Below, one piece after another: positions 1-23,696 of a stretch of DNA of 23,696 bases; within the stretch, counting starts at the first letter, position 1; the number at the start of each line of letters is the position of its first letter. Where the stretch lies: the IMG/VR virus record IMGVR_UViG_3300010370_000251, positions 1 through 23,696 of that record; one strand, 5' to 3'. The notes under the pieces were generated by a model, which saw nothing but the letters and a program-made list of their open reading frames with translations, searched no databases and was not told the DNA's origin. The stretch comes from a virus. The position numbers were made by a program, and so were the translations under genes.

Positions 1-1
1 A

Positions 2-562
2 CTGACAGCGGCAGGTGGTTGCTTGTCGGTTGACGTAGCCCCTAACCAGCGGCTTTGCTATGCCAATGTGGAATCACATACCGTGGTTCTACACTTTGCG
101 GATGGCCCGAACGCAACCAACTTTGTAAGCGTTACAACATCGATTACCTCGGTTGATTGTGTGGCTATTGCCTATGACCCGACAAGCGCAAGCGGTAGGC
201 TTTACATCTTGGTTGAGAAGCAGTCGGGTGGTGGCATTGACTCGTATTACACCGATGATGAAGGGAGTACCGTATCCGTGGCAACAGTAGTAAGCGCAAC
301 CGGGACGCACGTTAGTGTAGCAATCAACCCGATGGGTAAGCGTATCGTGGTGTTCCGCAATACCGGAAATGACATCCACCGGGTTATCTATGATCCGCAG
401 GGCAACATCATTACGGCATCATCTGCTGTGGTAGCAAGCGGAGTGCAGAACGACCAGACCGCTATATCGTGGAGGCTTGGAAACTGGTATCTGTACTACC
501 ACGACACCTCAGCAGGTATTACACAGCTGGTAAGTGTGGACGATGGGGAAACGTTCGCTTAG
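2..562 (+). CDS. Tail-associated beta-propeller protein, C-terminal part (5' end outside window)
   Basis: The reading frame is already open at base 2 and stops at TAG 560-562, so the start lies upstream of the window; the TTG at 23 has no ribosome binding site and is probably internal. About 186 residues are visible. They show repeated short beta strands and Asp-box-like turns of sialidase/BNR propellers: SVDDGETF at the very C-terminus fits S-x-D-x-G-x-T-W/F, and YYTDDEGST is a looser copy. Phage proteins of this type are usually tail fibre or appendage proteins that touch the host surface. The next gene is an endolysin, which fits the end of a late tail module. The beta-propeller assignment is inferred from motifs; the catalytic residues of a true sialidase cannot be judged from this fragment. 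Confidence 0.6.
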   Translation: MTAAGGCLSVDVAPNQRLCYANVESHTVVLHFADGPNATNFVSVTTSITSVDCVAIAYDPTSASGRLYILVEKQSGGGIDSYYTDDEGSTVSVATVVSATGTHVSVAINPMGKRIVVFRNTGNDIHRVIYDPQGNIITASSAVVASGVQNDQTAISWRLGNWYLYYHDTSAGITQLVSVDDGETFA

Positions 563-573
563 GAAAAAGGGCC

Positions 574-610
574 GGTGGGCGGCGAAGATGCAGTTGGGAG
601 ACCGCCCACC
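574..610 (+). other. Leader hairpin upstream of endolysin
   Basis: GGTGGGCGG (574-582) and CCGCCCACC (602-610) are perfect 9-bp inverted repeats with a 19-nt loop, lying between the tail gene and the endolysin. No T-run follows, so it is not a standard intrinsic terminator. It may protect or process the mRNA, or control the lysis gene. GGGAGATAAGGA follows from 617 and AAAAGGA lies just before the endolysin ATG. Confidence 0.5.
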
Positions 611-649
611 TGTCAGGGAGATAAGGACTGACAAAAGGAATATATCACT

Positions 650-1186
650 ATGAGTAGACCTATCGCTTTACGTGCAGCTAAGGAAGCCATAGACAATGTC
701 GGTGTGCAGGAAGTTGGAGACAACAGAGGCAAGGCGGTTGAGATCTATCAAGCCTCAACAATTCCACCTGTGCCACCCGGTAGCCCTTGGTGTGCTGCCT
801 TTGTTGTGTACCGCCTACGGAATGCAGCTCACGACCTAGCCCTTGAGATTCCAGCAGACTGGCCTAGAAGCGCATACTGTCCTGATCATGGTAATTGGGC
901 ACGAAGAACAAAAAACTGGCTATCGGTGAAGGATGCAGAAGCCGACCCGTCAAAAGTTCGTATCGGTGACCTCATTTGCTTTTGGTTTGCTCCGCTCAAC
1001 CGATTGGCACACATTGGTATTGTTACGGGTGTTTATCCTTGGGGTGTCAAAACTGTCGAAGGTAATACCAGCCCAGAGATGGATGATGAGGACGGCGTGG
1101 AGCGCAATGGCGATGGAGTCTACCGCAAGATTCGAGCATGGCGAGAGCTTGGCAGCAATGGTGGTTTTGTAGCCATAGACTGGTAA
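650..1186 (+). CDS. Endolysin, CHAP/NlpC-like cysteine peptidoglycan hydrolase
   Basis: This 178-residue protein is predicted to cleave peptidoglycan peptides at lysis. The catalytic pattern is readable: SPWCAAFV places the nucleophile at Cys48, RLAHIGIV places the base at His121, and VEGNTS (Glu137-Gly-Asn) is the usual third region of CHAP domains. The N-terminal helix (AAKEAIDNVGVQEVGDN) resembles that of phage CHAP proteins that begin with a short helical lead-in. No signal peptide or separate cell-wall-binding domain is seen, so export would need a holin; candidate membrane proteins lie at 20678-21138. The ATG at 650 is preceded by AAAAGGA about 9 nt upstream. The gene stands alone between a leader hairpin and a strong terminator. 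The CHAP fold is well supported; amidase versus endopeptidase activity is not resolved. Confidence 0.8.
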   Translation: MSRPIALRAAKEAIDNVGVQEVGDNRGKAVEIYQASTIPPVPPGSPWCAAFVVYRLRNAAHDLALEIPADWPRSAYCPDHGNWARRTKNWLSVKDAEADPSKVRIGDLICFWFAPLNRLAHIGIVTGVYPWGVKTVEGNTSPEMDDEDGVERNGDGVYRKIRAWRELGSNGGFVAIDW

Positions 1187-1189
1187 CAA

Positions 1190-1217
1190 AAAGACCCGGC
1201 TGGTAGACCGGGTCTTT
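1190..1217. terminator. Bidirectional intrinsic terminator between convergent operons
   Basis: AAAGACCCGG (1190-1199) and CCGGGTCTTT (1208-1217) form a perfect 10-bp stem with an 8-nt loop. T-runs lie on both sides when read on the two strands: TTTCTGT on plus and TTTTTGTT on minus. It sits between the endolysin (+) and the last gene of the minus-strand early operon, so it probably ends both transcripts. Confidence 0.9.
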
Positions 1218-1278
1218 CTGTCTCTCATCAAGGCACCATTTGTTTGTTGTTGTTGTTTTCCCTTGCGGGTGCTATAGT

Positions 1279-1848
1279 CTACCCTATCGTTTTTATTGTT
1301 ACTGCTTGGGTTTCTTCATGCACAATAAAGCCTGCCTTCTTTGCATCGTCCGGATGCTCAAGCATGGCTGTCCTGATTGGCTCTGGCAACTGGCTTACAA
1401 GGATTGATTCCTTCAGTTTGATTGCTGCCGGGCAGTTCTTCTTTGCCCATTCAAGAGCCACGTCCTCAGCCTCTACAGCGACCTTAGGGGCTATTGTTCG
1501 GAAGCCAACCGTGCCGAATGGACAAGTCCATGTCTTTGCTTTCAGTGTGCCATCAGCCTTACGTGGTAACTGAGACATTGCGTATTCCTGCAGCTGTCCG
1601 TTGTACTGATGCTCCAGCCACTCAAGCCTAGCCTGATGCTTGCCGATCATCTTGCGGAAGTTCTCTACAACGGCATCCATCTTAGCTTTCTCGGCAAGGA
1701 TGTTTGCCTCGATGTCCATACGCTTACGCATCACCAGTAGTGCAAGGTCTTCCGGGCTTTCATCGCCCTTGATCCAACCGGATGCAGGGCCAGCATACTC
1801 GCCGGTCTCCTCATCCCACAGCTCGCCATCAATCACATCAAATCCCAT
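1279..1848 (-). CDS. Gam-like host-nuclease inhibitor family protein
   Basis: This 189-residue protein has a long helical/coiled-coil stretch (about residues 38-92). It is followed by the beta-rich signature of phage Gam-type proteins: KAKTWTCPFGTVGFR (104-117), then APKVAVEAEDVALEWAKKNCPAAIKLKESIL. Gam proteins of Mu and related Firmicute phages bind DNA ends and protect them from RecBCD/AddAB-type nucleases. Here it closes an operon that also encodes an ERF annealing protein, so the pair would form a phage recombination/end-protection module. The ATG at 1848 overlaps the TAA of the preceding gene by one base and has GGGAGATAAGTA in front. The N-terminal 35 residues (acidic, MGFDVIDGELWDEETGEY) are not part of the usual Gam core. 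Gp157-type siphovirus proteins are the main alternative. Confidence 0.65.
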   Translation of the reverse strand: MGFDVIDGELWDEETGEYAGPASGWIKGDESPEDLALLVMRKRMDIEANILAEKAKMDAVVENFRKMIGKHQARLEWLEHQYNGQLQEYAMSQLPRKADGTLKAKTWTCPFGTVGFRTIAPKVAVEAEDVALEWAKKNCPAAIKLKESILVSQLPEPIRTAMLEHPDDAKKAGFIVHEETQAVTIKTIG

Positions 1849-2072
1849 TACTTATCTCCCATCAACTGTTCTGGTGTACCGTCGTGCCAGTACACACTTT
1901 CGTAACGATGCTCAAAGTTCACCTGATCGAGATTGCGTCCTGCTGGCTTGACCCAGTAACCATCATCACGAAACGTGACGTACTTGTGGTGCTGGTACTT
2001 GCCATCGGCGTACTTCATGCCTTGCTTCATCGCCATCCTTAGCAGGATTGCTGCCTCTCGCTTTGTTATCAT
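1848..2072 (-). CDS. Small hypothetical protein of the early operon
   Basis: The product is a 74-residue soluble protein starting MITKREAAILL. It is rich in Tyr, His and Trp in its second half (KYQHHKYVTF, RYESVYWHDGT). I do not recognise a family. The start was set at ATG 2072 rather than the upstream TTG at 2087 because GGAGGT lies 6 nt before this ATG and the ATGA overlaps the stop of the Tad2-like gene. No membrane segment, metal-binding cluster or HTH is evident. Its place between a Tad2-like gene and a Gam-like gene makes it a candidate for an early host-interaction factor, but that is only context. Confidence 0.7.
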   Translation of the reverse strand: MITKREAAILLRMAMKQGMKYADGKYQHHKYVTFRDDGYWVKPAGRNLDQVNFEHRYESVYWHDGTPEQLMGDK

Positions 2073-2287
2073 CTCACTACCTCCCAATCGTCTCTAACCT
2101 TCTGCGCTTCCTTGTCGTATATATCCACTACAGGTGGGCAATATGTAGCCCGGTTACCTGATGGTAGATGCATGACAAGATGGTTTTCACCGATAGCTGA
2201 GAGCCTGACAACTTTGCCAGACTCCCAAGCCATCCTCCTTATAGCCATACCCTCAAACAACCGAGGATAAACCTGCCCGAATGTCAT
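2069..2287 (-). CDS. DUF2829/Tad2-like protein, early operon copy
   Basis: This 72-residue protein has the DUF2829 pattern end to end: MTFGQ at the start, a short helix, LFEGMAIRRMAW, a central beta region, and a C-terminal D-I-(x)n-DDWEVVR. DUF2829 contains Tad2, a phage protein that sequesters the glycocyclic ADP-ribose signal of Thoeris defence; related proteins also bind other cyclic nucleotides. The ATG at 2287 forms an ATGA overlap with the XF1762-family gene, so a longer upstream start is rejected. It is closest to the 10492 copy: both have IRR-x-x-W near the N-terminus and end in an R-DDWEV-R tail. Expression from the strong early promoter at 3790-3818 fits an anti-defence role. Ligand binding is inferred from the family. 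Confidence 0.75.
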   Translation of the reverse strand: MTFGQVYPRLFEGMAIRRMAWESGKVVRLSAIGENHLVMHLPSGNRATYCPPVVDIYDKEAQKVRDDWEVVR

Positions 2288-2739
2288 TGATTCAAAACCT
2301 TTATATATTTGTACTTGCGCTCTGTTGGCTGGTCTGTCCTGCGTGGCTTGCCTTTGGTGTGTATCCACTGCCCCCCCCCGCAAGCACCAACGCCAACCCA
2401 TCCAGATGCTTTGAGGCTTGTGCCTGTCTCGCTTTCCAAGATGTAGGTTTGTATAGACTTATAACCAAGTTCTTTACCGACACGAGCAGCTGCGCCATAA
2501 AGACATGAGCAGGCATTCTTTGTGCCGTCAGTCACACAGCGTGTAACCTCTAATACTTCTCTGTAATCAACCAAGCGGGCAACTGGTCTGCCAATGATGG
2601 CTGCACCGTGAAGGTTTCCATCTTCATCTATACACCCAATGCTGAAGCGGTGACCAACTACAGGCTTATGGTGGCGGTGGTGTTCCGCCACATAAGCATT
2701 TGCATCCTTCAACTCAAGAGGGATGATTTTTAATTTCAT
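2284..2739 (-). CDS. XF1762-family phage protein (GNAT-like)
   Basis: The 151-residue product carries the signature of this phage family: LKDANAYVAEHHRHHKPVVGHRF is reached by residue 31, followed by SIGCIDEDG, IIGRPVARLVDYREVLEVTR (49-67) and DGTKNACSCLYGAAARVGKELGY. The fold resembles a GNAT acyltransferase, but the biochemical role is unknown to me. The ATG at 2739 overlaps the ERF stop (ATGA), and its own stop overlaps the ATG of the Tad2-like gene, so translation is probably coupled. Residues Gly121-123 are encoded by nine consecutive G bases (2371-2379 on the plus strand as C), a tract prone to slippage; a one-base change would alter the last 30 residues and the coupling to the next gene. 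Confidence 0.8.
   Translation of the reverse strand: MKLKIIPLELKDANAYVAEHHRHHKPVVGHRFSIGCIDEDGNLHGAAIIGRPVARLVDYREVLEVTRCVTDGTKNACSCLYGAAARVGKELGYKSIQTYILESETGTSLKASGWVGVGACGGGQWIHTKGKPRRTDQPTERKYKYIKVLNQ
2371..2379 (-). repeat. Homopolymeric G9 tract inside the XF1762-family gene
   Basis: Nine consecutive C on the plus strand (G on the coding strand) encode three glycines. It is the longest homopolymer noticed in the window. It could be a slippage-prone contingency tract or simply a spot with elevated sequencing error; the reading frame is intact as given. Confidence 0.85.
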
Positions 2740-3233
2740 CTACTGAGTGGCCTTGCTGCTGCTGGTTTGATTGGCTCATCTATGACAATGTTGCCCTGTG
2801 GGCCTCTACGGTAGCCATCCTGAGGCTTTACCGCCTCGTTTGCATCATCATCTTCATCGGCTGAGATAGCCAGCAGGGAAGACACCGAGTATCTCCGACC
2901 ATAAGTAAGAGCAGAACCGAAGCCGTGAGCATCATGCTTAGTGATAGGCACTACAACGCTCTGTGCTACCCATTCACCGCTTGCATGGATGATGCGGGAC
3001 TCTACCTCTATCGCCGTTACTTTGTCTTCTGTGACGCTCTGTGACGTGATTCCCTGCGACAACATCAAACCGTGCTTAGTGAGCACAGGTCGGATGGTGT
3101 CAAGAATGCTATCGAGCGTAACGTATTTACTGCGGAAGGCAGGGTTGTTGCCTTCCTTTGCGATACCTGACATCTCCCCTTGCGCTTTGATGAGCGCAGG
3201 GGCGATGCCTGTGATGCTTTCTGATGTCTTCAA
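2736..3233 (-). CDS. erf: ERF-family single-strand annealing recombinase
   Basis: ERF proteins anneal complementary single strands in phage recombination. The 165-residue product shows the family hallmarks: an N-terminal helix with PALIKAQGEM, the NPAFRSKYVTLDSILDTIRPVL block (30-51), GLMLSQ, and the near-invariant GSALTYGRRYSVSSLLAI-x-ADEDDDAN (106-132). The C-terminus is a short, likely disordered Pro/Arg-rich tail. It is somewhat shorter than the roughly 200 residues typical of the family. The start is TTG at 3233, supported by GGGAG 8 nt upstream and by a TTGA overlap with the stop of the preceding gene. The Gam-like gene in the same operon completes a recombination module. No paired RecE-type exonuclease is in the operon; a VRR-NUC nuclease is encoded at 5222. 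Confidence 0.9.
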   Translation of the reverse strand: MKTSESITGIAPALIKAQGEMSGIAKEGNNPAFRSKYVTLDSILDTIRPVLTKHGLMLSQGITSQSVTEDKVTAIEVESRIIHASGEWVAQSVVVPITKHDAHGFGSALTYGRRYSVSSLLAISADEDDDANEAVKPQDGYRRGPQGNIVIDEPIKPAAARPLSR

Positions 3234-3499
3234 ATCTCTTCTCCCATTTGTTCGTTGATGAAGTTGATATAGCGTGTAAGCTCTTCTCGGTTATCAAGAT
3301 CTACGCCGTACTCGTCTTCAAAGTGCTTTGCCAGTTCGCTTGTTTTGTTCTGGCTGATGTAGTCTGCCGTCTGATTTGGCTTCAGCTCGTGGATGTGACC
3401 ACATACACTGCCGTATCCACGATCATCACAAACCTCGAACTCTTCCATGAGTTCTTCTGGAATCTCTACTTCCAGCCATTCGTCTGCTCTAATAGTCAT
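3230..3499 (-). CDS. Acidic hypothetical protein of the early operon
   Basis: This 89-residue protein is strongly acidic (EIPEELMEEFEVCDD, HFEDEYGVDLDNREELTRYINFINEQMGEEI) and soluble, with likely helices at both ends. No family is recognised. The ATG at 3499 has GGGAG 8 nt upstream and follows the previous stop by two bases; its own stop overlaps the TTG of erf. The charge and small size resemble many phage host-takeover or DNA-mimic proteins, but nothing in the sequence proves such a role. Confidence 0.75.
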   Translation of the reverse strand: MTIRADEWLEVEIPEELMEEFEVCDDRGYGSVCGHIHELKPNQTADYISQNKTSELAKHFEDEYGVDLDNREELTRYINFINEQMGEEI

Positions 3500-3501
3500 C
3501 G

Positions 3502-3756
3502 TTATTCTCCCGTTACGTGGTTGGATGCATCAGCGTTGTGATCGTCTGGGTCTTCTACAGTTATGCAGACCGTGCCATCGCCAAACTTGATGGTGCTACC
3601 GCTGATGCTGAGTCCCTTCATGTTGACTTCTTCAAACTCAATCCACTCGATGGCTTCATCCAGATCAATGTCGTGAGTTCCGGATGGACCGTGAACCTGA
3701 AGGAACTGCCCGTCTGCCACCGCTTGCTTGACCATCTCTACTGCTTGTTGAATCAT
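3502..3756 (-). CDS. First gene of early operon, hypothetical
   Basis: This is the promoter-proximal gene of the minus-strand operon. It encodes an 84-residue acidic protein beginning MIQQAVEMVKQAVADG with an amphipathic helix, then a beta-rich half (GLSISGSTIKFGDGTVCITVEDPDD). I chose ATG 3756 because GGGAGATAAGACA precedes it directly; an in-frame start at 3798 would lie upstream of the predicted transcript start. No known domain is recognised. First genes of phage early operons are often host- or defence-directed, which is the only functional hint. Confidence 0.75.
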   Translation of the reverse strand: MIQQAVEMVKQAVADGQFLQVHGPSGTHDIDLDEAIEWIEFEEVNMKGLSISGSTIKFGDGTVCITVEDPDDHNADASNHVTGE

Positions 3757-3789
3757 TGTCTTATCTCCCGTACCGCTTGGTACATAACT

Positions 3790-3818
3790 AATATACATCT
3801 AGAATATATATATGTCAA
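3790..3818 (-). promoter_or_regulatory. Early promoter for the minus-strand operon (sigma-70 consensus)
   Basis: Read on the minus strand, a perfect -35 TTGACA (3818-3813) is followed by a 17-bp spacer and a -10 TATATT (3795-3790). The first gene starts at 3756, leaving a leader of about 27 nt that contains its GGGAG ribosome binding site. Confidence 0.88.
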
Positions 3819-3828
3819 TGGCTTGACA
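3813..3828. promoter_or_regulatory. Palindromic operator formed by two back-to-back -35 boxes
   Basis: TGTCAA-tggc-TTGACA is a perfect 6-bp inverted repeat with a 4-bp centre. Each arm is the -35 box of one of the two divergent promoters, so a dimer bound here would block both. The adjacent Cro/CI-type gene at 3860 is the likely binder; this is inferred from position and symmetry. Confidence 0.6.
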
Positions 3829-3853
3829 GGATAATATATTCATATGGTATATA
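3823..3853 (+). promoter_or_regulatory. Promoter of the HTH gene, probably giving a leaderless mRNA
   Basis: TTGACA (3823-3828) is followed by TATATA (3848-3853) at a 19-bp spacing. Only 6 nt separate TATATA from the ATG at 3860, and no ribosome binding site is present, so transcription would begin at or next to the start codon, as for lambda cI from PRM. The same 6-nt spacing recurs at three late genes. Confidence 0.6.
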
Positions 3854-3859
3854 GATTGC

Positions 3860-4084
3860 ATGATTAGAGGACTTACACAACAGGAGCTGGCACGTAGGAC
3901 TGGTTTTACCCAGCCACGAATCAGTGACTATATGACAGGCAAAAAGGCTCCGGGTGATACCAGCCTTCTCAAGCTCGCAGAGGCGATGGATATGGATCCT
4001 GCGGAACTCAGCAAGCAGTTGATGCTACGAAGGACACTCCGCAAAGGCAAAGCACCGGAACAACCAGAAGTACCGGGCGAATAG
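3860..4084 (+). CDS. Cro/CI-type helix-turn-helix regulator
   Basis: This 74-residue protein is essentially one HTH domain: LTQQELARRTGFTQPRISDYMTGKKAPGDTSLLKLAEAMDM (residues 5-45) has the classic Xre-family spacing, with helix 2 at QQELARRTG and the recognition helix at QPRISDYMTG. The C-terminal 20 residues are basic then Pro-rich and probably disordered. There is no peptidase or dimerisation domain of the lambda CI type, so SOS-induced self-cleavage is unlikely. It is transcribed away from the early operon, and the palindrome at 3813-3828 overlaps both promoters, so it probably represses the early operon and itself. It heads a plus-strand group with the sigma factor. Confidence 0.88.
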   Translation: MIRGLTQQELARRTGFTQPRISDYMTGKKAPGDTSLLKLAEAMDMDPAELSKQLMLRRTLRKGKAPEQPEVPGE

Positions 4085-4111
4085 TTAGAGATAGTTAGGA
4101 GATAAGAGACA

Positions 4112-4420
4112 ATGCGACGATGCAACGATTGTGCGAACAGTGTAGTAGATAGTGATGCAGTGTGTACGGCTTGCCGTTTGGCTGAGTGGAAGGATCAGCA
4201 ACAACAGGCAGAGGCAGAGCGCCAAAGACAATATGCGCTGGAGGCTAATAGGGCTGCATATCTTGCCAAGAAGAAGTATATGCGTGATGCGATCAAGGCT
4301 GGTGTTATCACTGCGGTATCGGTTCTGCTTTTCTTGGCTTTCGTTAGTGCCACCCGTGATGCAATGCGGTACGAATGGGAAACCAAGCCAGCACTACTCA
4401 AAGCCAATGGAGTTAAGTGA
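4112..4420 (+). CDS. Zinc-ribbon protein with one transmembrane segment
   Basis: Four cysteines (Cys4, Cys7, Cys18, Cys21; CNDC and CTAC) form a likely zinc ribbon at the N-terminus. Next comes a charged Gln/Glu/Arg-rich helix (about 25-58, probably coiled coil), then one hydrophobic segment (about 63-81, GVITAVSVLLFLAFVSA) and a short tail. The product would be a membrane-anchored cytoplasmic zinc ribbon with the tail outside, or the reverse. No family with a known function is recognised. ATG 4112 has GGAGATAAGAGACA in front; the stop overlaps the GTG of the sigma gene (GTGA), so the two are probably co-translated. Confidence 0.75.
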   Translation: MRRCNDCANSVVDSDAVCTACRLAEWKDQQQQAEAERQRQYALEANRAAYLAKKKYMRDAIKAGVITAVSVLLFLAFVSATRDAMRYEWETKPALLKANGVK

Positions 4421-5235
4421 CACCAAGTAGAACAACCATCAGACAGACGCTCCGGACCCTACAAAGGACACCGGAGCGTTTGTTGTCTCACGATGAGATG
4501 GTACTGCTCCACTCTGGCTGGAAGCACGGCATCATGCAGACAGAGTGCCTAGATGCCATGGTGCGTCATAACATGGGTTTTATTCGTGAGGTCTGCAAGG
4601 TCATCAAGCACAAGGAACACTTTGTGGATGCCTGCCAGTACTGCGTCGAGGGCTTGATTAGAGCAATCGAAAAGTGGGAGCCAGAGCGTGGGTTGCGCTT
4701 CTCGACTTACGCTCATCCGTGGATCTATCAGAAGCTCAGGCGTTATCAGTCTAACCAATACAGAACCATCCGGATTGCCGAACACGCACTTGTAAAATGG
4801 CACAAACTCAAGCGTCATTACGTCATCCTAGAACTCGAATTAAAGCGACCACCGACAGATGAGGAACTATCCGAGCGCAGCGGGATGAGCCTTGAAACCA
4901 TTGACATATGCCGTACCGCAGCAGGCATTGAGCCTGTCAGCATGGACACCCCGGTACAAGGTTCTGAGCTGGTCTTGGGCGATACTGCGGTATTCGGTAG
5001 CACACCATCAGCTGAGGATGAGTACTTTAGCGAGCAGGAAGGTACGCTGTCCGATGCCCTGCTTAGACTCGATGAAGAAACCCGGCAGATGTTAGTGCTG
5101 CATTATGGCTTAGATGGGCGTGTACCGCAGACAATCCACATGGTAGCCAGTCGTTACAGAATGCCACCCGTAGTGGTCAAAGAACGCATCAACAAAGCAT
5201 TGCAGGAACTTAGGAGCATCCATGAAGCATCTTGA
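4417..5235 (+). CDS. Phage-encoded sigma-70 family RNA polymerase sigma factor
   Basis: The 272-residue product has sigma regions 2 to 4 without region 1.1. Region 2 is at about 47-110 (VRHNMGFIREVCKVI, then DACQYCVEGLIRAIEKWEPERGLRFSTYAHPWIYQKLRR). Region 3 (about 115-180) begins RTIRIAEH, and region 4 is at about 212-268 (LLRLDEETRQMLVLHYGLDG, with a C-terminal HTH). Against E. coli RpoD region 2.4 (YATWWIRQAITR) the phage has YAHPWIYQKLRR: the first melting Trp is Pro and the position of T440, which helps read the first -10 base, is Arg. This suggests altered -10 specificity; late genes here carry GATACT rather than TATAAT. The start is GTG with a 4-base overlap. The stop overlaps the next gene by 14 bases. 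Confidence 0.88.
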   Translation: MTPSRTTIRQTLRTLQRTPERLLSHDEMVLLHSGWKHGIMQTECLDAMVRHNMGFIREVCKVIKHKEHFVDACQYCVEGLIRAIEKWEPERGLRFSTYAHPWIYQKLRRYQSNQYRTIRIAEHALVKWHKLKRHYVILELELKRPPTDEELSERSGMSLETIDICRTAAGIEPVSMDTPVQGSELVLGDTAVFGSTPSAEDEYFSEQEGTLSDALLRLDEETRQMLVLHYGLDGRVPQTIHMVASRYRMPPVVVKERINKALQELRSIHEAS

Positions 5236-5581
5236 AGACCGGGAGCAAATTGCCCTTATTACTTGGGTGCGTTTGATGGAGTCTAAACATCCTGAGCTTG
5301 CCACGATCTATCACTGCCCTAACGGCGGACACAGGGATATTCGGACAGCTGCGAAGTTTAAGGCAATGGGTGTGAAGGCGGGTGTGTGGGACATCTTCCT
5401 GCCTGCTCCGTTACCGGGTCTTTATATAGAGATGAAGGCGGGTAAAGGCAGGCTAACACCGGGGCAGGTGTCCTTTAGAGACTCCTTGCTACCGCATGGC
5501 TATTCTTTTGTGGTTGCCTATAGTTGGCATGATGCCGCTAAGGCAATAGCCGATCATGTTGGATTTGACGCTGGGTTATAA
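5222..5581 (+). CDS. VRR-NUC domain nuclease
   Basis: The 119-residue product matches the small stand-alone phage VRR-NUC nucleases: EDREQIALITWVRL, HCPNGGHRD, KFKAMGVKAGVWDIFLPAP (catalytic Asp in VWDIF) and GLYIEMKAGKGRLTPGQVSF (the E-x-K of the PD-(D/E)xK fold), ending VVAYSWHDAAKAIADH. These enzymes cut branched or structured DNA and probably resolve replication or recombination intermediates. ATG 5222 lies inside the sigma gene, giving a 14-base overlap. The catalytic residues are all present, so activity is likely. Confidence 0.9.
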   Translation: MKHLEDREQIALITWVRLMESKHPELATIYHCPNGGHRDIRTAAKFKAMGVKAGVWDIFLPAPLPGLYIEMKAGKGRLTPGQVSFRDSLLPHGYSFVVAYSWHDAAKAIADHVGFDAGL

Positions 5582-5637
5582 CTCGTGGTATATATTTCCT
5601 GTTCTCAAACAGGGAGATTTTCCCAAACCTTATAGAG

Positions 5638-5668
5638 CCGCCTAGCATTTGCCGTGCTGGGCGGTTTT
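5638..5668 (+). terminator. Terminator A of the 5582-5875 array
   Basis: CCGCCTAGCA (5638-5647) pairs completely with TGCTGGGCGG (5655-5664), one pair being T-G, around a 7-nt loop. TTTTGCTTTT follows. It lies 57 bases after the VRR-NUC stop and would end that transcript. A weaker 6-bp hairpin (CCTGTT/AACAGG, 5598-5613) precedes it. Confidence 0.8.
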
Positions 5669-5678
5669 GCTTTTGGGA

Positions 5679-5684
5679 TATAAT
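5679..5684 (+). promoter_or_regulatory. TATAAT box following terminator A
   Basis: A perfect -10 hexamer lies 10 bases beyond the T-run of terminator A. No good -35 is found at 16-18 bp. The surrounding 28 bases (5660-5687) match those around the second TATAAT (5750-5777) at 23 of 28 positions, suggesting a repeated regulatory element; promoter function is inferred. Confidence 0.45.
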
Positions 5685-5690
5685 CTGCTG

Positions 5691-5764
5691 TCGATCTAAT
5701 CGGCTGCTCATGTGATGGAGTACTCGCCCGCCTTGCATATCCTCTGCTTGGCGGGTTTCCTTTT
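5691..5764 (+). ncRNA. Possible small RNA between TATAAT 1 and terminator B
   Basis: If transcription starts about 7 nt after TATAAT (5679-5684) and ends at terminator B, a RNA of about 74 nt results. It has no plausible start codon with a ribosome binding site. The only evidence is the promoter-like box and the terminator; this is a hypothesis. Confidence 0.25.
5727..5764 (+). terminator. Terminator B of the array
   Basis: CCCGCC (5727-5732) pairs with GGCGGG (5750-5755), and GCA (5735-5737) with TGC (5745-5747), across a TT/TT internal loop. TTTCCTTTT follows. The outer stem and T-run are strong enough for an intrinsic terminator. Confidence 0.75.
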
Positions 5765-5768
5765 GGTG

Positions 5769-5774
5769 TATAAT
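5769..5774 (+). promoter_or_regulatory. TATAAT box following terminator B
   Basis: A perfect -10 hexamer 5 bases after the T-run of terminator B, in the same setting as the box at 5679. Transcription from here would meet terminator C after about 57 nt, or read through into the primase gene. Confidence 0.45.
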
Positions 5775-5811
5775 GTGAGTGTTCCTTTCTCTATGGAATA
5801 GGCTTTGCCAG

Positions 5812-5837
5812 CTCCCGGAGTAGCTACCGGGAGTTTT
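5812..5837 (+). terminator. Terminator C of the array
   Basis: CTCCCGG (5812-5818) and CCGGGAG (5827-5833) form a perfect 7-bp stem with an 8-nt loop followed by TTTT. It lies only 38 bases before the primase ATG, so it may act as an attenuator for the replication genes. Confidence 0.7.
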
Positions 5838-5875
5838 CATAGAAGGGGAAACATCATAGAGAAAGTTGATACATC

Positions 5876-6745
5876 ATGGCACTTCCTGCCACTGATGCCG
5901 TTCAGGCTATCGCCTTCCTACGGCATCTATTCAAACCGTATTCAGACGGATTCATCGAAATCCGTCCACTCTCCAAACACAAACCTCATGCTAACCGGAC
6001 AACCTACCGGCTCCCGGAATGCCTAAAAGGTGAAGCCGGGCAAGCACTCAGCCAGCACATCATTAGCCTTGCAATGCGTGGTTATGATGTCTATGTAGGT
6101 GTTTGTCCAAGGGTTGCACCTGAAGGTCCCGGACGCAAGCTGGGTAAAGATGCTATCGAGCAGGTTGGTGCAGTTTGGATTGACCTTGATGCTAAAGTAC
6201 CGGGGAGTAGTCAAGCATTACTTGACAGCTGCGACATCGTGGTAAGTACCGGCAACGGTTGGCACGGTTATAAGCTGAACGCCAAGGTCGTGACGGTATC
6301 TAACCAGCGAGACAGGACAACGCTGGAGGCAAGGATGCGACAGTGGGCAAACCACATCATCCTTGGTACTGACAACGTACAAAACGTAGATCGCATCCTG
6401 CGGGTTCCAGGAACTATCAACTGGAAGGATGTAGACAACCCAAAGCCCGTGACGCTGATAAAGGGCGGAGGCATCAAGCCAACCTACAAGGAATCCCTGT
6501 TGGTTAGACACCTTGGCGATGCTCGGCTTGATGCCCTGCTAGCTTCTGCCAAGCAAGGGCAGCTAGGACGTGCAGAGCCACGCATCCGTCATGCAAGCGG
6601 TAGGATAACCGACCTGCTAGATGTCTTTATGCTTGAGGCTGAGGAAGCCTGTCAGGCGTTTGAAACTAACCCGGCTTGGGAATACAGGCTAGATATCGTC
6701 AAGGCTGACCTGCCTGAGATTTTGGAGTACTACTTTGGAAGATGA
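5876..6745 (+). CDS. RepB-like archaeo-eukaryotic primase (AEP superfamily)
   Basis: The 289-residue product shows the motifs of the RepB/primase-polymerase branch of AEP enzymes. There is a catalytic DxD in AVWIDLDAK (Asp103, Asp105), STGNGWHGY (124-132) with the nucleotide-binding His130, and the NVDRILRVPGTINWK motif (170-184) near the C-terminal end of the core. It would make primers on the phage template. It lacks its own PriCT domain, which is instead at the N-terminus of the next protein, so the two genes look like a split primase-helicase. ATG 5876 has no strong ribosome binding site (GAGAAAG about 11 nt upstream); the preceding leader carries terminator C. The C-terminal 70 residues are helical and not recognised. 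Confidence 0.85.
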   Translation: MALPATDAVQAIAFLRHLFKPYSDGFIEIRPLSKHKPHANRTTYRLPECLKGEAGQALSQHIISLAMRGYDVYVGVCPRVAPEGPGRKLGKDAIEQVGAVWIDLDAKVPGSSQALLDSCDIVVSTGNGWHGYKLNAKVVTVSNQRDRTTLEARMRQWANHIILGTDNVQNVDRILRVPGTINWKDVDNPKPVTLIKGGGIKPTYKESLLVRHLGDARLDALLASAKQGQLGRAEPRIRHASGRITDLLDVFMLEAEEACQAFETNPAWEYRLDIVKADLPEILEYYFGR

Positions 6746-8087
6746 ACCATTCGACATCATGACCTTTACGGGTGGAGTGCCCGACCCGAAGCCAGAGCGG
6801 AGAGAACGCCAGCGTGGAGAGCCTGACGGCACATACACTCATCACAAGCTCATGGAGCGCCATCCGGAAGGGGGAGGCCCGTATGGTGGCAGAGACAACG
6901 CAGTTACGGCGCTCGTTGGTTATCTGCGGGAGCGACAGTTTCACTACGACCTAGCGGTTGAATATGCACAGGATTGGAATCTAAAACATTGCGATCCGCC
7001 ACTACCGGCACACGAGGTAGAGGATAAGGTTTCCCGTGCATGGGCTGAATGGTCGCTTAGTGTGCGAGAGATGTACACCAAGGAGGTTGCAGTCAAAGAC
7101 CTGCTGGCAGACCGTGCTAAAGCTGTAGAGCCTAAGGAACCACGGAAGAAGAAGATTCCATGGGACTGGGACAGGTTGCAAGAGGAAGCAGCCAAGAGTC
7201 GTGACACTGAATGGATAATCCCGCACGTCATAGCACGTCAAGCAATCCACTATTTTGCAGGGCCACCAAGTAGCGGTAAGTCTTGGATGGCTGCCGACCT
7301 TGTTCGTGCAGCTGAGAGCGCCGGGATGTGGATGGGCATCGCTCCCTGCGTCAAGGCAAAGGTCTTGTATGTCAATGAAGAGATGGGCGTGGGTGAATAC
7401 AACAATCGCTTCCACTTGCTCTATCCGGATGCTTGCCGAGGATTGCATTCATTCGTGAATGAAAACATCAGGTTCACGGATCCGGATGACCTGAACGACA
7501 TCGTGGACTTTGTCAAAGAGCAGTCTATTGACATTGTGATTGTTGATACTTTTGTCCGTGTCCACAACCTTGATGAAAACAGCAACTCTGAAATGTCTCA
7601 GCTGTATCAGCATTTCAAAAAGGTAACCGATGCAGGAGCGGCGCTCGTGGTTCTACACCATGCCCGTAAGGGCGCTACAGGTTCACTGGGGCATGAAAGT
7701 ATGCGAGGGGCAGTAGAGATAGCCGCACAGGCAGAAACCGTGCTATCGGTCGAAAACAAGGAAGGGCATTACACGGTCAAGACCGTGAAGCAACGGCGTA
7801 GCCCGTTTGAGAATCAAATCAACTTTGAGTTCCGGATTCATGCCAACTCAGAGACAGACTTGGAAATCAGGCGGATAGATGGCAAGGAAGAAAAGACACT
7901 ACAGGAAGCCATCCACGAGTTCCTTGATCACAATCCTGGCGTTACCAGTCAACAGGTCGCTGATGGCATCAAGAAGCGTAAATCAGACGTTGTGAAGATG
8001 CTTCAAAGTATGGAAGACGAGTTCCAAATCAATGTCATGAATGGACAGAGAGGAGCCAAGTTTTATAGCCCAAGAAGTATGTTTTGA
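6735..8087 (+). CDS. PriCT domain plus RecA-like (RepA/AAA_25) replicative helicase
   Basis: The 450-residue protein has three parts. Residues about 51-105 (GGRDNAVTALVGYLRER to DKVSRAW) form a primase C-terminal (PriCT-1) helical domain. Residues about 160-380 form a RecA-fold ATPase with Walker A GPPSSGKSW (176-184), an NEE motif (214-216), Walker B IVIVDTF (267-273) and VVLHHARKG (305-313). Residues about 386-447 look like a winged helix that ends the protein. It resembles RepA-type hexameric helicases of phages and plasmids. The start is TTG 6735, with GGAG 7 nt upstream and an 11-base overlap with the primase gene, which implies coupled synthesis of the two partners. A repeat-rich region directly after its stop may be the origin it acts on. 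Confidence 0.88.
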   Translation: MEDEPFDIMTFTGGVPDPKPERRERQRGEPDGTYTHHKLMERHPEGGGPYGGRDNAVTALVGYLRERQFHYDLAVEYAQDWNLKHCDPPLPAHEVEDKVSRAWAEWSLSVREMYTKEVAVKDLLADRAKAVEPKEPRKKKIPWDWDRLQEEAAKSRDTEWIIPHVIARQAIHYFAGPPSSGKSWMAADLVRAAESAGMWMGIAPCVKAKVLYVNEEMGVGEYNNRFHLLYPDACRGLHSFVNENIRFTDPDDLNDIVDFVKEQSIDIVIVDTFVRVHNLDENSNSEMSQLYQHFKKVTDAGAALVVLHHARKGATGSLGHESMRGAVEIAAQAETVLSVENKEGHYTVKTVKQRRSPFENQINFEFRIHANSETDLEIRRIDGKEEKTLQEAIHEFLDHNPGVTSQQVADGIKKRKSDVVKMLQSMEDEFQINVMNGQRGAKFYSPRSMF

Positions 8088-8135
8088 CCTGTTCCCAACG
8101 ACCTGTTCCCTTAAGAATATTATTTGGGAACAGGT
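8086..8135. repeat. Iteron-like repeats at a candidate replication origin
   Basis: GACCTGTTCCC occurs at 8086-8096 and again at 8100-8110 (14-bp period). An inverted copy, GGGAACAGGT, lies at 8126-8135. The second and third copies form a 10-bp perfect inverted repeat around an AT-rich 15-base centre. Position immediately after the helicase gene and the repeat/AT-rich layout fit an origin or a Rep-binding autoregulatory site. GTTCCC and GGGAAC recur in the hairpin at 8213-8240. Confidence 0.55.
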
Positions 8136-8143
8136 GGATAAAT

Positions 8144-8174
8144 CCCCCCTCTCTCTCAGACTCTCTCACCCCCC
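8144..8174. repeat. Homopyrimidine mirror repeat (31 bases)
   Basis: Six C, then alternating TC, a central CTCAGACTC, alternating TC and six C: the stretch reads almost the same backwards, differing only at one mirrored pair (8150 T against 8168 A). Polypyrimidine mirror repeats can form triplex H-DNA under superhelical stress. It is part of the 177-base non-coding segment between the helicase and the next gene. Confidence 0.7.
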
Positions 8175-8195
8175 AGCCGGAATGGGCTGGAGGGG
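8169..8195 (+). other. Strong hairpin in candidate origin/leader
   Basis: CCAGCC (8173-8178) pairs with GGCTGG (8185-8190) around a 6-nt loop and is extended by CCCC/GGGG with a single bulged A at 8191. No T-run follows, so it is not an obvious terminator. Confidence 0.55.
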
Positions 8196-8212
8196 TAAAT
8201 GATAGGGCAAAA

Positions 8213-8240
8213 CAGTTCCCCCGCTTGAGGCGGGGAACTG
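8213..8240 (+). other. Hairpin just upstream of the 8265 gene
   Basis: CAGTTCCCC (8213-8221) pairs with GGGGAACTG (8232-8240). The structure ends about 10 bases before the AAGGA ribosome binding site. The GTTCCC/GGGAAC arms match the iteron core at 8086-8135, so the same protein might bind here. It may otherwise stabilise the mRNA. Confidence 0.5.
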
Positions 8241-8264
8241 CATTGCCAAGAAGGAATAAAGACA

Positions 8265-8633
8265 ATGGATATTGAGTTTTTGACGTGGAGCCAACTGAAG
8301 CAACGTGCTGAACTGGATCGCAAGCAGAATGGCAAAAAGTATGACCATGAACTTGACGTGGCTATTGCATGGCTTCAAGATGGTCACCGCTTGACATTCC
8401 ATAGGTGGGCTATGCGGCGAGACTTTGAAACGCATCTAATCCTTGAAGGCGATACCGTGCTAATCGTTGAGTGTGATGGCGCTCGTGGTTCATTCTGCCG
8501 TCTCAACGACTTGACCTACGATGAGTTTCTATTGATTCCTGCATCTCATGAAATCGGAGAACATACGCCATACCCTGCATGGATTTATGGCGAGCTTGAA
8601 GTTCCACAGATGCGCTTGAAAAATAATGTTTGA
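8265..8633 (+). CDS. Hypothetical protein with possible Tad2-like core
   Basis: This is a 122-residue soluble protein. Residues about 30-93 recall DUF2829: a helix then WLQDGHRLTFHRWAM, beta strands (THLILEGDTVLIVECDG), and LTYDEFLLIP where family members usually have the D-x-L-x-x-DWE end. The match is weak because the Trp-Glu end is missing. N- and C-terminal extensions (30 residues each) are not recognised. ATG 8265 is preceded by AAGGAATAAAGACA. A promoter -35 overlaps its stop codon, so it ends one transcription unit and the next begins there. Confidence 0.65.
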   Translation: MDIEFLTWSQLKQRAELDRKQNGKKYDHELDVAIAWLQDGHRLTFHRWAMRRDFETHLILEGDTVLIVECDGARGSFCRLNDLTYDEFLLIPASHEIGEHTPYPAWIYGELEVPQMRLKNNV

Positions 8634-8659
8634 CATCTGATACCCGATGGGTATATATT
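8630..8659 (+). promoter_or_regulatory. Promoter with operator-like palindrome in its spacer
   Basis: TTGACA (8630-8635) overlaps the TGA stop of the 8265 gene. A -10 is available as TATATA (8652-8657, spacing 16) or TATATT (8654-8659, spacing 18). The spacer contains the 15-base palindrome ATACCC-gat-GGGTAT (8640-8654), placed where a repressor would block polymerase. It would drive the SSB-like gene and downstream accessory genes. Confidence 0.7.
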
Positions 8660-8681
8660 TGACGTGGCAATAGTGCCGTGG

Positions 8682-8697
8682 TGAGCCGGATGGCTCA
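8682..8697 (+). other. Leader hairpin before the SSB-like gene
   Basis: TGAGCC (8682-8687) and GGCTCA (8692-8697) form a perfect 6-bp stem with loop GGAT, ending inside the AAAGGAG ribosome binding site. It could limit ribosome access or stabilise the 5' end. Confidence 0.5.
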
Positions 8698-8709
8698 AAG
8701 GAGTAAGTA

Positions 8710-9201
8710 ATGGGTTTTTTTGCACAGCATGGTTCCTTCTCTGAGGGAACTGGTCGGAAGTTCAGCGTAGCTGAATCCGGCGTTTACATCTGCGCTTTGA
8801 TTGACATCGAAGCAGTACAGGGAAAGTCTTACGACGATCCAACAGTCCTGGAACCAAACTATCGGTTTGTATTCGAGACCACTGAGGTTGGTGATGAAGA
8901 CGGTCAACCCTTCCGGTTCGTACAGTTCACCAAGACGGTCTACGGCAATGAGAAAGCCAAGCTCACGATTCTTTTGGATTCCATGCTCGGCAAACGTCTT
9001 GACCGTAACGAATACGCAAACCTTGACATCACCGCTTTGAAGTCGCAGAAGTGGCAGGTTGTGGTCGGTACACGTCAGAAACTCAATGGCGAATACACGA
9101 ACATGATCGAGACGGTCAAGCCTGTAAAGCAGACTGCTACAAAGCCACTGAAAAAAGTAGTGCAGGAAGATATCACCGATCCGTTTGAAGATGGTGCGTA
9201 G
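8710..9201 (+). CDS. Putative single-stranded DNA-binding-like phage protein
   Basis: The 163-residue product has the layout of small phage OB-fold proteins often found beside replication genes. A core of beta strands (residues about 18-120: SGVYICALIDIEAV, NYRFVFETTEV, FRFVQFTKTVYG, AKLTILLDSMLG, KWQVVVGTRQK) is followed by a flexible Lys/Thr-rich linker. An acidic tip (DITDPFEDGA) recalls the C-terminal tails of SSB proteins. It probably coats single strands or serves the helicase/primase. The ATG at 8710 has AAAGGAG 7 nt upstream and its own promoter at 8630. Pairwise similarity to bacterial SSB is not visible by eye, so a DUF669-type phage protein is an equally good label. Confidence 0.6.
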   Translation: MGFFAQHGSFSEGTGRKFSVAESGVYICALIDIEAVQGKSYDDPTVLEPNYRFVFETTEVGDEDGQPFRFVQFTKTVYGNEKAKLTILLDSMLGKRLDRNEYANLDITALKSQKWQVVVGTRQKLNGEYTNMIETVKPVKQTATKPLKKVVQEDITDPFEDGA

Positions 9202-9202
9202 C

Positions 9203-9259
9203 AGGGCGAAGCCCTCATAAAAACGGGAATGCTTAGAATGGGGAGGCGAAAGCCTCTCC
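9203..9259 (+). other. Two leader hairpins before the 9280 gene
   Basis: AGGGC-gaa-GCCCT (9203-9215) and GGGGAGGC-GAAA-GCCTCTCC (9240-9259, 8 bp with one G-T pair and a GNRA tetraloop) lie between the SSB-like stop and the GGGAG ribosome binding site. No T-run follows either. They look like mRNA stabilising or processing structures rather than terminators. Confidence 0.5.
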
Positions 9260-9279
9260 AACCTTGGGAGATAAAGACA

Positions 9280-9615
9280 ATGAAACAAACTAACCAATCA
9301 CTCGCCGAAGCTATACAAGGCATGGCACAACACGTTATCGACACGCAGCGGGAAATCTTTGCAGTTATCGACTGCCCGCTACACATTCAGGTCAGCTCTG
9401 ACCATTCTGAGATCCACATGACCAAGGGTGCGCTGCACCTCATGATCGCACTAAATGGCGATGACGCTGGTATTTACGACTGCAACTCCATGGGCTACTG
9501 TATTCAGAATCCGTACTGGGTTGGCTCACTCAAGGTAGCTGATGTACTCGCAGACATCTGGGCAGTCTCATACAACATTGACCGCTTCATGTCTCAGCAG
9601 ACGGTAGCCAGTTGA
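9280..9615 (+). CDS. Hypothetical phage protein
   Basis: This 111-residue soluble protein begins MKQTNQSLAEAIQGMAQHVIDTQ with a helix. A beta-rich middle follows (PLHIQVSSDHSEIHMTKGALHLMIALNGDDAGIYD), then a helical end. No known family is recognised. ATG 9280 was chosen because GGGAGATAAAGACA is directly upstream, the same extended ribosome binding motif seen at 3756 and 4112; an in-frame start at 9229 would place the hairpin inside the coding region. The stop overlaps the TTG of the DUF3310 gene. Confidence 0.75.
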   Translation: MKQTNQSLAEAIQGMAQHVIDTQREIFAVIDCPLHIQVSSDHSEIHMTKGALHLMIALNGDDAGIYDCNSMGYCIQNPYWVGSLKVADVLADIWAVSYNIDRFMSQQTVAS

Positions 9616-9845
9616 CCGGACACTACCGGACATCTAGCATTCAAGCCCTCAGCGTCATTGACGACTGGGGGCTGGACTTTGCTACAGGTAATGTCCTCAA
9701 GTACATTCAGCGGATGCCACACAAAGGCACAAGAAACGCTGACAGCATCAAGGCACTTTGGTATCTGGCTTATGCCGTAACCAGGGACGTAGACTTTGCT
9801 GATCGGATAGCAAGCGAAGCGGAGGCACTCAATGGAAACACCTAA
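9612..9845 (+). CDS. DUF3310 family protein
   Basis: The 77-residue product fits DUF3310, a small protein common in phage replication and nucleotide-metabolism regions: HYRTSSIQALSVIDDWGLDFATGNVLKYIQRMPHKGTRNADSIKALWYLAYAV carries the HY, IQ-x-I, GNVLKYI-x-R and K-A-x-WYL positions. The function of the family is not established. The start is TTG, overlapping the previous stop as TTGA, and the end overlaps the next ATG by 14 bases. It lacks the longer C-terminal extension seen in some members. Confidence 0.85.
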   Translation: MTGHYRTSSIQALSVIDDWGLDFATGNVLKYIQRMPHKGTRNADSIKALWYLAYAVTRDVDFADRIASEAEALNGNT

Positions 9846-10101
9846 ACCATATTCAATTTATGAAACTAGGTTAGAGCAATGCCGTAAAACCATAATGCAT
9901 GAACTGACATTGAATAATGGATGCGTAGCAACAAGTACATTCAAATATCTTGTACTCAATCAAGGATTTCCGATTGCTACTTATCAACGTGCATTGAAAT
10001 CTTTAGCAGATGAAAAACGCATCTTTACAAGACGTGGATCATTGCAATATGTGGTTTTACTAGAGAACCACTCGGAGGCACTCAATGCCACGACCAAGTG
10101 A
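9832..10101 (+). CDS. Small AT-rich gene, possible winged-helix protein
   Basis: The 89-residue product has a helical N-terminus and then a pattern suggestive of a winged helix: STFKYLVLNQGFPIATYQRALKSLADEKRIFTRRGSLQYVVLLEN, where the last part would be the beta wing. No named family is recognised. The gene is AT-richer than its neighbours (20 of 60 bases G+C in 9901-9960), which suggests separate acquisition. It overlaps the genes on both sides, so it is translated within the operon. It directly precedes the HTH-Tad2 fusion gene. Confidence 0.65.
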   Translation: METPKPYSIYETRLEQCRKTIMHELTLNNGCVATSTFKYLVLNQGFPIATYQRALKSLADEKRIFTRRGSLQYVVLLENHSEALNATTK

Positions 10102-10495
10102 GACAGCCCTAACAGGCATTGCCAAGAGACAAAAACTACTAGACAGGTTTGACGAGTTATGCGATCAAGGTATGAGCCACGATACAGCTGCACGAACCAT
10201 AGGCTACAACCCGACAACCGTAGGACGCTGGCTCAAAGAGCGTGAGGTCTACCGACAAAAAGACGATGATGCACGAAGGCTTACCCTTGCAGGTGGCTCA
10301 TTCTCAGCAGCACTTGAAAGACTCCGAGCAGGACATCTTGTACACAGACGTGGGGCTTCATGGTTCCTTCAGATTGTAGATGGCAAGATATGCCTGTACA
10401 TGGTTGATGGTGCTGGTAACCGTAGATTCATCCGGGTTGCCACCTTTGGTTCTGCTGATGTGCTAGCAATGGACTGGGAAGTATTCATCGGATGA
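10085..10495 (+). CDS. HTH domain fused to a DUF2829/Tad2-like domain
   Basis: The 136-residue product has two parts. Residues about 15-56 (RQKLLDRFDELCDQGMSHDTAARTIGYNPTTVGRWLKE) form a homeodomain-like helix-turn-helix of the kind found in small terminases and transposase-type regulators. Residues 72-134 carry the DUF2829 pattern: SFSAALERLRAGHLVHRRG, several beta strands, then SADVLAMDWEVF. This C-terminal half is the closest to the family consensus in the window. A DNA-binding domain joined to a family whose best-known member binds a cyclic nucleotide suggests a ligand-responsive regulator, but this is inference. It overlaps the gene before and the Tad2-like gene after (ATGA), and begins a run of three consecutive Tad2-like genes. 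Confidence 0.75.
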   Translation: MPRPSETALTGIAKRQKLLDRFDELCDQGMSHDTAARTIGYNPTTVGRWLKEREVYRQKDDDARRLTLAGGSFSAALERLRAGHLVHRRGASWFLQIVDGKICLYMVDGAGNRRFIRVATFGSADVLAMDWEVFIG

Positions 10496-10698
10496 GATTC
10501 GAGCAAGCATACCGATGGCTAAGGCGTGGCAAGTGTATACGCCGAACTGGTTGGGCTTCCTGCTGCCATATAGAGCACTCACAAGGCGAGCAGGTAAGAC
10601 ACTACAACGGTAGACGATGGCAAGGGTATACCCTTCTAATGCGAGATCTATTTGATGACGAAGGACAACCAAGGGATGACTGGGAGGTAATGAGATGA
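10492..10698 (+). CDS. DUF2829/Tad2-like protein, copy 2 of the cluster
   Basis: The 68-residue product matches DUF2829 across its length: MRFEQAYRWLRRGKCIRRTGW, a short beta region, then LLMRDLFDDEGQPRDDWEVMR. It is closest to the minus-strand early copy at 2069-2287 (shared IRR-x-x-W and the DDWEV-R end) despite lying on the other strand 8 kb away. Tad2 proteins work as oligomers that bind nucleotide signals; a short protein like this could be such a sponge. The ATG overlaps the preceding stop (ATGA). The first ten bases, ATGAGATTCG, are identical to the start of the next gene, a sign of duplication. Confidence 0.78.
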   Translation: MRFEQAYRWLRRGKCIRRTGWASCCHIEHSQGEQVRHYNGRRWQGYTLLMRDLFDDEGQPRDDWEVMR

Positions 10699-10934
10699 GA
10701 TTCGGAGATGTAGTACAAGCCTTGATGGCTGGTGGTGGTAACGCAGTATGGCGAGAAGACTGGGGAGGCTCAGTATTCCTGCGGTATTCCGAACTGTGGA
10801 ATGTCTTTGAACTGCATGGACCTAAGGGACGGGTAACACAGCTGGAAGAGTTGAGCCTATCCCCTGGTGATTTGTTTGCTAACGACTGGGCACTGGTTGC
10901 CATTGATCCACAGAGCGGATGGGTGAAACAATGA
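10695..10934 (+). CDS. DUF2829/Tad2-like protein, copy 3 of the cluster
   Basis: The 79-residue product begins MRFGDVVQALMAGGGNAVWREDWGG, continues with beta strands (VFLRYSELWNVFELHG) and ends SPGDLFANDWALVAID, keeping the D-L-x-A-x-DW core of DUF2829. Wre-x-x-W replaces the usual R-x-x-W. It is clearly related to but diverged from the gene before it, so the two may bind different ligands or form mixed oligomers. ATGA overlaps join it to the genes on both sides. The 13-residue C-terminal tail after the family core is not conserved in the other copies. Confidence 0.72.
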   Translation: MRFGDVVQALMAGGGNAVWREDWGGSVFLRYSELWNVFELHGPKGRVTQLEELSLSPGDLFANDWALVAIDPQSGWVKQ

Positions 10935-11230
10935 TGATTGATAGAGCTATTCTTGCATTACTAAATGGTAAGGCAATAAGACGCAAAATAGCACCTGATG
11001 GATGGTTTGCTTTGGATCAGACCACAAAAGAAGAGCGATCATTGGTTGGTGATGTCGAATTGATGCGTCTAGTTGGTAAGGGTGGAGCCGAATACAACGG
11101 TTTGCGCCTAACTACAGAATGGATCTGCGCCACCGATTGGGAATGCGGACAACCAAATCGAAGAAATGGCTGGGGCATAGATTGGAATAATATAGTCGGT
11201 GACAAAGGACTGGAGGCAGATCCAAGATGA
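10931..11230 (+). CDS. Diverged DUF2829/Tad2-like protein, copy 4
   Basis: The 99-residue product starts MMIDRAILALLNGKAIRRKIAPDGWFALD, which fits the family N-terminus, and has LRLTTEWICATDWE at the position of the usual D-x-L-x-x-DWE. It has an inserted segment in the middle and a 25-residue tail (CGQPNRRNGWGIDWNN...) absent from other copies. ATG 10931 was chosen over 10919 because it gives the ATGA overlap used throughout this operon. Family membership is likely but weaker than for the two genes before it. Confidence 0.62.
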   Translation: MMIDRAILALLNGKAIRRKIAPDGWFALDQTTKEERSLVGDVELMRLVGKGGAEYNGLRLTTEWICATDWECGQPNRRNGWGIDWNNIVGDKGLEADPR

Positions 11231-11433
11231 TTATCTTTGCCCTTGGAATCCTGCTGGGCGCTGGGTGCTTGGCTGTCTACAATGAGATGTATACACGTTG
11301 GCTATACGCTGATGTCAAGAGACGAGCGAAACAGCAAGGCATCACAGAACGTCAAATGAAAGATGCCCTCATATGGGCAACCAAAGAAGAAATTGAGGCT
11401 AACCTAAATGCCAGCACAACCCGGAGCAGGTAG
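11227..11433 (+). CDS. Small membrane protein with N-terminal anchor
   Basis: This 68-residue protein begins with a hydrophobic segment (MIIFALGILLGAGCLAVY, residues 1-18), then a charged helix (YADVKRRAKQQGITERQMKDALIWATKEEIEANL). It would be anchored in the membrane with a cytoplasmic tail. No family is recognised and no convincing lipobox is present. It overlaps the gene before it (ATGA) and terS after it by 26 bases. Small anchored peptides like this in phage accessory regions are often exclusion or host-interaction factors, but there is no direct evidence here. Confidence 0.65.
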   Translation: MIIFALGILLGAGCLAVYNEMYTRWLYADVKRRAKQQGITERQMKDALIWATKEEIEANLNASTTRSR

Positions 11434-11773
11434 ACCAACAAAGTATAAACCGGAGACGGTAGAGAAGATTCTAGAGGCTCTGCGAGGTGGTAACACCCGC
11501 AGGGCTTCCTGTGCTGTTGCCGATGTTTCGCAGGATAGCCTAGCCCTTTGGCTTAGGATTTATCCCGAATTTGCGGAAGCAGTAGAAAAAGCAGAAGGCA
11601 AAGCCGAAGCTAAGATGGTTTCAATCATTCGTGATGCTTCCGAAACAACATGGCAGGCGGCTGCATGGTGGCTAGAACGGAAGCACAAAGCCGAGTGGTC
11701 TAGCAGGGTAGAACAGACCGGCGCAGACGGTAGCCCAGTAAAGGTAATCGTGGAGTACGCAGACAAACCATGA
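11408..11773 (+). CDS. terS: Terminase small subunit
   Basis: The 121-residue product matches phage small terminase proteins: basic N-terminus with GAGRPTKYKPETVEKILEAL, a helix-turn-helix (SCAVADVSQDSLALWLRIYPEFAEAVEKAE), a helical oligomerisation part (KAEAKMVSIIRDASETTWQAAAWWLERKHKAEWS) and a beta-like C-terminus (SPVKVIVEYADKP) that could contact the large subunit. It would recognise the packaging site and hand DNA to the large subunit. Unusually the large subunit gene does not follow directly; a 372-base Tad2-like gene lies between. ATG 11408 sits inside the preceding small membrane-protein gene. Confidence 0.82.
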   Translation: MPAQPGAGRPTKYKPETVEKILEALRGGNTRRASCAVADVSQDSLALWLRIYPEFAEAVEKAEGKAEAKMVSIIRDASETTWQAAAWWLERKHKAEWSSRVEQTGADGSPVKVIVEYADKP

Positions 11774-12141
11774 CAGGACTTGAAGCCTTAGCATATTTAC
11801 GCAATCACAGATTCGGTGCTGTTCGGTGCAAGGATTGGGCAGAAGATGAATTTATTCTTACAAAGTCTTCAGCCCATGAAGAGTCATGGTGGCATTACGA
11901 ACCATCCCAGATGCTTGAAAGATATTTTCCTAAAATTGATGACTACGATAAACCGTGTCTAACTTCCACGAATGTATTCACAATCTTTGAGATGTTCTTT
12001 TACAATGTCTTTCAACGAGAGTGGGAGATATTCGATTCCACTAAATGGATTGGCTATGCCCCTGTCAAATGTAAACCTACCGATTATTACAATCCAGAGT
12101 ATCCAGGAGACGGAATCATAAGCAGAACAGACCATAACTGA
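11770..12141 (+). CDS. Diverged Tad2-like protein inserted between terS and terL
   Basis: The 123-residue product keeps the outline of DUF2829: MTGLEALAYLRNHRFGAVRCKDWAEDEFIL at the start and NVFQREWEIFD in place of the usual DWEVV end, with a long insertion between (about 55 residues with a CLTSTNVFTIFEMFF stretch). A 35-residue tail follows. Its base composition is lower in G+C than terS and terL (23 of 60 in 11881-11940). ATGA and TGATG overlaps link it to both terminase genes, so it is co-translated. Membership in the family is inferred from pattern only; a DUF of unknown function is the alternative. Confidence 0.55.
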   Translation: MTGLEALAYLRNHRFGAVRCKDWAEDEFILTKSSAHEESWWHYEPSQMLERYFPKIDDYDKPCLTSTNVFTIFEMFFYNVFQREWEIFDSTKWIGYAPVKCKPTDYYNPEYPGDGIISRTDHN

Positions 12142-13322
12142 TGCCTGATATACGATTGGTTCTCCCTCGACCACATGAAGGACAAAAGGTAATACTGGCA
12201 CAGGCAAGGCGATACAACGTCCTTGCCTGTGGCTGAGTAGGTAGACGCTTTGGTAAAACAACACTCGGCGGTAATTTACTTTCCGACCCTATCCTAAAAG
12301 ATGCACTCCCTTGTGCTTGGTTTGCGCCTACCTACAGGCTCCTAGAAGAGGCATACAACGATCACAAGCGCATCTATCAGCCTGTGATACGGCGAGCTGT
12401 GCAGACTCCTGCTCCACGCATTGAACTGATTACCGGGGCGGCTATTGATTACTGGACTCTTGATGACCCATCAACCGTTGCCCGTGGTCGTAAGTACAAG
12501 CGGGTAATCATCGATGAAGCCGCCATGGCTAGGCATCTAGAACAAGCCTGGACGGAAGCCATCCGCCCAACACTAACAGACTACAAGGGCGATGCTTTCT
12601 TTCTGTCTACGCCCAAGGGCTCTAACTACTTCAAGATCTTGTACGGCATGGCTGGTGCAGATCCGGACTGGATGGCATGGCAGATGCCTACTACCGCTAA
12701 CCCTTGGATAGATGCTACGGAAGTAGACAAGGCTGGAGAGTCTCTGCCGAGCATCGCATTTCGTCAGGAATACCTAGCGGAGTTCGTTGATGCGGCTGGT
12801 GCTCGTATCAAGCGTGAGTGGTTGCGCTATGGTGATTGCCCTGAAGGCTTGCCCACCTACATCGGCGTTGACCTTGCAATCAGTACCAAGAGTGAAGCCG
12901 ACTACACCGGGGTGGCTGTTGTATCCCGTGGTGAAGATGGCACGATCTACGTTAGAGACATCAACCGGACTCGTGCTGACTTTGCTTCTGTGCTACGCTT
13001 CATCGAGGCCATGGCTGAAAAGTGGAAACCCACCATGATTGGCATCGAGCAGGTGCAATATCAGGCGGCTGTTGTGCAAGAGCTTCTTAGACGTACCAAA
13101 CTGCCTATTCGGGGAATACGCCCAGACCGTGACAAAGTGACCCGCTTTGCGCCTCTGGAAGCCCGGTACGAACAATCACAGGTTATGCACTGCCAAGGGC
13201 TCCCGGCTTACTTTGAGGATGAGTTGTTATCCTTCCCAGTTGGTAGGCATGATGACGTGGTGGACGCTCTGGCTTATGCTTGGCAGGTATGCGGATCAAA
13301 GCGCGGTTGGGGTGCAGTCTAG
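12141..13322 (+). CDS. terL: Terminase large subunit, interrupted by in-frame UGA at the P-loop
   Basis: The packaging ATPase/nuclease is encoded in one frame from ATG 12141 to TAG 13320-13322, except for TGA 12234-12236. N-terminal residues read IRLVLPRPHEGQ...RYNVLACG, then TGA GTA, then GRRFGKTTLGG (Walker A, 12240-12272). Later motifs are intact: Walker B VIIDEAA (12504-12524), C-motif region FFLSTPKGS, RNase H-like nuclease acids in YIGVDLAI (Asp at 12870), IGIEQVQY (Glu at 13047) and RHDDVVDALAYAW near the end. Removing nine bases (12234-12242) gives LACGRRFGKTT, the usual terminase form. Stops also lie in the other two frames here. It is therefore a broken gene, a recoded gene or a sequence error. 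GTG 12384 could restart translation but would omit the P-loop. Confidence 0.8.
12199..12231 (+). other. 11-bp perfect hairpin abutting the terL stop
   Basis: CACAGGCAAGG (12199-12209) and CCTTGCCTGTG (12221-12231) pair perfectly around an 11-nt loop. The last paired base is the first base of the GGC codon that precedes the in-frame TGA (12234). It lies wholly within coding sequence and has no T-run, so it is not a terminator. It may be a recoding signal or a relic of insertion. Confidence 0.7.
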
Positions 13323-13325
13323 TCC

Positions 13326-13345
13326 TGTGGGATACTGTGGATATG
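13326..13345 (+). promoter_or_regulatory. Late leaderless promoter motif before the portal gene
   Basis: TGTGGGATACT (13326-13336) is followed by 6 bases and the portal ATG (13343). The same 11-mer at the same distance precedes the protease and connector genes. GATACT is a -10-like hexamer preceded by TGG, and no Shine-Dalgarno sequence is present. Confidence 0.65.
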
Positions 13346-15184
13346 GGTATCTTTGACCGTTTCCTTGGACGCAAAGCAGCTGCGAACCCTACCGCAATGC
13401 TTCCGTTACCATTATCCCAATCTCGTGATGTCTACCTGACAGGCTACGGCTCTGGTCAGTTGCAGACATTACTGCGCCGAGCATTACCGGGTAGCACCAA
13501 AGACTGGGCAAGGATAGCAGGAGACCTAGGGCTAAACGGTGTTGTGGCTTCCGCCATGGATTGGTACATCCGGAACTGGGCACAGGCTACGCCAGAGGTC
13601 ATGCGTAAAGTCGATATGCAACAGGCAGAGCCTATCGAGCATCCAGCCCTTCAGCTCATCGCTCAACCAGATCCGCTGGTTATGGGGTCGTTGTTCTGGG
13701 CATGGGTTGTGCAGGACTATAAACTTTTCGGCAATACCTACATCCGAAAGATACGCTCATCCACTCGTGGTACGGTTACCGCTCTCCAGTTCCTACCGCA
13801 GGACATGGTTAGACCTGTAGGCAACGGTACGAACCCACTAACCCACTACGTCTACACCACTGACGGACGTTCTTTTGATATCCCTGTATCTGACATCATC
13901 CACATTAGGTACGGCAGGGAGCCTAGCGATATTCGCCTTGGGCGTTCTCCGGTGACCGCTGTGCTCCGTGAGATTGCTACCGACAACACTGCAAGCACGA
14001 CAGCCTGGGGACTGCTTGCTAACGGTGCTATGCCATCACTCATCGTTGGACCAGATGCCAAGGATGCAAGCGTAGACCTCAGCATGGATGATGCACGGCA
14101 GGTAAAGCGTCAACTGCATGAAGACCTAAGCGGTGATGGTTCCGGTGGCATCGTTGTCATGACTGGACCTTACAAGATGGATCGTGTATCACTCACACCT
14201 TCAGAGCTTGCTCTGGATTCCGTGAGACGTGTCCCGGAGGAGCGCATCTGCTCGGCTCTTGGCATCAATCCTATGGTCTTGGGTCTTGGCTCTGGTCTTG
14301 AGCGTAGCACCTATGCTAACTACGAGAGAGCCCAGCAGGCTGCGTGGGAAGATGGCATGGTGCCTTTACTGCGTACCATCTCTGACGCTTTGACGGCTGA
14401 TCTTTTGCCAGAGTACCCAGAGACGCAGGAAGGCGATTACATCGTCTTCAACGTGGATAATGTACGTGCTCTGGCTGATGACTTATCATCTGAAGCAGAC
14501 CGTGCAGAGAAACTGTACAAGGCTGGAATCATTGACCGTGCAGAAGCCAAGCGCATTGCTGGTCTTGAAGCCATCCCAGAAGATGAAGGCGTACTGCATC
14601 CAACCGCTATACCGATTCAAGGTGAAGGTGGCGCACCGCTTGCAGAGACAGCCAATGCAGCGGGTATCTTGATTCGCTCTGGTTATGACCCGGCAAGCGT
14701 AACGAGTTTCTTGAACTTGCCAGTACAACACACTGGAGCCGCTCCGGTTACCCTGCGGGATGAGGCTAAATCGTTTGACCTCAAGTACATTCCGAACGAA
14801 GGCATGAAAGAAGCAGCTCGCAGGGCTTTGGCATGGAAAGAAGAAGGCAGGGATGGTGGTACTCGTGTAGGTCTTGCCCGTGCTAACCAAATAGTCAACG
14901 GTGAGAAGTTATCCGAAGACACCATCCTACGGATGTATTCCTTTTTCTCACGGCATGAAGTAGACAAGGAAGCTGAAGGTTTCAACGCTGGTGAAGATGG
15001 CTTTCCTTCTGCTGGACGTGTAGCGTGGGACCTCTGGGGCGGTGATGCCGGATTCTCTTGGGCTACAGCAAAGCGTGACCAGATCATGAGCGAAGGCAAG
15101 AGCCTTGACTGTTGCACCCCGGGGGTGGTGTACAAGTCTCACCCTTTTTACGGGTACGAGATGGATTACATCTCAAACGAGTAA
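13343..15184 (+). CDS. Portal protein with an extra C-terminal domain
   Basis: The portal forms the dodecameric DNA channel at the capsid vertex. The 613-residue product begins MGIFDRFLGRK and shows an HK97-type portal: WARIAGDLGLNGVVASAMDWYIRNWAQATP, then NTYIRKIRSS, LQFLPQDMVRPV, DIIHIRYG and the VPEERICSALGINPMVLGLGSGLERSTYANYERAQQAAWEDG block. After about residue 430 a separate C-terminal part follows. Residues about 486-590 (MKEAARRALAWKEEGRDGGTRVGLARANQIVNGEKL, SRHEVD, RVAWDLWGGDAG) match a domain seen elsewhere in phage head proteins, of unknown function. ATG 13343 was chosen because of the late promoter motif before it, although the frame is open further upstream. The 3' end overlaps the MuF gene by 73 bases. 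Confidence 0.88.
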   Translation: MGIFDRFLGRKAAANPTAMLPLPLSQSRDVYLTGYGSGQLQTLLRRALPGSTKDWARIAGDLGLNGVVASAMDWYIRNWAQATPEVMRKVDMQQAEPIEHPALQLIAQPDPLVMGSLFWAWVVQDYKLFGNTYIRKIRSSTRGTVTALQFLPQDMVRPVGNGTNPLTHYVYTTDGRSFDIPVSDIIHIRYGREPSDIRLGRSPVTAVLREIATDNTASTTAWGLLANGAMPSLIVGPDAKDASVDLSMDDARQVKRQLHEDLSGDGSGGIVVMTGPYKMDRVSLTPSELALDSVRRVPEERICSALGINPMVLGLGSGLERSTYANYERAQQAAWEDGMVPLLRTISDALTADLLPEYPETQEGDYIVFNVDNVRALADDLSSEADRAEKLYKAGIIDRAEAKRIAGLEAIPEDEGVLHPTAIPIQGEGGAPLAETANAAGILIRSGYDPASVTSFLNLPVQHTGAAPVTLRDEAKSFDLKYIPNEGMKEAARRALAWKEEGRDGGTRVGLARANQIVNGEKLSEDTILRMYSFFSRHEVDKEAEGFNAGEDGFPSAGRVAWDLWGGDAGFSWATAKRDQIMSEGKSLDCCTPGVVYKSHPFYGYEMDYISNE

Positions 15185-17205
15185 ACGATGGCACGGCTAG
15201 AATCTATGCCGCTAGCCAGAAGTTCCGCAACGACCTGCTGGAGCGTGAAGGCGTAGCCATCAGCCGTATGCAACGTGCATACAAAGCCGCCACCAAAGCA
15301 AGCATCGATGAACTCGAAGCACTAGAGGGACGCATCGCAGAGCGTGAAGCAAACGGTGAACCGCCATCCGAAACCATCCTTTGGATGCGTCAGCGCATTA
15401 TTGACAACATCGAAGAGTTAGGACGTAACCTTAAAAAGTTTTCTGTAGAGGGGGCACAGATAACTGCCGATGGACAACTCGAAAGCGCAATCCTTGCGAA
15501 TGAGGCGAGCGGGAGCCTGGTTGAAACGGCGGCTGGTCGTAAACCGGCTGGCGTTACACTCGGAAGTTCATGGACAGCACTCCCAGACGAAAGCCTCCAA
15601 GCCTTTGTCGGTTTTTCGGGTGATGGAAGCCCTCTGGGTGAGTTATTTGCGACCATACCGCAGGTAACCACTGACGCTATGCAGATGGCTCTTGTACAGG
15701 GTATCTCGCTGGGTGAAGGTCCACGAACAGTAGCACGGCGTGTACGTAAGGCAGCTGATATCGGTAGAAGCCGTGCAGAGACGATAGCACGAACTGAGAT
15801 GATCCGAAGTGCCAGAGAAGCTCAACGGCAACTTTACACGCAGAACCCAGCGGTGCAAGGTTACCGACGGCAAGCCACGCAGGATAGCCGTGTATGTCTG
15901 GCTTGCTTGGCTTTGTCTGGCACTCTACACGCTACAGACGAGATCATGCCTAGCCATCCGAACTGTCGCTGTGTCATGGTTCCTGCGACAATGTCCTGGG
16001 CAGAGATTACAGGCGATTCATCTATTCCTGATACACGTCCAGAAGTAGCAACACCTGAGCGTATTCTGGCTGGCTTGTCGGAAGCAGAAAAGCTCGCAAT
16101 CATGGGACCCGCTAGGTTTGAACTTTACAAAAGTGGGAAACCATTACTTGATATGGTGCAAGTAAAAGAAAATCAGGACTGGGGACCAACAACAAATGTA
16201 TTACCACTCCGTGATATTGGCGGTCCTTTACGTGTACAACCACCAAAGCCACCGAAGACACCAAAGGTAGTTCAAGCCCCTAAACCTGTTGAAGTTGTAA
16301 CACGACCAATCAATCGAGATCCACAGGCATTGTTGGAAGCTTTTAGAAAAATAGCACCAAGAAGATCTGAAGAAATAAACAAAGATATTGATGCGTACTA
16401 TGCAGAACGAAATGCTTTTATAGATAGCTATCAAGGTAACCGTTTTGATGGATTAGTTGAGTGGAATAAAAAGAATGCAAAAAGACTTGAGGCATTAAAT
16501 ACCGAAAACGCTAATCAAGATATTACAGATGATATGCGTAAGAAAATGCATCAGTTAATGTTTTCCGATGATCCACTTGAAATCAAAAAAGTGCCATATC
16601 AAGACGTTATAGTGCCAGCAGATAAAAGGTTAGATGACAAATATCATAAAGCTTATGATGACTGCATTGATTATGTCGCTAAGTTTATCGATAAAAGAAA
16701 ATTGTCACTGTCGAATGAAAGTATGCTGATGTCATTTATAAATCTTGACGAGATGCAAATCTTCCTTGATAGAGGTAATTTTGGTGGTTATTGTGAATGG
16801 ACAGGTGTAGGGAGAATTGCTATCAATGACAAGGACCTTCCACTAAAAACCAAATTTGTACCAACGTTTGAGAAACGTTCATCTTTTCGAACACTTGCAC
16901 ACGAAATGATGCACTGGCTAGATGCTAGAGATCCATCTCTTAGAAAGCGCATCAGTGATTTTTATCAAAAAAGAACAGCTGGAGATGCATGGGAGCCTAG
17001 CCCATACGGTGGTCAGTATAAAAAAGATAAATGGGTTGAGCCATATATGGGTCAACGTTATACAGCCTTTGAAGGTATGGGTTATGGACTAGAAGTCCCT
17101 ACTCGTGGTATTGAATATCTTTTGAGTGATCCACTTAAGTTTGCGGAAGATGACTTTGACCATTTTAGTTTTATGATTACAGATGTATTAGGTACTGGTA
17201 AATGA
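15112..17205 (+). CDS. MuF minor head protein with C-terminal metallopeptidase-like domain
   Basis: The 697-residue product (counted from TTG 15112) has a helical N-terminus, a MuF/SPP1 gp7-type head domain at about 187-293 (RSRAETIARTEMIRSAREA, then CLACLALSGT and SHPNCRCVMVP), a Pro/Lys-rich linker at about 370-400, and a distinct C-terminal domain. That domain contains HEMMHWLD (His597-Glu598, His601), an HExxH zinc-peptidase motif, followed by WVEPYMGQRYT and EVPTRGIEYLLSDPLKFAEDD, which probably supplies the third ligand. MuF proteins travel in the capsid, and their variable C-termini often are toxins. DNA from about 16100 on is much AT-richer (19/60 G+C at 16441-16500 against 34/60 at 15241-15300). 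No ATG start is available; TTG has a poor ribosome binding site. Confidence 0.85.
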   Translation: MHPGGGVQVSPFLRVRDGLHLKRVNDGTARIYAASQKFRNDLLEREGVAISRMQRAYKAATKASIDELEALEGRIAEREANGEPPSETILWMRQRIIDNIEELGRNLKKFSVEGAQITADGQLESAILANEASGSLVETAAGRKPAGVTLGSSWTALPDESLQAFVGFSGDGSPLGELFATIPQVTTDAMQMALVQGISLGEGPRTVARRVRKAADIGRSRAETIARTEMIRSAREAQRQLYTQNPAVQGYRRQATQDSRVCLACLALSGTLHATDEIMPSHPNCRCVMVPATMSWAEITGDSSIPDTRPEVATPERILAGLSEAEKLAIMGPARFELYKSGKPLLDMVQVKENQDWGPTTNVLPLRDIGGPLRVQPPKPPKTPKVVQAPKPVEVVTRPINRDPQALLEAFRKIAPRRSEEINKDIDAYYAERNAFIDSYQGNRFDGLVEWNKKNAKRLEALNTENANQDITDDMRKKMHQLMFSDDPLEIKKVPYQDVIVPADKRLDDKYHKAYDDCIDYVAKFIDKRKLSLSNESMLMSFINLDEMQIFLDRGNFGGYCEWTGVGRIAINDKDLPLKTKFVPTFEKRSSFRTLAHEMMHWLDARDPSLRKRISDFYQKRTAGDAWEPSPYGGQYKKDKWVEPYMGQRYTAFEGMGYGLEVPTRGIEYLLSDPLKFAEDDFDHFSFMITDVLGTGK

Positions 17206-17465
17206 AAGTCATAGTTAGGCTCGATGATGCTCAAATGATTATCGAAAGTCCAGACGTGTATACTCGTCCAAAAATATCTGGCAGCTTGTGGAATGCAATG
17301 AAAATCACATCAATTTCTGCATGGCTGGCGTTATATAACCAACCTAGATTCAATAAATACGAAGAGATTGATTTTGCATTAGCGCTTCAAAAAGATCCGC
17401 TCATGTCAGTAGAGTTTGTAGAGCCTATAGATGGCTACGAATCTACCAATCAGTACATAGTTTAG
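17202..17465 (+). CDS. Small protein after MuF-peptidase, candidate immunity protein
   Basis: The 87-residue soluble product (MKVIVRLDDAQMIIESPDVYTRPKIS...) has mixed beta and helical segments and no recognised domain. It overlaps the MuF-peptidase gene (ATGA) and shares its AT-rich composition, while genes on either side do not. In MuF polymorphic toxins the gene right after the toxin domain commonly encodes the neutraliser, so an immunity role is the best guess. The late promoter motif for the protease follows its stop within 4 bases, marking the cassette's edge. An accessory head protein is the alternative. Confidence 0.6.
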   Translation: MKVIVRLDDAQMIIESPDVYTRPKISGSLWNAMKITSISAWLALYNQPRFNKYEEIDFALALQKDPLMSVEFVEPIDGYESTNQYIV

Positions 17466-17468
17466 CGG

Positions 17469-17488
17469 TGTGGGATACTTAGCGTATG
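17469..17488 (+). promoter_or_regulatory. Late leaderless promoter motif before the prohead protease
   Basis: TGTGGGATACT (17469-17479), 6 bases, then ATG 17486. The 11-mer and the spacing are identical to those at 13326 and 19805. There is no Shine-Dalgarno sequence. Confidence 0.65.
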
Positions 17489-18433
17489 GACCTGCTAACC
17501 GTCTACAGTGATGCTATTAAGTCAGACCGCCTTGGAAGCGTCAAAGGCTATCTTGTGCGCTTTGGCTCTCCTGATGCAACCGACTTAGAGGGTGACTACT
17601 TCACCCCTCAAACTGACTTTGGATTCCCCATCAAAGCCGGTCAGCGTGTCCCGTTGAATGTGTATTATCACCACGGCATGGATAAATTTGTAGGCAAGAA
17701 GTCCATCGGTACTGGCTACGTCAAGATGGACGAAGCCGGGCTTTGGTACGAAGCACAGTTGGACATGGCAGATTCCTACGGTGAGATGATTGCCAAACTT
17801 TGCAAGCAAGGCAAGATGGGTTATTCCTCTGGTGCAGCTGGTCATATGGTCGAGCGCAAGAGCGTAGGCAAGGCAAGCGAGATAACCCGCTGGTGTATCG
17901 CTGAGGCAAGCATCACACCTACACCTGCTGAGTACCGCAACAGTGTCAAGAGTTTGGAGGATATGTACAGCATGGAGCCGATGGAAGAAGAAGAGATGGT
18001 AATGGCTCCTATGCCTGAGCAATCCCCGGAAGAATACGCTGTGTCGGTCTTTGATGAGTCCGAGAGCGAGATGGTACACGAAGGGCTAGAAGCCTACTAC
18101 GATGCGCTCTGCGGTGCTATCGAGATGGTAACCGATCAGAGCATGGCAGATGCCATCATTGATGAATTTGCAAAACGTGCAAAGGCTTTGTTTGCCATGC
18201 ACGGTGTCAAAAGCGTACAACCTGCATCATTGCGGGGTGTCGAACGTCGGCTGCGGGATGCAGTCGGTCTTAGCCGGTCAAGCGCAAAGCGCCTTGCCCC
18301 TGTTGTCTGGGATTCACTGCGGGACGCAGACCAGCCAGAGACGCAACCGGATCTCGTAGTCGAGGCGAAAGCCACTGATGTAAACGAGCGAGCTGAACTG
18401 CTTGCCCGTTTGGAGTTGCTAACACAACTATGA
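17486..18433 (+). CDS. HK97-family prohead protease
   Basis: This serine protease matures the capsid by cutting scaffold and capsid delta domains. The 315-residue product starts with a beta strand block (LTVYSDAIKSDRLGSVKGYLVRFGSPDATDLEGDYF). It has the catalytic His in VYYHHGMD (His62/63) and the catalytic Ser in MGYSSGAAGH (Ser114/115), and ends the domain with ITRWCIAEASITPTPAEYRNSV. The C-terminal half (from about 155) is acidic then basic (MEPMEEEEMVMAPMPEQSPEE; LRGVERRLRDAVGLSRSSAKRLAP) and may serve as scaffold, since no separate scaffold gene is seen. The late promoter motif is 6 bases upstream of ATG. The stop overlaps the capsid ATG (ATGA). Confidence 0.9.
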   Translation: MDLLTVYSDAIKSDRLGSVKGYLVRFGSPDATDLEGDYFTPQTDFGFPIKAGQRVPLNVYYHHGMDKFVGKKSIGTGYVKMDEAGLWYEAQLDMADSYGEMIAKLCKQGKMGYSSGAAGHMVERKSVGKASEITRWCIAEASITPTPAEYRNSVKSLEDMYSMEPMEEEEMVMAPMPEQSPEEYAVSVFDESESEMVHEGLEAYYDALCGAIEMVTDQSMADAIIDEFAKRAKALFAMHGVKSVQPASLRGVERRLRDAVGLSRSSAKRLAPVVWDSLRDADQPETQPDLVVEAKATDVNERAELLARLELLTQL

Positions 18434-19719
18434 ATATCGAACAACTACAAGCCAAGCGTGAAGGTTTTCTCGCTTCCGCTCGTGAACTCGCAGCTGGTGA
18501 TGGAGACCTTGCACAGGTCAAGTCCCTGATGGCTGAGGCAAAGAACATCGAAGAGCGCATTGAGACCATCAAGTCCCTCGGCGTTACCGCTCCTGTTGCT
18601 TCTGCTCCTGTAGAAGACAAGCCATGGAAGTCCGGTGGCGTATCAAAGCGCATTACAGACCTTCTCCCCGGTGATACTGCCGAAGAGCGCAACTACAAGG
18701 CTTACGCTTGGGGTCAGTGGGCACGTTCCATCATGGGCAACCGCAAGGCTACCGACTGGGTCAAGAACCACATCAAGGCTAACGAAGGCACAGACAGTGC
18801 TGGTGGTTACACCGTTCCAGATCCATTGTCCAGCGACCTTATCTACTTGCGTGAACAGTTTGGTATTGCACGTCAAAACTGCCGCATCTACCCGATGTCC
18901 AGCGATACGCTCCGTGTACCAAACGCTACTGCATCGACAACTGTCTACTACCCGGGTGAGAACACCGCCATTACCCTCTCGGATATGACCTTTGCACAGG
19001 TTAGTTTGACAGCAAAGAAAGCAGCCGTTCTTACGCAGGTTTCCAAGGAACTCGCAGAAGACAGCATCATCGACTTTGGTGCATCCCTTGCCCGTGACAT
19101 GGCTTATGTCTTGGCTAAGGAAGAAGACCGTGTTGTTTTCAACAACGCTACCGATGCCACCACATCCATTGATGGTTGTCTCTGGGCTGTCTACAATGCT
19201 AACGCAACGAAGGCAAACATCGCATCGCTGGTTCAGTTCACGACCGGGCAGACCATCACGTACGCTCCAACGTTGACCAACCTTGCAACGATGGTCGGAC
19301 GCTTGCCAACCTACGCAGCTAACGCTAAGTGGTATATGCACAAGGAGATCTGGTACAACGCCATCGCTCCTCTGCTCAACGCACTCAGCGGAAACGCTAT
19401 CCTTGACCTCCAACAGGCATTCGGCGCACAGCCTAAGCTCTTCGGTTACGATGTCGTATTCGTACAGAATATGCAGAAGACCCTTGCAGCTTCTACGCCT
19501 TACATCCTGCTTGGTGACCTGTCGGTTGGTACTGCATTCGGTGACCGTCGTTCGGTTACGATTGAAGTATCCGATCAGCAGTACTTCAAGGAAGATGCGC
19601 TTGCATTCAAGGCAACCGAGCGTTATGCCTTCTCCGCATTTGACATCGGAAACGTTTCCGGTACAGCATCTGCACGAGTCCCAGGCTCGCTCATCGTTGG
19701 TGCATCCTCTGCTACATAA
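18430..19719 (+). CDS. HK97-family major capsid protein
   Basis: The 429-residue product has the HK97 pattern. There is a helical delta domain (about 1-60, LQAKREGFLASARELAAGDGD, EAKNIEERIETIKSL), then SAGGYTVPDPLSSDLIYLREQFG, the N-arm/E-loop region with RVPNATASTTVYYPGENTAITLSDMTFAQVSLTAKKAAVLTQVSKELAEDS (about 160-215), the spine helix (DFGASLARDMAYVLAKEEDRVVFN), and the A-domain end with YILLGDLSVGTAFGDRRSVTIEVSDQQYFKEDALAFKATERYAF. Processing by the upstream protease near residue 70-115 is likely. Codon use and G+C are typical of the core genome. It is followed by a strong terminator, as expected for a highly expressed gene. Confidence 0.93.
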   Translation: MNIEQLQAKREGFLASARELAAGDGDLAQVKSLMAEAKNIEERIETIKSLGVTAPVASAPVEDKPWKSGGVSKRITDLLPGDTAEERNYKAYAWGQWARSIMGNRKATDWVKNHIKANEGTDSAGGYTVPDPLSSDLIYLREQFGIARQNCRIYPMSSDTLRVPNATASTTVYYPGENTAITLSDMTFAQVSLTAKKAAVLTQVSKELAEDSIIDFGASLARDMAYVLAKEEDRVVFNNATDATTSIDGCLWAVYNANATKANIASLVQFTTGQTITYAPTLTNLATMVGRLPTYAANAKWYMHKEIWYNAIAPLLNALSGNAILDLQQAFGAQPKLFGYDVVFVQNMQKTLAASTPYILLGDLSVGTAFGDRRSVTIEVSDQQYFKEDALAFKATERYAFSAFDIGNVSGTASARVPGSLIVGASSAT

Positions 19720-19737
19720 TCCTAGCAGACTCGCTAC

Positions 19738-19772
19738 AAAGCCCTCGGCATCACTGCCGGGGGCTTTCTCTT
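19738..19772 (+). terminator. Strong intrinsic terminator after the capsid gene
   Basis: AAAGCCCTCGGCA (19738-19750) pairs with TGCCGGGGGCTTT (19755-19767) over 13 bp with one T-G pair and loop TCAC. CTCTTTGTCT follows. It separates the capsid unit from the connector unit, which has its own late promoter motif at 19805. Confidence 0.9.
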
Positions 19773-19804
19773 TGTCTAATGCGTGGTAATGCGGTAATGC
19801 TCTG

Positions 19805-19824
19805 TGTGGGATACTTACACTATG
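19805..19824 (+). promoter_or_regulatory. Late leaderless promoter motif before the connector genes
   Basis: TGTGGGATACT (19805-19815), 6 bases, then ATG 19822. It comes directly after the capsid terminator, where a new promoter is needed. No Shine-Dalgarno sequence is present. Confidence 0.7.
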
Positions 19825-20319
19825 TTGACCCGTGCCGAAGCCATTGCACAAGTGAGCCTGTTCGTGGATGCTCAGTCCTACCCGCAACTGTCCACAACCG
19901 AGATAGGCTCTATCCTTGATTCCTATTCACGGTTCAGTACATGGACAGCCAGCACGGCTTATGCTGTTGGCGATCGTGTAGTCCCTACTACTCCCAATGG
20001 CAGGGTCTATGAGTGCCGTGTAGCCGGCACTACGGCAACCACAGAACCAGAATGGGCAGAGTATCCCGGTGGACAGTGGAAAGGCTGGAGTGTCCTAGAT
20101 GGAACCAGCGACCCTGTCCTAATGTGGGTTGATATGGGACCTGCTAACGTAGAACGCTACGATGTCCGGACTGCAACTCGGCAGGCATGGTTTATCAAAG
20201 CCTCCAGATGTGCTTCAGACATTGATGCCAAAGAAGGCACATCAGATGTCAAACTTTCTCAGCTCAAAGCGCACTGTATTGAGATGGCTGAGAAGTATCG
20301 TCCGGTGGTGTTCGCATGA
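19822..20319 (+). CDS. Head-tail adaptor with inserted carbohydrate-binding-like domain
   Basis: The 165-residue product has an N-terminal helical part (MLTRAEAIAQVSLFVDAQSYPQLSTTEIGSILDSYSRFS) and a helical end (RTATRQAWFIKASRCASDI...QLKAHCIEMAEKYRP) typical of gp6-like adaptors, which close the portal. Between them, about residues 40-105, is a small beta domain (STWTASTAYAVGDRVVPTTPNGRVYECRVAGTTATTEPEW) resembling the CBM5/12-like modules found in phage virion proteins. It may decorate the capsid-tail junction. ATG 19822 was chosen from the late motif; an in-frame GTG at 19804 would lie inside it. It overlaps the next gene by 4 bases. Confidence 0.7.
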   Translation: MLTRAEAIAQVSLFVDAQSYPQLSTTEIGSILDSYSRFSTWTASTAYAVGDRVVPTTPNGRVYECRVAGTTATTEPEWAEYPGGQWKGWSVLDGTSDPVLMWVDMGPANVERYDVRTATRQAWFIKASRCASDIDAKEGTSDVKLSQLKAHCIEMAEKYRPVVFA

Positions 20320-20681
20320 GTCCGATTCTCCGTGCAACGCTTCAGGCTGGCTTGATACGTAACCTATGCCAGACACCTATTGAGGTTCACCGCTTTACCT
20401 TGACCGAAGATGGGCGTGGCGGTGTTACTGAGACATGGCGCAAGGTTGCCGATTACAAGGGCAGGCTATCCAATCAAAGCGACACAGAAAGCATTGTTGG
20501 TGGTGGCATCCAGCCATCAGCAGGTTGGAGTGTTACTCTTCCAGTATCGGCTGATGTGATGGCGCATGACCGTGTTTATGTTGTTGGCGATGAATCGAAA
20601 TATTACGATGTGGTTGGTACAGACTTTGGACAGACCGACCTTTTAGTACAGCACGTAGGACTAGTGGAGCGGACAGCATGA
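20316..20681 (+). CDS. Head-closure/stopper protein (gp16/HK97 gp7-like)
   Basis: The 121-residue beta-rich protein has the pattern of phage head-closure (stopper) proteins: RNLCQTPIEVHRFTLTEDGRGGVTETWRKVADYKGRL, then a barrel with VTLPVSADVMAHDRVYVVGDESKYYDVVGTDFGQTDLLVQHVGLVE. These proteins bind below the adaptor and gate DNA exit until a tail is attached. ATGA overlaps join it to the adaptor and to the following membrane-protein gene. The assignment rests on pattern and position. Confidence 0.75.
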   Translation: MSPILRATLQAGLIRNLCQTPIEVHRFTLTEDGRGGVTETWRKVADYKGRLSNQSDTESIVGGGIQPSAGWSVTLPVSADVMAHDRVYVVGDESKYYDVVGTDFGQTDLLVQHVGLVERTA

Positions 20682-20890
20682 GCCCAGCAGAATGGACTAA
20701 TATTGGTATCTTTGTGACAGGCTTAATTGTCACGCTACTTGTGTACATCGTGCAGTTCCTGCATAAGATGGACAAACGCAATGCTGTTGATACAGCTACG
20801 ATCAAGAATCACGGGCAGAGAATTGTGACCCTTGAAACCGTGACAGGCGAACTAAAAACGCAGGTCACCAAACTGGAGGCGAAACGATGA
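20678..20890 (+). CDS. Small membrane protein with coiled coil (XhlA-like layout)
   Basis: The 70-residue product has a single transmembrane segment (about 7-29, NIGIFVTGLIVTLLVYIVQFL) near the N-terminus and a heptad-like helix (about 36-70, ending RIVTLETVTGELKTQVTKLEAKR). The layout is similar to XhlA-type lysis helpers, although those usually carry the anchor at the C-terminus. The next gene is a holin-like protein and the two are joined by ATGA, so a lysis pair is plausible. Assignment is by topology only. Confidence 0.6.
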   Translation: MSPAEWTNIGIFVTGLIVTLLVYIVQFLHKMDKRNAVDTATIKNHGQRIVTLETVTGELKTQVTKLEAKR

Positions 20891-21138
20891 GCAGTATCAG
20901 TATCAAGCGGTTAGTGGTTGTCGTGCTGGTTGCTTTCGTGGCTTCCTTCACGACCGTGTTCGGTGATGGTGTACGCACTGCTGAAGCCAAGGACGTTACC
21001 GAGCTTGGCGCAGTGATGGCACTCTACGGATCTAAAGCAGTAGCGGCTGGTGTCTCCGCTGCGGTGTCTAGTGTGCTGGCGTTCCTCACGATGCCGTTTA
21101 AGGGTGTTGAGGCGAACAGCTTGAAGGTGGGCAAATGA
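20887..21138 (+). CDS. Holin-like small membrane protein
   Basis: The 83-residue product has two hydrophobic segments: about 8-25 (LVVVVLVAFVASFTTVFG) and about 42-70 (AVMALYGSKAVAAGVSAAVSSVLAFLTMPF), with a charged N-terminus (SISIKR) and a basic C-terminus (LKVGK). This two-segment form and size fit class II holins, which let the endolysin reach the wall. The endolysin lies at 650, near the other end of the window. A small exported protein with a signal peptide is the alternative. The gene overlaps its neighbours by ATGA. Confidence 0.55.
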   Translation: MSSISIKRLVVVVLVAFVASFTTVFGDGVRTAEAKDVTELGAVMALYGSKAVAAGVSAAVSSVLAFLTMPFKGVEANSLKVGK

Positions 21139-21362
21139 ACATCCAGAACTACAGATTAGAACCTAACCTAAACAGCCCCGGTGATTGGATTGTCTTTGGT
21201 GACATTACCGATGAAAATGGAAATATCTTAGGTACGTTTGGACCTAATGGCACGTCAGTATTTGGATGGTGGGTCACTCAAGATATTGATTTCCAACAAA
21301 ACTACAGTAATCAGTTTGCTGTCGTAATGGCGAGAGAAATTGTTTCAGGAACGGCTGAATAA
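21135..21362 (+). CDS. Hypothetical small structural-region protein
   Basis: This 75-residue soluble protein (MNIQNYRLEPNLNSPGDWIVFGDITDENGNILGTFGPNG...) is rich in Gly, Asn and aromatic residues and predicted mostly beta. No family is recognised. It sits between a holin-like gene and the tail spike, overlapping both. It begins an AT-richer stretch that runs through the first half of the spike gene, so the two were probably acquired together; it could be a spike chaperone or tail component. Confidence 0.65.
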   Translation: MNIQNYRLEPNLNSPGDWIVFGDITDENGNILGTFGPNGTSVFGWWVTQDIDFQQNYSNQFAVVMAREIVSGTAE

Positions 21363-23401
21363 TGGCAACTTATTATGTAGCTCCATATGGAAGCAACTCA
21401 AATAATGGAACAAGCACCACAAGTCCTTGGGCTACTCCTGCATTTGCGTTAGGTGCTGCGTCAGGCACTAATCCCGGACTTGTTGCTGGAGATACTGTCT
21501 GGATTGCCCCCGGAACATATAGAGGAACCATCACATATGGAGGTGCAAGTGGCACATTAGGAAATACTGTAAAAATCTACGGCGACCCTGCATTTACACA
21601 AAACTGGACATCTGGAAGCGTTGGCGCAGTTAGAATCACAAACTATGTAGTGGACACAACAAAACCGACAGCAGCTGTTACGATGACTATCACTGCTGAT
21701 TATATTGATGTACAGGATTTGTACATTGATGGCTACACCACAACATCATCTAGTGCTGGCGGTGTCCTAAAGATGACTGGTGGTGACTTGAACATCAATA
21801 GATGCGTCATATCCAGTAACACTGATTCGACAAATACAGGTTTAGTTCTGATTGTCCCAAATGGCAAATCTAATATTTTAATTAATCGTTGTTCGATCTA
21901 TTCTGCATATTGCGTGGTTGCGACTGTAAATACACAGACAACTGCTCCACATAACGCAAATATTTCAATTGTTGATTCGGTCGCAATTTATGAAAATGTT
22001 GGTGTGTTCATAACGGGTGGCACAGCAAATCAATACACAGGTATTTCATCGTATAACTCAGTGTATCTAGGGAACGGACAAGCGGCCTTTGTGTTTTTTA
22101 ATCCAGCTATTGCTTCTGGTACATCAAATATTTTGCGAAACAATGTTTTTACTGGTGGTGCAAATAGAGGGTTATGGTGTAACGCAAGTGGCGCAACTAT
22201 GACCATCACGCAAACTAATAATGTTGTTATCGCAGCTACGCCGTTTACAAATATTTTGCCGACAACAAACACCATTGCTGCCACTCCTGTATTTGATTAC
22301 GGTGCAAGTAGATTGCAAGGATTTAGCACGTTCCCTTGGTATGCTCCTGCTACTGGGTCACCATTAATAGGTGCAGGTACAACCACTGGCGCACCGCTAG
22401 TAGACTTCTACAACAATACGTGGACTGGTAACCCAACAGTCGGTGCTGTTGAGTCTAAGACTGAAAGTGATGCTGGTACTTATATACCAACAGAGCGCAA
22501 CGCCTCTATCATCACAATCGCTCCCGGAAGCACATCACAAAGCATTGAACTATATCTCGGTGCTACAGGTCTTACAGCCTCCACAAGCGGTCTATCAGCC
22601 CGATACAACCGCACAAGGACTGCAAGCGTATCTATCCCTCTAGTAGCCCGTACAATCGCTCAGGCGTGGACTTCTGGTGGATTTGCCGAGGTAGACGCTA
22701 CTAACATGCCGGGGGTCTACAGATTGGACTTGCCTGATGCTGCATTGGCGGCTGGTGCTGACGATGTGACCGTAGTGGTCAGAGGTGCATCTGGTACTAA
22801 CGGTGCGGTCATGACGGTCAAACTGAGCAGTGGTGGCTTGACATCAGCGCAGACGGCATCGGCTGTTCTTGATGCTGTTGGTTCCTCTTATGTCACTGCT
22901 GGTTCGATTGGATACGCAATCCAGAACAGTAACGTGACAAGCATCAGCGGTAGCACTAGTGCAGCCGATGAGCTTGAAGGTGCTTTGCTTCACAACGGTA
23001 CGGACTACATCAGTGCTGAACTGGTTACCCCAGTTACATCAGCCGCTCTGGTTCGCATGGGTCCGTTTGAGGTCAAGGCTGATGGCTTGGGTGCTTCTGA
23101 TCCGCTTGACATCCAGAAGGGCGCACAGCACGGCGTAGACATCCAGTGTGTAGATGGCAACGGTAACGGCATTGACATCACCTCTGCAACGGTAACCGCT
23201 AAAGTGTACAACTCTGGTGGTTCCTTGGTTGACACTTACTCCTGTACGGCAACCTATACAGCTGATGGGCGGGCAACCTTTACCATTGACACGACGGTAA
23301 CTAACACGCCTGGAACCTACACGGCAACGATAACACGCACAACGGGTGCATCTGATACGCAGGTCTTTGGGCCACTCCGCATCTATGTGAGGGATATCTA
23401 A
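21362..23401 (+). CDS. Tail spike: right-handed beta-helix plus conserved tail-fibre domains
   Basis: The 679-residue product has a beta-helix N-terminal half (about 1-365): YYVAPYGSNSNNGTSTTSPWATPAFAL and VAGDTVWIAPGTYRGTI are the signature of pectate-lyase-like and DUF1565-type proteins, followed by repeated short strands (IDVQDLYIDGYTT, LNINRCVISSN, ILINRCSIY, ISIVDSVAIYENVGVFI). A middle domain (about 380-490, LYLGATGLTASTSGLSARYNR, GGFAEVDATNMPGVYRLDLPDAAL) and an Ig-like BppU-N-type end (about 560-679) follow. It probably binds or cuts host surface glycans. Bases 21362-22440 are AT-rich (17/60 G+C at 21841-21900) but 22500-23400 are not (32/60 at 22681-22740), so the helix half looks exchanged. 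Starts ATG; stop TAA overlaps the next ATG. Confidence 0.75.
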   Translation: MATYYVAPYGSNSNNGTSTTSPWATPAFALGAASGTNPGLVAGDTVWIAPGTYRGTITYGGASGTLGNTVKIYGDPAFTQNWTSGSVGAVRITNYVVDTTKPTAAVTMTITADYIDVQDLYIDGYTTTSSSAGGVLKMTGGDLNINRCVISSNTDSTNTGLVLIVPNGKSNILINRCSIYSAYCVVATVNTQTTAPHNANISIVDSVAIYENVGVFITGGTANQYTGISSYNSVYLGNGQAAFVFFNPAIASGTSNILRNNVFTGGANRGLWCNASGATMTITQTNNVVIAATPFTNILPTTNTIAATPVFDYGASRLQGFSTFPWYAPATGSPLIGAGTTTGAPLVDFYNNTWTGNPTVGAVESKTESDAGTYIPTERNASIITIAPGSTSQSIELYLGATGLTASTSGLSARYNRTRTASVSIPLVARTIAQAWTSGGFAEVDATNMPGVYRLDLPDAALAAGADDVTVVVRGASGTNGAVMTVKLSSGGLTSAQTASAVLDAVGSSYVTAGSIGYAIQNSNVTSISGSTSAADELEGALLHNGTDYISAELVTPVTSAALVRMGPFEVKADGLGASDPLDIQKGAQHGVDIQCVDGNGNGIDITSATVTAKVYNSGGSLVDTYSCTATYTADGRATFTIDTTVTNTPGTYTATITRTTGASDTQVFGPLRIYVRDI

Positions 23402-23696
23402 TGGCGATTATTTTCAATCTTACGGAAGACCCTCAGCAGGTCGTGCAAGTCTCCGCATGGGTCGGAGACTGGCACTCCTACGTGGTGCGTCTGGTTGATG
23501 AACTAGGAAGCCCTGTGGACATTACGACAGGTACGCTTGGTGCAACCTTCACGAACATCGCTACGGGATCTAGTTATTCGTTTGGCGGTGGTAGCGTGAC
23601 GCTAACCAAGCAGTACAGCGCACAAGGCATCCTGTCTGTTTTGAATCCTGCGGCTTATCCAACATCTGCCAACATCCGGCTAACGGTATCTTTTAC
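23401..23696 (+). CDS. Tail/baseplate protein with BppU-N-like domain (3' end outside window)
   Basis: Only the first 98 residues are visible. They read MAIIFNLTEDPQQVVQVSAW, then VVRLVDELGSPVDITTGTLGATFTNI, a beta segment and QYSAQGILSVLNPAAYPTSANIRLTVSF. This is an Ig-like fold close in pattern to the last domain of the preceding spike (VDIQCVDGNGNGIDITSATVTAKVY), so the two genes probably share the same attachment domain. Such N-terminal domains anchor receptor-binding or baseplate-upper proteins. The ATG overlaps the spike stop (TAATG). GAGG at 23390 could serve as ribosome binding site. Confidence 0.7.
   Translation, partial: MAIIFNLTEDPQQVVQVSAWVGDWHSYVVRLVDELGSPVDITTGTLGATFTNIATGSSYSFGGGSVTLTKQYSAQGILSVLNPAAYPTSANIRLTVSF

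Follow-up and report, generated by a model that had tools for sequence, protein, structure and literature searches.

A predicted bistable RNA leader before a phage primase gene, exchanged between related phages as a cassette

What is encoded between the nuclease and primase genes of an uncultured bacterial virus, where hairpins alternate with TATAAT-like boxes over a few hundred nucleotides? The original prediction saw an array of three intrinsic terminators alternating with such boxes, which would either produce tiny RNAs or set primase and helicase expression by attenuation. The window, that is, the whole stretch of DNA analysed here, is a 23,696-nt IMG/VR virus record. On the plus strand near the gap, a Cro/CI-like HTH gene is followed by a small gene, a sigma-70-family factor gene, a VRR-NUC-like nuclease gene, the gap itself, a primase-like gene and an AAA_25 helicase-like gene. 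The four genes closest to the gap are as follows.

4417..5235, plus strand: phage sigma-70-family factor gene, adjoining the nuclease gene upstream (Pfam Sigma70_r2 2.2e-9, r3 8.4e-6, r4 below the cut-off; phrog_351 8e-38)
5222..5581, plus strand: VRR-NUC-like nuclease gene (phrog_824 7.8e-40; phrog_5702, Holliday junction resolvase, 3.7e-12; VRR_NUC just under the Pfam cut-off)
5876..6745, plus strand: primase-like gene, read from the leader described below (phrog_2478, DNA polymerase/primase, 2.9e-8)
6735..8087, plus strand: AAA_25 helicase-like gene with a PriCT_1 domain, overlapping the primase gene (Pfam AAA_25 2.5e-27)

The helicase-like gene (6735..8087) is presumably co-transcribed with the primase gene. 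We propose that the last box of the gap is an extended -10 promoter that drives this primase–helicase pair through a bistable leader, that the leader is swapped between phages as a cassette, and that small-RNA cassettes upstream of it are optional; we put the probability of this reading as a whole at roughly two in three.

Relatives were found in IMG/VR at 79 loci by the nuclease, 68 by the primase and 32 by the sigma factor. The primase alignment against the genome collection returned no relative, and the phage collection held no close one (best primase 31% identical over part of its length; listed capsid rows at 25–34% identity). Integrase, resolvase and ParA domains (PF00589, PF00239, PF13614) were found in 0 of 16 records, which may be incomplete, so that a lysogenic or prophage state is not evident; ParB_N gave weak matches, below the cut-off, in 5 of the 16. 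The HTH gene looks leaderless (window 3838–3860), with a TATATA-like box six bases 5′ of its ATG, as do its counterparts in many relatives with listed upstream sequence. In the window (3798–3860) and in relatives, the region between the HTH gene and a minus-strand operon has TTGACA-type sites together with inverted repeats (GTCAA..TTGAC) and looks like a divergent promoter region, arranged like a lambda-like switch. The HTH proteins are of two types (15 and 16 of 31).

Boxes, terminators and optional units in the gap

We compared 51 distinct nuclease-to-primase gap sequences, of which 48 belong to this phage family; the three left out (L125, L058 and L060) are more distant records without the leader and with gaps of -10 to 10 nt. 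The 48 gaps contain 47 distinct leaders. Gap lengths are stepped, at 93–104 nt in 27, 192–205 nt in 12 and 294–300 nt in 2 (the window and L098), with the other 7 at 332, 548 or 906–916 nt, and the steps correspond to cassettes set between boxes. The features of the gap upstream of the leader in the window are the following.

5577..5582, plus strand: box 1, TATAAC, overlapping the nuclease stop codon (TATAAT at the equivalent place in L098)
5588..5672, plus strand: unit alpha, predicted to give a small RNA (about 85 nt, ends inferred), holding terminator A (fold z -4.63; also in L006 and L098)
5637..5674, plus strand: terminator A, hairpin 5637–5665 (-21.6 kcal/mol, z -4.64), then a T-rich tail
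5679..5684, plus strand: box 2, TATAAT, extended -10-like and without a -35
5690..5765, plus strand: unit beta, predicted three-hairpin small RNA, about 76 nt (fold z -3.73)
5726..5765, plus strand: terminator B, hairpin 5726–5756 (-18.5 kcal/mol, z -4.72), then a T-rich tail
5769..5774, plus strand: box 3, TATAAT, the proposed primase–helicase promoter, with the TTTTGRTG consensus upstream

Much of what the original prediction described is present. TATAAT boxes do follow terminators A and B (5679–5684 and 5769–5774), the 28-mers around them (5660–5687 and 5750–5777) are identical at 23 of 28 positions, and neither box has a -35 hexamer. Terminators A and B are stable hairpins (-21.6 and -18.5 kcal/mol), each beating 200 of 200 shuffles in folding energy, and with their T-rich tails they have the stable hairpin and U-rich tail of intrinsic terminators; the tails are kept in beta units. 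The features of the array are therefore real, but they make up two different things, the optional units 1 and 2 and a universal primase leader, and box 1 had been overlooked. When conservation, which had been named as a check, was examined in relatives, the primase leader and its box were kept in 48 of 48 gaps, whereas the upstream units proved optional.

Only one further TATAAT occurs in the rest of the window (21704, minus strand). A TATAAT lies 92–103 nt 5′ of the primase ATG in all 48 distinct family gaps. TTTTGRTG precedes TATAAT in both of its settings, the end of the nuclease coding sequence and the tail of a terminator; its TG adjoins the hexamer directly, as opposed to lying one base away as in an extended -10. 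In L081, L087 and L034, the sequence GATGTATAAT recurs on the minus strand, 16 nt after a TTGACA. Judged from its sequence, the context of box 3 appears to fit an extended -10 promoter without a -35. G5781, six bases past box 3, is a plausible transcript start, and the leader structure begins at this G in most classes. A simple scan of the stretch gave 5 terminator-like sites against 2.4 ± 1.8 expected and 1 promoter-like site against 3.0, unremarkable on its own; the stretch stands out because it is conserved. The leader and the box are absent from more distant relatives in which the gene order is the same. The boxes may be read by host sigma or by the phage's own sigma factor; relatives without box and leader also have a sigma gene upstream of the nuclease gene, so its presence does not discriminate between the two.

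No upstream unit is present in 27 of the 48 gaps, one or both small-RNA units alone are present in 14 (beta alone in 11, alpha alone in 1, L006, and both in 2), and 7 have other or mixed cargo. Among the latter, L142 has a beta-like stretch and a tRNA-Thr (ARAGORN, same contig), and L012 has beta with what looks, from its sequence, to be another insert. The gaps of L048, L081, L084, L121 and L073 hold an open frame that is presumably reductase-like, again judged from the sequence; the TGA stops of these frames overlap TGATGTATAATG, the next box. At L096:6247–6318, a tRNA-Thr (TGT) lies in a cassette, between a terminator hairpin and a box. The presence of an insert has no association with leader class (p = 0.75, n = 47). 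Each upstream unit would thus be an optional cassette made up of its own box, a small RNA and a terminator, and in relatives such cassettes may also carry tRNA or protein genes.

The leader and beta models were run on 52 loci, hand-picked from those fetched, and strong matches of the beta model R1 were confined to the nuclease–primase gap. The 16-base beta pattern occurs in 28 IMG/VR stretches; among the matches listed, those flanked by a box upstream and a terminator downstream all belong to this family, and the remaining listed matches look like chance. The 5′ hairpin of beta is kept through double-sided changes at two pairs in a 14-row alignment. It is plausible that alpha and beta make small terminated RNAs of about 85 and 76 nt. 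Of the two tiny RNAs predicted earlier, one of about 74 nt is likewise plausible and the 57-nt one is unsupported, and what recurs in relatives is the pair of cassettes of about 85 and 76 nt. A role of the unit RNAs as antisense to the leader was considered and rejected: their computed duplexes reach -33.5 kcal/mol with their own leader and -33.6 with other leaders, indicating no specificity.

Alternative pairings in the primase leader

Downstream of box 3, the gap is occupied by a predicted structured leader with these elements.

5781..5875, plus strand: primase leader RNA, predicted bistable, about 95 nt from the proposed start G5781
5782..5798, plus strand: shared 5′ strand, which enters both alternative folds
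5801..5809, plus strand: hairpin H1, GGC-UUU-GCC (GGAC..GUCC in others), near-invariant
5811..5834, plus strand: hairpin H2, the earlier 'terminator C', with loop AGUAGCUA or YUGAUCC
5835..5850, plus strand: proximal 3′ strand, which with 5782–5798 makes fold S_A (-31.5 kcal/mol) and leaves the start region free
5855..5865, plus strand: distal 3′ strand, which with 5785–5795 makes fold S_B (-31.2 kcal/mol) and ends 10 nt 5′ of the ATG

Hairpin C (5811–5834) does not hold up as a conserved intrinsic terminator. It is a real hairpin and in the window itself UUUU follows it, but 0 of 47 leaders have five or more U in the 8 nt past the stem; hairpin C is part of the primase 5′ leader, where it is named H2. 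Its loop is AGUAGCUA in 27 of the 47 leaders and YUGAUCC in 20, two unrelated forms (5819–5826 in the window), and the form is independent of leader class (p = 0.44, n = 47). A loose text filter found neither loop motif outside the leaders. Of the suggested attenuation of primase and helicase, the regulated leader is retained and termination at hairpin C is not, as the evidence favours two mutually exclusive folds near the translation start.

In the window, the two folds are computed to be nearly isoenergetic (-31.5 and -31.2 kcal/mol), and over the 47 leaders S_B minus S_A averages -1.3 kcal/mol (sd 4.1), with single leaders up to 8.7 apart. The leader thus has computed alternative folds, a trait of riboswitches, and one strand computed to be complementary to two sites of the same transcript, a trait of P4-type control. 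By sequence the 47 leaders fall into seven classes (II, 11; III, 10; Ia, 7; IV, 7; Ic, 6; V, 3; Ib, 3), and both alternative pairings are kept in all seven. With strand boundaries taken from each leader's own best pairing (wrongly placed in some rows of class III, for example L143), the proximal pairing reaches -15.1 kcal/mol within a class and -9.4 across classes, and the distal pairing -16.6 and -7.6; shuffled 3′ strands pair at about -6 kcal/mol. The proximal pairing beats 99% of a leader's own shuffles in 40 of 47 leaders and the distal pairing in 38 of 47.

Most columns of the 5′ strand show two to four Watson–Crick pair types in both folds; column L08 appears as UA, CG, AU and GC in both, and columns L02 and L06 have three or more types. 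Because exchange spreads identical classes, only about seven classes contribute independent covariation; the leaders of a class are not separate events, and a change common to them is counted many times. RNAalifold on a MAFFT alignment of 24 leaders gave only 9 pairs at -2.63 kcal/mol, a poor result that probably reflects misalignment by MAFFT of the 3′ strands of different classes.

The leader model R2 finds the leader in 16 of 16 whole records, in one copy in 14 and in two copies in G013 and G014, and its 42 matches in 52 overlapping sources all lie in the gap before the primase gene. G013 and G014, the contigs of L018 and L040, are long records with two leaders 32–35 kb apart and look like assemblies in which two related phages have been joined. 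Rfam at its gathering score gave 0 matches in the window and 0 in 11 relatives; by E-value there was none up to E 1 for leaders of classes II, III and IV, and the window had only chance-level ones. The leader therefore appears to be an RNA element without an Rfam 15 match, placed to control phage replication genes, and both arms of the switch are supported across classes.

We suggest that box 3, as a -10-type promoter without a -35, would drive the primase–helicase genes, with a transcript starting at about G5781 whose leader of some 95 nt could take either fold. In S_A, the 5′ strand and the proximal strand would close a junction holding H1 and H2 and leave the translation start open; in S_B, the same 5′ strand would pair with the distal strand, and the region just 5′ of the ATG would be covered. 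S_A could form first, during RNA synthesis, and S_B once the distal strand is present, and the balance between them would set the amount of primase translated. We infer the function of the promoter, its start site, the ON/OFF assignment of the folds and the effect on translation. Plain masking of a Shine–Dalgarno site would be a weak effect, because complementarity at the primase start is low (-2.9 kcal/mol in the window, with means of -1.5 for class Ib and -1.6 for class Ic); the distal pairing, if it blocks translation, would cover the start region rather than a strong Shine–Dalgarno. A single weak minus-strand promoter-like site lies at 5882–5853 in the window and, judged by eye, is not evident in other classes.

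Exchange of the leader between phages

Leader identity is uncorrelated with that of the flanking genes. Over 990 pairs from 45 leaders, rho is -0.05 against the nuclease and 0.01 against the primase, compared with 0.42 between nuclease and primase; nuclease against the 3′ half of primase gives only 0.13. In a sliding control with 90-nt windows (42 leaders), the leader correlates with its neighbours at rho -0.02 and 0.04, other adjacent windows at 0.15–0.81, and the two windows that flank the leader correlate with each other at 0.32; no other 90-nt window tested is as scrambled as the leader. On a primase tree of 44 of the 47 leaders (L036, L121 and L024 were omitted as partial), class requires 29 changes, where the shuffled mean is 29.0 and 131 of 200 shuffles are as low. 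In five aligned pairs, the class difference begins right after TATAAT and stops at the ATG, with boundaries TATAATGT and ATCATGGC. Related phages would thus swap the leader as a unit with TATAAT and the ATG as its limits, and its strands pair poorly with those of other classes.

Because these phages recombine throughout, exchange in itself is ordinary. The leader stands out by the degree of its exchange and by its discrete, poorly cross-pairing classes, and full decoupling of a leader from its flanking genes is unusual. Conservation of the leader, both of its pairings, the class structure and the exchange are established by computation. A tie between leader class and HTH repressor type was considered and found no support (p = 0.11, n = 31), and class-specific seeds elsewhere in the contigs were found at no more than background.

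What the leader may recognise, and known systems

The following reading extends our best explanation rather than opposing it. RNA could serve as self/non-self recognition, in which 5′ fragments or excess leader RNA pair in trans with 3′ strands of the same class and shut off the primase, so that rare classes gain and classes are traded. We regard this as a tentative possibility. The classes are near-orthogonal in pairing, class is random on the primase tree and unlinked to repressor type, and satellite phage P4 likewise controls its replication genes through an RNA with complementarity to two sites (PMC4825925). Any partner would have to be either the leader itself or something outside the phage, since no matching seeds occur elsewhere in the contigs. 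Set against this are the prophage state that is not evident in the 16 records and the fact that cassette exchange alone could scramble the classes. In a stronger form, which we consider rather doubtful, the leader would act as an identity tag made of RNA: seven or more near-orthogonal two-state switches, together with two interchangeable H2 loops, would tell co-infecting phages of the same class from those of another and set primase accordingly, and the tag would be kept diverse by rare-class advantage and traded as a cassette of about 95 nt. If true, this would be a self/non-self system built from an mRNA leader alone.

The leader could instead be a constitutive, stabilising 5′ structure without regulation, and its scrambling would then come from ordinary homologous recombination in the conserved sequences that flank it. 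The whole region recombines, as the rho of 0.13 between nuclease and the 3′ half of primase indicates, and the cassette flanks are short conserved sequences. However, both competing helices are kept in every class where one stable helix would suffice, and the leader is scrambled beyond every other 90-nt window tested, so we are sceptical of this explanation. Either way, the leaders form a natural set of near-orthogonal switches that lets RNA recognition between co-infecting phages, or functionless exchange, be tested directly.

Two further readings place the signal in a bound partner. In the first, a small molecule bound by the S_A junction (H1 and H2) would open the primase start; mutually exclusive folds, a conserved junction with a near-invariant H1 and a position directly before the start codon are what such a riboswitch would have, but the lack of an Rfam match, the two unrelated forms of the H2 loop and a class exchange left without a reason make it unlikely. 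Similarly improbable is control by a replication protein, for example the primase or the helicase, that binds its own mRNA in the manner of T4 gp32. The downstream gene is a replication gene, an H-type pseudoknot between the first-hairpin loop and the distal strand can be drawn by hand, and gp32 binds to a leader that contains a pseudoknot and represses its own mRNA (PMC535899). A class-specific primase contact is nevertheless unlikely because leader class does not track primase, although a protein could still bind H1 or H2 alone. The array reading, in which all three boxes give tiny terminated RNAs and hairpin C is a terminator, fits hairpins A and B and the UUUU past hairpin C in the window, but it is highly improbable given that relatives have no U-run there and that the stretch reads into the primase gene in 48 of 48 gaps.

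A search of open-licence papers found no phage primase leader of this kind, which is weak evidence of novelty given that scope. Several known systems share parts of the arrangement with our proposed bistable, exchanged leader. PeSL are cassettes of an early promoter and a stem-loop set between genes, which mediate shuffling. In the gaps compared here, the cargo varies between boxes, and shuffling is shown for the leader. The difference is that the units here carry apparent small RNAs, that the last is an exchanged, predicted bistable mRNA leader, and that the phage is not T4-like. The PeSL of T4-type phages are described as short units of promoter and hairpin or terminator between genes, as seen here, that are thought to aid gene shuffling (PMC4503421). 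T4 gene 32 has, like our phages, a structured 5′ leader on a phage replication gene, whereas the gp32 leader consists of a pseudoknot and unstructured repeats, and the account used describes no two-fold switch or class exchange (PMC535899). Phages such as Melnitz carry glutamine riboswitches, an example of phage-borne regulatory RNA (PMC9004378). In contrast to those, the leader here has no Rfam relationship.

The alpha gene of satellite phage P4 is a primase–helicase gene. In P4 immunity (CI RNA, seqA and seqC), one RNA strand is complementary to two sites and controls replication genes (PMC4825925). P4 acts through termination of transcription and uses a processed RNA, whereas the leader here is known from computed pairing and has a different strand order. 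In the ColIb-P9 plasmid system, leader structure controls translation of the replication gene repZ. For RNAI of I-complex plasmids, a few base changes in the regulatory RNA decide compatibility (PMC10724649). RNAI is an antisense RNA, whereas the phage leader is a sense RNA and, judged by eye, has no conserved antisense promoter. Extrachromosomal mycobacterial prophages are likewise reported to use RNA-based replication and incompatibility (PMC7157519). In our phages, the exchange of near-orthogonal classes suggests that there may be RNA–RNA specificity between phages, like that of P4 immunity RNA or plasmid RNAI.

Follow-up and report, generated by a model that had tools for sequence, protein, structure and literature searches.

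Diverged Tad2-like (DUF2829) proteins in a gene cassette beside the packaging genes of an uncultured phage

Genes at the locus

The window considered here is a whole virus record of 23,696 bases from an uncultured phage. Its main feature is a cassette of small Tad2-like genes, for which the DUF3310 gene and the terminase small-subunit gene (terS) were taken as the limits; genes are named by the first coordinate given in Table 1. One further Tad2-like gene, 2069, lies apart from the cassette in a leftward early operon, and its start codon (ATG 2287) shares bases with the stop codon of the gene before it. The same operon also holds genes for a Mu Gam-like protein and an ERF recombinase (1279-1848 and 2736-3233, both on the minus strand). 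Elsewhere in the window, a Cro-like helix-turn-helix (HTH) gene at 3860 adjoins the gene for a phage-encoded sigma-70 family factor.

Table 1. Coordinates of features in the window and the matches on which their naming rests
Feature	Position	Strand	Evidence
Tad2-like protein, leftward early operon, 72 aa	2069..2287	-	PF11195 24.6 bits; hhalign E 1e-15
Sigma-70 family factor	4417..5235	+	regions 2, 3, and 4
Proposed seventh copy, conserved family of its own	8265..8633	+	hhalign E 0.03-0.06; 21-member alignment A3
DUF3310 gene, upstream border for copy counting	9612..9845	+	PF11753 38.9 bits
HTH-Tad2 fusion	10085..10495	+	PF11195 19.6 bits, residues 72-133; HTH_23 19.1 bits, residues 25-51
Stand-alone Tad2-like protein, 68 aa	10492..10698	+	PF11195 20.4 bits; family HMM 30 bits; hhalign E 2.8e-12
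Stand-alone Tad2-like protein, core member, 79 aa	10695..10934	+	PF11195 24.9 bits; AlphaFold2 pLDDT 88
Diverged Tad2-like protein with C-terminal tail, 99 aa	10931..11230	+	family HMM 24.8 bits; profile A1
Terminase small subunit (terS), downstream cassette border	11408..11773	+	phrog_4102 99 bits
Borderline, very diverged possible relative, between terS and terL	11770..12141	+	hhalign E 1.3e-4, probability 52-54%, 27 N-terminal columns
Terminase large subunit (terL)	12141..13322	+	

No near match to the record was found at the DNA level among 50,697 phage records. At the protein level, known phages gave weak matches, and just for 10695 and 10085. Many relatives of the cassette were present in IMG/VR. 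Two scans of GTDB genome contigs in search of a host returned 0 relatives, and searches of NCBIfam and Rfam yielded nothing useful.

Family membership and predicted fold

The earlier note on this DNA had proposed seven DUF2829 copies in the window. Five of these (2069, the C-terminal half of 10085, 10492, 10695, and 10931), rather than just one or two, were placed in the family by profile searches and are confirmed as DUF2829/Tad2-like. Direct matches to PF11195 (DUF2829; now named Tad2-like) were obtained for 2069, 10085, 10492, and 10695, all slightly below the Pfam curated cut-off of 25 bits, and 13 of 20 related records contained a match above it; none was obtained for 10931, 11770, or 8265. 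An HMM grown from 10695 scored 56 bits against 2069, 30 against 10492, 25 against 10931, and 14 against 10085. Profile A1, a 28-member family alignment from related contigs that includes the five window copies, recovered all five from the window with E-values of 2e-13 to 3e-18, and profile-profile comparison (hhalign) with A1 gave E-values of 1e-15 for 2069, 4e-12 for 10085, ~3e-12 for 10492, 2e-22 for 10695, and 1e-31 for 10931. Because the five copies themselves sit in A1, these values are inflated, and the weight therefore rests on two independent tests. Searched against the PDB, A1 matched seven sequences, all of them Tad2/AcrIIA7 (best E 6.7e-8), and 26 of its 28 members matched PF11195 when scanned singly (E up to 0.1). 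Searches of the PDB with single copies by phmmer found no Tad2; the family profile alone reached it.

The two remaining candidates fared differently. Gene 11770 is a borderline, possible Tad2 relative, its hhalign match to A1 (E 1.3e-4) covering only 27 N-terminal columns. An AlphaFold2 model built from 8 sequences was poor (pLDDT 60) and gave no match in fold comparison. For 8265, a seventh copy is not supported, as its E-values against A1 fall inside the range given by six unrelated neighbor genes used as controls (0.02-0.5). The 8265 family is small and conserved in these phages, with invariant W36, G40, T56, and L58; its outline resembles DUF2829, yet the profile link lacks significance.

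The description of 10085 as a DUF2829 protein holds for its C-terminal half (window positions 10301-10492), to which the PF11195 match is confined. Its N-terminal part (~residues 16-66) is a helix-turn-helix of the HTH_23 type, which the first reading of the sequence had missed. All 20 aligned orthologues of 10085 matched PF11195.

The product of 10695 was modeled with AlphaFold2 from 51 alignment rows at a pLDDT of 88, with a predicted order of helix, four strands, helix, and strand. Comparison by VIA-align put ten Tad2/AcrIIA7 entries on top (Z 8.6-9.6; rmsd 1.8-2.1 over 64-66 residues), and the first chain outside this group followed at Z 4.0. Foldseek also ranked AcrIIA7 first, though with an E-value of 0.065; the fold claim rests on the VIA-align comparison. 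We thus predict with good confidence that 10695 has the Tad2 fold. The structural comparison with Tad2 suggested in the earlier note was accordingly positive for 10695, whereas the poor model of 11770 returned no match.

Conservation and coupling of the cassette

Related DUF3310-to-terS spans contained 1-6 Tad2-like copies, mostly 2-4, and the long contigs of this phage group contained 2-6, with five in the window. Known phages sampled for carrying Tad2 had one or two matches per record. As a cluster of many diverged copies, the locus stands in its multiplicity and, for 10695, in its fold. The commonest spacing between successive Tad2-like genes was a 4-base ATGA overlap (122 consecutive pairs), followed by a spacing of 622 bases (57 pairs), where relatives have a ThyX gene; span and pair counts are loci rather than independent genomes, some contigs having been fetched by more than one query. 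The conserved ATGA coupling is compatible with the formation of mixed oligomers, which are putative. A panel of copies with different ligands, as the earlier note proposed, is a possibility.

Median dN/dS was 0.14 for 10695, 0.11 for the fusion, 0.05 for 10492, and 0.16 for terS, low values that indicate that the cassette genes are real and constrained by purifying selection. Orthologues of 10695 were 63-99% identical (alignment A4), and the window copies were 20-38% identical to one another. In a tree of the paralogues, whose columns are too few to resolve deep branches and which was read for nearest neighbors only, four of the five window copies were closest to genes that occupy the same position in other genomes; the early-operon copy 2069 had no close relative in it. 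The low mutual identity and the same-position relatives elsewhere indicate that the window copies are old paralogues. The first ten bases shared by 10492 and 10695, ATGAGATTCG, had been taken as a trace of tandem duplication. This could not be upheld, since the ATGA is forced by the stop/start overlap, both proteins begin with MRF, and they are only 25% identical overall.

Two members recur with particular regularity. Among the complete spans, all 48 retrieved with 10695 contained the fusion, and 29 of the 35 retrieved with the fusion contained a 10695 orthologue. The accessory copies differ among relatives, falling into 34 clusters at 55% identity, and DNA methyltransferase genes adjoin them. 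In some relatives (e.g., loci L029, L034, L006, and L086), genes for ThyX (~220 aa), dUTPase (133-138 aa, between terS and terL), and DNA methyltransferases, all named from sequence, replace the window's Tad2-like copies or 11770 in the stretch from the fusion to terL.

It is possible to read this neighborhood as one of phage nucleotide metabolism, in which the Tad2-like domains would sense or hold a deoxynucleotide or modified nucleotide and the HTH fusion would be a metabolic regulator. Many relatives have a ThyX gene that separates the fusion from the 10695 orthologue, and a dUTPase gene located between terS and terL. The window cassette, however, has neither gene, with Tad2-like copies occupying their place, and gene neighborhood by itself is weak evidence; we regard this reading as quite unlikely.

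Pocket loops, the HTH fusion, and possible functions

Tad2 is a phage protein that sequesters bacterial alarm signals, and it works as a homotetramer whose protomers enclose two gcADPR pockets between them. According to a review, loop b1-b2, loop b3-b4, strand b4, loop b4-a3, and helix a3 together make up the gcADPR pocket, and an insertion between b2 and b5 accommodates cyclic dinucleotides (PMC12043709). We aligned 11 reference proteins, comprising nine phage Tad2/DUF2829 proteins together with HgmTad2 and ModTad2; the nine were retrieved with an SPO1 query, which biases the set towards canonical motifs. Two motifs, GWNG and W..S..D (the latter before the DW end), were present in 11 of the 11 references, including Tad2 solved with ligand, and were kept even in a Listeria phage homologue only 27% identical to SPO1 Tad2 and in the 72-aa homologue of mycobacteriophage Curiosium. 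Both motifs were missing from all five window copies and from all 250 distinct Tad2-like reading frames that were compared from this phage group, whereas the [D/E]W end was retained in 239 of the 250 and RxxW in 147. The motifs were placed on pocket loops by sequence alignment rather than by superposed coordinates. Most canonical Tad2 proteins exceed the copies in length; shortness as the cause of the motif loss was rejected, given that the Curiosium protein has both motifs. The comparison of pocket residues between copies that the earlier note had called for thus spoke against its view of them as Tad2 sponges.

The relationship to characterized proteins is therefore one of fold more than of pocket. 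With SPO1 Tad2 (gp34.65) and ModTad2 (PF11195), the window proteins share the fold (10695, Z 8.6-9.4), the N-terminal helix, RxxW, the DW end, small size, and phage origin, but they lack GWNG and W..S..D and have shorter loops. This phage group also differs from them in having several old paralogues per genome, translational coupling, and an HTH fusion. HgmTad2/AcrIIA7 (PDB 8kbi, 8kbj, and 8kbk) was both the top profile match (E 6.7e-8) and the top structural match (Z 9.6), but the window proteins lack its long b2-b5 insertion, the site of cyclic dinucleotide binding (PMC12043709), as well as both motifs. Judged from these residues, binding of the known Tad2 ligands by copies in this phage group appears less likely. 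Classical Tad2 sponges, which would block Thoeris or CBASS by sequestering gcADPR isomers, hisADPR, or cyclic dinucleotides, are the least likely of the readings considered here: homology and the Tad2 fold agree with them, and known Tad2 proteins with different ligands have also diverged, but motifs found in every reference are found in no copy of this group, and the 72-aa mycobacteriophage homologue shows that small size does not explain their loss. It is mainly for the absence of both pocket-loop motifs that we do not file these proteins as Tad2 sponges.

The HTH-Tad2 fusion exists in two forms that differ in the type of HTH but have the same C-terminal domain, in which D-G-x-G-R, A-x-F, and D-x-x-A-x-D-W do not vary from one form to the other. 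By alignment, these residues fall on the b3-b4 and b4-a3 loops, which line the Tad2 pocket (loops per PMC12043709). The architecture of 10085 suggests regulation alongside, or in place of, sequestration. Anti-CRISPR operons are regulated by HTH proteins of the Aca type. The likeness here is that of a small HTH protein accompanying a cassette of candidate anti-defense genes; the difference is that the HTH is fused to a candidate ligand-binding domain, and autoregulation is putative.

Starting from the features established by computation, namely the fold of 10695, the homology of five copies, the ATGA coupling, purifying selection, and the loss of two pocket-loop motifs, we favor, tentatively and with less than even confidence, a putative ligand-binding module of altered specificity with a counter-defense or regulatory role. 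In this reading, the cassette upstream of terS encodes several Tad2-fold (DUF2829) domains that are maintained together as one translationally coupled unit, with the HTH-Tad2 fusion and the 10695 type as its two core members and with other stand-alone copies added or swapped in relatives. These domains may recognize small ligands, probably of the nucleotide type, that differ from those known for Tad2, and they may serve counter-defense, and the HTH-fused copy could act as a one-component sensor that detects such a ligand and regulates the cassette. The invariant pocket-loop residues, the conservation of the fusion and 10695, the coupling, and the dN/dS values of 0.05-0.14 count for such a module, as do the fold of 10695 and the restriction of A1 matches in the PDB to Tad2/AcrIIA7. 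A counter-defense or nucleotide-related role is consistent with the neighbors in relatives (DNA methyltransferases, ThyX, and dUTPase) and with the way in which accessory copies turn over. On the other hand, the absence of the canonical motifs could mean that no ligand is bound, and such strong conservation of the two core members would be unlikely in a fast arms race.

Alternatively, the Tad2 fold may serve as a scaffold for protein or nucleic acid contacts rather than for small ligands, for instance, to inhibit a host nuclease or a CRISPR effector, or to help in replication or packaging. The loss of both pocket motifs in 250 of 250 relatives with retention of scaffold residues, the shortness of the copies, the position next to terS, and the deposition of one fold-family member as AcrIIA7 all point this way. 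We consider it possible but somewhat doubtful, as the residues that never vary in the C-terminal domain of the fusion lie together at the pocket loops and the AcrIIA7 structures contain bound cADPR and cGG. It is also conceivable, if unlikely, that this phage group has signaling of its own, built on the Tad2 sponge fold, in which HTH-Tad2 would switch transcription on sensing a nucleotide of immune or metabolic origin and the cotranslated stand-alone copies, with their non-canonical pockets, would form mixed oligomers that soak up several ligands so far undescribed as immune signals.

Should the altered pockets of the favored ligand-binding module bind ligands, they would be leads to undescribed immune signals, and through the HTH fusion the phage would have a sensor of host immunity. 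Otherwise, the name given to PF11195, "Thoeris anti-defense 2-like", extends to proteins without the Tad2 binding motifs, which calls for caution in automatic anti-defense annotation.

An in-frame stop codon within terL

A separate observation, possibly more important than the Tad2-like cassette, concerns terL, in which an in-frame GGC-TGA-GTA-GGT interrupts the Walker A motif. Read from ATG 12141, terL encodes MPDIRLVLPRPHEGQKVILAQARRYNVLACG, followed by TGA (12234-12236), GTA, and GGT, after which it resumes in the same frame with RRFGKTTLGG and continues to the stop at 13322. Many relatives read LACG-RRFGKT without the nine bases. A pattern scan of IMG/VR DNA for the element returned 80 stretches with 73 distinct alleles, of which 67 had GGC-TGA-GTA-GGT, 4 had GGC-TGA-GTA-GGC, and 1 each had GGC-TGA-GAA-GGC and GGC-TGA-GTA-GAT. 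Matching glycine codons flank the stop in 72 of the 73 alleles, the frame is open on both sides in 71, and a sense codon replaces the stop in none.

We regard the element as a candidate natural in-frame stop-hop (programmed bypassing). A 2016 review knew of no natural in-frame stop-hop and listed a Streptomyces phage terminase as a suspected case of bypassing (PMC5009743). Peptidyl-tRNA(Gly) would leave GGC and re-pair at GGU or GGC, which would give exactly the uninterrupted terL protein. The main rival is readthrough of the TGA with insertion of X-V-G, which accounts better than a hop for the single GAT allele, present at three loci.

The sequence ahead of the stop can form a hairpin (~12197-12233) of 14 pairs that ends exactly at the GGC before it (-24.8 kcal/mol; z -5.25). 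In 15 distinct sequences, all cells of the hairpin were paired, and two pairs had changed on both sides through synonymous substitutions; given the close relationship among these alleles, the two double changes represent few independent events. Over the 51 bases up to the GGC codon, median folding was -23.6 kcal/mol in interrupted genes versus -15.7 in uninterrupted ones. The arrangement resembles that of T4 gene 60, where the take-off codon is likewise followed by a stop and bypassing is aided by a take-off stem loop.

Follow-up and report, generated by a model that had tools for sequence, protein, structure and literature searches.

In one gene of a stretch of viral DNA of 23,696 nucleotides (the whole of which is referred to below as the window), a domain of the Tad2-like type is joined to a helix-turn-helix (HTH) domain. 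Domains of this type are commonly interpreted as sponges that counter host defence, and the locus raises the question of what one does behind a predicted DNA-binding head. The first-pass annotation, made from the sequence alone, had suggested a one-component regulator that might respond to a host immune signal by switching phage genes.

The fusion gene and its relatives

The fusion gene, its parts and the other Tad2-like genes of the window are as follows.

10085..10495, plus strand: HTH-Tad2-like fusion gene, 136 aa, an intact open reading frame
10127..10252, plus strand: predicted HTH domain, residues 15-56 (HTH_23 match, model helices, TnpE HTH at Z 6.0)
10298..10486, plus strand: predicted Tad2/AcrIIA7-fold domain, residues 72-134 (PF11195 match, model, structural and profile comparison)
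10406..10423, plus strand: DGAGNR loop, residues 108-113 (alignments of both fusion clades)
10492..10698, plus strand: standalone Tad2-like gene with an ATGA overlap with the fusion gene (PF11195 match)
10695..10934, plus strand: standalone Tad2-like gene, the top-scoring PF11195 match of the window (hmmscan)
10919..11230, plus strand: divergent Tad2-like gene (E=1.7e-5 to the local profile; without a Pfam match)
2069..2401, minus strand: further standalone Tad2-like gene, apart from the run (PF11195 match)

Residues 25-51 of the fusion protein matched the Pfam family HTH_23 (E=0.0011), and residues 72-133 matched the Tad2-like family PF11195 (E=0.0013, 19.6 bits, profile positions 2-72 of 73). 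Both matches are below the gathering scores, which for PF11195 is a cut-off of 25 bits. The two families were also matched in all 25 aligned relatives of the same clade (clade 1, below), HTH_23 again at sub-threshold scores. Together with the predicted fold described in the next section, these matches confirm that an HTH at about residues 15-56 and a C-terminal Tad2-like domain lie in one open reading frame. The gene had been taken for the best DUF2829 match of the window, which was wrong: three genes outscore it, at 10695-10934 (24.9 bits), at 2069-2401 on the minus strand (22.7 bits) and at 10492-10698 (20.4 bits). As had been noticed, it is the first of a run of Tad2-like genes, followed by those at 10492 and 10695 and then by the divergent 10919. 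An ATGA stop-start overlap of the fusion gene with the next gene was found in the window and in 69 of 76 relatives.

A search for the same fusion in other phages returned 42 loci in viral contigs that encode the protein, mostly at full length and with 50-66% identity, one being at 100% (clade 1). An alignment-based scan of viral contigs found two further loci that matched residues 72-133 only, which led to a second clade of 26 members at the same locus (clade 2). Between the clades, the alignment is confined to the C-terminal 65 residues (45% identity, profile E=1.5e-13). The clade 2 N-terminus has no recognisable relationship to that of clade 1, being either unrelated or very diverged. AlphaFold models this region with short helices. 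It had no Pfam HTH match, so that DNA binding by the clade 2 N-terminus would be a weakly supported proposal. Two scans of the bacterial and archaeal genomes of GTDB found no relatives of the fusion, and named phages gave chance-level matches only, the match in Vibrio spanning two annotated genes. Thus, the group that bears the fusion appears to consist of uncultured phages.

Two neighbours are used in what follows.

8710..9201, plus strand: conserved neighbour gene (cluster c7), the handle for locus sampling
11408..11773, plus strand: terminase small subunit (TerS), distinct from the fusion gene (phrog_4102, 5e-28)

Contigs were sampled via the gene at 8710, independently of the fusion, and enough downstream sequence was required. 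The fusion was present in 72 of the 73 contigs sampled in this way, as clade 1 in 38 and as clade 2 in 34, and never as both. A gene so rarely missing behaves as part of the core and not as a patchy accessory. Purifying selection acts on both halves (median pairwise dN/dS, or omega, of about 0.11-0.14), and mean identity within clade 1 is 0.83 for the Tad2-like half versus 0.54 for the HTH half.

ThyX, a name given from sequence and not by family search, is encoded downstream in 34 of 38 clade 1 contigs versus 3 of 34 clade 2 contigs (Fisher p ~2e-12, which overstates independence because the contigs are related); the window is an exception within clade 1, with no ThyX adjoining the fusion. 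One to five standalone Tad2-like genes lie nearby in 70 of the 71 contigs that also hold TerS, and these genes are mutually divergent and differ between contigs. At L041:4408-4956, the C-terminal half (109-181) of a 182-aa open frame matches PF11195. Separate genes in L028, L029 and L039 are similar to the N-terminal half of this frame, and its second part is a gene of its own in L039.

Predicted fold and comparison with known proteins

The fusion protein of the window was modelled as a monomer with AlphaFold2, using 25 sequences. The model (pLDDT 72) has helices at residues 6-27, 32-38 and 43-69, followed by a helix and five strands. Both this model and the monomer model of clade 2 are of moderate confidence (pLDDT 72-74, pTM 0.43-0.44). 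A direct Foldseek search with the window model gave no match at E<=0.001. When the Foldseek candidates were re-aligned with VIA-align, all ten Tad2/AcrIIA7 PDB entries that were listed took ranks 1-10, with Z of 6.5-7.5, in a range (below 8) that may be incidental with this tool, and with rmsd of 2.3-2.9 A over 59-62 residues. The rank after these was held by the HTH protein TnpE, aligned onto the N-terminus (Z 6.0). With the clade 2 model, the same ten Tad2/AcrIIA7 entries were on top (Z 8.7-10.1, rmsd 1.8-2.1 A, 60-64 residues), the best unrelated entry having a Z of 5.8 and the next 3.3. The fold assignment comes from this re-alignment and is clearest for clade 2. In a profile-profile comparison, the fusion C-terminus matched the local standalone Tad2-like genes (E=1.7e-6, probability 90%), which in turn match solved Tad2/AcrIIA7 proteins with E of 4e-9 to 1.4e-6; the profile of the whole fusion had no match in a sequence search of the PDB. 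These comparisons support a predicted Tad2/AcrIIA7 fold for the C-terminal domain (71-135), in line with the fold on which the suggested regulator depended. At the N-terminus, the model points to a homeodomain-like HTH, with helices to about residue 60.

Could the fusion be an artefact, produced by the assembly-error joining of two genes or by chance profile matches? The individual Pfam scores, which lie below the gathering cut-offs, would fit with this. It is refuted, however, by the dozens of independent contigs that carry the same fusion, by the matches in 25 of 25 members and by the fold comparison, and we regard its probability as negligible.

The closest known systems to the fusion C-terminus are Tad2 (Thoeris anti-defence 2; SPO1 Gp34.65, ModTad2, SptTad2) and AcrIIA7/HgmTad2, of family PF11195. 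The Tad2 sponges are homotetramers that sequester gcADPR, His-ADPR or CDNs, with the gcADPR pockets lying between protomers. They have in common with the fusion domain an N-terminal helix, antiparallel strands and a C-terminal DW motif. Unlike them, the fusion domain is joined to an HTH, and it is minimal, with about 65 aa versus roughly 84-104 for Tad2/AcrIIA7. In an alignment with ModTad2, SptTad2 and AcrIIA7, both fusion clades lack the insertion that separates strands two and three in Tad2 and that has been linked to cyclic-dinucleotide binding (PMC12043709). Moreover, the RxxW motif that follows the first helix in solved Tad2 and in the standalone genes, where the W is invariant, is RxxA (A91) in all aligned fusions. 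Both fusion clades are most conserved at a near-invariant loop, DGAGNR, which the standalone Tad2-like genes do not have. Because automatic alignment with Tad2/AcrIIA7 sequences does not place this loop cleanly, we infer its position; it would fall at beta3-beta4, where AcrIIA7 has ADG. DGAGNR is our best candidate for a functional site, either as a ligand pocket or as an oligomer interface.

The gcADPR pocket of Tad2 is formed by the beta1-beta2, beta3-beta4 and beta4-alpha3 loops, strand beta4 and helix alpha3 (PMC12043709), and the putative position of DGAGNR would thus be in a loop that lines it. With the predicted fold, and with at least one standalone Tad2-like gene nearby in nearly all of the contigs, this speaks for a one-component sensor, in which the Tad2-like domain would bind an immune nucleotide (gcADPR, His-ADPR or similar), alter the affinity of the HTH for DNA and switch on the downstream counter-defence genes. 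We nevertheless consider such a sensor rather unlikely: the Tad2-like domain has neither the dinucleotide-binding insertion nor the RxxW motif, it is highly conserved and not diversifying, and the choice of clade goes with ThyX and not with a known defence gene.

In AcrIIA15, too, an N-terminal HTH precedes a domain of the anti-defence type. The N-terminal domain forms a dimer on the promoter of AcrIIA15 itself, and the C-terminal domain blocks Cas9 (PMC10901769), but the latter is a dsDNA mimic and does not have the Tad2 fold. The same order of parts suggests that the fusion could be an autoregulated anti-defence protein, with the Tad2-like domain inhibiting a host defence, as a sponge or in the manner of AcrIIA7, and the HTH repressing its own operon. 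In support of this, the best structural matches include AcrIIA7, and the gene sits among standalone Tad2-like genes. However, presence in 72 of 73 contigs together with strong conservation would be unusual for an arms-race inhibitor, and the ligand-binding features are missing, which leaves this possibility quite improbable in our view. The WYL transcription factors (CapW, BrxR, DriD) provide a second analogy, in that they combine an HTH with a sensing domain, as proposed for the fusion; in CapW, the ligand seems to act as a switch for DNA binding (PMC9122588). They belong to a different family, however, and are bacterial regulators and not the product of a phage core gene; chains of DriD, BrxR and PafBC were found in the clade 2 structural comparison with a low Z of 2.4-3.3, too weak a match for kinship.

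No report of a protein combining an HTH with Tad2 was found in the open-access literature. To that extent, the first-pass statement that no regulator of this type had been described still holds. It calls for qualification, since an HTH-anti-defence fusion with autorepression (AcrIIA15) and HTH-sensor proteins (WYL) are known. The fold of the fusion domain is a known one; its architecture is new.

The promoter-like site and the genes of the putative operon

The transcription unit that probably includes the fusion gene appears to start at the following site, which is conserved in relatives.

8630..8659, plus strand: promoter-like site TTGACA-18-TATATT, conserved, with the spacer dyad ATACCCGATGGGTAT at 8640-8654

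The palindrome at 8640, which had been named as a site to which the fusion might bind, is present, as a dyad in the spacer of a promoter-like site. Alone it is not exceptional, since the window has 57 perfect dyads with 6-bp arms, where a simple count would predict about 46. The dyad symmetry of the spacers was 5.48, versus 4.54 +/- 0.10 in shuffles, none of 500 of which reached it, the sequences compared being related. That the spacer is an operator tracking the HTH clade was considered and rejected: mean spacer identity was 0.53 between the clades and 0.53 and 0.54 within them, and identical spacers occur with both. As the spacer types are common to both clades, there is no sign that the fusion HTH is the specific binder of the dyad, and the product of an HTH gene at 3860-4084, judged Cro-like from its sequence, would be an equal candidate. 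Promoter-like sites at 3823, 5565 and 8630 have GGTATATA in common at -10 and carry TTGAC- -35 boxes, and a sigma-70-type factor is encoded at 4417-5235. No tRNA or Rfam family was found within the window.

The fusion gene adjoins DNA-metabolism genes and lies upstream of the genes for TerS and TerL, and the best PHROG match of its HTH is the TerS family phrog_4102 (2.7e-5), whose HTH is of a similar type. Possibly, then, the protein is a structural, replication or packaging accessory, in which the HTH would recognise phage DNA (a packaging or origin site, for example) and the Tad2-like fold would merely oligomerise. We think this improbable. The C-terminal half of the phrog_4102 TerS does not align with that of the fusion, these phages have a separate and complete TerS in the operon, and the profile similarity of the fusion to TerS is weak (E=0.0028, probability 11%). 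Two narrower proposals were rejected. The fusion is not itself the terminase small subunit, as residues 16-82 alone match phrog_4102, and weakly, and the true TerS is at 11408; nor is its HTH a duplicated TerS head, the similarity just cited being non-specific as well as weak.

A separate observation concerns the TerL frame, which runs from 12141/12144 to 13322 and has an in-frame TGA at 12234-12236. This codon, which ends other genes normally, lies within a 9-nt insertion just before the Walker A motif (NVLACG*VGRRFGKT). A hairpin, CACAGGCAAGG / CCTTGCCTGTG, at 12199-12231 (within the region 12199-12239) accompanies the insertion, and the two were found in many relatives (40 distinct contexts). 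In the L110, L091 and L156 groups the hairpin has compensatory changes, GGCGAGA / TCTCGCC. Mean fold energy is -25.7 vs -17.1. TerL without the insertion, in 50 contexts, reads NVLACGRRFGKT with no stop, and the hairpin is absent in those inspected. The hairpin and the TGA are candidates for a readthrough or ribosomal bypass element, or for a spreading element. A hop from GGC to GGT would give ACGRRFGKT; copies of the L003 type have GAT there.

Proposed role of the fusion protein

The explanation that we prefer, and to which we give about an even chance, is that the fusion protein is a DNA-binding regulator or autoregulator of its operon, with the Tad2-like fold as an oligomerisation or effector domain. 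The N-terminal HTH would bind DNA, and the minimal Tad2/AcrIIA7-fold domain would oligomerise the protein and would probably bind an effector, a small molecule or a protein, at the site marked by DGAGNR. The gene would be translationally coupled within an operon that extends from genes of DNA metabolism, by way of the standalone Tad2-like genes, as far as the terminase; its product would most likely regulate that operon or itself.

We infer DNA binding, co-transcription and regulation by the fusion protein from several lines of evidence. The two domains are kept together in the 42 relatives, and the 26 members of the second clade have an N-terminus modelled as short helices; Tad2/AcrIIA7 entries come first for both models, with TnpE aligned at the N-terminus of the window protein; the gene is nearly always present, with low omega and, in clade 1, a Tad2-like half of high identity; the ATGA overlap is widespread, and the conserved promoter upstream of the unit has a dyad symmetry above that of shuffles. 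There is also precedent in regulators with an HTH and an anti-defence domain. Against a regulator stand the moderate confidence of the models and the lack of a significant direct Foldseek match for that of the window, a promoter dyad that does not follow the HTH clade and that the Cro-like protein could bind, the clade 2 N-terminus without a Pfam HTH match, and the fact that an HTH may also serve packaging or replication. Of the regulator first suggested, it is the architecture that stands, a DNA-binding domain with a predicted Tad2-fold domain in a real, conserved core gene.

The two clades, with a related Tad2-like half and a divergent N-terminus, form a clean set for the study of DNA specificity and ligand. 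To annotate a protein as Tad2-like may not be enough to call it a sponge, since here the fold makes up one half of a conserved phage gene that is nearly always present and that has a predicted DNA-binding head. That the sponge fold has been re-used as the sensor of a one-component switch, with an immune or nucleotide-metabolism signal at DGAGNR controlling an operon for counter-defence and DNA metabolism, seems to us a long shot. If the Tad2-like domain does bind a signal, however, phages would be seen not only to soak up immunity but also to sense it.
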